From NCBI GenBank assembly GCA_003225295.1, contig QHYZ01000089.1, positions 1-54,368 of the forward strand: DNA of 54,368 nt. The letters run 5' to 3'. This document shows, in pieces, positions 1-54,368 of the stretch (positions are counted from its first letter, which is position 1; every line of letters begins with the position of its first letter). The position numbers were made by a program, and so were the translations under genes. Under the pieces are notes generated by a model. The model was given only the letters and a program-made list of their open reading frames with translations. It ran no database searches and was not told where the DNA came from. This DNA comes from Acidobacteriota bacterium. GTDB lineage: Bacteria > Acidobacteriota > Terriglobia > Acidiferrales > UBA7541.

Positions 1-1
1 C

Positions 2-127
2 TACACGGGAATCAACGCCTGGGGACAGGAAGGCTCTGGCTTGGCTGGCACAGCAAGTGAAACCGGCCTGGTCGAACCAGGAACTTTGCCGTGGGTGAAT
101 ACTCATTTTCACTCACAAGAAAGATAG
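2..127 (+). CDS. C-terminal end of an unidentified protein, cut by the window edge
   Basis: An open frame runs in from the left edge and ends at TAG 125-127, giving 41 residues that include GINAWGQEGSGLAGTASE and end PWVNTHFHSQER. The composition is Gly-, Thr- and His-containing and looks like real protein, not a random frame. I do not recognise the family. The stop lies 8 bases before a GTG that gives the next gene a sensible signal peptide, so the two could be co-transcribed. The frame could still be chance, because only 41 codons are visible. Confidence 0.4.
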   Translation, partial: YTGINAWGQEGSGLAGTASETGLVEPGTLPWVNTHFHSQER

Positions 128-135
128 CAGACTCC

Positions 136-1029
136 GTGGTCTCATTCTCTCGGCGCGCTTTGCTTGGTTGTTTGTCCTTTTCCGTGCTTTGGGCTCTCTA
201 CCTGCCCGTTGCCGCGGCCCAGGAGAACCCTTACTTTGTCGCCTATGACCACTATCTCGAAGAGCCCGGCAACCTGGAGATCGAGTATTTCTCCACCTTG
301 GGCACCCAGCGGGGGGGTAACAACTTCCACGCCTTCTGGACCGAACTAGAATACGGCGCAACCGCTTGGTGGACCACGGAGTTGTACTTGGATGGCCAGA
401 CCAGTTTCGGCGACAGCACGGTGTTTACCGGCTTTCGCTGGGAGAATCGCTTCCGGCCACTGAAGCAGGAACACTTCATCAATCCCGTCCTCTATTTCGA
501 GTATGAAAACAAAAGCGGCGCGGACAAGATCCTCAAAGAAATCGAAGGTCACGACGTGGAATCGGACTTCCTGGTTGCCAATCGACAGGCTCAGAAGGAG
601 CGCATCCACGAAGTGGAGTTAAAGCTTATCCTCTCCAGCACCTTCAAGGGCTGGAACATCACAGAAAACACCCTGGCGGCCAAGAATCTTTCGAATTCTC
701 CCTGGGAATTCGGCTATGCCCTGGGCGCCAGCCGTCCGCTTGCTCTGGAAGCTTCCGCGAAGCGCTGCACGCTCTGTCCGCAAAACTTCATTGGCGGGGT
801 CGAGATGTATGGCGGTCTAGGTGACCGGCACAGTTTTGGTCTTCACGACACCTCGCATTACCTGGCGCCGGTTCTCGCTTGGAATTTACCTTCCGGCTGG
901 ACCTTGCGGATTTCGCCGGGCTTCGGTCTGAACGATAACAGCCATGGCTTTCTCCTGCGCTGGGGCGTGTCGCGGGAAATAGCCGGGTTTGGTTCCATGG
1001 TCAGCCGGCTTTTTGGAGGCCAGCAGTGA
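136..1029 (+). CDS. secreted beta-rich protein, probably outer-membrane; function unknown
   Basis: About 297 residues. The N-terminus has Arg residues, then a hydrophobic stretch (ALLGCLSFSVLWALYLPVAAAQ) ending in an Ala-rich cleavage site, so it is exported. The mature part is rich in alternating aromatic and polar residues (YFSTLG, FWTELEYGATAWWTTELYLDG, RISPGFGLNDNSHGFLLRWGV), typical of a beta-barrel or beta-sandwich. A CTLC pair sits near residue 215 of the mature part. I chose GTG 136, which places the hydrophobic core about 8 residues in and avoids overlap with the preceding frame; GTG 91 is also possible but gives a long 23-residue lead. The stop overlaps the start of the cytochrome c gene by 4 bases, so the two are translationally coupled. 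This suggests an outer-membrane protein working with a periplasmic electron carrier, but that is inference. Confidence 0.75.
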   Translation: MVSFSRRALLGCLSFSVLWALYLPVAAAQENPYFVAYDHYLEEPGNLEIEYFSTLGTQRGGNNFHAFWTELEYGATAWWTTELYLDGQTSFGDSTVFTGFRWENRFRPLKQEHFINPVLYFEYENKSGADKILKEIEGHDVESDFLVANRQAQKERIHEVELKLILSSTFKGWNITENTLAAKNLSNSPWEFGYALGASRPLALEASAKRCTLCPQNFIGGVEMYGGLGDRHSFGLHDTSHYLAPVLAWNLPSGWTLRISPGFGLNDNSHGFLLRWGVSREIAGFGSMVSRLFGGQQ

Positions 1030-1496
1030 AAGCCATGGCCGCGGCACTGGCCGTTTCCGCTTCATTTCTTGCCGTGTCCGTGGTCTTGGCGCAAGGCCGG
1101 AGTTCCGGCAAACCACTCGTCGCCGCCGCGCCCGGATACGATCCAGCCATCTACGCGGAATTGCAAAAGGCGCCTGAAAAGGCGCGCAACCGCGCAAATC
1201 CGTTCGAAAACGATCCGCGCGCCGTTGCTGCCGGCGCCATTCTGTTCGAACAGCACTGCGCGGAATGCCACGGCAAGTCTGCCGAAGGCTCGCCGAAAGC
1301 TCCGAGTCTAGTGGTGAGAGAAGTCCAAAGCGCCACACCGGGAACTCTTTTCTGGCTATTGACCAATGGGGTGGTTCGCAAGAAGATGCCGGTTTGGTCG
1401 AAGCTTCCCGAACCCCAGCGCTGGCAGCTGGTGCGCTACATCAAGTCGCTTGGCGGCCCCGCTCTTAGGGCGGAATCACCCGCTGCCCAGCCTTGA
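1026..1496 (+). CDS. c-type cytochrome, single haem, periplasmic
   Basis: 156 residues with an N-terminal signal (AALAVSASFLAVSVVLAQG) and one haem-binding CxxCH motif (EQHCAECHGKS), preceded by the usual GAILFEQHC context of class I cytochromes. The likely distal Met ligand is in the VVRKKMPVWSKLPE segment, followed by WQLVRYIKSL, the typical C-terminal helix. It would carry electrons in the periplasm; the partner enzyme is not identifiable here. The start is GTG 1026, overlapping the previous stop as GTGA; ATG 1035 is an alternative. The 3' end overlaps the convergent nuclease gene by 21 bases, so the two transcripts could interfere. Confidence 0.9.
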   Translation: MKAMAAALAVSASFLAVSVVLAQGRSSGKPLVAAAPGYDPAIYAELQKAPEKARNRANPFENDPRAVAAGAILFEQHCAECHGKSAEGSPKAPSLVVREVQSATPGTLFWLLTNGVVRKKMPVWSKLPEPQRWQLVRYIKSLGGPALRAESPAAQP

Positions 1497-2480
1497 GGGG
1501 AACGATCTGGAGTTAGCCACCTTGGCGGCTTCGTTCAAGATCATCGCCAAACGCACGCCAGCTTCCGCAAGGCTCGTCTCCGCCGCCTGGGCGGCGCTCG
1601 TTTGATAAACCTCGCCGACGGCCAGGTGCTTGGCGAGCATCCGCTCTCCCATGTGATTGTTTTCGGCGCAGCTCTTCAATTTGATGACCGGTTCGATGGC
1701 AATTTTTTCCGGGAGGGCATCGTAGACCGCCGTCTCCGCTCGCTCGTGGCTCTCCCAGGCCCAGTTGTCCACGTGGATGCCCGCAGCTTCCCAGGCGGCG
1801 CTCTGGGCATGAAATTTCTCGTCCAGTTCGTCGGCGTACCGCAGCGGGCTGGAGATTTCCATGTCGCGTTCCACCATCTCGGTGTCCCAGATCTGATGAA
1901 GATTGGGTGAGTAATCCTCGCGCTCCGGTCGCAGCGCGTTGAGAAGCGGTTGGTGGCCAAAATATTTCACCGGCACACAGTTTCCGCCATTGTCGGCATT
2001 GGTGATGGCGTGCAATGGTTGATGCATATCGCCGACAAAATGGACGAGGTAGCGTATCGCTTCGGCGCGCTTCACTGGATCGGCGGACTTGTCTTTCAGG
2101 ATGGCGCGCTGCTGTTCGATCACGCTGGTCACACATCCCTCCGGACCGCAGTATCCGTCCAGATCGCCCTTATGTTTGCCCCGCGGAATATCGATGTAAT
2201 GCCAGGGCCCGTTCTTGCGCTCATTGCGCACATCATCCGGCCATGTAGAAGCATCCACCAGCAGGTCCGTCGTCGCATTGCCACACCAGCGTTTCAGCTG
2301 CGGATCGATGGAGTTTTCGCCAAGAAGCTTCTCGACCAGTTGACGCGCCTCAGCTGTCAGGTGCTTCTCTGCAATCCAGGCCACCGTTTGGTGACCCTTG
2401 CAGCCCCAGGCCTGGGCCGGAGGAGCGCTGGAGGTCAGAAGCGCGAGAGCGCCCGAAAGAAATACGATTTTATGATTCAT
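1476..2480 (-). CDS. S1/P1-type zinc-dependent nuclease, secreted
   Basis: 334 residues. Signal peptide 1-24 ends PAQA, so the mature protein starts at Trp25, which in the S1/P1 family is itself a zinc ligand. The other ligands can be followed: His30 in WGCKGH, Asp82 in STWPDD, His94 in WHYIDIP, His147/Asp151/His157 in HFVGDMHQPLH, and His195/Asp199 in NLHQIWD. The family cleaves single-stranded DNA and RNA at a trinuclear zinc site; in bacteria this suggests extracellular nucleic-acid scavenging. The frame stays open upstream to 2618, but ATG 2480 gives the signal peptide and avoids overlap with the permease gene. The permease gene lies just upstream on the same strand. Confidence 0.93.
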   Translation of the reverse strand: MNHKIVFLSGALALLTSSAPPAQAWGCKGHQTVAWIAEKHLTAEARQLVEKLLGENSIDPQLKRWCGNATTDLLVDASTWPDDVRNERKNGPWHYIDIPRGKHKGDLDGYCGPEGCVTSVIEQQRAILKDKSADPVKRAEAIRYLVHFVGDMHQPLHAITNADNGGNCVPVKYFGHQPLLNALRPEREDYSPNLHQIWDTEMVERDMEISSPLRYADELDEKFHAQSAAWEAAGIHVDNWAWESHERAETAVYDALPEKIAIEPVIKLKSCAENNHMGERMLAKHLAVGEVYQTSAAQAAETSLAEAGVRLAMILNEAAKVANSRSFPSRLGSG

Positions 2481-2568
2481 TGATTCTGGCCCCATCGGGG
2501 CAGCCCGGTTTGCTCGATCGGGGCTCACCGCCGAAGCGTTGGCTAGGTGCGCTGCCCACGGCGCGGCG

Positions 2569-3639
2569 TCAGGCGCTGAGCCAGCGCCCGATCGGTTTCC
2601 ACGATTCGGTGTGATCACAGATCACGCGCAACGCCGCGGTAATGGGAATGGCCAAAACCAATCCCATGCCTCCCCACACCCAGCCCCAGAAGAGCAGCGC
2701 GATGGTGATGGCCACGGCATTCAAGCGCACCCGGCGGCCCACCAGTTGTGGCGCAACCAGATTGATGGCCAAAACGTGGATGGCAGTGAGCGTCGCGGCA
2801 ATCAGAACAAACTGGCCGAAGGTTCTCCACTTGGCCAGCGCAATAACAAAGGCCGGCAGCCAGGCCATCACGGCCCCGATGTACGGCACCATGTTCAGAA
2901 CTCCTGACACGATGCCCGTGAGAATGGGATACTCCATCCCGATGACCCAAAAAAACAGGCTGCTCGCCCCGATTACTATCAGCGTCAGCATGGTCATTCC
3001 CGCGAGGTAATCGCGCAGGACATCGCGCAAGTCTTCCAGCGTTTCTTTGACTTGCGTACGGCGCGAAGCGGGAAAGAGTTGCAACGTCCCGTGCCACACC
3101 TGGCGCTTCTCCGCCAGCATAAAAAAAGCCAGGAAGGGCAGGAAGGTAATTTCCAGGAACAGCGCGTACAGCGAGCCAATGCCGCGGAAGATCAGCGTGC
3201 GCACGACCCCGGGCTCTGCCCGCCCCGCGGTTGCGGACGGCAAGCCTGGCTCCGGCGCAATCTCGGATACTTGCCCCTCGATTCCTCTGATTTTCCCTTC
3301 CACGGCGCCGGCCGCCTGCTGCAGAACGCTGCTATATTTTGGCCAGTTCTCGGCGAAATCCGCGGTACGTGCCCACAGTCCGTAGCCGACCGCAGGCAGC
3401 ACGGCGATCAGAATCAGCACCATGACCATGGCGCCCAGGGTACGGGGCAGCCCCAGCCTTTCCAGAAATTCCACCGCGGGATCCAGAAAGTAGGCCAGCA
3501 GAATGGAGAGCAACAGGGTGATCACCACGCCGGCCGCGTAATAAAAGAAAAGCAGAATGATGGCCGCGGCGATCACACGCATGCTGAAGTTTGAACTGGT
3601 GAAGCGAACGATCGATGGTGGCGTTGGTGTGGTGGACAC
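2569..3639 (-). CDS. AI-2E family (PerM/UPF0118) membrane transporter
   Basis: 356 residues, polytopic. Two N-terminal helices (MRVIAAAIILLFFYYAAGVVITLLLSIL) lead to the LAYFLDPAVEFLERLGLPRTLGAM loop typical of the family. A central soluble segment (about 80-150) follows, then a cluster of C-terminal helices including SGVLNMVPYIGAVMAWLP and LVAPQLVGRRVRLNAVAITIALLFWGWVWGGMG, both diagnostic. Members are linked to autoinducer-2 or small-solute export and some are Na+/H+ antiporters; the substrate here is unknown. The start read is GTG 3637-3639. It is divergent from glmM across about 250 bases and 88 bases upstream of the nuclease start. Confidence 0.92.
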   Translation of the reverse strand: MSTTPTPPSIVRFTSSNFSMRVIAAAIILLFFYYAAGVVITLLLSILLAYFLDPAVEFLERLGLPRTLGAMVMVLILIAVLPAVGYGLWARTADFAENWPKYSSVLQQAAGAVEGKIRGIEGQVSEIAPEPGLPSATAGRAEPGVVRTLIFRGIGSLYALFLEITFLPFLAFFMLAEKRQVWHGTLQLFPASRRTQVKETLEDLRDVLRDYLAGMTMLTLIVIGASSLFFWVIGMEYPILTGIVSGVLNMVPYIGAVMAWLPAFVIALAKWRTFGQFVLIAATLTAIHVLAINLVAPQLVGRRVRLNAVAITIALLFWGWVWGGMGLVLAIPITAALRVICDHTESWKPIGRWLSA

Positions 3640-3888
3640 GAGCGGCTCCGGTGCTCCACGTTAACACATTCTCCGAAACTGTTTACGATGTCCTAGTCCG
3701 GCGTGGCGATCCAGCAAATCTGGAAGGCTGGTTGCGCCGATTCTTAAGATAGTCCGGAGTAATAGATGAGGCATGGGCTGGAGCGGGCCGTAAGTCATGG
3801 TTTTCCCTATGTTAAGCTTTGCTGAGGTCGTGGGCAGGGAAGTTGGCTGGACAATCGATCGCACGGTCGGGAGACAGGGTTCTTCGAA

Positions 3889-5232
3889 ATGGGCAAAGAG
3901 TTTTTTGGAACCGACGGGATTCGCGGCGTACCGGGCACGCCGCCGCTGGACGACGCCACGCTCTACGCCACGGGACGCTCTCTCGGCGCGTATCTCAGGA
4001 GAGAACATGGCGCGGCTCATGTCCTCATCGGCCTGGACACTCGCGAATCTGGTCCGCACATGGCCTCCTTGCTCGCCGCGGGTCTCCGGCAGGCTGGCGC
4101 GAGGGTGGCTTTCGCCGGGGTGATCACCACTCCCGGGGTGGCTTGTCTGGTGCGCCAAAATGATTTTCAAGCCGGCGTGGTCATCTCCGCCTCGCACAAT
4201 CCATTTCCAGACAACGGTGTGAAGTTGTTCTCGCACGCCGGAATGAAATTCCCCGACGCTGTCGAAGAACAGCTGGAAGCGGGCATCTTGAAGCTCCGGG
4301 GCGAACCCGCGCCAAAGAATTTGCCGCCGCTCACGCCCGATGAATCTCTTCACGCGGAATATCTGGCCTTTCTCCGCAAGCGGTTCATTCCCGGCGCGAA
4401 GCTCAGCGGTTTCCGAATCGTCCTGGACTGCGCCAATGGCGCAGCCTCGAAGCTGGGCCCGGAGCTGTTTCGGTCGCTAGGTGCCGAGGTCATCGCCATG
4501 GGCGATTTACCGGACGGCCGGAACATCAACGCCGGCTGCGGTTCGATGCACCTGGACGGCCTCGAAAAACGCGTCGTCGCTGAAAAAGCGCGTCTCGGTG
4601 TGGGCTTTGACGGTGATGCCGACCGCGCGCTGTTTGTCTGCGAAAGCGGAAAAATCGTGAATGGTGACGGCGTGCTTCTTGCTGCCGCGCGCTTCCTCAA
4701 GTCTCAGAATAAGCTCAAAGGTGACCGCGTCGTGGCCACCTCCATGTCCAATCTGGGTCTGGAGCGCGCGCTGGCCAGCGAAAACATTTCCCTGGCCCGT
4801 GCCGCCGTCGGCGACCGCTATGTCCTTGAAGAGATGCTTCAGAGCGGCACGGTGCTGGGAGGCGAACAGTCCGGCCACATCATTTTTCTCGAGGACAGCC
4901 CTGCCGGTGACGGCCTGCTCACGGCAGCAAAAATTGCCTCCCTTGTCTCTCTGAACGGCAAGATGGAATCTCTGGTGGAAGGCCTTAAGGATTATCCACA
5001 ACTGATCGTCAATGTGCAGGTGCGTTCGAAACCGCCGCTCGAGACGCTTCCGGAAGTCTCTCGCGCCTTAGCCGAAGCTCAATCCGCACTGGGCGACAAA
5101 GGCCGCGTGGTGCTGCGTTACTCCGGCACCGAGCAGCTTGCCCGCGTCATGGTCGAAGCCGAACACGAAGCCGACGTCCAGCGTTTCAGCCAGTCGCTCG
5201 CCAAGGCCCTCCATTCTTCCATCGGCGCCTGA
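3889..5232 (+). CDS. glmM: phosphoglucosamine mutase
   Basis: 447 residues, the usual GlmM length. It interconverts glucosamine-6-phosphate and glucosamine-1-phosphate, feeding UDP-GlcNAc for peptidoglycan and LPS. Visible motifs: KEFFGTDGIRG at the N-terminus; the phosphoserine loop ISASHNPFPDNG with the active Ser at 102; the Mg2+ loop DGDADR at 241-246; the sugar-binding GGEQSGH; and the phosphate-binding RYSGTEQLARVMVE near the C-terminus. The order is that of GlmM, not ManB/Pgm. The start ATG 3889 begins directly with the conserved MGKEFFGTDGIRG, so it is secure although no clear Shine-Dalgarno is seen. The next gene follows after 19 bases. Confidence 0.97.
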   Translation: MGKEFFGTDGIRGVPGTPPLDDATLYATGRSLGAYLRREHGAAHVLIGLDTRESGPHMASLLAAGLRQAGARVAFAGVITTPGVACLVRQNDFQAGVVISASHNPFPDNGVKLFSHAGMKFPDAVEEQLEAGILKLRGEPAPKNLPPLTPDESLHAEYLAFLRKRFIPGAKLSGFRIVLDCANGAASKLGPELFRSLGAEVIAMGDLPDGRNINAGCGSMHLDGLEKRVVAEKARLGVGFDGDADRALFVCESGKIVNGDGVLLAAARFLKSQNKLKGDRVVATSMSNLGLERALASENISLARAAVGDRYVLEEMLQSGTVLGGEQSGHIIFLEDSPAGDGLLTAAKIASLVSLNGKMESLVEGLKDYPQLIVNVQVRSKPPLETLPEVSRALAEAQSALGDKGRVVLRYSGTEQLARVMVEAEHEADVQRFSQSLAKALHSSIGA

Positions 5233-5251
5233 GCAGCTTGCGGCAAAACTT

Positions 5252-6202
5252 ATGAACATCCTCAAGCATCTCTGCGTCGCCATCCTGACGCCCTTGGCGC
5301 TCATGAGCTGTCTTGCTGCTGCGGCACAAACGCGGACCGTGGCTCTGACTTTTGATGATCTCCCCGTAGCGGCCACGCCAGGTCCAAGCGTAAATCCCGC
5401 CGAAGCGCAAGCGGTCAACCGCGCCTTATTAGAGGCCTTAAAGAAACATCGCGCCCCAGCCATCGGGTTTGTAAACGGGAAGACCGCTGGAGAATTGGGA
5501 AGCGATAACGGCCAACAGATTTTGCAGCAATGGGCGCGGGAAGGCCTTGACTTAGGGAATCACACTTTTTCGCACGCGGACTTGAACAACATTACGCTCG
5601 AACAGTTCAAGCAGGAAGTTGTCACTGGCGAAGACTCCTTTCGGCCACTGCTTGCTGAAGTTGGGAAGACTCCCCATTACCTGCGCTTTCCTTACAATCA
5701 CACCGGAGATACAAAAGAAAAACACGATTCCGTTGCCCTGTTTCTGAAAGAGCGTGGCTACCGAATTGCCGCCTGCACCATCGACAACGAAGATTATTTG
5801 TTCAACGCCGCGTACCTTCAAATGCTGGCAAAGAAGGATGAGGACTCGGCCGCCAAACTTCGCCGTGCGTATTTGGCTTACACGGCGGTCGAAATTGATT
5901 ACTATGGCTATCTTCACAAGCGGATATTTGGTCGGGAAATTCCGCAAATAATGCTGCTTCATGTAAACCGGCTGAACGCTGATGTGATTGACGAGATCCT
6001 TGTTATTTTTGAGAAAAAGCAATATCGGTTCGTCTCTGTGGAGGCCGCGCAATCCGATCCCGCCTATGGTGTCCCTGATACGCTGGTAACGAAGTTCGGA
6101 CCCATGTGGGGTTATCGGTGGGCCAAGGAACTCGGTATTAAAGTGGATGGAAGCCTGGAGTCCGAGCCGCCCGCATGGATCGCGCAGTACGGGAAAAAAT
6201 AA
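5252..6202 (+). CDS. polysaccharide deacetylase (CE4/NodB-like), exported
   Basis: 316 residues from ATG 5252. The N-terminus is hydrophobic (LCVAILTPLALMSC) and may be cleaved as a lipoprotein at LMSC or after the Ala run. NodB motifs: TFDD 33-36 (catalytic base and metal Asp), HTFSH 104-108 (metal His pair) and RFPYNHTG 145-152 (motif 3). The C-terminal half (HKRIFGREIPQIMLLHVNRLNADV) matches the motif 5 area, with Leu-His. Members remove N-acetyl groups from peptidoglycan, chitin or other sugars; the substrate is not readable here. It lies 19 bases after glmM in the same direction and may share its transcript. By eye it is less GC-rich than glmM. Confidence 0.9.
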   Translation: MNILKHLCVAILTPLALMSCLAAAAQTRTVALTFDDLPVAATPGPSVNPAEAQAVNRALLEALKKHRAPAIGFVNGKTAGELGSDNGQQILQQWAREGLDLGNHTFSHADLNNITLEQFKQEVVTGEDSFRPLLAEVGKTPHYLRFPYNHTGDTKEKHDSVALFLKERGYRIAACTIDNEDYLFNAAYLQMLAKKDEDSAAKLRRAYLAYTAVEIDYYGYLHKRIFGREIPQIMLLHVNRLNADVIDEILVIFEKKQYRFVSVEAAQSDPAYGVPDTLVTKFGPMWGYRWAKELGIKVDGSLESEPPAWIAQYGKK

Positions 6203-6349
6203 CGCCCCTTTCACCGTTTTCTATCCGCTCGCCCGGGAACTTTTTCGCCGCTCGCGACATTACACTTAGTGAAGGACTGGAGTCGGCTTGCCATCGAAGA
6301 CGCACTGCCGGCGCTCGTTCTAAATTCGGAGGCTCTTTCTCGAGATGCC

Positions 6350-7009
6350 ATGGACGAGATGCCCAGCACCTCAACGAACTCTCGAAGCACACCGGCGCCG
6401 GCAAACACCGGCGTCAGCGACGAACGGCTCATGCTGGCTTTTTCGCAGGGTTCTCAGGATGCCTTTACACAACTCTTCTCCCGCTACCAGCAGCCGATCT
6501 ATGGATTTTTCCGCCGCCGTGTCGCCGAACCCGCTCACGCGGAGGAACTCACCCAGGAAACATTTCTCGCCCTGCTCCGCGCCGCCACTCGCTACCAACC
6601 ACGCGCGCTCTTTCGCACTTATCTCTATGCCATAGGCTTCAAGATACTGCGCGTCCACCGCCGCAAAGCCGCCTTCCGCGCCACGTTCTTTGGCCAAAGA
6701 AACTCCGCACTCGATCCCTCCAAGCGGGATGCCACCGAGTCCGGTCTGTGGGTCCGCCGCGCGGTGGAAAAGCTCGAGCCCATCGACCGCGAAGTCCTCA
6801 TGCTCCGTGAATTTGAGCAGTTGAGCTACGCGGAAATCGCCGACCTCTTGCAGCTTCCTCTAAACACTGTTCGCTCACGGCTGTTTCGTGCCCGTACCGC
6901 GCTACGCACTTTGCTCGAACCTGCTTCATCGCCCTCCGCAAAAGGTGCGATGCAGGTTCGGCAGGAGCCTGCTTCGCAGCCCATGGCCCAGAAAGGAGAA
7001 CGCGCATGA
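6350..7009 (+). CDS. ECF-type RNA polymerase sigma factor
   Basis: 219 residues from ATG 6350. Sigma region 2 is LMLAFSQGSQDAFTQLFSRY through AEELTQETFLALLRAATRY, and region 4 is LEPIDREVLMLREFEQLSYAEIADLL followed by the helix-turn-helix NTVRSRLFRARTALRTLL. It lacks a sigma-70 region 1 or 3, so it is an ECF sigma. The stop overlaps the start of the anti-sigma gene by 4 bases, so production of the pair is coupled. An in-frame GTG at 6269 would add 27 residues; no start has an ideally spaced Shine-Dalgarno. The C-terminal 30 residues (SSPSAKGAMQVRQEP...) are an unstructured extension. Confidence 0.93.
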   Translation: MDEMPSTSTNSRSTPAPANTGVSDERLMLAFSQGSQDAFTQLFSRYQQPIYGFFRRRVAEPAHAEELTQETFLALLRAATRYQPRALFRTYLYAIGFKILRVHRRKAAFRATFFGQRNSALDPSKRDATESGLWVRRAVEKLEPIDREVLMLREFEQLSYAEIADLLQLPLNTVRSRLFRARTALRTLLEPASSPSAKGAMQVRQEPASQPMAQKGERA

Positions 7010-8247
7010 GCACCAATGCGCATCCCTGCGCACCTGAAGAAGTCATGGCGTTCGTTGACGGCGAACTTCCTGCCGATCTGGCACATTCCATCTCCATGCA
7101 CATCGACCAATGCGCCCAGTGCCATGAAGCCGCCGCCGCTCTCAGGAGTACTTCTCATTCGCTCTCCGAGTGGCGGATCGATCCAGTTGACTCTCTCTGC
7201 CCACCGGAAGCAGCGGCTTCGACCTTTCTCTCCGAGGTCCAAGGCTGGCTCCGCCGCCTCCAGTTGCTCGTCTCTGGCCCATTGCCTTGGGCGTTGGCCT
7301 GTCTCTTATTGGCGTTCTTAATTGGGGCGCAACGCTACAAACGCCCATCGCGCGAAAGCATTTTCACGAAATACCAGGTGGCTCCGGCCAGCTCTCCACG
7401 GCCAGCGGGACCTCAGGCCCACCTCGGCGGAGCCATCCCTGAGGAGGAGGCCTACAGCTACAGTGGCTCTGAAACAAATGGAAGGACGATTTCTGTTGAC
7501 CGCGGCACCTTGAACCAGAAGACCGGTCTCTCTTTGCCGTACGCTCCGTTGATTGCGCGCACGGTCACCCTTTCCGTGGTGGTCAAGGATTTTGACACGG
7601 CGCGCGCCGCACTGGACGCGACCCTTCGACGGCACAACGGATATGCTGCCGCGCTGAGCGTGGCGACACCGCAGGGGGCCGCGCTCACTCTTCAGGCCTC
7701 GTTGCGAATCCCCGCGCCTCAGCTTCTCTCCGCGGTTGCTGAACTGAAAGCACTCGGCCGCGTTGAACTAGAAACGCAAGGCGGCGAGGAAGTCACCGAG
7801 CAACACGCTGATCTTGTGGCGCGCCTGAAAAACTCCCGCGAAACGGAAGAGCGCCTTCAAGATGTGCTGCGCAACCGCACCGGCAAAGTGAAAGAAGTCC
7901 TCGAAGTCGAGGAGGAAATCGCGCGCGTTCGCGGCGAGATCGAGCAGAGGGAAGCCCAGCAGCAAACCCTGGAGCACCGCGTCAACTTCGCCACCATCGA
8001 GCTGAAACTTGCCGAAGAGTACCAGGCACAGCTCTCGACGCCCTCCCCCTCGGTTCGGAGTCAACTCCGGAACGCGGGCGTCAATGGTTTCCGCAGCGCC
8101 TTCCAGAGTCTTCTTCGGCTAGTCCTGTTTCTCGCCGAATCGGGTCCCACGCTATTGCTCTGGCTGATGATCCTCTCGTTCCCTGCTTGGCTGCTGTGGC
8201 GGCGTTATCAGCGCTCTCTCGCCATGGGTTCACAGGCGGCAATTTGA
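7006..8247 (+). CDS. membrane anti-sigma factor with zinc finger and DUF4349-like domain
   Basis: 413 residues. The N-terminus carries a ZAS-type anti-sigma zinc site: MHIDQCAQC with His32-x3-Cys36-x2-Cys39, after FVDGELP, the standard context. A membrane helix follows at about 86-107 (LLVSGPLPWALACLLLAFLIG). The outer part resembles DUF4349: a beta segment (LSVVVKDFDTARAALDATLRRHNGYAAAL), then a coiled coil at about 265-330 (LKNSRETEERLQDVL, VEEEIARVRGEIEQREAQQ) and NFATIELKL. A second membrane helix near 375-400 ends in LLWRRYQRSL. By family logic the cytoplasmic zinc finger holds the overlapping upstream sigma factor, while the DUF4349 part outside could sense envelope state. The four-base overlap (ATGA) supports pairing. 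Which signal it senses is unknown. Confidence 0.9.
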   Translation: MSTNAHPCAPEEVMAFVDGELPADLAHSISMHIDQCAQCHEAAAALRSTSHSLSEWRIDPVDSLCPPEAAASTFLSEVQGWLRRLQLLVSGPLPWALACLLLAFLIGAQRYKRPSRESIFTKYQVAPASSPRPAGPQAHLGGAIPEEEAYSYSGSETNGRTISVDRGTLNQKTGLSLPYAPLIARTVTLSVVVKDFDTARAALDATLRRHNGYAAALSVATPQGAALTLQASLRIPAPQLLSAVAELKALGRVELETQGGEEVTEQHADLVARLKNSRETEERLQDVLRNRTGKVKEVLEVEEEIARVRGEIEQREAQQQTLEHRVNFATIELKLAEEYQAQLSTPSPSVRSQLRNAGVNGFRSAFQSLLRLVLFLAESGPTLLLWLMILSFPAWLLWRRYQRSLAMGSQAAI

Positions 8248-8350
8248 TACCCGGCAATTCAGCGCGAGCTCCCGCTCATCGCCGTAACCGCTTACATCGC
8301 ATGGCATTCTGATTTCCGCAAGAAACCGACAATAACGATATTCCCTAGCT

Positions 8351-8368
8351 AGCTCGAGCGCTCGAGCT
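8351..8368. repeat. 18-base perfect palindrome
   Basis: AGCTCGAGCGCTCGAGCT reads the same on both strands. It lies 104 bases after the anti-sigma stop, with no T-tract after it. It could be a dimeric regulator site or a processing or rho-linked hairpin for the sigma operon. Function is unknown. Confidence 0.6.
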
Positions 8369-8606
8369 TCCCGTCCGTGTCACCGCGGTCGCCACTTAGA
8401 GGTCCACCTCCGAAAGAGTGCTCCCAAAGAATGGAGAGTCCCGCGGCCATTCTGTGGGATTTTGTAGAGAGGCGCTAGGTAACATCGTGTTTGTCCGGCC
8501 GGTCCTGACGCTAACCACCGTGGTTTCAAGCAACTCGGTAGTTTCGGGGGGAACAGTCACCGCTGGCACGCGGGTTGCTCTCTGATTGGTAACTTATAAG
8601 ATTGGC

Positions 8607-8694
8607 TTCCCGGGGTGGCCGGAACCGATCCTCGACTCGGTTACCGGTTTGGGGCGTCAATTACAAAGAGGGGGCTTGCACCAGCCCCCTTTTT
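8607..8694 (+). ncRNA. candidate small RNA ending in an intrinsic terminator
   Basis: About 90 bases after a TATAAG box (8595-8600) form two hairpins. The first pairs 8619-8628 (CCGGAACCGA) with 8637-8647 (TCGGTT, bulged A, CCGG) around an 8-base loop. The second is the terminator at 8670-8694. No gene upstream needs this terminator closely, as the anti-sigma gene ends 420 bases before, so an independent transcript is plausible. The 5' end is a guess because the -35 region is poor. It resembles no RNA family I know. Confidence 0.35.
8670..8694 (+). terminator. rho-independent terminator
   Basis: GGGGGCT (8670-8676), a 6-base loop and AGCCCCC (8683-8689), followed by TTTTT. Strong stem and T-tract for plus-strand transcription. 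Confidence 0.85.
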
Positions 8695-8810
8695 CATTTC
8701 TAGGGCTCGCTTCGGGACCGCGCGGGTGCGGCGCGAATAAATCAGGCCATCCGAAATCCAGGCAGCTTCGACTCTCTAGGCGAAGCACTGTCAACGCTGG
8801 ACGGCGCAGC

Positions 8811-8846
8811 AAAAAAGTGAGCGGCCGGTGGGGGCACCGGCCGCTC
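8811..8846 (-). terminator. rho-independent terminator, minus strand
   Basis: A perfect 12-base stem, 8819-8830 against 8835-8846 (GAGCGGCCGGTG / CACCGGCCGCTC) with a 4-base loop. On the minus strand it is followed by AC and six T (plus-strand A 8811-8816). It would end transcripts from the ArsR gene and the tiny ORFs upstream of it. Confidence 0.85.
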
Positions 8847-8879
8847 GGGCGTGGGGATGGAGGATACAGTAATCCGAAG

Positions 8880-8978
8880 TCAGTCTGGCTTTTCAGGCCG
8901 TTCTGCTGCGCTCGCGAGCAGCAGGACGACACACAGGAGCAAACAAGCGATTACCGTCGTAGTACTCCAGTAAGCCAA
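8880..8978 (-). CDS. candidate 32-residue single-span membrane protein
   Basis: A TTG-started frame reads LAYWSTTTVIACLLLC, then VVLLLASAAERPEKPD and a TGA stop at 8880-8882. Residues 8-24 form one strongly hydrophobic span with a short charged tail. A GGAAG Shine-Dalgarno-like sequence lies 5 bases before the TTG. It is the last frame before the minus-strand terminator and sits downstream of the ArsR gene. A second mini-frame (8999-9046, MNPVTYRRTIRRIAN) lies just upstream in another frame, so this may be a real microprotein or the two halves of one small gene broken by a frameshift. Not recognised as a known family. Confidence 0.35.
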   Translation of the reverse strand: MAYWSTTTVIACLLLCVVLLLASAAERPEKPD

Positions 8979-8998
8979 AGCAACTTCCGACTACTTGC

Positions 8999-9046
8999 CT
9001 AGTTTGCTATCCGCCGAATGGTCCGTCGATAGGTCACTGGGTTCAT
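8999..9046 (-). CDS. candidate 15-residue ORF upstream of the tiny membrane ORF
   Basis: ATG 9046 reads MNPVTYRRTIRRIAN then TAG. It is Arg-rich and preceded by TGGAAAAA. It lies 62 bases downstream of the ArsR stop and 20 bases upstream of the TTG of the membrane mini-ORF. It could be the cationic N-terminus of that membrane protein after a frameshift, a leader peptide, or chance. Confidence 0.2.
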   Translation of the reverse strand: MNPVTYRRTIRRIAN

Positions 9047-9108
9047 TTTTTCCAGTACTTCCCGCTCACACCGGACCATCCTTCGCTGGTACGGAAGTAC
9101 TTCGGCCG

Positions 9109-9411
9109 CTAGACGCGTCGCACGATGCTCTGCTTGGCATTCTTTATCTGCGCTTCGTCGCGCTTGTAAAATGTCCATTGTTTGATGCGCTTGGCCCTCA
9201 GCAGTCCGGCCTCGCGGAGGATCTTCAGATGCTCGCTGGCCGTGGGCTGGCTAACCCCGAGCTTCTCTGCGATCAACACACCACAAACGCCATCCTCGAC
9301 CAGATCCCCATCCACCTGCGGCCGGAAATGCTTGCGCGGGTGCTTCAACCAATCGAGGATTTGCAGCCGGCGTTCGCTCGCCAGGGCGCGTAGAACGAAT
9401 TCCGTCTTCAT
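9109..9411 (-). CDS. ArsR-family winged-helix transcriptional regulator
   Basis: 100 residues from ATG 9411 (MKTEFVLRALASERRLQILDWL). The helix-turn-helix is IAEKLGVSQPTASEHLKILREAGLL, followed by the wing (KRIKQWTFYKRDE), the hallmark of ArsR/SmtB repressors. An unusual insert (KHPRKHFRPQVDGDLVEDGVCG) sits between helix 1 and the recognition region and has His, Asp and a single Cys; the classic ELCVCD metal box is absent, so the inducer is unclear. It is divergent from the threonine dehydratase gene, whose likely promoter overlaps this start, so it probably controls that gene or itself. A start at 9447 would add 12 residues. Confidence 0.9.
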   Translation of the reverse strand: MKTEFVLRALASERRLQILDWLKHPRKHFRPQVDGDLVEDGVCGVLIAEKLGVSQPTASEHLKILREAGLLRAKRIKQWTFYKRDEAQIKNAKQSIVRRV

Positions 9412-9412
9412 A

Positions 9413-9442
9413 TAGACAATTAGCCAACTCCCTAAGTATAAT
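9413..9442 (+). promoter_or_regulatory. sigma-70-like promoter for the threonine dehydratase gene
   Basis: TAGACA (9413-9418), an 18-base spacer and a perfect TATAAT (9437-9442). It overlaps the divergent ArsR gene start and is about 95 bases upstream of the dehydratase ATG, so ArsR binding here could control both genes. Confidence 0.5.
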
Positions 9443-9537
9443 AGCAAATGCGGCGCAACCTGGGAACCGCATGCGGGCCTTCCCGTGGGAACAGATCATC
9501 TGATCCAGCGGATCCCTGGCAGCGGAAATTGATCACC

Positions 9538-10551
9538 ATGTCCACCACCGAGATCACCCGAGACCGCATCATCGCGACTGATCAACTTATCCGTCCGCAC
9601 ATCCGAAGGACGCCCGTCGTAGAAGCCAGCGGCGCCGACTTCGGCCTCCCTCCTGTCCAGCTGGTCTTCAAACTGGAATTTCTCCAGCATTCCGGCTCGT
9701 TCAAAACTCGCGGCGCGTTCAGTAATCTCCTCTCTCGCGCGGTTCCCCCAGCCGGCGTGGTGGCCGCCTCGGGAGGCAATCATGGCGTCGCCGTCGCTTT
9801 CGCCGCCATGAAGCTTCGAAAGCCGGCGACAATTTTTGTGCCCACGGTTTGTTCTCCTGAAAAGATGGAGCGCATTCGCGGCTACGACGCAGATCTCGTG
9901 GTGACCGGAGAACGCTACGCCGATGCCCTGGCCGCCAGCGATGCCTGGGCCGCCGAGTGGGGCGCTCTCGGGATCCACGCTTACGATCAAGTCGAAACCT
10001 TGCTCGGCCAGGGTACTGTGGGTCTGGAGTTTGAAGAGCAGGCCCCGAGTCTCGACGCTTTGCTGGTCGCTGTTGGCGGGGGCGGTTTGATCGGAGGCGT
10101 GGCCGCCTGGTATTCCGGTCGCACCAGGATCATCGGTGTGGAACCGGAGGCTGCCCCGACACTGAGTTACGCCCTGAAGGCCGGCCATCCGGTGGACTGC
10201 CCCGCAGGAGGGATCGCCGCCGACTCCCTGGCGCCGAAACGGGTCGGCGATTTGATGTTTCCCATCGCCGAGCGCCATGTCGAAGGCGTCTTGCTGGTAC
10301 CCGATTCCGCCATCCAGGAGGCCCAAGAAGCGCTCTGGAGAGTTCTGCGAGTCGTCGTCGAACCAGGCGGAGCCGCGGCGTTGGCCGCGCTACTCTCCCG
10401 GTGTTACGTCACTAAACCGGGCGAACGTGTCGGCATTCTCCTCTGCGGGGGCAACGCCGCTGGGGTCGATTTTCGCAAGCCTTCCCTAAATCAGGCCGGG
10501 AATTCCAATCTCAGCCCGGTCGAGCGAGCCTTAAACAGTCAATTAGAATAG
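9538..10551 (+). CDS. threonine/serine dehydratase (PLP-dependent)
   Basis: 337 residues of fold-type II PLP enzyme. The PLP lysine is Lys56 in GSFKTRGAF; the substrate loop is ASGGNHG (78-83); the phosphate-binding loop is GGGGLIGG; the C-terminal LLCGGNAAGVDF closes the fold. There is no C-terminal ACT regulatory domain, so it resembles catabolic/short threonine dehydratases more than biosynthetic IlvA. It would deaminate threonine or serine to the 2-oxo acid. I chose ATG 9538 (MSTTEITRDRI); upstream in-frame codons lack homology-like content. It is divergent from the ArsR regulator. Serine racemase activity is possible from sequence alone. Confidence 0.92.
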   Translation: MSTTEITRDRIIATDQLIRPHIRRTPVVEASGADFGLPPVQLVFKLEFLQHSGSFKTRGAFSNLLSRAVPPAGVVAASGGNHGVAVAFAAMKLRKPATIFVPTVCSPEKMERIRGYDADLVVTGERYADALAASDAWAAEWGALGIHAYDQVETLLGQGTVGLEFEEQAPSLDALLVAVGGGGLIGGVAAWYSGRTRIIGVEPEAAPTLSYALKAGHPVDCPAGGIAADSLAPKRVGDLMFPIAERHVEGVLLVPDSAIQEAQEALWRVLRVVVEPGGAAALAALLSRCYVTKPGERVGILLCGGNAAGVDFRKPSLNQAGNSNLSPVERALNSQLE

Positions 10552-10581
10552 GTGCGTCGAACGGTGCAGCTGCCAAAACTT

Positions 10582-11034
10582 CTAAAGCTTCCGAATGACC
10601 TCCCGAAGGAGGTCGGTAAGCTCCCCCAACTGCCGCTGCTCTTTGTCCGTGAATGACGCTAGCGCTTTGGCCAGCGATTCCACGCGGCGCTGGCGTCCCG
10701 CCTCGAGGATCTTCCTACCCTTGGCGCTGGCTTCGAGGCGCACCCGCCGCCCGTCTTCGGTGGCGTGACGCCGGATCAAACCAGCGCGTTCCAGCCCGGC
10801 GACGATGCGGCTCATGGTCGGCGGCCGCACTTGCTCGGCATCGGCCAGCTCGCCGAGAGACCGCGGGCCACCGAAAACCAGAACCGACAACGCCGATAGC
10901 TGCGCCGGGCCGATGCCGCTTTCGCGGTCCCGCACCCGCACCCGCCGCAGCAGATGAATGGCCGCCGAGTGCAGCCGGTCAGCAATCTCGGTGGGGTCGC
11001 GGCCCGCGAAACTTTTTGGCTTGACAACCTTCAT
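10582..11034 (-). CDS. MarR-family transcriptional regulator
   Basis: 150 residues. The winged helix is typical: LSVLVFGGPRSLGELADAEQVRPPTMSRIVAGLERAGLIRR, then the wing DGRRVRLEASAKGRKILEAG, with dimerisation helices at both ends. The ATG is at 11034. Between it and the divergent VOC gene lies a perfect inverted repeat (11041-11059), a plausible operator for this dimer. It therefore likely represses itself and the VOC gene. The ligand is unknown. Confidence 0.93.
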   Translation of the reverse strand: MKVVKPKSFAGRDPTEIADRLHSAAIHLLRRVRVRDRESGIGPAQLSALSVLVFGGPRSLGELADAEQVRPPTMSRIVAGLERAGLIRRHATEDGRRVRLEASAKGRKILEAGRQRRVESLAKALASFTDKEQRQLGELTDLLREVIRKL

Positions 11035-11040
11035 AGAATT

Positions 11041-11059
11041 TAGTTAGCTATGCTAACTA
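11041..11059. promoter_or_regulatory. candidate MarR operator (inverted repeat)
   Basis: TAGTTAGC-TAT-GCTAACTA, 8-base arms around 3 bases, between the divergent MarR and VOC genes. Size and symmetry fit a MarR dimer site, and the position would block both starts. Confidence 0.6.
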
Positions 11060-11083
11060 GATTGCTCCCGGAGGTACACTGCC

Positions 11084-11479
11084 ATGAGCGCCGCTGCTTC
11101 GAAACTGAGCATCCAGAATATCGGCCAAATCTCTATCATTGTTCACGATCTCGAGCGGGCCACGGCATTTTACCGTGACACGCTGGGTCTGCCACTGCTG
11201 TTCACCGTCCCCAACCTGGCGTTCTTTGATTGCGGCGGTGTTCGGCTGATGCTCGGCCCGGCGGAAACGCCCGAGCTGGATCACCCGAGCTCCATCCTGT
11301 ACTTCCGGGTTTCCGATATCAACGCCGCGCACCGCCAGCTTCTCGAGCTAGGCGCGAAAATCGAAGCGCCGCCGCGGCTGATCGCGCCGATGCCAAGCTA
11401 CGATCTTTGGATGATGGGATTCCGCGATACGGAAGGGAATATCATGGAATTGATGAGTGAGGTGCCCCGTGTTCGCTAA
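11084..11479 (+). CDS. VOC-family (glyoxalase/dioxygenase-fold) protein
   Basis: 131 residues with two beta-alpha-beta-beta-beta modules. The first is ISIIVHDLERATAFYRDTLGLPLLFTVPNLAFFDCGGVRLML, with His near residue 16; the second is SSILYFRVSDINAAHRQLLELGAKIE ending in FRDTEGNIMELMSEV, with the closing metal-ligand Glu. Members include glyoxalase I, antibiotic-binding proteins and ring-cleaving dioxygenases; the substrate is not readable. A GGAGG lies 10 bases before ATG 11084. It is divergent from, and likely controlled by, the MarR regulator. Confidence 0.92.
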   Translation: MSAAASKLSIQNIGQISIIVHDLERATAFYRDTLGLPLLFTVPNLAFFDCGGVRLMLGPAETPELDHPSSILYFRVSDINAAHRQLLELGAKIEAPPRLIAPMPSYDLWMMGFRDTEGNIMELMSEVPRVR

Positions 11480-11651
11480 GATTCTCCTCGTGCTTCCGTT
11501 TTTGCTGACGCCGCCGGCGCTTGCTGCGGGCCGAGAGGTCCAGGACGGCTTCTTCAAAACCAGCGACAATGTAAAGCTCCACGATCTGGAAGCCGGGACG
11601 GGGCCGCCCATCTTCTTCGAACATTGCGGTATCCTTCAAAGCCATGCATGA
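11469..11651 (+). pseudogene. N-terminal remnant of an exported alpha/beta hydrolase
   Basis: From GTG 11469 the frame gives a signal peptide (FAKILLVLPFLLTPPALAAG), then [25 protein letters not shown]. The latter is the start of an alpha/beta-hydrolase fold (first strands and the G-PP-I oxyanion region). The frame then loses all resemblance ([10 protein letters not shown]) and stops, so the catalytic Ser, Asp and His are missing. It overlaps the VOC gene end and its last bases overlap the serS start. It looks like a 3' deletion that fused the site to serS. A genuine small secreted protein is less likely. Confidence 0.65.
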
Positions 11652-12921
11652 CCTGAACTATTTTAGAGAGCACTTGGAGGTCTTCGCCGAGATGGCCAAG
11701 AAGCGCGGCGCCGCGCTCGACCTCGAGGCGTTTCGCAAGCTCGACAAGGAGCGCCGCGAACTGATCACCGCCACGGAGCAGCAGAAGGCGCAGCGCAACC
11801 GGGCTAGCGAGGAAATTGCCCGGCTGAAAAAGGACCGGCAAAACGCGGACCAGCTGATCGCCGACATGAAGCAGGTGTCCGAGCGCATCAAGCAATCCGA
11901 TGAGCGCATCGCCAGTCTTGATAGCACCCAACGCGACCTGCTGCTCACCATTCCTAACCTCCCGCACTCCTCCGTGCCGGTGGGCACCGGCGCGGCCGAC
12001 AACGTGGAAGTCCGCCGTTGGGGAACTCCTCCTAAGTTCGATTTTCAACCCAAGGCACACTGGGAGGTTGGCGAAGGCGCAGGAATACTGGACCTCGCGG
12101 TGGCCACGAAAATCACCGGCGCCCGATTCGCCGTCTACAAGGGCTGGGGAGCGCGCCTGGAGCGCGCGCTCGCAAATTTCTTCCTCGATGTGCACACCCG
12201 CGAGCACGGCTACACGGAAATCCTGCCGCCTTTCCTGGTAAACACCGCGTCATTGACGGGCGCGGGCCAGCTGCCGAAATTCGCCGCTGATCTGTTTAAG
12301 GTTCAGGACACCGACTTCTGGCTCACGCCAACTTCCGAAGTCGAGCTCCACAATCTGTACCGGGACGAGACCATTCCCGAAGAAAAACTCCCCATACACG
12401 TCGCCGCTTGGACCGCCTGCTTCCGCTCCGAGGCGGGGGCCGCTGGAAAAGACACCCGCGGCATTCTTCGCCAGCATCAATTTCAAAAAGTCGAACTCTT
12501 CAAGTTCACCCATCCGGAGAAAAGCTACGAAGAGCACGAAGCCATCGTGCGCCATGCCGAAACGATTCTCCAGAAACTTGGTTTGCACTATCGCACCATG
12601 CTGCTCTCTACCGGGGACCTGGGCTTTGCTTCGTCCAAAACATACGACCTCGAAGTGTGGCTGCCCTCGAGCAACGAATTCCGCGAAATTTCTTCCTGCT
12701 CGAACTGCGAGGCGTTTCAAGCGCGCCGCGCCGGCATTCGCTTCAAACCCAAGGGGGGCGGCAAGAGTGACTTCGTGCACACCTTGAATGGTTCCGGGCT
12801 GGCGGTCGGCCGCACGTGGATCGCTGTGGTGGAGAATTATCAGCAAGCGGATGGGTCCATCTGGCTACCGGAAGTGTTGCGCCCGTACATGGGAATTGAG
12901 CGCATTCCGGCAGCCGGGTGA
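11644..12921 (+). CDS. serS: serine--tRNA ligase
   Basis: 425 residues. The N-terminal coiled-coil arm that binds tRNA-Ser is plain (about 25-105: [48 protein letters not shown]). The catalytic class II core has [12 protein letters not shown], motif 2 [14 protein letters not shown] followed by RQHQFQKVE, and motif 3 [20 protein letters not shown]. The tRNA arm and core have normal length. The start ATG 11644 ([10 protein letters not shown]) is the conserved N-terminus. No ribosome-binding site of its own is obvious because the upstream DNA is hydrolase-derived, so its expression signals may have been replaced by the nearby deletion. Confidence 0.97.
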
Positions 12922-13108
12922 GTACCGAAGGGCCCGGTGCACCTGATTTGACACTGGGCCGCGGAGCCCTTGCCGCTGGCCCCGATTTCCCCCTAAGTTC
13001 CGCGTAACTTATTGTAATTAAGTGGTTTATGTTGCATTTGAACCCATTTTTATGCCCACCGGCGACGTACCATTCGCCTCGCAACCCCTTGAAATCACAC
13101 CTTTTCGT

Positions 13109-13138
13109 TTGACGGGCCCTTTTCGCCTTGCATACACT
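13109..13138 (+). promoter_or_regulatory. possible sigma-70-like promoter
   Basis: TTGACG (13109-13114), 18 bases, TACACT (13133-13138), about 55 bases upstream of the next gene. Five and four of six bases match consensus. The rest of 12922-13194 shows nothing else. Confidence 0.35.
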
Positions 13139-13194
13139 CCCTTCATGGCGGTCTAAAGGGGTTATAAGGTAGCGGGCCGCTTAGCAAACACGAA

Positions 13195-13506
13195 ATGACA
13201 AATTTTCTCGCTCGCGTGGCACGTCTTCTACTTTGGCTGATTTTTGTCTCCTGGAGTGTGGCGCTCGTCCGCCGCCTGCTCCACTCGATGCTCGGCGACC
13301 GAGCGACAGGAGCAGCGCCGACTGCGGACGCCGCTCCGGCCATGGCTGGGACACGGCGGCTGGTGCGCGATCCGCTCTGCGGCGTGCACGTCGACGAGAC
13401 GCTTTCGATTCCGTTCCGGGAAGAGGGCCAGCTTCTGCACTTCTGCTCCACCACCTGCCGCGATCGGTACGCTGTCAACACGAGGAAGTTTGCGGCCAAC
13501 GGCTAG
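13195..13506 (+). CDS. PP0621-like/YHS-like small membrane-anchored metal-binding protein
   Basis: 103 residues. One N-terminal membrane helix (ARLLLWLIFVSWSVALVRRLL), an Ala-rich linker, then RRLVRDPLCGVHVDETLSIPF and HFCSTTCRDRYAVN. The PLCGVHV plus FCSxxCRDRY pattern is the TRASH/YHS arrangement, with Cys in both halves that could bind a metal ion. Members are usually about this length and uncharacterised. It is a single-gene unit between serS and gdh, with its own possible promoter. Confidence 0.8.
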   Translation: MTNFLARVARLLLWLIFVSWSVALVRRLLHSMLGDRATGAAPTADAAPAMAGTRRLVRDPLCGVHVDETLSIPFREEGQLLHFCSTTCRDRYAVNTRKFAANG

Positions 13507-13595
13507 ACGGAATTCATTTCCAGCGGGTTTAGAACTTGGGCCAAGTGGAAACAAAGTTTCTTAGACAAATCGAGTAGAGGAAAGGACCGACGCCG

Positions 13596-14918
13596 ATGGC
13601 CACGGTCGCAAAGCCCAGCGCCCCGATAAGACAGATAGGCACGCCTCCCATGGTGCCGCGCATTGCTCCCCGCGAGGACCTGAATCCGTTTCGCATCGCG
13701 CAGATTCAGTTCGACATGGCGGCCGAATTCTTGAAGCTCGATCCCGGCTTGCGCCAGATTTTACGCACACCCAAGCGCGTGCTGGAAGTTTCCTTGCCGA
13801 CGAAGATGGACAACGGTCAGGTGAAGGTGTTCACCGGTTATCGCGTGCAGCACAACGTGTCGCGGGGCCCGGGCAAGGGCGGCATTCGCTTCCATCCCAA
13901 CGTCACGCTGGATGAAGTAAAGGCGCTGGCGGCGTGGATGACCTGGAAGACCGCCACGGTAAACGTTCCGTTTGGCGGAGCCAAAGGCGGCGTGATCTGC
14001 GATCCCAAGCGCATGTCCAAGAGCGAACTCGAGCGCATGACGCGGCGCTATGCCAGTGAGATCCTGCCCATCATTGGACCCTCCCAAGACATTCCCGCGC
14101 CCGATGTTTATACCGACGCGCAGACCATGGCCTGGATCATGGATACCTATGCCATGACGGTGGGTCATTCCGCGCATGGAGTGGTTACCGGCAAGCCGGT
14201 TTCGATCGGCGGCTCCGAGGGGCGCAGCGAAGCCACGGCGCGCGGACTGCTCTACGTGGTCGAGGAAGCGTGCAAGCTTAAGAAGATTTCGCTTCGTGGC
14301 GCGACGGTCGCGGTTCAGGGATTCGGGAACGCCGGCGCAACCGCCGCGCGCCTGTTTGCGGAAAAGAAAGCCAGAATCGTGGCCCTCAGTGACACCCGCG
14401 GCGGCGTCACCAATTCCCGCGGCATCGATCCCATCAAAGCGATTCGCTACAAAGAGCGCTCCGGTACCGTAGTCGGCATGCCCGGCGCGTCGCGCATCAC
14501 CAACGATGAACTGCTAACCATGAAATGCGACATCCTGGTGCCTGCGGCGCTCGAAAACGTCATCACCCTCCACAATGCCGAGGCCGTGAAGGCCCGCATC
14601 GTCGCCGAAGCTGCCAACGGCCCCACCACGCCGCACGCCGATGAAATTCTCGCCCGCCGCGGAGTCATCGTCCTCCCGGATATTCTCGCCAACGCCGGCG
14701 GCGTCACGGTAAGCTACTTCGAATGGGTGCAGAACCAGGAAGGCCTCATGTGGGACGTCGAAGAAGTGAACGCCCGCCTGCAGAAGATCATGGTTCGTGC
14801 CTTTCACGAGATGGTGGACACCATGCGCAAGCATCACGTCCCGCCGCGCGCCGGAGCCATGATCCTGGCCGTCGGCCGCGTCTCTGAAGCCACGCTGGTC
14901 CGCGGACTCTTTCCGTAA
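13596..14918 (+). CDS. glutamate dehydrogenase (Glu/Leu/Phe/Val family)
   Basis: 440 residues. Substrate site: GPGKGGIRFHPNVTLDEVKAL and FGGAKGGV, with the catalytic Lys in the second; the catalytic Asp is in PAPDVYTDAQTMAWI. Cofactor site: the Rossmann GFGNAGATAARLF. C-terminal NAGGVTVSYFEWVQN is the family signature. It reversibly converts glutamate to 2-oxoglutarate and ammonia in the cytoplasm. The acidic residue at the end of the second Rossmann strand (ALSDTRGGV) suggests NAD use. Length fits hexameric GudB/RocG enzymes. The N-terminal 20 residues are an unconserved Pro-rich lead, so the start could lie slightly downstream. Confidence 0.95.
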   Translation: MATVAKPSAPIRQIGTPPMVPRIAPREDLNPFRIAQIQFDMAAEFLKLDPGLRQILRTPKRVLEVSLPTKMDNGQVKVFTGYRVQHNVSRGPGKGGIRFHPNVTLDEVKALAAWMTWKTATVNVPFGGAKGGVICDPKRMSKSELERMTRRYASEILPIIGPSQDIPAPDVYTDAQTMAWIMDTYAMTVGHSAHGVVTGKPVSIGGSEGRSEATARGLLYVVEEACKLKKISLRGATVAVQGFGNAGATAARLFAEKKARIVALSDTRGGVTNSRGIDPIKAIRYKERSGTVVGMPGASRITNDELLTMKCDILVPAALENVITLHNAEAVKARIVAEAANGPTTPHADEILARRGVIVLPDILANAGGVTVSYFEWVQNQEGLMWDVEEVNARLQKIMVRAFHEMVDTMRKHHVPPRAGAMILAVGRVSEATLVRGLFP

Positions 14919-15056
14919 TTGCGGCGACCGGAGGTGCTGCCGGTCTGCCCCGGAGCAGTCCTCCGGCCAATGGCCAGGCATTGCCGCTGGTCATTGCCGC
15001 ACTGATTTCTCCCCTGTCGCCAGACCTAGCCACGGTTCAAAACGGACCGTACCTTC

Positions 15057-15533
15057 GTACTAGACTGGGCCCACCCCTGTACCATCGCCTCCCTCGTGAC
15101 CAAACCTAATACTCACTCCCCTAACGGGAATCAAGGCGCCGGGCCATGTCCCTAACGTGGGCCCCTAACCTTGCTCAGGAGTTCGGCTGATGCTGTTGTT
15201 ACACGCACCGGGAACGAAGCAGTCCTTTAGCGGTGGCATCCTCAGAACAACCACTTGGGGCAGGCGGCTTGCGCTCCTGACATTGCTCATGCTGCTTGTT
15301 GCTGGATTGTCCTTTGCCGACGGCAAGAAGCACAAGCTGTCGAAAGACCTTGAGGCTTTCAAAGGCGGCCATAACGGCGCTACGGTTGACGTGATCATCC
15401 CATTCAATCAAACGCCGGCCACGTGCTCTTGACTACCTTATGAAGATGCCAACCCCAGAAATCCCCAGACTGTCCCTGTCGGCAAAACCCGGCTCTACGC
15501 TGGTACTACACCTAGGACCTACCTGTACTATCG
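15057..15533 (+). repeat. diverged direct repeat upstream of both S8 peptidase copies
   Basis: 15057-15087 and 15503-15533 align without gaps over 31 bases with 21 matches, both starting GTACTA and ending TGTAC-ATCG. Both lie 130-145 bases before their ATG. The similarity seems to continue patchily to ACCTAATACTCAC / ACCTGACACTCAC. They may contain the shared promoter or leader. Confidence 0.5.
15190..15432 (+). pseudogene. truncated paralogue of the downstream S8 peptidase
   Basis: The 80-residue frame matches the start of the intact peptidase at 15648: TTTWGRRLALLTLLMLLVAGLSFADGKKHKLSKDLEAFKG here against TTTTWGARLALLALVALLAAALSLADGKKHKLSKDLDALKG there, then TVDVIIPFNQTP against TVDVIIQFNQAP. 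After this it stops (ATCS, TGA). It keeps only the signal peptide and the first strand of the propeptide, without any catalytic residue. The upstream DNA of both copies is also related (15057-15087 and 15503-15533). This is a tandem duplicate that lost its body. Confidence 0.8.
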
Positions 15534-15647
15534 ACGGGCACGCAGTCAGACCTGACACTCACAGCAGTGACAACCACCAAGCATCGGGCCGCGTTCTTCT
15601 CTCGACACTTCAAGCTCTTGGCCCTGCAACGCACTTTAGGAGCCCTT

Positions 15648-17468
15648 ATGTCCGCCACACCTGAAACAAGGCGACCCGTTCTAGAGACGACAACGACCTG
15701 GGGCGCACGGCTCGCACTCTTGGCGCTGGTCGCGCTTTTGGCTGCCGCGTTGTCTCTTGCCGACGGCAAGAAGCACAAGCTGTCGAAAGACCTTGACGCT
15801 CTGAAAGGCAGCAATAGCGGCCCGACGGTTGACGTGATCATTCAATTCAACCAAGCGCCGACGGATGTTCACCATCAGAAGGTGCACAGCAAGGGCGGGG
15901 TCCTGAAGTCGAAGATGGACTTGATCAAGGGCGCGCATTACTCCGTGCCCGTTGGATCCCTTGATGCTCTTGCGGATGATCCCGACGTTGCTTACATCTC
16001 GCCCAATCGCCCGCTAAGCGGCACCTCAACCCTTGACTATGGCGCCGAAAGTGTCAATGCGCCAGTGGCTTGGCAGCAGGGCTTGGATGGCACGGGCGTC
16101 GGAGTGGCAGTCATTGACAGCGGCGTTACCGCCGTTGGCGATCTCTACTGGTGGATTCCGGCGAATCAGACCTACGGCTCGCGCGTCGTCTATAGCCAGA
16201 ACTTTGTTCCTGGCGCCACGGATGCTTCGGACCAATATGGCCACGGAACACATGTGGCCGGAATCATTGCTGGTGCGGGTTGGTTTTCCACCGGGTCGAA
16301 CTTTACCCACACATTCAAAGGGATTGCGCCGAACGCAAACATCATTAACCTGCGGGTGCTGGATCAAAACGGTGTGGGCACCGACAGCAGCGTGATTGCG
16401 GCGATCCAGACAGCCATCAGCTTGAAGTCAACCTACAACATCCGGGTCATCAACCTTTCTCTTGGCCGCCAGGTGTACGAGAGCTATACGCTCGATCCGC
16501 TCTGCCAGGCTGTCGAGGCGGCCTGGAATTCAGGCATAGTGGTGCTGGCCGCGGCCGGCAACCAAGGCCGCAACAATAGCGGAGGCACGGAAGGCTACGG
16601 CACCATCGCGGCTCCCGGTAATGATCCCTACGTCATCACGGTGGGTGCCATGAAGACGGCGAACACCCCCACGCGTGTTGACGACACCATTGCCAGCTAC
16701 AGCTCGAAAGGACCCACAGCATTTGACCATGTCGCGAAACCGGACATCGTCGCACCGGGAAATCAGGTCGTCTCCACCCTGGCGCCGAACGCGCACCTAC
16801 TGAGTACTCCCACCGACGTTTATCTGAACGAGTATTCCAATTCCACAACAACCACTACCAAGAACAAAAAGAAGGACTCCACGTCAAGCCTCACCACGAA
16901 TGCCATCTCGACGTCTTATCTGCGGCTGAGCGGAACCAGCATGGCCACCCCCGTGGTCAGTGGCGCCGCTGCGCTTCTGCTGCAGCAGAATCCGAACCTT
17001 ACACCAGATCAAATCAAAGCCCGCTTGATGAAAACGGCCTCCAAGGACTTTCCGGCTAACAGCACCGTCACGGACCCAACAACGGGTATCACCTATATCG
17101 ATTACTACGACATTTTCACCGTTGGCGCCGGCTACCTGGATATTGCCGCGGCGCTCGCCAACAACGATCTGGCCGATGCTTCGACGGCGTCTCCGACCGC
17201 GGTCTTTGACCCCACAACACAGAGCGTTTCCTTAGTTACCGGAAGCAGCGTCGTTTGGGGCAATTCGGTGGTTTGGGGCAACTCCGTGGTCTGGGGCACG
17301 AATGTGTTCGTAGACGGGACATCGGTGGTTTGGGGTAATAGCGTCTGCTGGGGCTCGAGCACCAGCGATGGCTTCAGCGTGGTCTGGGGCACGGGCGTCG
17401 TCTGGGGTAGCGGAACGAACCAGACAACCTCCACGGCACAGAGCATTACGTTAGAAGGTGAGAAGTGA
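15648..17468 (+). CDS. S8 subtilisin-type serine peptidase with VVWG-repeat tail
   Basis: 606 residues from ATG 15648 with a good GGAG 5 bases upstream. Signal peptide 18-38; inhibitor-like propeptide about 58-122 (TVDVIIQFNQAP, DALADDPDVAYISPN). Catalytic triad: Asp157 in VAVIDSGV, His199 in GHGTHVAG, Ser431 in SGTSMATP; oxyanion Asn305 in AAAGNQG. A Thr/Lys-rich low-complexity insert at about 396-415 lies just before the Ser segment. After the core, residues 533-588 carry seven copies of a (S/N)-V-V/C-W-G unit. It would be secreted and degrade proteins. Its truncated paralogue lies upstream; a membrane protein starts 34 bases downstream. Confidence 0.95.
   Translation: MSATPETRRPVLETTTTWGARLALLALVALLAAALSLADGKKHKLSKDLDALKGSNSGPTVDVIIQFNQAPTDVHHQKVHSKGGVLKSKMDLIKGAHYSVPVGSLDALADDPDVAYISPNRPLSGTSTLDYGAESVNAPVAWQQGLDGTGVGVAVIDSGVTAVGDLYWWIPANQTYGSRVVYSQNFVPGATDASDQYGHGTHVAGIIAGAGWFSTGSNFTHTFKGIAPNANIINLRVLDQNGVGTDSSVIAAIQTAISLKSTYNIRVINLSLGRQVYESYTLDPLCQAVEAAWNSGIVVLAAAGNQGRNNSGGTEGYGTIAAPGNDPYVITVGAMKTANTPTRVDDTIASYSSKGPTAFDHVAKPDIVAPGNQVVSTLAPNAHLLSTPTDVYLNEYSNSTTTTTKNKKKDSTSSLTTNAISTSYLRLSGTSMATPVVSGAAALLLQQNPNLTPDQIKARLMKTASKDFPANSTVTDPTTGITYIDYYDIFTVGAGYLDIAAALANNDLADASTASPTAVFDPTTQSVSLVTGSSVVWGNSVVWGNSVVWGTNVFVDGTSVVWGNSVCWGSSTSDGFSVVWGTGVVWGSGTNQTTSTAQSITLEGEK
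17244..17411 (+). repeat. VVWG tandem repeats within the S8 peptidase gene
   Basis: Seven imperfect units of about 18 bases (GTGGTTTGGGGCAACTCC-like) encode VVWGNS, VVWGNS, VVWGTN, VVWGNS, VCWGSS, VVWGTG and VVWGSG, with short inserts. The periodic V-V-W-G pattern suggests stacked beta-strands or a surface-anchoring stalk. Confidence 0.85.
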
Positions 17469-17502
17469 GCGCTGCGACGGAGATGGGAGGTGGGGACAGC
17501 CG

Positions 17503-18240
17503 ATGACCACTAAAGCCAAGCTCTACATCGCCATCATGACCGCCCTGGCTGCCGCGATACTCGCTGTGGCGGCCTCAGAAGGGAATCCGAAAAACCTCGG
17601 GCAGTTCGTGCTGTTCTTCGGGCTTGCGATGCTCGGTTCCACGATGAAGATTCGGCTGCCGGGCTTTAAGACGACGATCTCCACAAACTTTGTTTTCATC
17701 CTGGTGGGCATCGCCTTATTCAGTTTTAGTGAGACCGTGCTGATCGGTCTGGGGGGCGCGCTTGTGCAGTCCCTCTGGAAGACGCAGAGTCGGCCGAAGC
17801 CCGTGCAAGTGCTATTCAACGGGGCGTGCCTCACGGTTTCGACGGCGGCAGCATTTTCTGCCTCGCACAGTGCCCTGGCGATGCTGGGTTTGAATTCTCT
17901 CCCCGCCATGATGGTCCTGGGAGCCTGTGTGTACGTGGTGCTAAACACCGGGCTTGTCTCGCTAGTGATCTCCTTGGCTGAGGAACGCCCACTCAGGGAG
18001 GTCTGGTCCTCTTGCTATGAATGGACATTCCCTTACTTCCTGGTGGGCGCGGCCGTAGCCGGTCTTGCCAGTGCCGCGGGGCATGGCACCAATGGGGGTG
18101 CAACGTTGCTGGTTGTGCCGACCATGTATTTCGTCTACGTCCACTACCGGATGCACATCGTCCGCGCTGTGCTCGATAGCATTTCCAAGGTGAGCCGGGA
18201 GAACGAAGCCTTACTTGCTGGTTCATCTCCAGGCCGTTAG
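17503..18240 (+). CDS. multi-pass membrane protein, resembling a sensor-type membrane domain
   Basis: 245 residues from ATG 17503, preceded by GGGAGG. About seven hydrophobic spans are visible: LYIAIMTALAAAILAVAA, LGQFVLFFGLAMLGS, NFVFILVGIALFSF, LTVSTAAAFSASHSALAML, AMMVLGACVYVVLNTGLVSLVI, FLVGAAVAGLASAAG and ATLLVVPTMYFVYVHYRMH. The KIRLPGFKTTISTNFVFI start resembles membrane regions placed before GGDEF or HD-type output domains, but no output domain follows; the protein ends after a short helix (ISKVSRENEALL). A PilZ protein is encoded 23 bases later, so it may work with a separate partner. Function is unknown; the sensor idea is inference. Confidence 0.8.
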   Translation: MTTKAKLYIAIMTALAAAILAVAASEGNPKNLGQFVLFFGLAMLGSTMKIRLPGFKTTISTNFVFILVGIALFSFSETVLIGLGGALVQSLWKTQSRPKPVQVLFNGACLTVSTAAAFSASHSALAMLGLNSLPAMMVLGACVYVVLNTGLVSLVISLAEERPLREVWSSCYEWTFPYFLVGAAVAGLASAAGHGTNGGATLLVVPTMYFVYVHYRMHIVRAVLDSISKVSRENEALLAGSSPGR

Positions 18241-18263
18241 CTTTTTTCCTGACAACTTTGCCG

Positions 18264-18860
18264 ATGAAAATGCCTAACATGCATCCCTCAAGCGCCACCT
18301 CCGGTTGTAGCGGGCCAAGCGTGGTCACCTTGGTTAAACCAGACCATTGCCGCGAGCACTTCATCCAGACCTGCTATCAACTTCTCGAAGAATGTGCGGA
18401 CAAATTCAAAGAACGAGACCAGGCGGATGAGCTAGCGTGCGATACACGCAGGCGCTCTCTGCAGGAAATTGTGGATCAAGCAACGACCACGAGCCTAACT
18501 CGTGACGATTTAAGTAATCTGGAACGGGTCCAGTTACTGGACATAGTCCGATGGGCCGGAGACCTAATCGGACAGATACGGCGTGGCCCGCGCAAACTGA
18601 TCTCCATTCCCGTGCGACTATATCTTGAATCGTCCAGTCAGACTCATGCGGAAGAGACGTCGGTCGTGGAAGTCAGCCAACACGGAACTGCGCTAACCTC
18701 CAGCCTCCCGATCAGCGTCGGTGAGCTGGTGAAAATGGAGCGAATGGATACGGGCGAGGGAGTCGAGGGCATCGTGAGGTGGCGCGAACGCCGTGATGGC
18801 GCGATAGTGCACGTGGGCATCGAGTTTTATAGTTGCAACAATTTCTGGCGTTTGCTCTAG
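18264..18860 (+). CDS. PilZ-domain protein with an N-terminal helical region
   Basis: 198 residues. The N-terminal half is helical and charged (HFIQTCYQLLEECADKFKERDQAD). The C-terminal half from about residue 110 fits PilZ: RKLISIPVRLYLES, then VVEVSQHGTALTSSL, matching the (D/N)xSxxG-type motif as VSQHG, and EGIVRWRERRDGAIVHVGIEF at the end of the barrel. The usual RxxxR is weak (RRGPRKL), so c-di-GMP binding is uncertain; many acidobacterial PilZ-like proteins are similarly degenerate. It lies 23 bases after the membrane protein and was probably co-transcribed. ATG 18264 was preferred to TTG 18258. Confidence 0.75.
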   Translation: MKMPNMHPSSATSGCSGPSVVTLVKPDHCREHFIQTCYQLLEECADKFKERDQADELACDTRRRSLQEIVDQATTTSLTRDDLSNLERVQLLDIVRWAGDLIGQIRRGPRKLISIPVRLYLESSSQTHAEETSVVEVSQHGTALTSSLPISVGELVKMERMDTGEGVEGIVRWRERRDGAIVHVGIEFYSCNNFWRLL

Positions 18861-19262
18861 ACGCGTACAAAATGGGCCAAGTCTTTTGGCCAAACATCGA
18901 GTGGTTTGCTCGGGAGACGCCCGGGCCTTTCGAGCGCTTCTTTTCTTCGCCCCACAACTCGTCAATTCGTCAATCCACTTTTTCCGGAGAACTCAGCTCA
19001 GTCCAGGAGAAGGTGGTATCTCCCTGAAGCCAAGTTATGTTGCGTTTTCCCGTCGTGATCGTGCCGTAGAGAGGCGATGACCGACCGTATCCTCCACAGG
19101 TAACATCACAATCTAAGTTCACAGTTTCGATGGCGACCATGGGGCCAGAGAAATTTCTGAATTTACCTCTTGCGCTGACGATCGAGCGCGCGTACATTCA
19201 CACTTGCCGGTGCGTTTTGCTGACGCGACCGGCTATTTTCATTCTTCGAGTAAGAAAAGACG
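18861..19262. other. 402-base interval between the PilZ gene and thiD
   Basis: No convincing gene. A minus-strand frame at 18970-19197 gives 75 residues (IETVNLDCDVTCGGYGRSSP...) without recognisable family or upstream signals; it may be a remnant or chance. A strong hairpin lies at 19206-19233, listed separately. Confidence 0.5.
19206..19233 (+). promoter_or_regulatory. hairpin in the thiD leader
   Basis: GCCGGT-GCGT (19206-19215) pairs with ACGC, bulged G and ACCGGC (19223-19233) around a 7-base loop, 29 bases before the thiD ATG and followed by TATTTTC. It could be a weak terminator or attenuator. The conserved TPP-riboswitch bases are not seen. Confidence 0.4.
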
Positions 19263-20147
19263 ATGAGTACGAACGGACACAGTCATTCAGCACCGCCGAT
19301 TCTGTTGACCATCGCGGGTTTTGATCCGTCTTGCGGCGCCGGCACCGCCGCGGACTTGAAGACTTTCGCCGCGCACGGATGCTACGGCGTGGCCGCGATT
19401 ACCTCGCTGACCGTCCAGAACACCCAAGGCGTCGAAACGGTCCACAATACGCCCAGCGCTGAATTGCGCGCGCAGTTGGAGGTTCTGGCAAACGATTGCG
19501 AGATCGCCGCGGTGAAAATCGGGATGCTCGGCAACCGCGGCAACGCCGCAGTGGTGGCGGAATTTCTAGATGCGCACAATTTTGCACACGTCGTGCACGA
19601 TCCGGTGATGAAATCCTCGGGGGGCGCGGAACTCCTGGATGCCAGCGGAATCAAGTTCCTGGCCACGGAACTGCTGAAACGCGCGAGCGTGGTCACCCCG
19701 AATGTGCCGGAAGCCGAAGTGCTAACCGGGCTGACCATCAAAGATGTAGCGGACATGGAAGCGGCGGCGCGCAAGATCGTGGAGCTGGGCGCCCGCGCGG
19801 TGATCGTCAAGGGCGGCCACCTGGAGCGCGCCGTAGACGTGCTGTTTGATGGCAACGAATTGGTGCAGCTTGGCGGCGACCGGGTGAAAACGGATAACAC
19901 GCACGGAACCGGCTGCACCTTGGCGTCAGCCATTGCCGCGCAACTTGCTTCGGCGCGCACTCTGGTCGAAGCGGCGACGCTCGCCAAAGCCTACGTCACG
20001 AAAGCAATCGAAAAGGGCTACCCCATCGGCAAAGGCCGCGTGCCTCTCGATCATTTCTATCGCCAGCGCATCGAGCCCCCGGCCCGCGGCATCCACGAAG
20101 TGCCCCAGCACGGCATGCACCCCGCCGCCGAACCCGCCGCCCACTAA
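19263..20147 (+). CDS. thiD: hydroxymethylpyrimidine/phosphomethylpyrimidine kinase
   Basis: 294 residues of the ribokinase-like ThiD family, which phosphorylates HMP and then HMP-P in thiamine synthesis. Motifs: LTIAGFDPSCGAGTAADLKTF with the substrate-binding residues; GVAAITSLTVQNTQGV; VVHDPVMKSSGG; and the ATP/anion-hole motif DNTHGTGCTLASAIAAQLA with catalytic Asp and Gly-Thr-Gly-Cys. The core length is standard, with a His/Pro-rich tail (HEVPQHGMHPAAEPAAH) that may be an extension. There are no other thi genes nearby. The downstream ceramidase-like remnant starts 5 bases later. Confidence 0.96.
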   Translation: MSTNGHSHSAPPILLTIAGFDPSCGAGTAADLKTFAAHGCYGVAAITSLTVQNTQGVETVHNTPSAELRAQLEVLANDCEIAAVKIGMLGNRGNAAVVAEFLDAHNFAHVVHDPVMKSSGGAELLDASGIKFLATELLKRASVVTPNVPEAEVLTGLTIKDVADMEAAARKIVELGARAVIVKGGHLERAVDVLFDGNELVQLGGDRVKTDNTHGTGCTLASAIAAQLASARTLVEAATLAKAYVTKAIEKGYPIGKGRVPLDHFYRQRIEPPARGIHEVPQHGMHPAAEPAAH

Positions 20148-20152
20148 AAACC

Positions 20153-20872
20153 ATGCGGTCGGTGCTTGGGGGTCGTTCCTCCCTTTGGCCCTTCCTGGCC
20201 CTGGCGGCTGCTGTTGGAATTGCGGCGCTGTTCTTCCCGCGAACTCCACAGCCGCTTTCCTACCACCAGTTCGCGGATCGGCGAAGCTGGCTGGGCATCC
20301 CGAACTTCGGCGATGTTGTTTCATCGATGCCCGCGAGCGATGGCCGTACGTTTTCCTCTTTCTCGGCCTTGTGCTGACGGCCGGTGGGTCCGCCTACGAT
20401 CATCTGGCTCCGGACAATGCGCGACTGGTGTGGGATCGGCTCCCGATGACGTTTGTTTTCATGCCGCTCGTGGCGGCCATCCTTGCGGAGCGCGTCAACG
20501 TGAAGCTTGGCCTTGGGCTGCTACCGCTGTTGGTCGCCGTCGGTATGGGAAGCGTGATCGAGTGGCATTGGTCTGAACAACAAGACGCCGGCGACCCGCG
20601 CTTCTACGCCGCCGTGGAACTCTATGCTTTGCTGGCACTGCTCGTCGCGCTGCCATTGCCTCCGCGCTACACGCGGGGACCTGCTGGTCGTGGCCGGTCT
20701 TTATGTACTCGCAAAAATATGCGAAGCAGCCGATCGCCAGATTTTTTCCTTGGGAGGCTTCTCGAGCGGGCACACGCTCAAACATTTGGCCGCCGGCGCC
20801 GCGGGATTCTGGATGCTCGTGAAAAGGCAGCCTGTTTTCGATCGCGGCATGCACCCGGCCGCCGCTCGCTGA
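20153..20872 (+). pseudogene. ceramidase-like integral membrane protein, broken by two frame changes
   Basis: Three pieces of one protein lie in alternating frames. Piece 1 (20153-20330): LWPFLALAAAVGIAALFF, then YHQFADRRSWLGIPNFGDVVS. Piece 2 (about 20330-20680, second frame): RERWPYVFLFLGLVLTAGGS, AYDHLAPDNARLVWDRLPMT, VIEWHWSEQQDAGDPRFYAA and ALLVALPLP. Piece 3 (about 20680-20872, first frame): GDLLVVAGLYVLAKICEAADRQIF and SGHTLKHLAAGAAGFWML. Order and motifs (ADRR, His-containing AYDHLAPDN, EWHW, GHTLKH) fit the alkaline-ceramidase-like membrane family. About 50-70 residues appear deleted between pieces 1 and 2. Sequencing error could explain one shift, but not the deletion. Confidence 0.7.
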
Positions 20873-20937
20873 GAATGGACCGCCGTAGCGCGTTTCGACT
20901 GATGCAGTTGGTCTCGGGGTCGCCTGCGTTTCGTTTC

Positions 20938-22212
20938 TTATTGCTTATCGACGACGCGGCCCGCCACGATGGTAGCCATCGGCCGGCCTTTAAAGTCTCG
21001 CCCGTCGAAGGGCGAGTTGCGTGACTTGCTCGGGGAGTTTTTCACCTCGTAGGTCCAGGCCTCGGCGGTCGAGAAAATGGTCAAGTCCGCGGGCTGGCCC
21101 GAGGCGATCCTTCGCTCCATGCCCAGTACGCGCGCCGGACCCGTGGTAAAGAGCTCCACCATGCGCATCAGCGAAATTCGCCCGCTCTCAACCAATTGTT
21201 CGAGTGCCAGCCCCAGTGCCGTTTCGAAACCAAGAATGCCGAACGGCGCACGATCGAACTCCACATCCTTCAAAGCCGGCTCGTGAGGAGCATGATCGCT
21301 TGCAATCGCGTCCACCGTGCCGTCGGCCAGCCCAGCGAGCAGCGCTTCGCGGTCTTCCCGAGCGGCCAGCGGTGGATTCATCTTGAACCGCGCATCGTAC
21401 TGCACGTCTTCGTCGATCAGAGTGAAATGATGCGGGGTGACTTCACAACTGACGCGCAGCCCGCGCGACTTGGCCCAGCGAACCTGCTCGAGCGAGGCCT
21501 TTGCGGATAGATGTGCGATATGCAGGCGCGCGCCGGTTAGCTCGGCGAGTTGCACGTCGCGGGCGACGCAAACCGATTCCGTCGCCGCGGGCATCCCGCG
21601 CAGGCCCAGCCGCGTGGAAGTCACGCCCTCACGCATGACCGCCCCGGCAGCCAGGGCAACGTCTTCGGCATGCTCCATCACTGGAAGATCGAGCGAGCGG
21701 CAATAATCCATGACCTGCCGGGCGAGCTTGGCGGTCGAAATCGGCCGGCCATCATCGGAAACACCCACGATGCCCGCGTCTTTCATGCCCGCAATTTCGG
21801 CGATCGCTTCGCCCTTGCTCCCCACGGAGGCCGCGCCAATCGGCCACACTCGAACGCTGCCGGCAACCCTGGCGCGATCCAGAATGAACCGCGTGACGGA
21901 AGCATTGTCATTGACCGGCTTGGTATTCGGCATGCAGCAAACCGCGGTGAACCCGCCGCGCGCCGCCGCCCGCGTGCCCGTTTCGATGGTCTCCGAGGAT
22001 TCCTGTCCCGGCTCGCGCAGGTGCACATGGATATCGATAAAGCCGGGAGCGACGATCAATCCGCTGGCGTCAAAGACTTCCGTGCCTGGCGGCGCCAAGA
22101 GTTTCCCGGGCGGCCCAAGCTCAGTTATTTTTTCCCCATCCAGCAACACGTCGAGAACTCCGTCGGTCTTCGACGCTGGGTCGAGGACGCGCCCGTTCTT
22201 AATCAGAAGCAT
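20938..22212 (-). CDS. pyrC: dihydroorotase
   Basis: 424 residues, the long (class I-like) dihydroorotase that cyclises carbamoyl aspartate. The zinc His pair and substrate Arg are in FIDIHVHLREPGQE; CMPNTKPVND is the substrate loop; further His ligands are in PVMEHAED and LHIAHLSA; the catalytic Asp is in AIASDHAPHEP. C-terminal RIASGQPADLTIFS is typical. It overlaps pyrB by 14 bases, so it is last in a pyrR-pyrB-pyrC operon. It faces the ceramidase-like remnant end to end. Confidence 0.97.
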   Translation of the reverse strand: MLLIKNGRVLDPASKTDGVLDVLLDGEKITELGPPGKLLAPPGTEVFDASGLIVAPGFIDIHVHLREPGQESSETIETGTRAAARGGFTAVCCMPNTKPVNDNASVTRFILDRARVAGSVRVWPIGAASVGSKGEAIAEIAGMKDAGIVGVSDDGRPISTAKLARQVMDYCRSLDLPVMEHAEDVALAAGAVMREGVTSTRLGLRGMPAATESVCVARDVQLAELTGARLHIAHLSAKASLEQVRWAKSRGLRVSCEVTPHHFTLIDEDVQYDARFKMNPPLAAREDREALLAGLADGTVDAIASDHAPHEPALKDVEFDRAPFGILGFETALGLALEQLVESGRISLMRMVELFTTGPARVLGMERRIASGQPADLTIFSTAEAWTYEVKNSPSKSRNSPFDGRDFKGRPMATIVAGRVVDKQ

Positions 22213-23191
22213 TGGCGGATTCCTTGGGCTTCACTTCGAGCGCCGGATGCGTGTCCGTTTCCGTCGCGCCGCTGACCAGCAGATAGAGGATGGCCATGCG
22301 CACCGCGACCCCATTGGTGACCTGTTCGAGCACACAGGACTGCGGCCCGTCGGCGACCTCCGGGGTAATCTCGATGCCGCGGTTGATGGGACCGGGATGG
22401 AGGACGATGGCGTCCCGGTTGGCGCGGCGCAGCCGCTCGTGGTTGAGCTGGTAGAGAAGGATGTAATCGCCGGCGGAAAGCGGCGGATCGTTCAGCCGCT
22501 CGGTCTGCACGCGCAGCATGACGATGACATGCGCGCCTTCCAGGGCTTCTTCGATCCGGTACACGCAGCGAATCGGCGTGCCGGGGGCAATCTTCTCGAG
22601 ATCACGCGGAACCCACATGGCCGGCCCGCATAGCGTAAACCGGCAGCCGAATTTTCCCAGCAGATGAATATTGGACCGCGCTACCCGGCTATGCAGGATA
22701 TCGCCGAGGATGGTGACGTTGAGATTCTTGATGGTGCCCAGGCGGTCTCGAATCGTCAGCGCATCCAGCAAGCCTTGCGAAGGATGTTCGTGGGTGCCGT
22801 CGCCGGCGTTCACCACCGGAATGTCCAGATGCCGCGCAACGTAATGCGGCGCGCCGGAAGCCGCGTGCCGCATCACCAGGCAATCCGGCTTCATGGCGTT
22901 GAGATTGAAGACCGTGTCGAGGAGCGTCTCGCCCTTCTTCAGGCTAGAGGCCTCGGCCTGCAGGTTCATGGTGTCTGCGCCGAGCCGTGAGGCAGCGGTC
23001 CCAAAACTAATGCGCGTGCGCGTCGAGGTTTCAAAGAAGGCCAGCGCCACGGTCTTGCCGCGCAGCGTGGCCAGCTTTTTCAAGGGGTGCCGCTGAATTT
23101 CCTGAAAAGGCTTGCTTTGGTCGAGGAGAAAGCTCAATTCGTCCGCAGCAAGCGGTTCGAGGGCCAGCAAATCGCGGAAGCGGTGAGTCAA
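22199..23191 (-). CDS. pyrB: aspartate carbamoyltransferase catalytic subunit
   Basis: 330 residues. The carbamoyl-phosphate motif STRTRISFGTAASRLGA is plain, as are KPDCLVMRHAASGAPHYVA, VVNAGDGTHEHPSQGLLDALTI, and HPGPINRGIEI with the aspartate-binding residues. It makes carbamoyl aspartate in pyrimidine synthesis. There is no pyrI regulatory subunit gene next to it; in such organisms the catalytic trimer may work with dihydroorotase, whose gene overlaps it. Gap to pyrR is 39 bases. Confidence 0.97.
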   Translation of the reverse strand: MTHRFRDLLALEPLAADELSFLLDQSKPFQEIQRHPLKKLATLRGKTVALAFFETSTRTRISFGTAASRLGADTMNLQAEASSLKKGETLLDTVFNLNAMKPDCLVMRHAASGAPHYVARHLDIPVVNAGDGTHEHPSQGLLDALTIRDRLGTIKNLNVTILGDILHSRVARSNIHLLGKFGCRFTLCGPAMWVPRDLEKIAPGTPIRCVYRIEEALEGAHVIVMLRVQTERLNDPPLSAGDYILLYQLNHERLRRANRDAIVLHPGPINRGIEITPEVADGPQSCVLEQVTNGVAVRMAILYLLVSGATETDTHPALEVKPKESANASD

Positions 23192-23230
23192 TGTCCCTTC
23201 TTCGGAGCGTAGGCCATCAAAAATCGAAAA

Positions 23231-23779
23231 CTACTCGACGCGATCGACCAGGACGACGCGCTCTTCCTTGTCGATTTCGCGCAGGCGCACTTCGATGATT
23301 TCCGTGTCGCTCGTCTGCACGCTGCGGCCGATATATTGAGCCTCGATGGGCATTTCGCGATGGCCGCGCTCGATGAGCACGCAGAGCGACACGCGCTTGG
23401 GCCGGCCCAGGTCAAACAGCCCGTTCATGGCCGCGCGAACCGTCCGGCCGGTGTATAGGACGTCATCCACCAATACCAGGTCCATATTATCAACGCCAAA
23501 GGGAATATTCGAAGAGCGCAGCACCGCCTGTGGCGCAACTTTCGAAAGATCGTCGCGATACAGGGTAATGTCCAGCACGCCCACGGGCACGTCCACCCCG
23601 TCAATCCCGCGCATGGCCTGGGTGATGCGCTGCGCCAGCGGCACGCCTCGCCGGACGATCCCGATCAGCGCCAGGTTTTTCGTTCCGCCGCTTTTCTCCA
23701 CGATTTCATGCGCCAGCCGCAGCAGGGTGCGGTCGATTTCCGGTGCCGACATCAATTGGCTCTTTTCCACGATGCGCAT
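23231..23779 (-). CDS. pyrR: bifunctional pyr operon regulator/uracil phosphoribosyltransferase
   Basis: 182 residues. The PRPP-binding loop LVLVDDVLYTGRTVRAAMNGL is diagnostic of the PyrR type, with GIVRRGVPLAQRITQAM upstream and IEAQYIGRSVQTSDTEIIEV downstream. PyrR binds pyr mRNA in response to UMP and attenuates or blocks the operon; it also has uracil phosphoribosyltransferase activity. Its place at the head of pyrB-pyrC supports that role. The upstream 113 bases contain an inverted repeat (23802-23818), which is shorter than a standard PyrR anti-antiterminator. The start ATG 23779 is followed by another Met at residue 10. Confidence 0.95.
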   Translation of the reverse strand: MRIVEKSQLMSAPEIDRTLLRLAHEIVEKSGGTKNLALIGIVRRGVPLAQRITQAMRGIDGVDVPVGVLDITLYRDDLSKVAPQAVLRSSNIPFGVDNMDLVLVDDVLYTGRTVRAAMNGLFDLGRPKRVSLCVLIERGHREMPIEAQYIGRSVQTSDTEIIEVRLREIDKEERVVLVDRVE

Positions 23780-23801
23780 GGTCGGGTAATCCTATCATTG
23801 C

Positions 23802-23818
23802 TGACCGCGCCGCGGTCA
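23802..23818. promoter_or_regulatory. inverted repeat upstream of pyrR
   Basis: TGACCGC-GCC-GCGGTCA lies 23 bases upstream of the pyrR ATG. On the minus strand the arm contains TTGACC, a -35-like box, with TGATAG 16 bases later. It could be a repressor site overlapping the pyrR promoter or an RNA hairpin. Confidence 0.35.
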
Positions 23819-23892
23819 ATGCCGTCGTCGATCGTCGAACCGTACCGGCCGTAGTAGACTCTTCCGGCAGGTTTAGGGAGGCCACACGAGAC

Positions 23893-25653
23893 ATGGTTCC
23901 GAGCACCTTTTTCTTGCCGCGCACGCTGTTCCGGCGGGCCACGATGGCGGCGGCATTTTTGAGCATTGCGTTTGTTCTGGGCGTCGCGCCCAGCGATCGC
24001 GCGGCAGCTCCGCAGTCGCCAAAAGTGCCCAGGCTGGTCGTACTCTTGGTGGTCGACCAGATGCGCGGCGACTACGTGGACAAATTCCTCGGTCAGTGGA
24101 CCGCTGGCCTCAAGCGTCTGGTCGAGGAAGGCGCGTGGTTCCGCGACGCTGCCTATCCCTACGCCGCCACGGAAACTTGCGTGGGCCACGCAACGATTTC
24201 CACCGGAGCATTTCCCGCAACCCACGGAATGGTCGCAAACGCTTGGTGGGACCGCCAGCACAAGAGCATGGTGACCTGCACGGAAGACCCGGATCCTGGC
24301 GTAAAGAACATTGGTTATGCCGGCGCCACTCCGAAAGGCGCTGACACCGCCTGGCGCATGGCGGTGCCCTCGTTTGCCGAAGAATTGAAGTTTCAGAGCA
24401 GCGGCCGAACGCGCATCGTGACGTTTTCTCTGAAGGCGCGCGCGGCCATCACCATGGCTGGACACCGAGCCAATGCCGCCACCTGGTTTGACGGCGGCGC
24501 ATGGGTTACCTCGAGCGCCTACGGCACTCTGCCTTTCATCGAAGAGCAGGCTAAGTCGCATCCGGCGAAAGCAGACTTCGGCAAGACCTGGCGATTGGCA
24601 CTCCCGGTAAGCGCCTATTGGTACGGTGAGAAGTCTTTCGGTGCCGTTCCTCCCGAGGGATGGGACCTCACCTTCCCGCACCTGCTCGGTGGAAAAACAG
24701 GAGCGGACGACACCTTCTATGAGCAATGGGCTTCGAGCCCCTACGCCGACACGGCCCTGACGGAACTCGCCGAGAAAGCCGTGGACGCGCTCGATCTCGG
24801 AAAAACCCCGGGAACCGATTTTCTTGCGGTCAGCTATTCTTCGGTGGATTACGTGGGCCACGAATTCGGCCCCCGCAGCCGCGAAATTCAAGACATTCTT
24901 GTGCGCTTGGACCAGGACCTCGGCAAGCTTTTCGCGCACCTGGACCAGAAGGTGGGCCGAGGAAATTATGTCGTGGCGCTCAGCGCCGACCACGGCGTGG
25001 CGCCCATTCCGGAAGATATGCAATCGACCGGCGCCGACGCTGGCGTCGTGCATCTGCCGGAGTTAGAGGAAAGAATCGAAAAAGCTCTCGAACCGTTCAG
25101 CTATCAAAAACCGGCGGTTCGACAGATCAGGGGCAGTGACGTTTATTTCGCGCCCGGGGTGTATGACAAATTGCGGCAGGACCCTGTCGCTTTCGATTCC
25201 GTCCGGGATGCTGTGCTGGCCCAGCCTGGCGTGGCCGCCGTCTACCGCGCCGAAGAATTGCGCGACCGCCCCGCCACCGACAGCCCCGCACAGCGGGCCA
25301 TGGCCTACAGTTATTTTCCCGGCCGCAGCGGCGATCTATTCATCCTGCCAAAACCCTATTGGCTGATGGACGGCACTCCGCTAGGAACGAAGCGTTCCTA
25401 CGGCACCGGCCACGGCGAGCCCTACAACTATAATCAGCACGTCCCCGTTCTGCTGATGGGCTTCGGCATCCAACCCGGGCAGTACTTCGAGCCCATCACC
25501 CCTGCCGACATCGCGCCAACCTTCGCCGCGCTCTGTGGAATCACCCTGGCCTCCCGCGACGGCCACGTCCTCGGCCAAGCCCTGAAGAAACCCTCCGTCC
25601 CGGCCCAGCCTATGCGGCCAAAATCCACCTCGCCCGTGTCTTCAAGCCCCTAA
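23893..25653 (+). CDS. PafA-type alkaline phosphatase, exported
   Basis: 586 residues from ATG 23893 with AGGGAGG 11 bases upstream and a signal-type N-terminus. Metal and catalytic residues of the PafA family: Asp55 in LLVVDQMRGDY; nucleophile Thr93 or Thr95 in AATETCVGHATISTG; Lys181-x-Arg183 in FSLKARAAI, the pair that PafA uses to bind phosphate; DYVGHEFGPRSRE; SADHGVAP; and His in GTGHGEPYNYNQHVP. PafA enzymes are calcium-independent, phosphate-insensitive periplasmic monoesterases. It is divergent from pyrR across 113 bases. An unrelated phosphodiesterase of the same superfamily is less likely given Lys-x-Arg. Confidence 0.9.
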   Translation: MVPSTFFLPRTLFRRATMAAAFLSIAFVLGVAPSDRAAAPQSPKVPRLVVLLVVDQMRGDYVDKFLGQWTAGLKRLVEEGAWFRDAAYPYAATETCVGHATISTGAFPATHGMVANAWWDRQHKSMVTCTEDPDPGVKNIGYAGATPKGADTAWRMAVPSFAEELKFQSSGRTRIVTFSLKARAAITMAGHRANAATWFDGGAWVTSSAYGTLPFIEEQAKSHPAKADFGKTWRLALPVSAYWYGEKSFGAVPPEGWDLTFPHLLGGKTGADDTFYEQWASSPYADTALTELAEKAVDALDLGKTPGTDFLAVSYSSVDYVGHEFGPRSREIQDILVRLDQDLGKLFAHLDQKVGRGNYVVALSADHGVAPIPEDMQSTGADAGVVHLPELEERIEKALEPFSYQKPAVRQIRGSDVYFAPGVYDKLRQDPVAFDSVRDAVLAQPGVAAVYRAEELRDRPATDSPAQRAMAYSYFPGRSGDLFILPKPYWLMDGTPLGTKRSYGTGHGEPYNYNQHVPVLLMGFGIQPGQYFEPITPADIAPTFAALCGITLASRDGHVLGQALKKPSVPAQPMRPKSTSPVSSSP

Positions 25654-25682
25654 CGCCACCCTGCGCCTTCGAGAAATGCGGT

Positions 25683-25698
25683 GCTTCCTCGAGGAAGC
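25683..25698. repeat. 16-base perfect palindrome
   Basis: GCTTCCTCGAGGAAGC, 29 bases after the phosphatase stop. There is no T-tract, so it is not a standard terminator; it may aid RNA end formation or bind a protein. Confidence 0.4.
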
Positions 25699-25754
25699 TG
25701 TGCCGGTCGACTTCTGAATGGGACCACAGGCAGCGCCACCTTGCGACGCCCCCA

Positions 25755-25783
25755 TTGTCCAAGCGATATGCGATATTATATCG
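25755..25783 (+). promoter_or_regulatory. candidate hipBA promoter and operator
   Basis: TTGTCC (25755-25760), 16 bases, TATATC (25777-25782). The -10 region lies in a perfect palindrome CGATAT-T-ATATCG (25771-25783), and GCGATAT is directly repeated (25763-25776). HipB-type dimers bind such palindromes over their own promoter. A TTGACA at 25805-25810 lacks a good -10. Confidence 0.5.
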
Positions 25784-25853
25784 GTTGCAGGAAATGATGT
25801 GGCTTGACATATAGACTGATAAACTTGATCGAAGGTGCTATTTCCTAGCAATC

Positions 25854-26222
25854 ATGAAGACGAATATCACAAAGCATAGCAAGCCGCTCCGGCTCGAGGG
25901 CCTTCCGGAGGACTTGCGCCGGGAGCTGAAGCAGGCGCGGCTCGGGCGGGGCTGGAGCCAGAGGGAGTTGGGAAGCCGCCTCGGTCTGCCGCAAATGCAC
26001 ATCTCTGGCATCGAGTCCGGCAAGATTGTGCCACGCTACGACACACTCCTCGAGCTCGTCCGCATCCTCGACCGCGACTTCCTCATGGTCCCGCGCGCCC
26101 TGGTTCCAGCCGTGCTCTCGCTCATCCGCGATCATTTCCGCCCGGATCAGCAGAGCGAGAGTGAGGAACGCGCCCTCTACGCCGCGCACGACGACGAGCA
26201 GAGAACCAAAGATGAAGTTTGA
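25854..26222 (+). CDS. HipB-type antitoxin / XRE-family DNA-binding protein
   Basis: 122 residues. The helix-turn-helix is ELKQARLGRGWSQRELGSRLGLPQMHISGIESGKIVPRYDTLLELVRIL, a standard XRE fold. The C-terminus is a charged tail (ESEERALYAAHDDEQRTKDEV). It overlaps the downstream HipA gene by 11 bases, the usual antitoxin-before-toxin order. HipB proteins neutralise the kinase toxin and repress the operon; a palindrome 70 bases upstream could be the operator. The N-terminal 15 residues (MKTNITKHSKPLRLEG) extend beyond the core. Confidence 0.92.
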   Translation: MKTNITKHSKPLRLEGLPEDLRRELKQARLGRGWSQRELGSRLGLPQMHISGIESGKIVPRYDTLLELVRILDRDFLMVPRALVPAVLSLIRDHFRPDQQSESEERALYAAHDDEQRTKDEV

Positions 26223-27438
26223 TACGAAAAAGCTTAACGCGCTGGCCGTGCGTCTGCACGGCCGGCCGATCGGTGTTATCAACCGTCTGGCCGGCGAACG
26301 CCAGATCTTTGCGTTTGAACAGGACTACATCGACGACCCGCAGCGCCCTACGCTCAGCCTGTCTTTCAAGAGCAGTACCGGGGGGCTGGTCACTGCCTTG
26401 CGTGCGGTCTCTTTCCGCGTGCCGCCATTCTTCTCCAACTTGCTGCCGGAAGGACATCTGCGCACCTATCTGGCAAGGCTTGCCGACGTCAAGCCCGATC
26501 GTGGGTTTTTTCTGCTGGCCGTCCTGGGCGCCGACCTTCCCGGCGCGCTTGTCGTCAGCCCGCTTGAGGGCCATGCGCATAATGGCGACGCCTCCGCCGG
26601 CGGCGATCATGAGGACCGTTCCGCGATGCGCTTTTCTCTGGCCGGCGTACAGTTGAAGTTTTCCGCCGTCATGGAAGCTTCCGGCGGCCTGAGTGTTCCT
26701 GCCGACGGCATGGGCGGGTCCTGGATTGTGAAGCTTCCCTCTGCCCGGTTTCCCGCCGTTCCTGAAAACGAATTCGTAATGCTTGAGCTCGCGCGCCGCG
26801 TGGGCATCGCCGTGCCGCGGCTCCGTCTCGTGGCGGTGGCCAACATAAAGGGACTGCCGCAAGAGGTCAGGACAGCAGGAGGCACTGCCCTCGCCGTCGA
26901 GCGGTTCGACCGCGTCCCCGGCGGCGGCGCCGTGCACATGGAGGATTTCGCGCAAGTGTTCGGGCTGTTTCCCGATGACAAGTACGGGCGCCGCAGCTAT
27001 GCCAATATCGCTTCCGTTCTCTGGGCGGAAACCGGCCAGGAAGCCACCTACGAGTTTGTCCGTCGGGTGGTCTTTTCCGTGCTGATCGGCAATGCCGACA
27101 TGCATCTCAAGAACTGGTCGCTCCTATACCCCGACCGGCGCACGCCCGTTCTGTCGCCGGCCTACGATTTTGTTGCCACGCTCCCCTATCTTCCCGGCGA
27201 CACGCTGGCACTAACCTTCGGCGGCGGCCGCAGTCTCGCCGGAATCACAACCGACCAGATGCGGCACTTTGCCGACGCGGCAAGAATTCCGGCGAGCCCG
27301 CTCTGGCAGATTGCAGTGGAGACGGCAGAGCGTACCGTCCGAGCCTGGAAAACGCTCGACGAGACGGACCTGCTCCCCAAAGACATGCGTACCTCCATCG
27401 AGAAACAGATTCTTGCTGTCGCTGCCACGACAAAGTGA
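26212..27438 (+). CDS. HipA-family serine/threonine kinase toxin
   Basis: 408 residues from ATG 26212. The N-terminal HipA subdomain is at about 1-110 (LAVRLHGRPIGVINRL, RVPPFFSNLLPEGHLRTYLA). The kinase core has AGVQLKFSAVM, GSWIVKLPS with the ATP Lys, PENEFVMLELARRVGI, and the catalytic loop LIGNADMHLKNWSL with Asp296, Asn294 and metal Asp319 in SPAYDFV. HipA kinases phosphorylate glutamyl-tRNA synthetase or related targets to stop growth, producing persistence. It overlaps the HipB-like gene. Both lie between pyr genes in an otherwise housekeeping region, which suggests insertion. All catalytic residues are present, so it should be active. Confidence 0.93.
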   Translation: MKFDTKKLNALAVRLHGRPIGVINRLAGERQIFAFEQDYIDDPQRPTLSLSFKSSTGGLVTALRAVSFRVPPFFSNLLPEGHLRTYLARLADVKPDRGFFLLAVLGADLPGALVVSPLEGHAHNGDASAGGDHEDRSAMRFSLAGVQLKFSAVMEASGGLSVPADGMGGSWIVKLPSARFPAVPENEFVMLELARRVGIAVPRLRLVAVANIKGLPQEVRTAGGTALAVERFDRVPGGGAVHMEDFAQVFGLFPDDKYGRRSYANIASVLWAETGQEATYEFVRRVVFSVLIGNADMHLKNWSLLYPDRRTPVLSPAYDFVATLPYLPGDTLALTFGGGRSLAGITTDQMRHFADAARIPASPLWQIAVETAERTVRAWKTLDETDLLPKDMRTSIEKQILAVAATTK

Positions 27439-27483
27439 AGCGAAACGGAATCTGGCAGATTTTGCGTGAGGGTAGCGGCTTCG

Positions 27484-27492
27484 TGCTATTCT
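27484..27492 (+). promoter_or_regulatory. extended -10 box just before pyrD
   Basis: TGC-TATTCT lies 10 bases before the pyrD GTG, so a transcript from it would start 3-4 bases before the codon. This would make a near-leaderless mRNA. No -35 box with good spacing is seen; TTGCGT is 19 bases upstream. Confidence 0.3.
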
Positions 27493-27502
27493 CTCGGGCG
27501 AA

Positions 27503-28441
27503 GTGAGCTCCGCTGGTGCCGTGGACCTCAGCGTAAAAATTGGCGCGTTGCGCCTGCGCAATCCTATTCTCGCCGCCAGCGGAACCTTCGGTTACGGCCT
27601 GGAATTTGCCCACCTCGTTGATCTGAACCGCCTCGGCGGCTTGGTAACCAAGGGCCTTTCCCGGGAACCCATCGAAGGTGCCCCCGCCCCTCGGCTGTGT
27701 GAAACCCCCTCCGGGATGCTCAACGCCGTAGGGCTCCAGAATGTGGGGGTCCGCGCCTTCGTAGCCGAAAAACTCCCGGAACTGCGAAAACTCGATACCG
27801 CGGTCATCGCCAATGTCTTTGGCTACACGCTGGAGGACTATGTCGAAGTCCTGAGGGTGCTCGAGGACGCCGAGGGGCTAGCGGGGTATGAGCTCAATAT
27901 CTCCTGCCCCAACGTCAAGAGGGGGGGTATGCAGTTTGGCAGCGATCCAGCCCTGGTGGCTGAGGTTGTCGGGGCCGCCCGAAGGGCAGCATTGCGGAGA
28001 CCTCTGTGGGTCAAGCTTTCCCCTCTGGTGACAAACATTGGACTTATCGCACGGGCTGCCGAAGAAGCGGGAGCAGATGCCCTGACAGTGGCAAACACTT
28101 ACCCGGCGATGGCCATCGACTTCCGCACCGGGAAGTCCCGGTTGGGGAGCAAAACCGGGGGATTATCGGGTCCGGCAATTAAACCCATTACTTTGAGGCT
28201 GGTTTGGGAAACGAGGAAGGCCACAAAGACACCAATTCTAGGGCTCGGAGGCATCGAGACGGTCGAAGACGTGCTTGATTACCTGGTTGTAGGCGCTTCG
28301 GCGGTACAGGTCGGGACGGCCAGCTTTGCTGACCCGAGGGTCAGCGAGCGACTTGTCGACACCATTACTAAGGTACTATTCGATACTAAAGCGTTTACTT
28401 TGAATGAGATAAGAGCGAAATTTCTGTCAGAAAATGGTTGA
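27503..28441 (+). CDS. pyrD: dihydroorotate dehydrogenase, class 1B-like
   Basis: 312 residues starting at GTG 27503 (VSSAGAVDLSVKIGALRLRNPILAASG). The catalytic Cys is in NISCPNVKRGG, the class 1 hallmark, with no membrane helix, so it is not class 2. Flavin contacts: PILAASGTFGYG, LWVKLSPLVTNI, LTVANTYP, GGLSGPAIKPITL, and the C-terminal GLGGIETVEDVLDYLVVGASAVQVGTA. Class 1B normally works with PyrK to use NAD+; no pyrK is visible here. It oxidises dihydroorotate to orotate. It is separated from pyrRBC by the phosphatase and HipBA. The start has no Shine-Dalgarno. Confidence 0.95.
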   Translation: MSSAGAVDLSVKIGALRLRNPILAASGTFGYGLEFAHLVDLNRLGGLVTKGLSREPIEGAPAPRLCETPSGMLNAVGLQNVGVRAFVAEKLPELRKLDTAVIANVFGYTLEDYVEVLRVLEDAEGLAGYELNISCPNVKRGGMQFGSDPALVAEVVGAARRAALRRPLWVKLSPLVTNIGLIARAAEEAGADALTVANTYPAMAIDFRTGKSRLGSKTGGLSGPAIKPITLRLVWETRKATKTPILGLGGIETVEDVLDYLVVGASAVQVGTASFADPRVSERLVDTITKVLFDTKAFTLNEIRAKFLSENG

Positions 28442-28498
28442 CATAACGGAGTTTGGTTGCTACACTTTTTTGGATCCGAGTAGCACAAAGAACACACT

Positions 28499-28906
28499 AT
28501 GAGACATCGACTCTTTATGATCTGGGCTGCCATGTTCCTCATCGCTCCGGTGATGGAGGCCCCCCTGGTGGCGCATCTGAATCAACCTATGAAGCCGGTG
28601 AAGTCCTGGGTGGGCAACGCCAGTTGGTATGGCCCAGGATTCCAGGGGCGCAAGACCGCCAATGGCGAGCGCTTCGACTCCGAAGCCCTTACTGCGGCGC
28701 ACCCCAACCTGCCTTTTGGCTCCATGGTTCGCGTGGTGAACACCCGGAACGGGAAGTTTGAGCTGGTACGCATCAATGACCGGGGTCCTTATCAGGAAGG
28801 GCGTGAAATTGATGTATCCTATCGTGTCGCCCGGAAAATCGGATTGATCCATTCCGGCGTGAGCCAGGTCCGGCTCGAGTTGGTGGCACTACCCGAGAAG
28901 CACTGA
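28499..28906 (+). CDS. RlpA-like septal/double-psi beta-barrel protein
   Basis: 135 residues. A short hydrophobic N-terminus (LFMIWAAMFLIAPVMEAP) is followed by the RlpA double-psi beta-barrel: GNASWYGPGFQGRKTANGE, ALTAAHPNLPFGSMVRVVN, ELVRINDRGPYQEGREIDVSY and ARKIGLIHSGVSQVRLEL. The conserved catalytic-type Asp is in INDRGPY. Such domains act as lytic transglycosylases on naked glycan or as septal-ring proteins. It lacks the SPOR domain of the E. coli protein, as many short members do. It lies 57 bases after pyrD and 23 before pyrF, probably in their operon. Confidence 0.92.
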   Translation: MRHRLFMIWAAMFLIAPVMEAPLVAHLNQPMKPVKSWVGNASWYGPGFQGRKTANGERFDSEALTAAHPNLPFGSMVRVVNTRNGKFELVRINDRGPYQEGREIDVSYRVARKIGLIHSGVSQVRLELVALPEKH

Positions 28907-28925
28907 CCCCGAAGGAGTCGGGGTC
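28905..28925 (+). promoter_or_regulatory. hairpin with the pyrF Shine-Dalgarno in its loop
   Basis: GACCCCGA (28905-28912) pairs with TCGGGGTC (28918-28925); the loop AGGAG is the only ribosome-binding sequence before the pyrF ATG 28930. The stem begins within the rlpA stop. It may present or mask the site depending on rlpA translation. Confidence 0.5.
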
Positions 28926-28929
28926 AACT

Positions 28930-29679
28930 ATGACCTTGACCTTCGACGCTCATCCCCGCAGCAGCCTGATCGTCGCTCTGGATTTTGATTCTCTGACGTC
29001 CGCCGTGAAGTTCGCGAAACAGGTTGCCGATCTTGTCGGCATGTTCAAGATTGGCAACCAGCTGTTCACCGCCGCGGGTCCCGCTGCTGTTAAGGAAGTT
29101 GCCGCGCTGGGCACGGGTATTTTTCTCGACCTAAAATTCCACGACATACCCAACACCGTTGCTGGCGCCGTGCTTTCCTCGGCGGCCATGAGCGGAGTGC
29201 AGCTCGTCAACGTGCACGCGCTCGGCGGCCATGCCATGCTGGAGGCCGCGGTACAGGCCATCAGTGCGGGTGTTCCGATGGGCGCCGACCGGCCGCGCCT
29301 CTTGGCGGTCACCATTCTAACCAGCATGGATCAGAAGACCATGAAGGAAGTGGGAATCGGGGGCACTCCGAAACTGCGGGTCGTGAAGCTGGCAGAACTT
29401 GCAAAAAAGGCCGGCGTCGATGGAGTGGTCGCTTCGGTCGAAGAAGCCAAAGCCATTCGCAAGGTTTGCGGCCGTGATTTTTTGATCGTGACGCCCGGGG
29501 TGCGCTCAAAGAGTTCAGCAGTGGAACCCCAATCAGAAGACCAGGCCCGCAAAGCGACACCGACCGAAGCGATTCGCGCCGGCGCCGATTTCCTGGTGGT
29601 TGGCAGGCCTATTCTGGCGGCCTCTGATCCGCGAGCAGCCGCCCAAGCGATCGTCGACGAGATCGCTGCCGCGAAGTGA
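28930..29679 (+). CDS. pyrF: orotidine 5'-phosphate decarboxylase
   Basis: 249 residues. The TIM barrel starts LIVALDFDSLTSAVKFAKQV, then MFKIGNQLFTAAGP with the substrate Lys. The signature FLDLKFHDIPNTVAGAV carries the catalytic Asp-Lys-x-x-Asp group. LIVTPGVRSKSS and RAGADFLVVGRPILAASDPRAAAQAI bind phosphate. It makes UMP from OMP. The GGGVR loop carries a modest insert (SSAVEPQSEDQARKA). It follows rlpA, so pyrD-rlpA-pyrF probably form one unit; selB follows after 66 bases. Confidence 0.96.
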   Translation: MTLTFDAHPRSSLIVALDFDSLTSAVKFAKQVADLVGMFKIGNQLFTAAGPAAVKEVAALGTGIFLDLKFHDIPNTVAGAVLSSAAMSGVQLVNVHALGGHAMLEAAVQAISAGVPMGADRPRLLAVTILTSMDQKTMKEVGIGGTPKLRVVKLAELAKKAGVDGVVASVEEAKAIRKVCGRDFLIVTPGVRSKSSAVEPQSEDQARKATPTEAIRAGADFLVVGRPILAASDPRAAAQAIVDEIAAAK

Positions 29680-29745
29680 GCTCGGAAGTTTGACCGCTGA
29701 TTTTTTCAGCGTCCAGGCGGCGCGAAACAGCGCACACCTTCATCC

Positions 29746-31656
29746 ATGTCCAGTCCGACCAAGAGCGTCATTGTTGGCACTGCCGGGCACATCGACCATG
29801 GCAAATCAACGCTGGTCGAAGCGCTGACCGGCACGCACCCAGACCGTCTGGCCGAAGAGAAGCGCCGGGGAATCACCATCGATCTGGGTTTTGCATTCCT
29901 GGAAGAAAACGGGGTGCGCTTCGGTTTTGTAGATGTGCCGGGGCACGAGCGCTTCGTCAGCAACATGCTGGCGGGCGCGGGCGGTATTGATGTGTTGCTC
30001 TTGGTGATCGCCGCGGACGAATCCATTAAGCCGCAGACGCGCGAGCATTTCGATATCTGCCGCTTGCTGGGAGTCGAGCGCGGCGTGGTGGCGGTGACGA
30101 AAAGCGATCTGGTGGAGAGTGAAACGCTGGAACTGGTGCGGCTGGAAGCGGAGGAGTTCCTCGGAGGATCGTTCCTCGAACACGCGCCGATTGTGCCGGT
30201 GAGCGCGAAAACGGGAGCCGGTCTCGGCGAACTGAAGAGAGCTTTAAGCGAGGCGGCGGCCAACGCGTCTGGGAGGGATGCGGCGCGGTACTTCCGGCTG
30301 CCCATTGACCGCGCTTTTGCGATGAAGGGATTTGGTTCGGTGGTGACCGGTACGCTGATTTCCGGAAGCGTGGGCCCGGGCGACGAAGTGGAACTCTTCC
30401 CGCGCGGCGAGCGGCTGCGGGTGCGCGGCGTGCAATCCGGGGGAAAAGCCGTGGAGCGCGCCATGCCGGGACAACGCACGGCGGTAAACCTGGCGGGAAT
30501 CGAGCACACCGCCCTGAAGCGCGGAATGGTGCTAGCGACACCGGGGAGATTCCGGAAGACGCGCCGGATCGATGTGCGGCTCGAACTGTTGCCATCGGCG
30601 AGAAAAATGAAACCGGGTGCGCGCCTGCACTTTCACGCGGGAACGGCAGAGACCATCGCCGAACTATTTCTTCACGGAGATCAGGAACTGCCGCCCGGCG
30701 GGAGCGCGCTCGCGAACCTGAAGCTACAGGACGAAGTGCTGGTGCTGGCCGGCGATCGCTTCATTGTGCGGCAGTTTTCGCCGGTAGTTACGATTGGCGG
30801 GGGCGCGGTGCTGGACCCGCTGGCGCGGCGACCGATGCTGCGCGATTCGGGGCGCGCGGCGTTTCTTCAAACGCTCGAGCGGCAGAACGGCGAGGAAACC
30901 TTGGCGGCGATGACCGCGCGCGCGCTGTTGGGGCTGGGGCTCGCGGAGATCGTGGCGCGAACGGGCTGGACGGAAAAAGAAATCCACCGAGCGGCGGATA
31001 AACTTCACGATACGGGGCGCGTAAGAAGGGTATCGAGCGAACCGCTGGTGCTGGTGGCGGGAAAATTGTTTGCAGAAGTGCGCACGAAAATTGTCGAAAA
31101 AGTCGCAAGATTTCAGAAGGAAAATCCTTTGCTGCCGGGAATCGCGCGTGAGGACCTCCGCGCCAGCCTGGGAAAGCGCGTGCGCAACGAAACATTTCGC
31201 GCCGCGCTGGAAGAGCTGGTCGCCGAGAAGAAACTCGACGCACAGGGAGAATTGGTAAAAAAGGCGGGATCGGAGATCGCCCTGCTACCCGAAGAAGCCC
31301 GGGCCAAAGAACAGCTCGAAGCGGCGTTTGCCTCCGCGAGTCTGACGGTGCCAGCGGTGAAAGAGGTGCTGGCAAAACTTGCTGTCGAAGCCCAGCGAGC
31401 AGAAAAACTCTTGCAGATTCTCTTGCGAGAGAAGAATCTGGTGCGGGTGTCCGCCGAACTGGTGTTCCACCGTCAAGCGCTGGTGCAGCTGAGGGAGCAG
31501 CTGGCCGCTTACAAGAAGGCCAGGGGCGAGCGGATTTCCGTGCCGGCATTCAAGGAACTCACCGGGATCACCAGGAAGTACGCCATCCCCCTGCTCGAAT
31601 ACCTCGATCGTGAACATGTGACGCGCCGGGCGGGGGACGAGCGTGTTATCCTGTAG
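29746..31656 (+). CDS. selB: selenocysteine-specific translation elongation factor
   Basis: 636 residues, the SelB length. GTPase motifs: G1 GTAGHIDHGKST (11-22), G2/G3 RGITIDLGFAFLEENG and VDVPGHERF (62-70), G4 TKSD (118-121). The ITIDLGFA effector sequence and AGAGGIDVLLLVIAADESIKPQTREHFDI are SelB-specific. EF-Tu-like domains II/III follow (GSVVTGTLISGSVGPGDEVELFP), and from about residue 380 winged helices that bind SECIS (EEIVARTGWTEKEIHRAADKL; REDLRASLGKRVRNETFRAALEELV). It delivers Sec-tRNA to UGA. selA, selD and the Sec tRNA gene are not in this window. Confidence 0.96.
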   Translation: MSSPTKSVIVGTAGHIDHGKSTLVEALTGTHPDRLAEEKRRGITIDLGFAFLEENGVRFGFVDVPGHERFVSNMLAGAGGIDVLLLVIAADESIKPQTREHFDICRLLGVERGVVAVTKSDLVESETLELVRLEAEEFLGGSFLEHAPIVPVSAKTGAGLGELKRALSEAAANASGRDAARYFRLPIDRAFAMKGFGSVVTGTLISGSVGPGDEVELFPRGERLRVRGVQSGGKAVERAMPGQRTAVNLAGIEHTALKRGMVLATPGRFRKTRRIDVRLELLPSARKMKPGARLHFHAGTAETIAELFLHGDQELPPGGSALANLKLQDEVLVLAGDRFIVRQFSPVVTIGGGAVLDPLARRPMLRDSGRAAFLQTLERQNGEETLAAMTARALLGLGLAEIVARTGWTEKEIHRAADKLHDTGRVRRVSSEPLVLVAGKLFAEVRTKIVEKVARFQKENPLLPGIAREDLRASLGKRVRNETFRAALEELVAEKKLDAQGELVKKAGSEIALLPEEARAKEQLEAAFASASLTVPAVKEVLAKLAVEAQRAEKLLQILLREKNLVRVSAELVFHRQALVQLREQLAAYKKARGERISVPAFKELTGITRKYAIPLLEYLDREHVTRRAGDERVIL

Positions 31657-31719
31657 GTGCAAGAAGCGGACGAGACTTGCCGCGCAGGGCTACTCGCGCT
31701 AGGGTGGCCACAGCGCGCT

Positions 31720-31735
31720 GCCCGCCGCGGCGGGC
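31720..31735. repeat. 16-base GC palindrome between selB and tatA
   Basis: GCCCGCCGCGGCGGGC, 5 bases before the tatA GGAGG. It forms a very stable hairpin near the ribosome-binding site and may affect tatA translation or end selB transcripts; no T-tract follows. Confidence 0.5.
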
Positions 31736-31750
31736 GCGTGGAGGCGGTTT

Positions 31751-31963
31751 ATGGGTGAATTTAGTATTTTTCATTGGCTTGTGGTTCTGGCGGTCATACT
31801 GATTTTCTTTGGTGGTAAGCGAATCCCGGAAATCATGAAGGGATTTGGCGAGGGTATCCGCAGCTTCAAGGACGGCATGTCAGGCGTTTCGCAGACACCG
31901 GCGCCTCCGGCACAGACGCCTGCTCCTCCCCCCGCAGAGAAACCTGCCGAAGAAAAGAAGTAG
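31751..31963 (+). CDS. tatA: Sec-independent (Tat) translocase subunit TatA/E
   Basis: 70 residues. An N-terminal membrane helix (HWLVVLAVILIFFGGKRIPEI) ends in the conserved FGGKRIPE hinge, followed by an amphipathic helix (MKGFGEGIRSFKDGMSG) and a Pro/Ala/Lys tail. This is the typical TatA/TatE build; TatB would have a longer tail. It forms the pore part of the Tat system that exports folded proteins. tatC is not adjacent. ATG 31751 has GGAGG 5 bases upstream. A GC-rich hairpin follows at 31990-32010. Confidence 0.95.
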   Translation: MGEFSIFHWLVVLAVILIFFGGKRIPEIMKGFGEGIRSFKDGMSGVSQTPAPPAQTPAPPPAEKPAEEKK

Positions 31964-31989
31964 CCGAAGTTCCCTCGAGGTTTAAGATG

Positions 31990-32010
31990 GGGCGGCCCGT
32001 GCGGCCGCCC
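31990..32010 (+). terminator. GC-rich hairpin after tatA
   Basis: GGGCGGCC-CGTGC-GGCCGCCC, 27 bases after the tatA stop. The stem is strong but no T-run follows, so termination is likely partial or rho-linked. Confidence 0.4.
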
Positions 32011-32067
32011 TCCGGATTTGAACGCTCGTGGCATTTCACCAAGCGGTCCCCGATTCCCCCGGCCGAC

Positions 32068-32258
32068 ACCATTCTTTCTTCTTGATTTGAAAGGAATTAC
32101 ACGCGTGCGTTTTTTCGTGTACCCGCCGTGTACCCTTCGCTGCGGTTCAGGAGTTTCCCAAGTGCGACGAACATCGGCCTCCAACTGCTCTTGACGCGCA
32201 CGAACCCAAGGCGTGTAGTGCTTCTCCGTAATTCGCACGCTCTGATGTCCCCCGCCAT
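32068..32258 (-). pseudogene. C-terminal remnant of a tyrosine recombinase (phage-type integrase)
   Basis: The minus-strand frame reads GHQSVRITEKHYTPWVRARQ, then EQLEADVRRTWETPE and a basic tail to KSRRKNG. This is the end of the integrase catalytic domain: the His of GHxSVxxTExHY and the nucleophile Tyr in EKHYTPW are present. The rest of the domain upstream (toward 32355, reading LNPCSTERSTALLAATSS) is unrelated sequence, so the Arg-Lys-His-Arg parts and the N-terminal domain are gone. It marks a former mobile element beside selB/tatA. About 300 bases downstream of the remnant hold nothing else recognisable. Confidence 0.7.
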
Positions 32259-32553
32259 CGAACGCAGTCCGAGCCGAATCAAATACGAAGCCGAAAACGG
32301 AAGAAGTAGCCGCGAGCAAAGCGGTAGAACGCTCGGTAGAGCACGGATTGAGCATAGGACGTTAGCGAAAACATGTACCGCCACGTCGACTGCCAAATCA
32401 ACTTACAACTTCAGTTCCCCGGTGCAGTTTGCAAGTCATTTCGACTCATCAGGCGGTTAACTCGGCAGGCTTGCAACCCGGGAGTTGTCTGGCAACATCT
32501 GAACTGGAAACCATGCCAGTCCAAACGGATGGCATGACTGGCGGGGTGTTCGT
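32259..32553. other. non-coding flank upstream of the 730-residue protein gene
   Basis: No convincing gene. Just before the ATG two mutually exclusive hairpins can form: ATGCCA/TGGCAT (32513-32518 with 32530-32535) and GCCAGTC/GACTGGC (32515-32521 with 32536-32542). They lie directly upstream of a GCGGGG ribosome-binding stretch. Confidence 0.4.
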
Positions 32554-34746
32554 ATGAAACCCTTGCGGCTGATCTTTGCGGCCCTTGTCTTCGCGCCACC
32601 TCTGTTTGCTCAAAACGAGAGCGGTGTTTCTCTAACGATTCGATTCGCTGATGGAACCAGCCGTTTCCATGTCGGGGAGATCATTCCCATCGAATTGTCT
32701 TTTAAGGCCTCCATTCCCGGTACGTACGACATGGAGATGCGCAACTATGACCGGAGTGGCCGTCTGAACATCGAGGCATTTCATGTTACGCCGCCGGGCC
32801 GTGACCCACTCGAACGCTACTACTCCACGGGGGCATTTATGGGCGGTGGCCTGGGAGGGGCGCGCGAACTCTCTAGCGACCCGCAAGTCATGCGCGAAGA
32901 CCTAAATGAGTGGGTCGCGGTAGACAAACCGGGCCACTACTCCTTGTACGTGACCTCGGGTCGCGTTGCTCGCCGAACAGCAAGCAAGGCTGAGCCTATC
33001 GAACTGCGGTCCAATGACTTGGAATTCGATGTTGTCGCTGCGGACGCGGCGTGGCAGCAACAAACGCTCAGCAGCGCCATTGCGACACTGAACATGGGAT
33101 CGAGTACCGAGGCCGAGAAGGCCGCAGCTTTGCGAGTCCTGCGATTTTTGGATACTCCTGCATCCGTGCACGAACTCGTGTTTCGTCTCGGGACACGTGG
33201 GGATCGCAGTGGCTGGAATGAGATTGCTGGTCTGGCAGCTTCGCGCTATCAGAAATTGGTCGTACAGGAACTCGAACAACAGATGAGCGGTCCCGACATC
33301 GCGCTAACCAACGATTATCTGTATATTTTGGGTAAACAGAAACTTCAGCTCGATCACGATCCTCTCCCACCTTATCCGCAAAAAGACGCTGAGCAGCAGA
33401 AAATCTGGAGTGAACGAATCGAGGCACGGGAGAAAGAACTCAAAGCGCTGCAGGATTCCCTCTACGAGAAAACAGCCATGCTGGTTGCCAGCAAGCGAGG
33501 GGAAGCCACAGCGCAGACCGTACAAACACTGCTTCTGCGCCCGTCCAACGGGCATAGCGATGCGAAGCCCCTCGCCGGACTGCCGCCCGGAGAAGTTGCG
33601 GCAGCGTTCCTGAATTTAACGCAGGATCAGCAGTGGAATCTCCTTATGAGTTTCTGGGAACGCCTCAAAGACCCGGCCATGTCGGTGCCTCTTGAGAAAG
33701 TGGCACGGCAGCCCAACATGAGTCACCAGATGTTGCGTGATCTGGCGTTACGGCGCCTCTACGATCTGGACCCAAGTGAAGCAACGCCGATAATTCTCGA
33801 AGAAATCCAGCATCCGCACCTGGAGAACGGCATATTTACGGTTAAAGGCGAAACTCTAGGTCTGCTGCCGAACGAAACACTGCCTCAATTTGATCAGATG
33901 CTTGCCGCTCGAATCGAGGAGAAGAATAGCCGCACCAGAAGCTTGGATGCACAACTCATCGGACGGTATTCAACGAAGGAGATCCTGCCGAAAGTGAAAA
34001 GTGTTTTCGAGAGCGCTGGCGGTGGGTGGGACTGCGTTTCCGAGGACGGATTCGTTGTGTATTTCTTGAGAGTAGATGTCAACTATGGCGTCAAGCGGTT
34101 GGAGAAGAAGCCTCCGACCGGGTGTATGACAAATGCCTTGCGGGCTATCACAAAAATGCAGCTTTGGACCGAGGTTGAACCTGCCATCATTGCGCGCCTG
34201 AATGACGCGGACCTCAATTGGGCGCGGCAAGCTGCCGAGACACTAGCGAAGTACGGCAGCAAGCAGGCAGAAAAAGCATTGTGGGATCGGTTAAGGAAGT
34301 TTCATGAGCAATGGTCAGGGCGGGGAAATGAACTGTCAATGCGGCCAGGATTGCGGAGCGATGCAAATGAGGCTATCGGCTTCCAGTTCGGCTTAGTCGA
34401 AGCGATCGGGAAGGCGCCGGCCTGGCTTCTGACCGACGACGAGATCACGGAGTTGGAAAACATGACGTTGGGGCAAGAGAGGGACAACGTCAAACAGTGG
34501 CACTGGAAATCCACCGTCAATGTGAATGTCAGTTTCGCCGGGGACCAAATTATATCGAGCATGAACCAATACACCGCAACGGACGTTTCATCGCTAAAAG
34601 CCAAACTTGCGCAGTACCCGAGCGGGACGAAACTGTGGCTGAATATTTTTGGTTCACCCGAGCACGTGGCTTCGGTGCACGCCACCATTACGGATATAGC
34701 CGCAGAGCACGGCTTCGAGCTAGCTCAGCCGGAACCAGTCAATTAG
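32554..34746 (+). CDS. large secreted protein of unknown function with possible HEAT-like C-terminal half
   Basis: 730 residues. The signal peptide is LRLIFAALVFAPPLFAQ. The N-terminal 160 residues are beta-rich (VSLTIRFADGTSRFHVGEII, YSTGAFMGGGLGGARELSSD, GHYSLYVTSGRV). The middle and C-terminal parts are helical, with repeated Ala/Leu-rich pairs (EKAAALRVLRFLDTPASVHELVFRL; DLALRRLYDLDPSEATPIILEEI; IARLNDADLNWARQAAETLA) that resemble HEAT-like alpha repeats. No enzymatic motif is seen. The start ATG 32554 follows GCGGGG by 7 bases. By eye the base use is less GC-rich than in selB. Its 3' end overlaps the convergent POTRA-like gene by 8 bases. Similar proteins are, to my memory, frequent in Acidobacteria as hypotheticals. 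Confidence 0.8.
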   Translation: MKPLRLIFAALVFAPPLFAQNESGVSLTIRFADGTSRFHVGEIIPIELSFKASIPGTYDMEMRNYDRSGRLNIEAFHVTPPGRDPLERYYSTGAFMGGGLGGARELSSDPQVMREDLNEWVAVDKPGHYSLYVTSGRVARRTASKAEPIELRSNDLEFDVVAADAAWQQQTLSSAIATLNMGSSTEAEKAAALRVLRFLDTPASVHELVFRLGTRGDRSGWNEIAGLAASRYQKLVVQELEQQMSGPDIALTNDYLYILGKQKLQLDHDPLPPYPQKDAEQQKIWSERIEAREKELKALQDSLYEKTAMLVASKRGEATAQTVQTLLLRPSNGHSDAKPLAGLPPGEVAAAFLNLTQDQQWNLLMSFWERLKDPAMSVPLEKVARQPNMSHQMLRDLALRRLYDLDPSEATPIILEEIQHPHLENGIFTVKGETLGLLPNETLPQFDQMLAARIEEKNSRTRSLDAQLIGRYSTKEILPKVKSVFESAGGGWDCVSEDGFVVYFLRVDVNYGVKRLEKKPPTGCMTNALRAITKMQLWTEVEPAIIARLNDADLNWARQAAETLAKYGSKQAEKALWDRLRKFHEQWSGRGNELSMRPGLRSDANEAIGFQFGLVEAIGKAPAWLLTDDEITELENMTLGQERDNVKQWHWKSTVNVNVSFAGDQIISSMNQYTATDVSSLKAKLAQYPSGTKLWLNIFGSPEHVASVHATITDIAAEHGFELAQPEPVN

Positions 34747-35668
34747 GCGGACAAGTTCGGAGGTCGAACAAGATCGCCACCATTCTCGTCTTGGCATCAT
34801 ACCTAACGCTCACATCGTCTTTTGACGCATCGGAGGGCAAGATCGCCCGGTTCACCTTGAAGAATTCGTTCAGCTTGGCGCTGTCAAAGACCTCTCCGGG
34901 TTTCGGAAGCGATTCGATCAATTTCTCCCGCGTCATGCTGTCTACGCCCAGAAATTCAATACTTCCGACACGATATTGCACCTGCTGATCGATCCTCACC
35001 GCCAAGTCGATTGTCCCGTGCTCCTCGTCAACCTGAGTCTCCGGCTCGGGAGTCATATCCACATAACCTTCTCGCCCATAGACGCGGCCCAGATTCTCCA
35101 AACCGGTTCGCACGCGTTCGGTACTAAATAGTTCGCCCCTTTGAAGCGGGATAAGGCCTCGCAAGATTTCGGGCGATATCGTGAGCGGACGGTCGGGGTC
35201 CGCGGACTCGATTCGGATGTCCCCAGCCCGGTATTGAGGTCCGAGCGTGGCGCTGATCGTCACGACGACGCTGATGTCTGTAGCTTCCCTCCATAGGGGC
35301 GTTAGTCTTGCTGTCGCAATCACCTTGAAATAGCCGCGATCTCGGAGCGCCCCCCTGACGCCGACATCTGCGATTTCGTTCTCCAAATCATTCAAGTAGG
35401 CACTGTCCAACGCAGGCTCGAACACGCGGCTTTGCAACTTCCCTGAAATCTCCTCTTGAGCATCTGCCGGAATCCCATCATTCGAATCGAATTCGACGCG
35501 GATCACGTGCACCCTAACCCGCGCCGGTGCTGGTTGCATCTCCCGGATTTCTTGAGCCAATGTGGGATAGGGCAGGCATTTCTCCAACCTTTTTGGCAAC
35601 TGTCCGAAGACACATGGAATGCTCGTCAGAAACAGGGGAACCACCGGCAGCACGCGGCGTGCAACCAT
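34739..35668 (-). CDS. exported protein with POTRA-like repeats (no barrel)
   Basis: 309 residues from ATG 35668, with signal peptide VARRVLPVVPLFLTSIPCVFGQ; TTG 35704 would add 12 residues. Three or more beta-alpha-alpha-beta-beta units are visible: RVHVIRVEFDSNDGIP, YFKVIATARLTPL, GPQYRAGDIRIESADPDRPLT with IPLQRGELFSTERVRTGLENLGRVYGREGYVDMTPEPE, and VQYRVGSIEFLGVDSMTREKLIESLPKPGEVFDSAKLNEFFK. The RxGxI-F---REGY rhythm is that of BamA/FtsQ POTRA domains, but the protein ends where the beta-barrel should start. It may be a periplasmic adaptor or a truncated Omp85 protein. It converges on the 730-residue gene. Confidence 0.8.
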   Translation of the reverse strand: MVARRVLPVVPLFLTSIPCVFGQLPKRLEKCLPYPTLAQEIREMQPAPARVRVHVIRVEFDSNDGIPADAQEEISGKLQSRVFEPALDSAYLNDLENEIADVGVRGALRDRGYFKVIATARLTPLWREATDISVVVTISATLGPQYRAGDIRIESADPDRPLTISPEILRGLIPLQRGELFSTERVRTGLENLGRVYGREGYVDMTPEPETQVDEEHGTIDLAVRIDQQVQYRVGSIEFLGVDSMTREKLIESLPKPGEVFDSAKLNEFFKVNRAILPSDASKDDVSVRYDAKTRMVAILFDLRTCPPN

Positions 35669-35713
35669 GAAAAGAAATATAGGCCGGTGTTTCCCAGTCT
35701 TCAAGGAAGTTAA

Positions 35714-36007
35714 TTCGCCAACATCGACGATGCGGCAATCAAGAGACTTCTCTATCCGCTATTGAAGGCCGGAGATCGCCCAACAGGGGCCGGAATGTTC
35801 ACGGTTGTCAGGCCAATTTTGGAAGGCGTTCTGGATCATCGACGTGAGGCCAATTTTCTCGCAGCGATGGCTACGGGGAAATATGAACCAGAACTTCTAT
35901 TTCCCAGCCACAAGGGCATTGTGGGTCGTATCCGGCGCCACCCGGCGCTACTTTGGAAAGCCGAAAACATCCGCCAGTATCTCTCAAGGCGAAAACTCTC
36001 CAAATAG
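35714..36007 (+). pseudogene. C-terminal remnant of an unidentified protein
   Basis: The frame opens right after a TAA at 35711-35713 and reads FANIDDAAIKRLLYPLLKAG, then GVLDHRREANFLAAMATGKY, ELLFPSHKGIVGRIRRHPAL and LWKAENIRQYLSRRK, ending at TAG. It has no start codon before TTG 35762. Composition and the closing HPALLWKAENIRQYL look like the end of a larger globular protein; it recalls nucleotidyltransferase-type (AbiEii-like) toxins, but I cannot confirm this. It starts 10-46 bases from the POTRA gene start, as if its 5' part was replaced. The remaining 36008-36201 shows nothing. Confidence 0.45.
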
Positions 36008-36201
36008 CACCAATCGGGTGCAATCGACCTCAGCCCCAAGGACGGAGTACTCGAAATGTGTCCAAAGAGTAGCGGAAAACCGCGATGCGATCCGCAAAAC
36101 CTGTACTGCAGGCCAGTAGCGGCGGCTCAACTTTCCGAGCAGCATCGGGTATGACACGGTCACCCGGGACTCGCAAATTCTGAAAGCTTAGGAGAGAGCC
36201 C

Positions 36202-36903
36202 ATGAAATCTACCTGCATGAAGTGGAGTGCCTTGCCCGTTCTGGTGCTGATGGCCGGAACCGTGGTGCTGGCCGAAGATCTGGGTGCGCAGGAGCCCGAC
36301 GAAGCGCAGAGCGGAAGCTCCGCTACGGCGGCAACACCAGCGGCCGAACCCACGCCGGCAGCAAAGCCCAAGCCCACCGTGGCGCGGCGCAAAGAAAATC
36401 AGCAGGATCGCATCGCCCAAGGGGTGAAAAGCGGCCAACTGACGGCTGGTGAAACTTCCAAGCTGGAAACCAAAGAAGCGGCCCTCAATCGCGAGACCAA
36501 AGCGGACCGCGCGGCGGGTGGTGGCAAGCTGACGGCGGCGGAGAAAAAACAGATCAACGGGCAGCAAAATCAGCTTTCGAAGCAGATCGGCAAGGACAAG
36601 CACAACGCTAGCACCCAGCACTATGCCAACAACAAAGTGGACCAGCGCCGCGAAAATCAGCAGGACCGCGTCGCCCGGGGCATCAAGAGCGGGCAGATGA
36701 CCGCTGGCGAAGCGGCCAAGGCCGAGAAGCAGCAGAAGGGCATCAACCGGCAGGTTGCCGCGGACCGCAAGGCCAACGGCGGAACGCTGACGGCTTCGGA
36801 AAAGAAGCAAGTCAACCATGAACAGAATGCGGCGTCGAAGAACATTTCTCACAGCAAACACAACCTCAAGACGCAGCCGCAAGAGCAGCCGAAACCTAAC
36901 TAA
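36202..36903 (+). CDS. secreted protein built of two tandem repeats; function unknown
   Basis: 233 residues. The signal peptide is MKWSALPVLVLMAGTVVLA. A Pro/Ala linker follows, then two copies of a 75-residue unit (about 63-140 and 149-222). Both start RR-ENQQDR(I/V)A(Q/R)G(V/I)KSGQ(L/M)TAGE and both end (K/D)KHN or SKHN. Each is Lys/Gln/Asn-rich and helical, with the T(A)GE and LTA(A/S)EKKQ(I/V)N segments spaced like two short helices. It resembles many hypothetical acidobacterial proteins. It would be periplasmic or secreted and might bind a polyanion or ion; that is inference. A strong terminator follows at 36928-36967. Confidence 0.85.
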   Translation: MKSTCMKWSALPVLVLMAGTVVLAEDLGAQEPDEAQSGSSATAATPAAEPTPAAKPKPTVARRKENQQDRIAQGVKSGQLTAGETSKLETKEAALNRETKADRAAGGGKLTAAEKKQINGQQNQLSKQIGKDKHNASTQHYANNKVDQRRENQQDRVARGIKSGQMTAGEAAKAEKQQKGINRQVAADRKANGGTLTASEKKQVNHEQNAASKNISHSKHNLKTQPQEQPKPN

Positions 36904-36927
36904 GTTTCTTCCACCCCCTGAAGCAAA

Positions 36928-36967
36928 AGAGGCGTCCTGGTTCTCACCTGGACGCCTCTTCTTTTTT
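36928..36967 (+). terminator. strong rho-independent terminator
   Basis: AGAGGCGTCC (36928-36937) pairs with GGACGCCTCT (36950-36959), followed by TCTTTTTT. Upstream AAAA makes it partly bidirectional, serving the convergent maf side as well. Confidence 0.9.
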
Positions 36968-37111
36968 GCGACGCCGAGCGGTTCGACAGCCTGGTGCTCT
37001 TCAACACCAGATCGAGGGAATGCGTGTCGAAGAGTGATGAAAAGGCCCGCTCTTTCGTTGAAGGAGGACAAAATCAGAAAAGGCCAGCCCCGGAATGACG
37101 CCCGTAAGTGT

Positions 37112-37687
37112 CTAGACTTCGGACCAGCCTAGCTCGGTGAGGGAACGCAGGAGGTGCGCGAGAGGCAGGCCGACGACGTTGAAATAGCAGCCTTCGATGC
37201 GCGGGATGTAACGGCCGGCGCGGCCTTGGATGCCATAAGCTCCTGCTTTGTCATGGGCTTCGCCGGTCGCGAGATAGCGGGTGATTTCTTCGGCCGGGAG
37301 CGCGGTGAAGTGCACCAGCGTAGATTCCACAAAAGTGCGCCGGACCGCGTCAGGAAGGCGGATGAGAGCGACGCCGGTGACCACCGCGTGGGTGCGGCCG
37401 CCAAGCCGTTCGAGCATATGGCGGGCATCGTCCGTGGAGCGCGGCTTGGTGAAAATGTGCCCTTCCAGAGTCACGATGGTGTCGGCGGCGATGACGATCG
37501 ACGGGCCGACCGCCCGGGCGGCAACCAGTTCGGCCTTGGCAGCGGCCAGACGCTCGACGAGGTCGTGAGGAGCTTCGCCCGGGTAAGGCGTTTCGTCAAC
37601 GGCGGAAGAGAGCTGCGTGAACGCTAAGCCCGCGTCGCGAAGAATTTCGGCGCGGCGTTCCGAAGCGGAAGCAAGGATCAACTTCAT
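37112..37687 (-). CDS. maf: Maf-family nucleoside triphosphate pyrophosphatase
   Basis: 191 residues from ATG 37687. The start is the canonical KLILASASERRAEIL; DETPYPGEAPHDLVERLAAAKA and the catalytic Asp region IVIAADTIV follow; then GRTHAVVTGVALI, GEAHDKAGAYGIQGRAGRYIPRIEGCYFNVVGLPL. The order and length match Maf/YhdE. These enzymes hydrolyse non-canonical or house-cleaning nucleotides, chiefly dTTP/UTP or m7GTP types. The Y/E set here (GAYGIQG) suits the dTTP/UTP branch. It lies 22 bases downstream of the AlkZ-related gene and was probably co-transcribed. Confidence 0.95.
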   Translation of the reverse strand: MKLILASASERRAEILRDAGLAFTQLSSAVDETPYPGEAPHDLVERLAAAKAELVAARAVGPSIVIAADTIVTLEGHIFTKPRSTDDARHMLERLGGRTHAVVTGVALIRLPDAVRRTFVESTLVHFTALPAEEITRYLATGEAHDKAGAYGIQGRAGRYIPRIEGCYFNVVGLPLAHLLRSLTELGWSEV

Positions 37688-37709
37688 AACCTTCTCGCAG
37701 GGAAGAATA

Positions 37710-38438
37710 CTATAGCCCAAGCGCGCTGAGAGCCTGTGCTTTGGTCCAGCCGAAGAGGCGGGCGATCTGTACTGTGGGCGTGGAGGGGTACAGGGCGCGA
37801 TATCTCGCGGCAATCGCCTTGCGGGCATTTTCCGGGGATATTTTCTGGGCTTGCCGAACCTCGCGGGGAAAGGCGCGGGCCACCAGATCAAAGCAGTTGG
37901 AGGCCCACGCTTCGGTTTCCTGTGCGGCGCCGGAGTGCGTGACGAGCAGCAGACCCTGCAATTCCAACATGGCCTTCTTGAAGCGCTTGTTGCCGGCTGG
38001 CGTTTCGAGTTTAGAGGCCTGCCGAAGTTCGAGCGTCGGCAGGGCCCCGTGCTTTTCGAGCGCTTGCCAAAGTTCCAGCGCATCGTGAGAAATGCGCCCC
38101 ATTTTGTAGCAGGCTTCGGCCCCCACTGCCGGTCCCTCGATGGCTAGAAAATACGGCAGAAGCTGGAGCGAGAGAAATGAGCCGCGACTCTTGAAATATT
38201 TTGCGTAAAGGGCCCGGCGCTTCTTTGGCAAATCGTCTTTCCATTTCCAGATGAGTTGCGCATATTTGTCCCAGCGCACGTCTCGGCGCTTTGCGACGGC
38301 GTAGTAAAGCGATGCGAGCGGAACGTTTTTGAGCGGGAAGAGAACGCAGAACCCGGCATGATCGATGAAGCGGGTGGCCTCCGAGGGCGTGCGGATCAAG
38401 CGAGGCCATGAGAGTTCGTGACCTGAAGGCCTGTTCAT
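37710..38438 (-). CDS. AlkZ-related winged-helix protein (probable DNA-repair-type)
   Basis: 242 residues from ATG 38438. I match HELSWPRLIRTPSEATRFIDHAGFCVLFPL and the Trp/Lys-rich RDVRWDKYAQLIWKWKDDLPKKRRALYAKYFKSRG to the AlkZ-related family, whose better-known members unhook DNA crosslinks. The first third carries the wing; EACYKMGRISHDALELWQALEKHGALPTLELRQ is the second helix-turn-helix. No QxQ glycosylase motif is visible, so catalysis is doubtful. It may bind DNA only. A 24-residue ORF with a good ribosome site ends over its start. Confidence 0.6.
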   Translation of the reverse strand: MNRPSGHELSWPRLIRTPSEATRFIDHAGFCVLFPLKNVPLASLYYAVAKRRDVRWDKYAQLIWKWKDDLPKKRRALYAKYFKSRGSFLSLQLLPYFLAIEGPAVGAEACYKMGRISHDALELWQALEKHGALPTLELRQASKLETPAGNKRFKKAMLELQGLLLVTHSGAAQETEAWASNCFDLVARAFPREVRQAQKISPENARKAIAARYRALYPSTPTVQIARLFGWTKAQALSALGL

Positions 38439-38509
38439 GAGCAGGGTAGAGCCTTGGAAGCATAAGGCTGCTCGCCAATGACGCCCTTGATTGCCAGGAT
38501 GTCGAACAT
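38435..38509 (-). CDS. 24-residue ORF coupled to the AlkZ-related gene
   Basis: ATG 38509 reads MFDILAIKGVIGEQPYASKA, then LPCS and TGA. GGAGG lies 7 bases upstream, the best ribosome site in the area, while the AlkZ-related gene has none. Its stop overlaps the next ATG as ATGA. It may be a leader peptide driving coupling, or a frameshifted true N-terminus of the protein. Confidence 0.4.
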   Translation of the reverse strand: MFDILAIKGVIGEQPYASKALPCS

Positions 38510-38523
38510 GTTTGCCTCCACCC

Positions 38524-40149
38524 TCAGATGACCACGGATTCCAGGTATTCGCCGAAGACGCGGCGGAGGGCGTCGGAGATTTCGCCGACCGTGGCGTAGG
38601 CTTCGACGGCGGCGAGGATAGCAGGAAGAAGATTCTCGGTGGTCGCGGCGCGGCGCTGGAGTTCGGCGAGGGCGGATTTGGCGCGGACAGTATCGCGCTT
38701 GGCGCGCAGGGCGGCAAGCCGGGCGATCTGGGAACGTTCGATTTGGGCGTCGATACGGAGAATGGGAATGATGCGGGCGTCATTTCCTTCCGTGGAGCCC
38801 ACGAAGTCGTTCACGCCGACCACGATTTGTTCTTTTTTCTCCACCGCTTGCTGGAACTCGTAGGCCGCTTTCTGGATTTCTCCCTGGACGTAACCGGCTT
38901 CAATGGCGGGCAACATTCCGCCCATTTTGTCGATTCTTGTAAGGTAGTGTGAGGCCTGCGATTCGATTTCGTTGGTGAGGGATTCGATGGCGTAGGACCC
39001 GGCCACGGGGTCGACAGTGTTGGCCACGCCTGTTTCGTTAGCCAGGATTTGCTGGGTGCGCAGCGCGATGAGCGCGGAATCTTCGGTAGGAAGGGCGAGC
39101 GCTTCGTCGAGAGAATTGGTGTGCAAGGATTGGCAGCCGCCGAGAACCGCGGCGAGCGCTTGGATGGCCACGCGCACGATGTTGTTTTCCGGCTGCTGCG
39201 CGGTAAGCGAAGAACCGGCGGTTTGCGCGTGGAAACGGAGCATCATAGAACGCGGATCTTTGGCACCGAAGCGTTCGGCCATGATGCCGGCCCAGAGACG
39301 GCGCGCGGCGCGGTACTTGGCGATTTCTTCAAGAAGATCGTTGTGGGCGTTGAAGAAAAAAGAGAGCTGCGGGGCAAATTCATCCACGCCGAGTCCGGCG
39401 TCGAGCGCCGCCTGGACGTAGGCGATTCCATCGGCCAGAGTGAAGGCGACTTCCTGGACGGCGGTCGAACCGGCTTCCCGGATGTGGTAGCCGGAGATGG
39501 AGATGGTGTTCCACTTGGGAAGATGGTCGCGGCACCACGCGAAAATGTCCGTGACGATGCGCATGGCGGGGCGCACCGGATAGATGTAAGTGCCGCGGGC
39601 AATGTATTCCTTCAAAACATCATTCTGGATGGTGCCGGAAAGCCTGGGCAGGCTCGCGCCTTGCCGTTTCGCGACGGCTACATACAGGCAGAGCAGGATG
39701 GCGGCCGTGGCGTTGATGGTCATGGAGGTGGAGACTTTTTCGAGCGGAATGCCCGCGAAGAGAGTCTCCATGTCTTCGAGCGAATCGATGGCCACACCAA
39801 CTTTGCCGACTTCGCCGAGGGCCAGGGGATGGTCAGAATCCAAGCCAATTTGCGTGGGCAGGTCGAAAGCGACGGAAAGACCAGCCTGGCCCTTGCTCAG
39901 CAGATAGCGATAGCGCTGGTTGGATTCGACGGCCGTGCCGAAGCCGGCGTACTGGCGCATGGTCCAGAAGCGGCCGCGGTACATGGTGGGATAGATACCG
40001 CGAGTAAAGGGATATAACCCGGGATATCCGAGGGCCTCATCGGGGTTCCAGCCGGCAAGATTTTCTTCCGTGTAGAGACGATCGATCGTGAGCCCGGAGA
40101 GAGTGGTGAATCGTTCTTTCCGTTCGGATTTGGTTTTTGCGTCAGACAT
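38524..40149 (-). CDS. methylmalonyl-CoA mutase large subunit, catalytic domain only
   Basis: 541 residues. The TIM barrel has [39 protein letters not shown], then [62 protein letters not shown], and [27 protein letters not shown]. These bind CoA thioester. C-terminal [28 protein letters not shown] closes the barrel. The cobalamin-binding domain (DxHxxG) is missing, so it must pair with a separate B12-binding subunit, which is not in the window. It may act on methylmalonyl-, isobutyryl- or another acyl-CoA. The start reads [16 protein letters not shown]. Confidence 0.95.
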
Positions 40150-40203
40150 GATGGTGTGCTCGATGGGCCGAGCCGAGCGATTCGGGCCGGTTGGAAGCCG
40201 GCG

Positions 40204-40458
40204 CTACAACCGGCGAGCCTTCTGAAACGACGTTACGGCGAAAAACAGAAATAACAGAGCAACCGCCACGGCGATGCCGATGAGCCAGCGAGCAACGTCG
40301 CGTGTCCAGGCGCGCAGCGCGGCGTTGAGCCAACCCAGCGCCAGAACGGCAAAGACGGCGCCGGTGGCCTCGTGAAAAAGCTGGCGGAGCACGCGCCAGA
40401 GACGCCGGAAACCACCTGGCTGCGGGGGCCCGGCGGCGGCCCTTGCGGCTGTGGACAT
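40204..40458 (-). CDS. small membrane protein, unknown function
   Basis: 84 residues. An Ala/Pro-rich start, then FRRLWRVLRQLFHEATGAVFAVLALGWLNAALRAW and a clear membrane span RWLIGIAVAVALLFLFFAVTSF, ending QKARRL. Codon use looks like a real gene. It is 54 bases upstream of the mutase gene in the same direction and may be co-transcribed. I do not recognise a family. Confidence 0.65.
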   Translation of the reverse strand: MSTAARAAAGPPQPGGFRRLWRVLRQLFHEATGAVFAVLALGWLNAALRAWTRDVARWLIGIAVAVALLFLFFAVTSFQKARRL

Positions 40459-40639
40459 ACGAGCATCTTAGCGCAAAACGCGGCGCACAGAGGAAGAGGG
40501 TGCCGGGGTCCTCCGACTTTAGGCCCATTCGAACCTGAACGATGGTACTGTGGACGTATTGGAGACAACGGAGCGATGCTCTCTTGTATCCAACAATCGG
40601 GGGGCCTAGAATGGCCGAAGACGTACGGGAGAACCAGCC

Positions 40640-40996
40640 TTGCAACTCGATGATCACCTGAAGAACTTGCTCCGTGAACTGGGACACGCCATCAATGACA
40701 CGGTGTCCGATTCCGATCGCATTACGGGTGCGATTGCCGGCGTGCGTGCTCACGGGTACGATATCGTGCTGAAACTGGATGCCACCATCGGGCTGGCAAA
40801 GCGCGACGCGGCGGGGGCCGAGGCAGCCAAGCTCACGACCCAGGACCGCCGCTTTCTGGAGTCGCTGCGGATTCAGGTGGATCAGGAATCGTTTTTGGAA
40901 GAGCATGACAGAAGGCCGGCCCCGCGGCTGGCCATGACGCCCCAGGATGTGCGATTTCTAAAGTCCTTGCGGATTGCTACGGACGATACGGAATGA
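40640..40996 (+). CDS. conserved-looking small protein of unknown function
   Basis: 118 residues, starting TTG 40640 with GGAG 8 bases upstream. The N-terminal half is helical (LDDHLKNLLRELGHAINDTVSDSDRITGAIAGVRAHGYDIVLKLDATIGL). The C-terminal half holds a duplicated short motif: TTQDRRFLESLRIQVD and TPQDVRFLKSLRIATDD. That internal repeat (T-QD-RFL-SLRI) of about 16 residues suggests a designed binding surface. Its stop overlaps the next ATG by 4 bases, so it heads a three-gene operon ending in amrB. No family recognised. Confidence 0.75.
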   Translation: MQLDDHLKNLLRELGHAINDTVSDSDRITGAIAGVRAHGYDIVLKLDATIGLAKRDAAGAEAAKLTTQDRRFLESLRIQVDQESFLEEHDRRPAPRLAMTPQDVRFLKSLRIATDDTE

Positions 40997-41397
40997 AGAG
41001 AATCGTCAAGATTGCCGCCATCGGACTGCCGCTGATGCTTGCCGAGGCGGGCTTTTTTTCTCTCCCTGCGGCCGCGCAGGTCCCGGTGATCGTGCCGATT
41101 GTCGTGGATACTGCGGCGCCCATCATCGTGGCGGCGGTGAAACCCAAGCCCAAGCCGACCGGTCTTGATAAGTTTGAAGGTTTTGTGATGCATGCGAATA
41201 ACGCGCAGATTACCGTGCGCGCGAAGGGCAACGACATGGCCATCCGAACGTTCCCTCTTTCGCAAGCGGCGTCCTCGAGAATGCAGAAACTCATCGACAA
41301 GGGCGGCTACCAGTACGGCGACAAAGTGACCGTTTTTTACACTCCCGCCACGTCCGAAGCCATCAAGGTCAAAGGGAAACCCTCGAAACCCATTTGA
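40993..41397 (+). CDS. secreted protein of unknown function
   Basis: 134 residues. The signal peptide is IAAIGLPLMLAEAGFFSLPAAAQ. A Pro/Val stretch (VPVIVPIVVDTAAPIIVAAVKPKPKP) follows, then a compact beta-domain: LDKFEGFVMHANNAQITVRA, IRTFPLS, YGDKVTVFYTPATSEAIKVKG. The latter resembles small OB-like or metal-chaperone-like folds, but no motif is clear. It overlaps the upstream ORF by 4 bases (ATGA) and lies 16 bases before amrB, so the three are likely translated together. Confidence 0.75.
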   Translation: MKRIVKIAAIGLPLMLAEAGFFSLPAAAQVPVIVPIVVDTAAPIIVAAVKPKPKPTGLDKFEGFVMHANNAQITVRAKGNDMAIRTFPLSQAASSRMQKLIDKGGYQYGDKVTVFYTPATSEAIKVKGKPSKPI

Positions 41398-41413
41398 TTT
41401 GCGGAGCGGCAAC

Positions 41414-42223
41414 ATGCTTCGCCTCCCTGCGGTTGCCGGACGCTTCTATCCCGCGGGTCCCGCGGAACTCCAAGCGCTCATTCACAGCTACAGTGTTGCC
41501 GATCGGAGCCAGCCACCCATTCCAGTAAAGGCCTGCCTGGTGCCGCACGCCGGGTATGTGTATTCCGGTCACGTGGCCGGCGCGGTGCTTCGGCGGATCG
41601 CGTTGCCCAGGAAAATCATCATTCTCGGGGTGCGCCATTATCCGCGGGGTGAGCCGGCGGCAATAGTTTCTAGCGGCGCCTGGCGCACTCCGCTCGGAGA
41701 CGCGCGGATCGACGAGGCGCTGGCCGAAGCGCTCCGAAAAGCCTGCCCGCTGCTGCGCGACGACACTGTGGCGCACAGCGCGGAGCACTCGCTCGAAGTG
41801 CAGTTGCCGTTTCTTCAGGTGCTGGCGCCGGACTTCACATTTGTTCCCATAGCTCTCGGAACGGTGCAATTCGAATCCCTGGTGAGCGTGGGGGAAGCCA
41901 TCGGGCGGGTGCTTGAGGCTGCTAAAGAGGACGTTCTGCTATTGACCACTTCGGACTTGAATCATTACGAAGATGACGCTACGACGCGCATCAAGGACCG
42001 CAAAGCCATCGACCAGTTGCTGCTGCTCGAACCACGCGGACTGTACGAAACCTGCCGCCACGAAGCGATTTCTATGTGCGGGCTGGGACCTGCCGTGGCC
42101 ATGCTGACGGCGCTCCGTAGGCTGGGTGCAAAAAAACCGGAATTGGTGAAGTATGCGACGTCCGCAGACGTTTCCGGAGATCGCGACGCGGTGGTGGGTT
42201 ACGCGGGCATGATCTTTTGCTGA
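41414..42223 (+). CDS. amrB: AmmeMemoRadiSam system protein B (MEMO1 family)
   Basis: 269 residues from ATG 41414 with GGAG 7 bases upstream. Family features: AVAGRFYPAG; VPHAGYVYSGHVAGAVLRRI with the metal-type His; IILGVRHYPRG; AEHSLEVQLPFLQVLAPDFTFVPIALG; TTSDLNHYEDD; and C-terminal CGLGPAVAMLTA plus YATSADVSGDRDAVVGYAGMIF. The fold is that of catechol-type ring-opening dioxygenases. In many genomes it sits beside AmmeMemoRadiSam A and a radical SAM partner; here it is alone, joined to two unknown genes. Its reaction is not established. Confidence 0.95.
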   Translation: MLRLPAVAGRFYPAGPAELQALIHSYSVADRSQPPIPVKACLVPHAGYVYSGHVAGAVLRRIALPRKIIILGVRHYPRGEPAAIVSSGAWRTPLGDARIDEALAEALRKACPLLRDDTVAHSAEHSLEVQLPFLQVLAPDFTFVPIALGTVQFESLVSVGEAIGRVLEAAKEDVLLLTTSDLNHYEDDATTRIKDRKAIDQLLLLEPRGLYETCRHEAISMCGLGPAVAMLTALRRLGAKKPELVKYATSADVSGDRDAVVGYAGMIFC

Positions 42224-42250
42224 CCCCATGTGCAGAGGCAGATAAAGGAA

Positions 42251-42271
42251 CGGCTCCCCCCAGGGGAGCCG
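42251..42271. terminator. bidirectional hairpin between convergent genes
   Basis: CGGCTCCCC-CCA-GGGGAGCCG, between amrB and the FecR gene. The T content on both sides is moderate (CTAAATTTG; TTCCTTTATC on the minus strand). Confidence 0.6.
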
Positions 42272-42297
42272 CCGGTCTAAATTTGTTTCCGATTCGA

Positions 42298-43998
42298 TTA
42301 GTGCGGCCGGCCAGAGGACGGGTGCGGCGACGGCGCCGAAGAAGGAGGCGAGGATCGACCTGATCCGCTTGCGCTCGAAGAGGACGAACCGCTCCAACTG
42401 CCGCCTCGGCCACTGGAACCTCCGCGTTCGCCGCCCGAGTAACGCGGTGCCGGCGGTGGGACGCTCGTCCGTGCAGGAGCGCTCCGCGTGGCCGGAGGAG
42501 TTGCCGGTGTGCGTGGGGGCGCCACCACGGTGGCGGTCGACGTGGCAGCGGGAGTGCGTCCATTTTCCACACGCATCTCGTTACTGGGTGCGGAAGACGG
42601 AGCCGCGGAAGAATTCGTATTCACAAAACGGTGTTCACGCGGATCGTAGGCGATGGAAGAATCCTTGCCGAGCGACACGCCGCGAATTTCGGATTTGCCT
42701 TCGCTAACGGTCCTCGAAACGCGCGTTGGCGGCGGTGTGGCCGCCAGGCTGCCGCCGAGGGAGTCGCGCGGCGGCGACTTCAACGTTTCCCATTTTTGTC
42801 CGTGCTCGACAGGCAGGATCTCGGCACTCACGCCTTTCGTCCCCACATTAGAGAAAACGCCACGCTCCAAATTCAGAGGAGTTTTCCCTTTTTGGTCGAG
42901 CGGATGCATTGGCACGATGCCGCTCTTGCCGCCCTGGCGAACGAACACGCCCGTCACCGGACGATAGATGGGACGCGGGGGATGAACGCCACCCGGGAGC
43001 CGCTTTCTCGGCACGACGGGGTATCCGTATCCATATCCGTAGAGAATCGGCGGGGAATAAAACCAGCCCCCGCAAGAGGCATCGAAGAGCCATCCTCCAT
43101 AGTGATAGGGAGCCCAGCCCCACGGCTGAGAGCTGGCCCAGGTCCAGCCGAATTGAGGATCCATGATCCATTGCCCACTCGTGAATGGCGACCATCCCAG
43201 CCCCACACCAAACGGTCTCCAACCGTATCCGTATCCCCCGCAGTTGGAGAAGGCCCCATAGGTATACAGATCGGCGAATCCCGGAACGTAGGAAGGGGAA
43301 CCGGTGTATTGCATCGCCGCGGTCGTGGCGGCGGAGACGCTGTCGATGCGGCCGGAGACCCAGCGATCGAAGTCATCTTCATCGGCAAGGCGGCCGATCT
43401 TCAGGGAAGAATCGTCGCCGGCCTTTACCGTAAGGGACTGGCCCTTTTCAAGCTGCGTCGCGTTCTTATGGTGCAAAACGGAAACGCGGCCTTTATAGGT
43501 TTCGACCGTGCTGCCGTCGTCATAATTGTCAAGGCGGAAGCTGCTCCGGCCATCGGCTTCCACGGTAAAGTCGCCCCCGGTGACGCTGAAATAGTCGCCG
43601 CCCGCAGGATTCACATAGAAGGAGGCGCTCCCCTGTCGCAGAACGAGGCGCGTGGTGCGCGCAGCGTCATTGAGGGAAAGGTCGTAGAACTCCAAGACCG
43701 TGTTTTCCTTGAGGAAAGCCATCGCGCCGTTCTCGAATTCCACTTCCGCGCGGCCGTTGTCCGTGGCAAGAACATAGCCCTGGCGGATGGGCAGATTCAG
43801 CCCGGCGGTTTCCCAGCCTGCGTTAGCGTCCGCCAGAGGGTCGCCGTGGGTCTCCCGGGCGAATCGCACGTCGCCCTGAACAAGGCTGAGGCGGATGATG
43901 CGGGCATGGCTCGAGTCCGCCACTGCGGGATACCCGCCCACGAACAGGGAACCAAACAGCAGGAGTAAAATGGAAGGAAGCAGTTTGCGGGAAGTCAT
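42298..43998 (-). CDS. FecR-domain protein with Trp/Gly/Tyr-rich (DUF6600-like) region and Ser/Pro tail
   Basis: 566 residues from ATG 43998, with GGGGGGTGAAT upstream. Signal peptide about 1-28 (LLPSILLLLFGSLFVGGYPAVA). FecR-like beta domain at about 70-180 (VLATDNGRAEVEFENGAMAFLKENTVLEF, RLVLRQGSASFYVNPAGG, VETYKGRVSVL). A Gly/Tyr/Trp-rich segment at about 235-330 (GWRPFGVGLGWSPF, QFGWTWASSQPWGWAPYH, GWLFDASCGGWFYSPP) follows, typical of DUF6600. The tail after about 430 is Ser/Pro/Thr-rich and ends SSPPSSAPSPHPSSGRPH, so probably disordered. In classic FecR a signal passes to a sigma factor, but without an N-terminal cytoplasmic part this is more likely a secreted structural protein. It is divergent from the S9 peptidase gene. 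Confidence 0.9.
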   Translation of the reverse strand: MTSRKLLPSILLLLFGSLFVGGYPAVADSSHARIIRLSLVQGDVRFARETHGDPLADANAGWETAGLNLPIRQGYVLATDNGRAEVEFENGAMAFLKENTVLEFYDLSLNDAARTTRLVLRQGSASFYVNPAGGDYFSVTGGDFTVEADGRSSFRLDNYDDGSTVETYKGRVSVLHHKNATQLEKGQSLTVKAGDDSSLKIGRLADEDDFDRWVSGRIDSVSAATTAAMQYTGSPSYVPGFADLYTYGAFSNCGGYGYGWRPFGVGLGWSPFTSGQWIMDPQFGWTWASSQPWGWAPYHYGGWLFDASCGGWFYSPPILYGYGYGYPVVPRKRLPGGVHPPRPIYRPVTGVFVRQGGKSGIVPMHPLDQKGKTPLNLERGVFSNVGTKGVSAEILPVEHGQKWETLKSPPRDSLGGSLAATPPPTRVSRTVSEGKSEIRGVSLGKDSSIAYDPREHRFVNTNSSAAPSSAPSNEMRVENGRTPAATSTATVVAPPRTPATPPATRSAPARTSVPPPAPRYSGGERGGSSGRGGSWSGSSSSSASGSGRSSPPSSAPSPHPSSGRPH

Positions 43999-44186
43999 AT
44001 TCACCCCCCTCACGGGGATGCGGCCTACCTCGTTAGACGGTTCGAAGAGCAGGCAGGTTACCTCGAAGGTGCCCTGGACTATCGTCTCGCCCGGGGATGG
44101 CGGCGTCAAGGGGAGACTGCGGGTGTTCATCCCGTCGTTTATGGCTGCGGTTGTGTTAGTTTCTTTCCTAAAGTGGGAGGCCAGAC

Positions 44187-46142
44187 ATGCAAGCGCGCGC
44201 AGCCGACCGGCGAGAAGCAGGCTCCAGGAGAAGGAAAACGAGCAGATTGTTGCGCGCCGTGGTGCTGCTGGGAGGAGCAGTCCTTGCCGGGACGGGCAAG
44301 AGCAACGCGGCGGACAAACATCCCTTTGGAATTGATGATTACTCGGCGCTGCACAGCGCGCGGGCGGTCGCAGTTTCACCGGACGGCAAGACCATTCTGT
44401 ACAACGTCAGCACCGACGGAACAAAAGGAGCGACCAAGCATGAGTGGCGTCTGATCGACGTGAACGGCGAAAATTCGCACAAGCTCGAGCTGCCTGAAAA
44501 GTTTGAGCCTCGAGGATTCACTCCGGACGGAGCGCTGTACGGCACCTACGAAGTGGACAAGCTGGGACAACTCGCGATCGTGCCGCTGGCGGCGGCCAAG
44601 CCGACGATCATTATGGCCCTGCCGAACGGAGCACACGGCGCGACGATTTCGCCCGATGGTCGGCGCTTCGCAATACTGGCGGACTCGCGCGCCAAGGATC
44701 CTCTTGAAGGTGTGCACACGGTCGTCGACAACGACCAGACCAGCTTGTATGTCGTAGGCGCAGATGGAGGAGGAGGTGCGTGGTGGTGTCCGGATTTGAA
44801 CGTCATTACGGATATCGCGTGGTCGAAGGATTCTGCCGAAATCGCGGTGATGACTCAAACCCCGAAGATCGGTTTCCACGAGCTGCACTCGTTCGTGAAT
44901 ATTTGCGGCGCAAGGGGTTCACGCCGGCTGGCGGAGATTCCTGACGGGACCAGCGGGATCGCCTGGTCGGACGACGGGAAGGAAATCGTTTTTGCGGCGA
45001 CCACCACTCCGACCTTAACGCCCGAACACGTTTGGACCGTGCCGGTCGAGGGCGGCCCGCCGGTGGATCGCACCCCGCAGCTCGCGGGAACGGCGACGAC
45101 CGTGACGGCCGATCCCCGCGGAACGGTGTGGGTGGAGATGCACAAGGGAGTGATCACCGAAGCCGACACGTTTCGTCGAGGGAAGCTCGAAACGATGTAC
45201 CGCTGGCCGGGAGGGGTTCTCGAAGGCCTGCCCGTGTTTCCGGCATTCAGCACTTCGCCGGACGTAGTGGCGTTTTCCGTCGAGGATCCGGAACATACCA
45301 CCAACGTGGCCGTGAAGTCTGGAACCCAGCTGCGGACTATCACTCACGAAGGGGACGACACGCTGGGGAGTGTGGCCCTTGGAGAAGTACAGGTAGTCGA
45401 TTGGACGTCGAAAGAGGGAATCAAACTCCAGGGCATCGCCACGTTTCCGCCGGGATACACCGCAGGGAAAAAATGTCCGTTCCTGGTGTTACCGCACGGC
45501 GGACCGGAAGATAACGACCGGCTCAATTTCGATGTAGTTGTGCGCCTCATCGCGGCGATGGGCTACGTGGTGCTCGAACCTGAGTACCGCGGCTCAACCG
45601 GCTACGGGGCGGATTTTCTGTCCGCGATTTACCAACATTTCGGCGATCGGGCGTATCGCGACGTGGACAGTGCGACGGATTTCGCCGTGTCCCAGGGCTG
45701 GGCCGATCCTAACCGGCTGGCGATTTTTGGATGGAGCGCGGGCGGGTTTATGACCTCGTGGACGGTGACCGAGACGCAGCGGTACAAAGCGGCCATCGAA
45801 GGCGCGGGAATTACGGATTGGCTGAGCTTTATCCCCACCAGCGATATCTGGCAGACCGACTACGATGCGCGGTTGCAGGAAAAAGACCCGACTCCCATGC
45901 TGCAATTCTCCGCGGTGATGCACGCGGACAAGGTGACCACCCCGCTATTGATTCTGCATGGTGAGGCGGACATCCGCGTGCCTACGTTCCAGGGCCGGGA
46001 GTTTTTTGTGCTGCTGAAGGAACGGGGAAAAACGGTGCGCATGGTGACCTACCCTGGCTCACCGCATTTCCCGAATCTGGCCGAGCAGCGCCGCGACGTA
46101 TTCAAGGAGATCGCGGATTGGCTGGCAAAATACAATCCGTGA
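44187..46142 (+). CDS. S9 family (prolyl oligopeptidase-type) serine peptidase, exported
   Basis: 651 residues from ATG 44187 with GGGAGG 8 bases upstream. The N-terminus is basic then hydrophobic (RRRKTSRLLRAVVLLGGAVLAG) and may be exported. About residues 45-390 form a beta-propeller with repeated SPDG blades (AVSPDGKTILYN, FTPDGALYGTY, TISPDGRRFAIL, AWSKDSAEIAV). The alpha/beta-hydrolase core has Ser517 in GWSAGG, Asp595 in HGEADIRVP and His627 in SPHFP, with LPHGGPEDNDRLNFDVVVRLIAAMGYVV before it. Members cleave short peptides (acylaminoacyl- or dipeptidyl-peptidase type). It follows the FecR gene divergently; a TonB-receptor gene starts 173 bases after it. Confidence 0.95.
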   Translation: MQARAADRREAGSRRRKTSRLLRAVVLLGGAVLAGTGKSNAADKHPFGIDDYSALHSARAVAVSPDGKTILYNVSTDGTKGATKHEWRLIDVNGENSHKLELPEKFEPRGFTPDGALYGTYEVDKLGQLAIVPLAAAKPTIIMALPNGAHGATISPDGRRFAILADSRAKDPLEGVHTVVDNDQTSLYVVGADGGGGAWWCPDLNVITDIAWSKDSAEIAVMTQTPKIGFHELHSFVNICGARGSRRLAEIPDGTSGIAWSDDGKEIVFAATTTPTLTPEHVWTVPVEGGPPVDRTPQLAGTATTVTADPRGTVWVEMHKGVITEADTFRRGKLETMYRWPGGVLEGLPVFPAFSTSPDVVAFSVEDPEHTTNVAVKSGTQLRTITHEGDDTLGSVALGEVQVVDWTSKEGIKLQGIATFPPGYTAGKKCPFLVLPHGGPEDNDRLNFDVVVRLIAAMGYVVLEPEYRGSTGYGADFLSAIYQHFGDRAYRDVDSATDFAVSQGWADPNRLAIFGWSAGGFMTSWTVTETQRYKAAIEGAGITDWLSFIPTSDIWQTDYDARLQEKDPTPMLQFSAVMHADKVTTPLLILHGEADIRVPTFQGREFFVLLKERGKTVRMVTYPGSPHFPNLAEQRRDVFKEIADWLAKYNP

Positions 46143-46161
46143 TCCGGGGTTCCTTAGTTCC

Positions 46162-46190
46162 TTGACACCCGAAAAGTGAAACGCTAATTT
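46162..46190 (+). promoter_or_regulatory. possible promoter of the TonB-dependent receptor gene
   Basis: TTGACA (46162-46167), 17 bases, TAATTT (46185-46190). The -35 is perfect and the -10 poor. A leader of about 120 bases would precede ATG 46316. Confidence 0.4.
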
Positions 46191-46315
46191 CAAAAGCGGG
46201 AAATGACAGGTTACCGCTGGGGTCCGTGGTCCTTAAAATCTAAGCGCAGGGTGTTGGCGAGCCAAATGGGGTTTGCTCACGACCGTGGAGCAGCCGAGTC
46301 CTTCCGGGGGAAACG

Positions 46316-49300
46316 ATGCGAAGCAAGCATAGACTCTTGACCGTCGTCCTCGTACTCGTGGGAACGCTAACGAGCACGGGTGCTTACGGACAAGGTGGCG
46401 CGACCGGGGCCATCAGCGGCGCAGTTGTGGATACCACTGGCGGCTCGGTTGCCGAAGCTGAAGTCCAAATTCTTGATACTCGCACGGAGTCGCTGGTGCG
46501 CAAGGTTTCGACAAACGCGGACGGATCGTTTGTCGTTCCTCTGCTGCCCCCGGGAATCTACGCCGTGGTGGTGAATAAATCGGGCTTCGCGCAGGCCAAG
46601 GCCTCGGGCATTGAAGTGCGCGTCACGGAGACCACCAAAGTCACCATTTCGCTCAAGCCCGGTGCGGTCACCGAAAAGGTGGAGATATCCGCCGAGATTA
46701 CCAGCGTGGAAACGACCAGTGCCGCTACCGGTCAGTCGCTGGGCACGGAAACCGTGCGGGAATTGCCGCTGGCCACGCAGAACTATCAGCAGTTGCTGAC
46801 GCTTTCCAGCGGTGCGCAGAGCGAGCTGAATGCCTCGGCGCAGCTGGGACGTGGCAACGTCCGCGTCATCGTGAACGGACAGCGCGAGGACAACAACAAT
46901 TACCTGATCGAGGGAATCAGCGCAACGGACTACAACGTGGCCCAGGCCACCTACGTTCCTTTGCCAAATCCCGATGTGATCCAGGAATTCAAGGTGCAAA
47001 CATCGCTCTACGACGCCAGCCAGGGGCGCAACGGCGGAGGCAACGTCAACGCCATCCTCAAATCCGGCACGCGCGAGCTCCACGGCGATGGGTATGAGTT
47101 TTTTCGCAACGACGTTTTGAACGCCAACGACTACTTTTTGAACGCCGCGGGCCAGAAACGTCCGCCGATAAAACAGAACATTTTCGGCGGCAGCCTGGGT
47201 GGGCCAGTGGGCCAGGAAAAGTACGGCCTCTTCTTCGTCAACTACCAGGGAACACGGCAGCGCAGCGCGCTCTCGCCGGGCACGCAGATCAACAATCCGG
47301 GATTCCCGTCACTGCCGACAACCCGCGATGCTCTGTCGATCGCCAATGCGCTGAGCACGTCGGCATTTCCTATCGCGCCCACAGACATCGATCCGGTCAT
47401 CCTGAAGCTGCTGCAATTCAAGAGCGAGCAGTTCGGCGATCCGAGCGGGTTTCTCATCCCCTCGGTGGGCACACCGAACTTGGATCCCCTTAAGATGACT
47501 TATTCGACCGCGCCCTTCCTGGTCAGTAAGCCGGGGAAGTATACCGACGATCAATTCACGGCCAATTGGGACCGCGAGTTCCGCGGCGCCCAGGACAAGG
47601 TTGCGGCACGGTTCTTTTTCTCGGATTCCGAGTCGCTCCTGCCGTTCGGGGCGGGCGGCCTGCAGGCCTCGCTTGGCGGAACACTAGCGAGCAGCATCAG
47701 CGCCACGGATTTGAATTTTCCTTACGACATTCCCGTGCACGGCCGCTTTTTTAGCGCCAACGAGACGCATCTGTTTTCCCCCCGGCTGGTCAATGATTTC
47801 CGGTTCGGTTTTGTGCACATCAACGACAGCCTGATCAATGTGCCGCCCGTGACGGTGGCGGACGTGGGCATCAACCGGCCCACCAACAACATCACAGAAT
47901 CCATTTACAAGTTCACGCTGGGAAGTTCCGGCTTTCAGATGGGGCCTACGCCTCCTGCCGATCAGTTCCAGAATCAGAATACCTTCAACTTGGTAGACAC
48001 CGTCAGCTGGGTGCTTGGAGCACACGTCTTGCGGTTCGGCGGGGACTACACACGCATCATTCTCGACAAGCTATTTCCGCAGACCTTCAATGGCCAACTG
48101 TTCTTCGTAAACAACCCGGGCGGAGCGACAGATTTTCAGAAGCTCGTTGTTGGCGCGCCAGATTTCAGCTTTGGGGGAGGGGGTGTTTTCAATCATCAAT
48201 ACCGCAACAACAACTTCGGGTACTTCGCCCAGGATGACTGGAAGGTACGGCCGGATTTGACGCTGAACCTGGGCCTGCGCACGGAACTCCTGGGCGCGTT
48301 CTACGATAATCTTTGCCACATTGGCAATTTCGATCCGCAGCTCGCCAACAGCGGGAAGTATCCTTTTGTTTACGGAGGCTGCGCCAACCAGCTGAAGGTG
48401 GCCGGTCTGGCCGGCTCCGGCGACAACACCACGTACCACAACAATTACACGACCGGTCTCGGCCCGCGCCTGGGGTTTGCCTGGGATGTGCTCGGGCGCC
48501 ACTCGACGACAGTTCGCGGGGGCTACGGAATCTACTTCGTGCGCGAGGACGTTGGCACGGTGGACCAGCTATCGTTCCAAGCGCCGTATCTGCCGATTGC
48601 CTTCGGAGGGGGCGCCCCGGGGAGCTTGTCCAATTTTTTCCTCACCGGCGTGAACGCGCTGCCGCAAGCGGGAGTGCTCGACCCCAATTTCGTGCCGTGC
48701 CTGGGAGCGCTGCAGAATTTTCCGGGTGGGGACACCCGGCAATTTCCGAACTATGCCTGCGCTGCGGGCAGTGCCGGGCTGGTCCCCTCGCAGTTTCTGT
48801 TTGTGCTGACGGTGCCGCGTGATTTCCAGGCTCCGGACACGCAACAGTGGAACCTGACGATCCAGCGGGCGCTCGGAAAAAACTGGGTTTTCGAGGCCGG
48901 ATACGTGGGAACCCACGCGGTTCACCTGCGGGAGACGCGCACCAGCATTCAGGCCAAGCTGGCCACCGCAACGCATCCGCTGACAGTCACCGCGGAGGAC
49001 GGAACGCCGTTCCTAATCACCGAAAGCACCACCAGCAATGGAGTTGCGCGATCGAATCTGGAGGGGCTCAATGGCTACGGGGGCTTCCAGATTTTTGCCA
49101 ACGATGCGTACTCACACTATCACTCGCTGCAAACCACGCTTTCGCGGCGCTGGGTGGCGGGCTATTTTCAGGCGGCCTACACCTGGTCGAAGTCCACCGA
49201 CGCGACCTCCAGCGGCAACACCGCGCTGAACACGGCGTTCAATGATGAGACCGACCTGAAGTTTTCCCGCGGCTTATCCGACTTCGACCGGACGCACCGT

Positions 49301-49930
49301 TTCGCGGTGAGCTATCGCTACGACTTGCCGTTTTACCAAGGCGCCAGCGGAGCAAAGGAACGATTGCTGGGGGGCTGGAGTCTAAGCGGCATCACTATTT
49401 TCCAATCTGGCGCTCCGTTCTCGGTCACCGACTCGGCCGCCGGCACGGCCTATCTCGGACCCGGGTTGGCTTCTGCCACGCTCGGCGCGCAGCTGGCCCC
49501 GGGAGGATCAATCGGTCGCGGAACGACGACCGGTGACATTCATTCCCGGCTGAACGGTTATCTCCAGCTCACTAACTTTACAACCGCGCCGGTGGCCGAC
49601 CCGGCCGGCTGCCTGGCCGACCCGGCCTTGGCCTGCACCACCGCCTTCGGGAACCTGGGCCGGAACATCTACCGTGGCCCGTTCCAGCAAAACTGGGACT
49701 TCTCTTTGATCAAGAATATCAAGATCACCGAGCGACAGAGTCTGCGGTTCACCACCGACTTCTTTAACATCTGGAATCACGTCAACTTCGCGAATCCTTC
49801 GATCAACGACGTGGAAACCATTACCCACGACAGTTCCGGGAATCCCACTGCGGATGGGCCATTCGGAAAGATTTTCTCGACCGTGGGGACCCCGCGGCTG
49901 ATTCAGTTCTCGCTGCGTTACTCCTTCTAG
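46316..49930 (+). CDS. TonB-dependent receptor, Oar-like with carboxypeptidase-regulatory-like domain
   Basis: 1204 residues. The signal peptide is LLTVVLVLVGTLTSTGAYG. The N-terminal CarboxypepD-reg-like domain (about 27-110) reads AISGAVVDTTGGSVAEAEV, STNADGSFVVPLLPPGIYAVVVNKSGF. A plug follows (ETVRELPLATQNYQQLLTLSSG, NVRVIVNGQREDNNNYLIEG, NPDVIQEFKVQTS, GGNVNAILKSGT). The barrel has many aromatic alternating strands and ends LIQFSLRYSF with C-terminal Phe, the outer-membrane sorting signal. This is the typical acidobacterial Oar receptor, thought to import oligosaccharides or peptides; the ligand is not known. Its neighbours (S9 peptidase, amidohydrolase, aminotransferase) suggest peptide or amino-acid derivatives, by inference. 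Confidence 0.97.
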   Translation: MRSKHRLLTVVLVLVGTLTSTGAYGQGGATGAISGAVVDTTGGSVAEAEVQILDTRTESLVRKVSTNADGSFVVPLLPPGIYAVVVNKSGFAQAKASGIEVRVTETTKVTISLKPGAVTEKVEISAEITSVETTSAATGQSLGTETVRELPLATQNYQQLLTLSSGAQSELNASAQLGRGNVRVIVNGQREDNNNYLIEGISATDYNVAQATYVPLPNPDVIQEFKVQTSLYDASQGRNGGGNVNAILKSGTRELHGDGYEFFRNDVLNANDYFLNAAGQKRPPIKQNIFGGSLGGPVGQEKYGLFFVNYQGTRQRSALSPGTQINNPGFPSLPTTRDALSIANALSTSAFPIAPTDIDPVILKLLQFKSEQFGDPSGFLIPSVGTPNLDPLKMTYSTAPFLVSKPGKYTDDQFTANWDREFRGAQDKVAARFFFSDSESLLPFGAGGLQASLGGTLASSISATDLNFPYDIPVHGRFFSANETHLFSPRLVNDFRFGFVHINDSLINVPPVTVADVGINRPTNNITESIYKFTLGSSGFQMGPTPPADQFQNQNTFNLVDTVSWVLGAHVLRFGGDYTRIILDKLFPQTFNGQLFFVNNPGGATDFQKLVVGAPDFSFGGGGVFNHQYRNNNFGYFAQDDWKVRPDLTLNLGLRTELLGAFYDNLCHIGNFDPQLANSGKYPFVYGGCANQLKVAGLAGSGDNTTYHNNYTTGLGPRLGFAWDVLGRHSTTVRGGYGIYFVREDVGTVDQLSFQAPYLPIAFGGGAPGSLSNFFLTGVNALPQAGVLDPNFVPCLGALQNFPGGDTRQFPNYACAAGSAGLVPSQFLFVLTVPRDFQAPDTQQWNLTIQRALGKNWVFEAGYVGTHAVHLRETRTSIQAKLATATHPLTVTAEDGTPFLITESTTSNGVARSNLEGLNGYGGFQIFANDAYSHYHSLQTTLSRRWVAGYFQAAYTWSKSTDATSSGNTALNTAFNDETDLKFSRGLSDFDRTHRFAVSYRYDLPFYQGASGAKERLLGGWSLSGITIFQSGAPFSVTDSAAGTAYLGPGLASATLGAQLAPGGSIGRGTTTGDIHSRLNGYLQLTNFTTAPVADPAGCLADPALACTTAFGNLGRNIYRGPFQQNWDFSLIKNIKITERQSLRFTTDFFNIWNHVNFANPSINDVETITHDSSGNPTADGPFGKIFSTVGTPRLIQFSLRYSF

Positions 49931-50009
49931 TCCGAGACCATCGACGGGGGGTGTTCCGCCGCCGCCCTTTTTCGCCGCGAAGTGATAAGATTCCCGTCCG
50001 GAAATTACC

Positions 50010-51194
50010 ATGAAACGGATTGCATCGCGGGTTTCTCAGCTGCATGGCGAAGGCGCGCTGGCGGTGTATTCACGCGCCAAGGAACTGGAGCGCCAAGGGC
50101 GTTCCATCATTCATCTGGAACTCGGCGAACCGGATTTTCATCCCGCGGCCCCGGTGGTGGATGCGTTGCGCAGTGCCGTAGCCGCGGGGCGCGACCGTTA
50201 CTGCTCGACGCGCGGCCTACCGGCTCTCGCTGAAGCGATTGCCGATTATTTGAAGCGCACGCGCGGCGTGGCGGCGACCGGTGAGCAGGTCCTGGTGGCC
50301 CCGGGCTGCAAGATGGCGCTCTCGCTGGCCATGATGGCGCTCGTCGAGCCCGGCGACGAAGTGCTTCTTCCCGATCCGAGTTTTCCGATTTATCCATCGT
50401 TCACACGCGGGCTGGGTGCGACGCCGGTTGCTTTTGGGCTGGAGGAGAAAAACAAGTTCCAGCCTGACGTGGATGAGATCGCGCGCAAGGTCACGCCGCG
50501 CACCACCATGTTGATCTTCAATTCACCGAATAATCCCACGGGAACGGTTTTCAGCGATGCGGCTATGGAGAAGCTCGCTGTGCTGGCCAGGAAGCACGAT
50601 CTGTGGGTCCTTTCCGACGAGATCTACGCGCGTATTCTGTTCAGCGGGGAATACCACTCCATTTGGTCGCTCCCGGGCATGGCGGATCGCACCGTAATCA
50701 TTGATGGATTCTCGAAAAGCTTTGCCATGACCGGCTGGCGACTGGGGTACGCGGTGGCGCCCGTGGAGGTCATCGATGCCATGGACCTGCTGGTGCTGAA
50801 CACCTTCACCTGCGCCGCGGAATTCACCCAAGTGGCGGCCATCGAAGCGCTGCGCGATTCGACTAGCGCCGTGGAGGCCATGGTGCTGGAGTATCTGAAA
50901 CGCCGCGACCAGTTCGTCACCGGGCTCAATCACATCCCCGGATTTCGCTGCCAGGCGCCGGACGGCGCTTTCTATGCGTGGGTGAATATCGAAGATACGG
51001 GACTCTCTGCCGAGGAGGTGCAGAGGCTATTGCTCGAGGAAGCCGGCGTAGCGGGAATTGCCGGGGCGGCATTTGGTCCGGGCGGCAAGAACTATCTGCG
51101 CTTCTCGCTGGCCAGTGCCAGGAGACTGCTCGAGGAAGCTTTGGAACGTATCCAGCGCGTTTCGCAGCACTGGCGCGCCGCGATTTCCCGCTGA
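50010..51194 (+). CDS. PLP-dependent aminotransferase, class I/II
   Basis: 394 residues. IHLELGEPDFHPAAPVVDAL, RYCSTRGLPALAEAIADYL, APGCKMALSLAMMALVEPGDEVLLPDPSFPIY, NSPNNPTG, WVLSDEIYARI and the PLP Lys236 in IDGFSKSFAMTGWRLGY place it in the AspC/AlaT-like group. The C-terminal half is normal (GAAFGPGGKNYLRFSLA). It transfers amino groups to 2-oxoglutarate from an aspartate- or alanine-like donor; the donor cannot be read. It begins 79 bases after the receptor gene, and the amidohydrolase gene starts 28 bases after it. Confidence 0.94.
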   Translation: MKRIASRVSQLHGEGALAVYSRAKELERQGRSIIHLELGEPDFHPAAPVVDALRSAVAAGRDRYCSTRGLPALAEAIADYLKRTRGVAATGEQVLVAPGCKMALSLAMMALVEPGDEVLLPDPSFPIYPSFTRGLGATPVAFGLEEKNKFQPDVDEIARKVTPRTTMLIFNSPNNPTGTVFSDAAMEKLAVLARKHDLWVLSDEIYARILFSGEYHSIWSLPGMADRTVIIDGFSKSFAMTGWRLGYAVAPVEVIDAMDLLVLNTFTCAAEFTQVAAIEALRDSTSAVEAMVLEYLKRRDQFVTGLNHIPGFRCQAPDGAFYAWVNIEDTGLSAEEVQRLLLEEAGVAGIAGAAFGPGGKNYLRFSLASARRLLEEALERIQRVSQHWRAAISR

Positions 51195-51222
51195 TGGGCG
51201 ATTGTTTTCGGGGAGCTGGAAA

Positions 51223-52557
51223 ATGAAGCATTTGATTTACTTTGGCGCCGCACTGCTCATGACCCTCGCGGGGGCCGTGGCCGCGTACGCGCAAGCGAGA
51301 CCGCTCGAGGGCGGCGACGTCGAGAGAGTTTACGCCCGCCTGCAGAAGCGCATCGAGCTGATCCCTATCTACGACAACCACTCGCACGCAACATTTCCGG
51401 ACGACTCCGACATGGACGCCATGACTTCGCCTCCCGAGGAAAGCACGGTGCTGCGCCTCCGCGACACCAATCCCGAATTTGTCGCCGCGGCAAAAGCGCT
51501 TTTTGGCTACCCCTATCTTGATTTCCAGCCGGAACACGCGAAGTGGCTGATCGATAAGAAGAAGGCCGCGGAAGCGGCGGGCGGCACGGCTTACTGGGAC
51601 GGCATCCTGGACAAAATGAACATCGAGACTTGCCTGGCCAATCGCGTGGCGCTGGCCCCGTATCTCGATCCCCGGCGGTTTCATTGGGTGTTCTTTGTCG
51701 ATTCCTTCCTTTTTCCCTTCGACAACCACGGGCTGATCGCCAAGAACGGCGATCTGGCGGTGTACCTTCCGCTGCAGGAAAAAGTGCTAGAGCGTTACAA
51801 GAAACAGGAAAATGTTCTCGGCCTGCCCGCCGATCTGGCCGGCTACGAGGCCTTCGTTCGCCAAACGCTCGCGGAGAACCAGAAAAAGGGTGGGGTGGCC
51901 ATGAAATTCGAGGCCGCTTATTTCCGCACCCTGTACTTTCGCGATCCCCCGCGTGAAAGAGCGGAAGCGATTTATACCCAGTTCCGCGCCGGTGGCGTGC
52001 CATCCGACGAGGACTACATTACTTTCCAGGATTACGTGTTTCGCGTGCTGATCGACCAGGCGGGAAAGCTGAAACTCCCGGTGCATTTTCACAGCGCGGT
52101 GGGCATCGGCGACTACTTCAGCCTGCAGAACGGCAATCCGCTGAATCTGGAAAACGTGGTGCGCGACCCGCGCTACCGCAACGTGAATTTCGTACTGATT
52201 CATGGCGGCTATCCCTACACTCTGGATATGATCTGGCTGACGGCGGCCAAGAACGTGTACACCGATTCCTCGCTCATGGGCTACTACGTTTATCCCTCGG
52301 AGTTGAAGAACATTCTCAAACAGTGGATTTCGCTGTTCCCCGAGAAAATCATGTTTGGCTCAGACGCCTTTCCCTTCAACGATGCGGTCGGCGCGGAAGA
52401 GACCTTCTGGCTGGCGGCACGCTCGGCCCGGACGGCGGTGGCTGCGGCCCTGGCAGAACTTGTCGCCGAAGGCGCCTGGAGCGAAGAAAAGGCCCTGGAG
52501 CTGGCGCGGCTGTACCTACACGACAATGCCGCCAAGCTGTATGGAGAGAAGAAATGA
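51223..52557 (+). CDS. exported amidohydrolase-family (metal-dependent TIM-barrel) protein
   Basis: 444 residues from ATG 51223, with GGGGAG nearby. The signal peptide is LIYFGAALLMTLAGAVAAYAQ. The metal site has IYDNHSHATFPDDSD (His-x-His), then VAMKFEAAYFRTLYF with Lys, LPVHFHSAVGIGDYF, VLIHGGYPYTLDMIWL, and FGSDAFPFND with metal-type Asp. C-terminal EEKALELARLYLHDNAAKLYG is typical of amidohydrolase-2/uronate isomerase-like folds. It may hydrolyse an amide or decarboxylate an aromatic acid. The stop overlaps the cupin gene start (ATGA), so they are coupled. Confidence 0.92.
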   Translation: MKHLIYFGAALLMTLAGAVAAYAQARPLEGGDVERVYARLQKRIELIPIYDNHSHATFPDDSDMDAMTSPPEESTVLRLRDTNPEFVAAAKALFGYPYLDFQPEHAKWLIDKKKAAEAAGGTAYWDGILDKMNIETCLANRVALAPYLDPRRFHWVFFVDSFLFPFDNHGLIAKNGDLAVYLPLQEKVLERYKKQENVLGLPADLAGYEAFVRQTLAENQKKGGVAMKFEAAYFRTLYFRDPPRERAEAIYTQFRAGGVPSDEDYITFQDYVFRVLIDQAGKLKLPVHFHSAVGIGDYFSLQNGNPLNLENVVRDPRYRNVNFVLIHGGYPYTLDMIWLTAAKNVYTDSSLMGYYVYPSELKNILKQWISLFPEKIMFGSDAFPFNDAVGAEETFWLAARSARTAVAAALAELVAEGAWSEEKALELARLYLHDNAAKLYGEKK

Positions 52558-52907
52558 AGCACGTGGCGTGGAAAAACGTGGAGCGCGAACAATTGAATCC
52601 CCTCATCGGCCGCGAAATGCTGGTGGGCGACAAAATCATGCTGGCGCGCGTGCTGCTCAAAAAAGGCGCGCACGTGCCGTTGCATCACCACCACAACGAG
52701 CAGGTCACCTACATTCTCGAAGGCGCGCTGAAATTTGCCATCGATGGCCAGGAGCTGGTGGTGCGCGCCGGCGAAGTGCTGTGCATCCCCCCGCACATGC
52801 CCCACGAGGCCTGGGCGCTCGAAGACACCGTGGACCTGGACGTCTTCGATCCTCCGCGCGAAGACTGGCTGAACAAGACCGACGACTATTTGAGACATGG
52901 TCGTTAA
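52554..52907 (+). CDS. single-domain cupin protein
   Basis: 117 residues from ATG 52554. The metal-binding cupin motif 1 is PLHHHHNEQVTYILEGALKFAIDG with His44-47 and Glu49; motif 2 is GEVLCIPPHMPHEAWALEDT with His84. The sequence is a compact small barrel. It is coupled by ATGA to the amidohydrolase gene, so a role in the same pathway is likely. Members include isomerases, dioxygenases and ligand-binding regulators; the activity here is unknown. Confidence 0.92.
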   Translation: MKHVAWKNVEREQLNPLIGREMLVGDKIMLARVLLKKGAHVPLHHHHNEQVTYILEGALKFAIDGQELVVRAGEVLCIPPHMPHEAWALEDTVDLDVFDPPREDWLNKTDDYLRHGR

Positions 52908-53068
52908 CGTCCGGGGACGGCCGCAGCTTTTCTCGGCAGTACGCCGATCCACCATTTTCTCTTTTGTCTCATTTCCGCGGAAGAGCATGGACAAAGGGCC
53001 ATGGTGTTGTTTACCGTACGTACGTGGCTGAATCCAGCCTGGGAGCCAGCCCTCTAAAGGGGAGCAAC

Positions 53069-53785
53069 ATGAAGAGGCGATTTGCTTTGGCAATTCTGCT
53101 GCTGGGGAGCGTGGGTGTTGCGCGAGCACAGCTAAGCGCGCCCGCATTGAATAGCGATAGGGGTAGCGCCGCTCCGGACTTCGCGGCCAGTTCCGCGGTA
53201 AAGGCCGCGCTGCCGACTGACCTTCTGAACCCGTTCGCTCGGCCGGCGGTCACGACCGTCCTGGCCTTGCCGCTAGAAAACGCCGAGCCAGCTTCGCCGT
53301 CGCCGCGACCAAAGTTTCTCTACGGCGGCCGCGACGACTACCGCTGGCAGCTGGGCATCTCCGCGAGCTGGTTGCGCTTCCGCTCCACGCCCTTCAGTGC
53401 CAACGCTGCCGGCATCAACACGTCGGTGGTGTACTTCACGAATGACTGGTTCGGGGTCGAAGCAAACATCACCGCCGTCTTTGCCCATACAATTTTCTCA
53501 AACGAACACGTGAAGATTGGAACTTATGGTGCTGGCCCGAAGATCGCCTGGCGCAAGAAACAGTGGGAACCCTGGCTGCACGGAATTTTTGGTGGCGCTC
53601 AAGAACGGCCTCAGCTTGCGGGACAAAGCCGCGGCTCCTACGTCATCAAGGGCGGCGGCGGAGCGGATTACCGCTGGAACCCGCGCCTTTCGTTCCGCTT
53701 GGAAGGCGACTACGTGCGCACCGGCTTCTTTAAGCAATCGCAGAACAGTTTCCAGCTGGCTGGTGGAATCGTTTTCCACTTCTAG
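53069..53785 (+). CDS. outer-membrane beta-barrel protein (OmpA/OprF-like porin fold)
   Basis: 238 residues from ATG 53069 with GGGGAG 4 bases upstream. The signal peptide is FALAILLLGSVGVARAQ. A linker rich in Ala and Pro (SAPALNSDRGSAAPDFAASS...) runs to about residue 85. Eight or so strands follow: YRWQLGISASWLRFRS, TSVVYFTNDWFGVEANITAVF, GTYGAGPKIAWRK, WEPWLHGIFGGAQ, SYVIKGGGGADYRW, RLSFRLEGDYVRTGFF, and SFQLAGGIVFHF ending in Phe. That last residue is the usual barrel-insertion signal. It resembles OmpA-type 8-strand barrels without the peptidoglycan-binding domain. Preceding 160 bases are non-coding. Confidence 0.88.
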   Translation: MKRRFALAILLLGSVGVARAQLSAPALNSDRGSAAPDFAASSAVKAALPTDLLNPFARPAVTTVLALPLENAEPASPSPRPKFLYGGRDDYRWQLGISASWLRFRSTPFSANAAGINTSVVYFTNDWFGVEANITAVFAHTIFSNEHVKIGTYGAGPKIAWRKKQWEPWLHGIFGGAQERPQLAGQSRGSYVIKGGGGADYRWNPRLSFRLEGDYVRTGFFKQSQNSFQLAGGIVFHF

Positions 53786-54368
53786 AACGGGCCCGCTGAA
53801 ATGGGGGCTCTTCGCCGACTTGAGCACAGCCAAGATGCCACTTGAGGGCAACAATTAACCAACGAACAAGAAGATGCATCGCTCGACCGGACCACGCGCG
53901 GGGCCGCAACTGTGGGGCTGGGCGACCTGCTCGGTCCTGGGCGTCCGTGGGATGAGATGCGACGGGCCGGGGATCGACGGGCAAAATGGAAGCGTTGCTC
54001 CTGAGGATCAAGCACCTGAAGTACTTACCAGCGTGTACTCATCGGCAAGGAACGCCCACCAGACGAAGCCCGGTATGGGGTTGCCAACTCATCGGGCTGG
54101 TAACCCATTTCCAGGCCGACGCGCATCCTCGCCAACCGCCGCGTGTCCTACTTAGGGCCGTCACACCGGAGGAAGCGCGACGCGGGTTGCTATGGCCACA
54201 CCATGCCGGGCTTGGGATTGGGCCAAGCTGAAATGTCTGTTGCGTCTATGCCCGATCGCCCTCGTCAGCCTGACAGGAACGGTTTGGAATAAGAAAGATA
54301 GCGGAGCTTGATGCCACTCAGGAGCCACTCGCAGCACGGGCTGACTGTTGGCTGGCTATTTGTTCCAT
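53786..54368. other. 583-base end segment without recognisable gene
   Basis: Frames present are short, unlike any family and without ribosome sites. I see no hairpin with a T-tract and no tRNA. The segment may precede a gene lying beyond the window edge. Confidence 0.5.

Follow-up and report, generated by a model that had tools for sequence, protein, structure and literature searches.

The 80-codon open reading frame at 15190-15432 of the window is very probably what is left of the 5' end of a second S8-MASE9 unit. That unit would have stood directly upstream of the present unit in the ancestor shared with G015, a same-genus genome carrying the same locus, and would have decayed differently in each lineage. 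The window is the whole stretch of DNA that was analyzed (54,368 nt) and is contig 137 of a source genome of 8.13 Mb in 385 contigs; all window features given below lie on the + strand. Comparison with G015 indicates that the locus is shared, that the relic in G015 is longer and carries different breaks, and that the two copies predate the divergence of the genomes. We infer that the relic has no function, and likewise when and in which order the parts were lost.

Upstream of the remnant is a glutamate dehydrogenase-type gene (ELFV dehydrogenase, 13596-14918; Pfam PF00208 and PF02812), which was used as a synteny anchor with G015. Downstream is an intact S8 subtilase gene (15648-17468) with a signal peptide, a propeptide that was modeled, a catalytic domain that matches the Pfam subtilase family (PF00082, E 2.7e-52), and a C-terminus of VVWG repeats. 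The repeats lie at 17247-17412, and six W-G pairs of this C-terminus are invariant across a 19-row alignment. A MASE9 membrane-sensor gene adjoins the S8 gene (17458-18240; PF20972, E 9.3e-7); GTG at 17458 opens its frame, and an ATG is found at 17503. It is followed by an ORF of 200 aa (18258-18860) that has homologues in G015, G027, and G029, gave no Pfam match, and is presumably of the PilZ type. Relatives of the S8 protein were found at 19 named loci, 10 of which belong to Acidobacteria MAGs labeled gp2 and three more to Acidobacteria MAGs of the "13_" series. At five loci (L042, L043, L049, L050, and L053), a further MASE9 homologue (36-39% identity) is located upstream of S8 and in the opposite direction.

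The remnant runs from ATG to TGA and encodes a signal peptide and the first strand of the propeptide. Positions 15247-15417 align without gaps to 15690-15860 with 80% identity over 171 nt, and the remnant protein is 74% identical to the intact S8 protein across 57 aa. The local alignment of 15190-15432 with 15648-15900 scored 101, compared to a mean of 9.5 (sd 1.3) and a maximum of 17 in 300 letter shuffles. Homology to part of the intact gene is, therefore, above chance by both identity and alignment score, which bears out the original prediction that this frame copies the N-terminus of the intact peptidase. A shared pattern, TVDVII-FNQ-P, had also been pointed out. The copy of it is real, but the pattern hides a Gln-to-Pro change within the strand: the remnant has CCA (Pro) at 15400-15402, where the 26 other rows of a 27-row alignment have Gln, and in the wider alignment the first-strand glutamine is present in 18 of 19 rows. 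A 40-nt run that is identical in both window copies follows ADGKKHKLSKDL. For this run, the remnant and the downstream copy have a TCG codon in common, while TCC is found in the G015 relic, the G015 downstream copy, G027:C17, G012, G028, and G029. A small gene conversion between the window copies is possible; we do not claim it, as TCG also occurs in some further rows of the leader alignment.

The prediction described the frame as a peptidase reduced to its signal peptide and first propeptide strand. The comparison supports this, except that the last residues are not peptidase sequence, as S8 homology stops at about 15420. A scar at 15424-15438 joins the S8 relic to the leader of the intact copy, and the rest of the upstream unit is gone; homology of this leader begins at 15439 to G015 and at 15442 to G018:C171. 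The remnant is bounded by a deletion that would have taken everything in this lineage from about codon 77 of the upstream S8 gene through to the leader of the downstream copy. It has no catalytic domain and ends ahead of the remaining propeptide, so the parts needed for the parent function are lost. The AGGAG at 15177-15181, a likely Shine-Dalgarno sequence for the remnant ORF, is present in the G015 relic as well.

G015 provides a fuller version of the upstream copy at the same place. Its gene order is dehydrogenase, relic, S8, MASE9, next ORF, and a kinase-type gene that we take to be pdxK. Amino acid identities to the window are 98% for the dehydrogenase (over the C-terminal 52 residues, the part present in G015), 91% for S8 (first 472 residues), 88% for MASE9, 88% for the next ORF, and 97% for the kinase-type gene. 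Between the dehydrogenase and S8, positions 719-958 of the G015 locus (L051) correspond to the same N-terminus with its propeptide, 960-1205 to S8 read in a different frame, and 1176-1337 to a later part of S8 after a gap. These are followed by two MASE9 pieces (1331-1373 and 1374-1438), and the leader of the downstream copy is reached from 1441. Since the relic continues from S8 pieces into MASE9 pieces, the lost unit held both S8 and MASE9. A 73-nt stretch of the remnant in the signal-peptide region (15212-15284) is absent from the G015 relic, which shifts the frame and leaves the old start codon out of frame. A 144-codon S8 frame with an inner ATG is still open in that relic and lacks most of the signal peptide. 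In our reading, a longer relic would have been left in the lineage of G015, with this deletion, a frameshift, and additional deletions in both the S8 and the MASE9 part. The suggestion of decay in the original prediction is, therefore, well supported by a longer relic at the same place with other breaks. G015 is a 63% complete draft MAG, and its downstream S8 gene also shifts frame near residue 472-485; thus, assembly errors are possible in it.

The age of the copies was addressed with a tree of leader and N-terminal DNA (27 rows, 409 of 525 columns, midpoint-drawn root). The remnant and the G015 relic formed a pair (100/99) adjoining the intact gene of G027:C17 (98/97). The downstream copies of the two genomes formed a separate pair (100/98) adjoining G018:C171 (96/89) and G032:C255 (82/69). 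Both copies, thus, seem to predate the split of this genome and G015. The tie to G027 is valid for the 5' part only, because the middle part of the G015 relic is closer to the paralogue type of G018:C130 (64%) than to the G027 gene (42%). The upstream copy may be a mosaic of paralogues that exchanged parts.

The remnant and the G015 relic differ at 12 of 133 positions, eight of them third codon positions. Their dN/dS is 0.23, calculated from only 44 shared codons with 6.5 synonymous and 5.5 non-synonymous changes. The downstream pair gave 0.28 over the first 470 codons and 0.72 over the same 44 codons. We read the low value of the upstream pair as a sign of late inactivation: the upstream gene probably remained intact for a large part of the period after the split, and its inactivation came late in both lineages. 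The kept leader box, likely ribosome site, signal peptide, and single strand would then most likely reflect a young loss and not the function of a peptide.

A survey of 61 genomes, this one included, found S8 matches (E 1e-20 or better) in 23. Head-to-tail S8 copies with open frames are present in G018:C130 (three copies), G024:C85, G011:C489, and G032:C418, where the second copy is cut by the contig end. This search of related genomes agrees with the proposal of a tandem S8 paralogue. The copies are of the same family and in the same order as in the window, and in G018, G024, and G011 the downstream S8 copy is followed by MASE9, as it is here. In contrast to the window, where only a remnant is left, the upstream copies in these genomes have frames that are open across nearly the whole gene. 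Other broken S8 copies in the group were found at G018:C171 (the upstream copy, in two frames), G018:C80, and G032:C157. The relic at G032:C157 (L057, about 6590-6990) holds a signal peptide and a whole propeptide before it departs from S8, and has AGG where aligned relatives carry the ATG start. A third S8-MASE9 unit of the source genome is located at G000:C327:53179-54714 (L059 9234-10706). The middle of its S8 gene reads in a different frame from the ends; the outer frame is nonetheless open for 696 codons.

The leader upstream of the remnant is also conserved. Leaders 15020-15189 and 15470-15647 gave a local alignment score of 20, compared to 9.3 +/- 1.4 and a maximum of 16 for letter shuffles, so the upstream regions align beyond chance, the absence of which had been named as grounds for dropping the prediction. 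The block reported earlier as matching at 21 of 31 bases was counted by hand at 15057-15087 and 15503-15533, and the same count of 21/31 was obtained. It corresponds to a box that is conserved in S8 leaders of the genus, identified by alignment and pattern matches, with one copy ahead of the remnant (15057-15087, GTACTA-N14-CTGTACCATCG) and the other ahead of the intact S8 gene (15503-15533); the two are 446 nt apart. Across 18 aligned leaders, the conserved stretch is near CTGTNC-N4-GTACTA-N13-15-CTGTACYATCGAC.

Exact matches to GTACTA-N(7-17)-CTGTACYATSG were searched for, with the pattern read backwards as a control. The 8.13-Mb genome has three matches and the control gave none. Two are ahead of the S8 copies of the window, and the third (G000:C327:52647-52677) is ahead of the C327 S8 gene, which has a longer N-terminus. 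In the genus, 20 exact matches (GTACTA-N13-15-CTGTACYATSG) were found in 12 of 36 genomes and none with the controls. By position, 19 of the 20 precede an S8 gene or relic; the remaining one (G032:C214:4585; L055 4585-4615) lies before a MASE9-like ORF, and the interval contains no S8 match. Class-wide, the box was found in 11 of 299 genomes, 10 of which are of this genus; in the other, G202, it is again followed by an S8 start, which lies at a contig end. Some S8 genes have no exact box, among them those of G011, G024, G017, and G018:C130. When two mismatches were allowed, three further places were found in G000 compared to two for the control, and these may be due to chance. Two of the three places (L151-L153, on G000 C254, C263, and C379) share a near-identical 31-mer, and one precedes a gene that, judged by eye from a motif, presumably encodes a cytochrome c peroxidase-like protein.

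The box could act as a promoter or operator, a role that we only infer. The region ahead of the remnant had been called promoter-like; its leader is conserved, but a simple sigma-70 scan of 14900-15700 found no promoter-like site, so conservation is the sole basis for the term. Inspection of the leader by eye also raised a sigma-54 site, but its spacing is wrong and the idea was discarded.

The best placed of the other readings, itself improbable and compatible with the decay of an S8-MASE9 unit, is that the coding part is dead and the leader has been retained to serve S8-MASE9 as an additional promoter or operator upstream. The box is present in both relics (G000 and G015) despite the broken-up coding part in G015, and a scan of 14900-15700 found no terminator-like site. 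However, at 11% divergence all 17 specified positions of the box would remain the same with a probability of about 0.14, so retention is no proof. We would give a similarly slim chance to an extended form of this reading, in which both copies of a lineage-specific box would feed S8-MASE9, the 80-codon frame would be translated into an exported leader peptide belonging to a tandem promoter, and an undescribed regulator or sigma factor devoted to the protease-sensor unit would have its site at the box.

It is still less probable that the remnant is a functional short exported peptide derived from the start of the propeptide, whether as a decoy or as a modulator of folding. The remnant still has a leader box and a likely ribosome site ahead of an open frame with a signal peptide, and the dN/dS of 0.23 counts somewhat against a purely neutral history; ongoing constraint in this genome is possible, on 44 codons only. 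The open frame itself was rejected as a sign of function, since at the branch length of the remnant (0.031 changes per site) an 80-codon frame stays open with a probability of 0.77 in a simulation of substitutions only, without indels. The frame is also not conserved between related genomes: in G015, which carries the one orthologous relic known, the start codon is out of frame.

The structure of the propeptide also argues against a peptide function. One model was made from 19 rows, consisting of the window protein and 18 of 22 other ORFs, with four partial ones left out. The modeled propeptide has a strand at 60-67, a helix at 73-81, strands at 85-90 and 95-101, a helix at 102-109, and a strand at 114-119. 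Model confidence is high in this part (block means of 90-92 for residues 61-120), the mean pLDDT of the whole model being 49.3 with a poor catalytic domain. We take the strand-helix-strand-strand-helix-strand order of residues 60-119 to be that of I9-type propeptides. The intact gene is, therefore, like the subtilase propeptides of Inhibitor_I9 (PF05922) in modeled order, and the remnant has only their first strand. Pfam Inhibitor_I9 itself gave weak matches in two of 19 relatives (best E 0.066) and none in the window gene, and for the 80-aa product neither Pfam (threshold 0.01) nor NCBIfam (threshold 0.1) gave a match. Homology of the remnant ends at residue 71 and, thus, in the model it has strand 1 of four and neither helix, which falls short of the complete domain. 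POIA1 and similar stand-alone, propeptide-like inhibitors of proteases carry the complete inhibitor fold. The remnant resembles them as a propeptide-related chain without a catalytic domain and differs in having one strand. One study describes binding of a subtilase propeptide by way of its beta-sheet, together with a leucine from the loop that connects strands 2 and 3 (PMC10580911). The remnant has no such loop and, thus, not the leucine described there. With the helices and three of the four strands absent, a proline in the strand that is kept, and the start-codon frame lost in G015, there is little support left for the earlier idea of a small decoy acting on folding.

Equally improbable is a partial tandem duplication, in which duplication placed only about 440 bp, the leader with the first codons, ahead of the gene, so that a complete upstream peptidase never existed: it is plausible from the window alone, where the coding copies lie in a single register offset by 443 nt and a leader and N-terminus are all that remains, but it was rejected because the same copy in G015 extends into later S8 and MASE9 pieces, and because the downstream copies pair apart from the remnant, which groups with the G015 relic and G027:C17 and not with its own downstream copy, making a recent partial duplication very unlikely.

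The remnant is a gene relic of the ordinary sort. Because a larger part of this copy is found in the sister genome G015, in a different state of decay, it is most likely an ordinary dying gene and not a small regulator. Literature searches on tandem subtilisin paralogues of Acidobacteria, Acidobacteria pseudogenes, and MASE9 found only off-topic papers, and one on stand-alone I9 propeptide inhibitors found none. Neither the locus nor the leader box is described in these or among the matches listed for POIA1, propeptide, and subtilisin and for bacterial pseudogene extinction. Bacterial pseudogenes are under removal by deletion, according to Kuo and Ochman (2010; PMC2916853). The remnant resembles such pseudogenes in being a disrupted copy eroded by deletions; it differs in that a tandem paralogue is involved and that one lineage keeps only the 5' end, with an open frame.

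These data provide a two-genome snapshot of the loss of a tandem protease-sensor unit, in which the same copy carries two different sets of lesions. They also show that a short open frame with a signal peptide and a ribosome site beside a paralogue should be checked in a relative before it is called a small gene. Through its retained leader, the relic might, with low probability, be of importance as a second promoter. In the genus, the box is almost exclusive to the fronts of S8 genes and may help to find out how these secreted proteases, present in multiple copies, are controlled.
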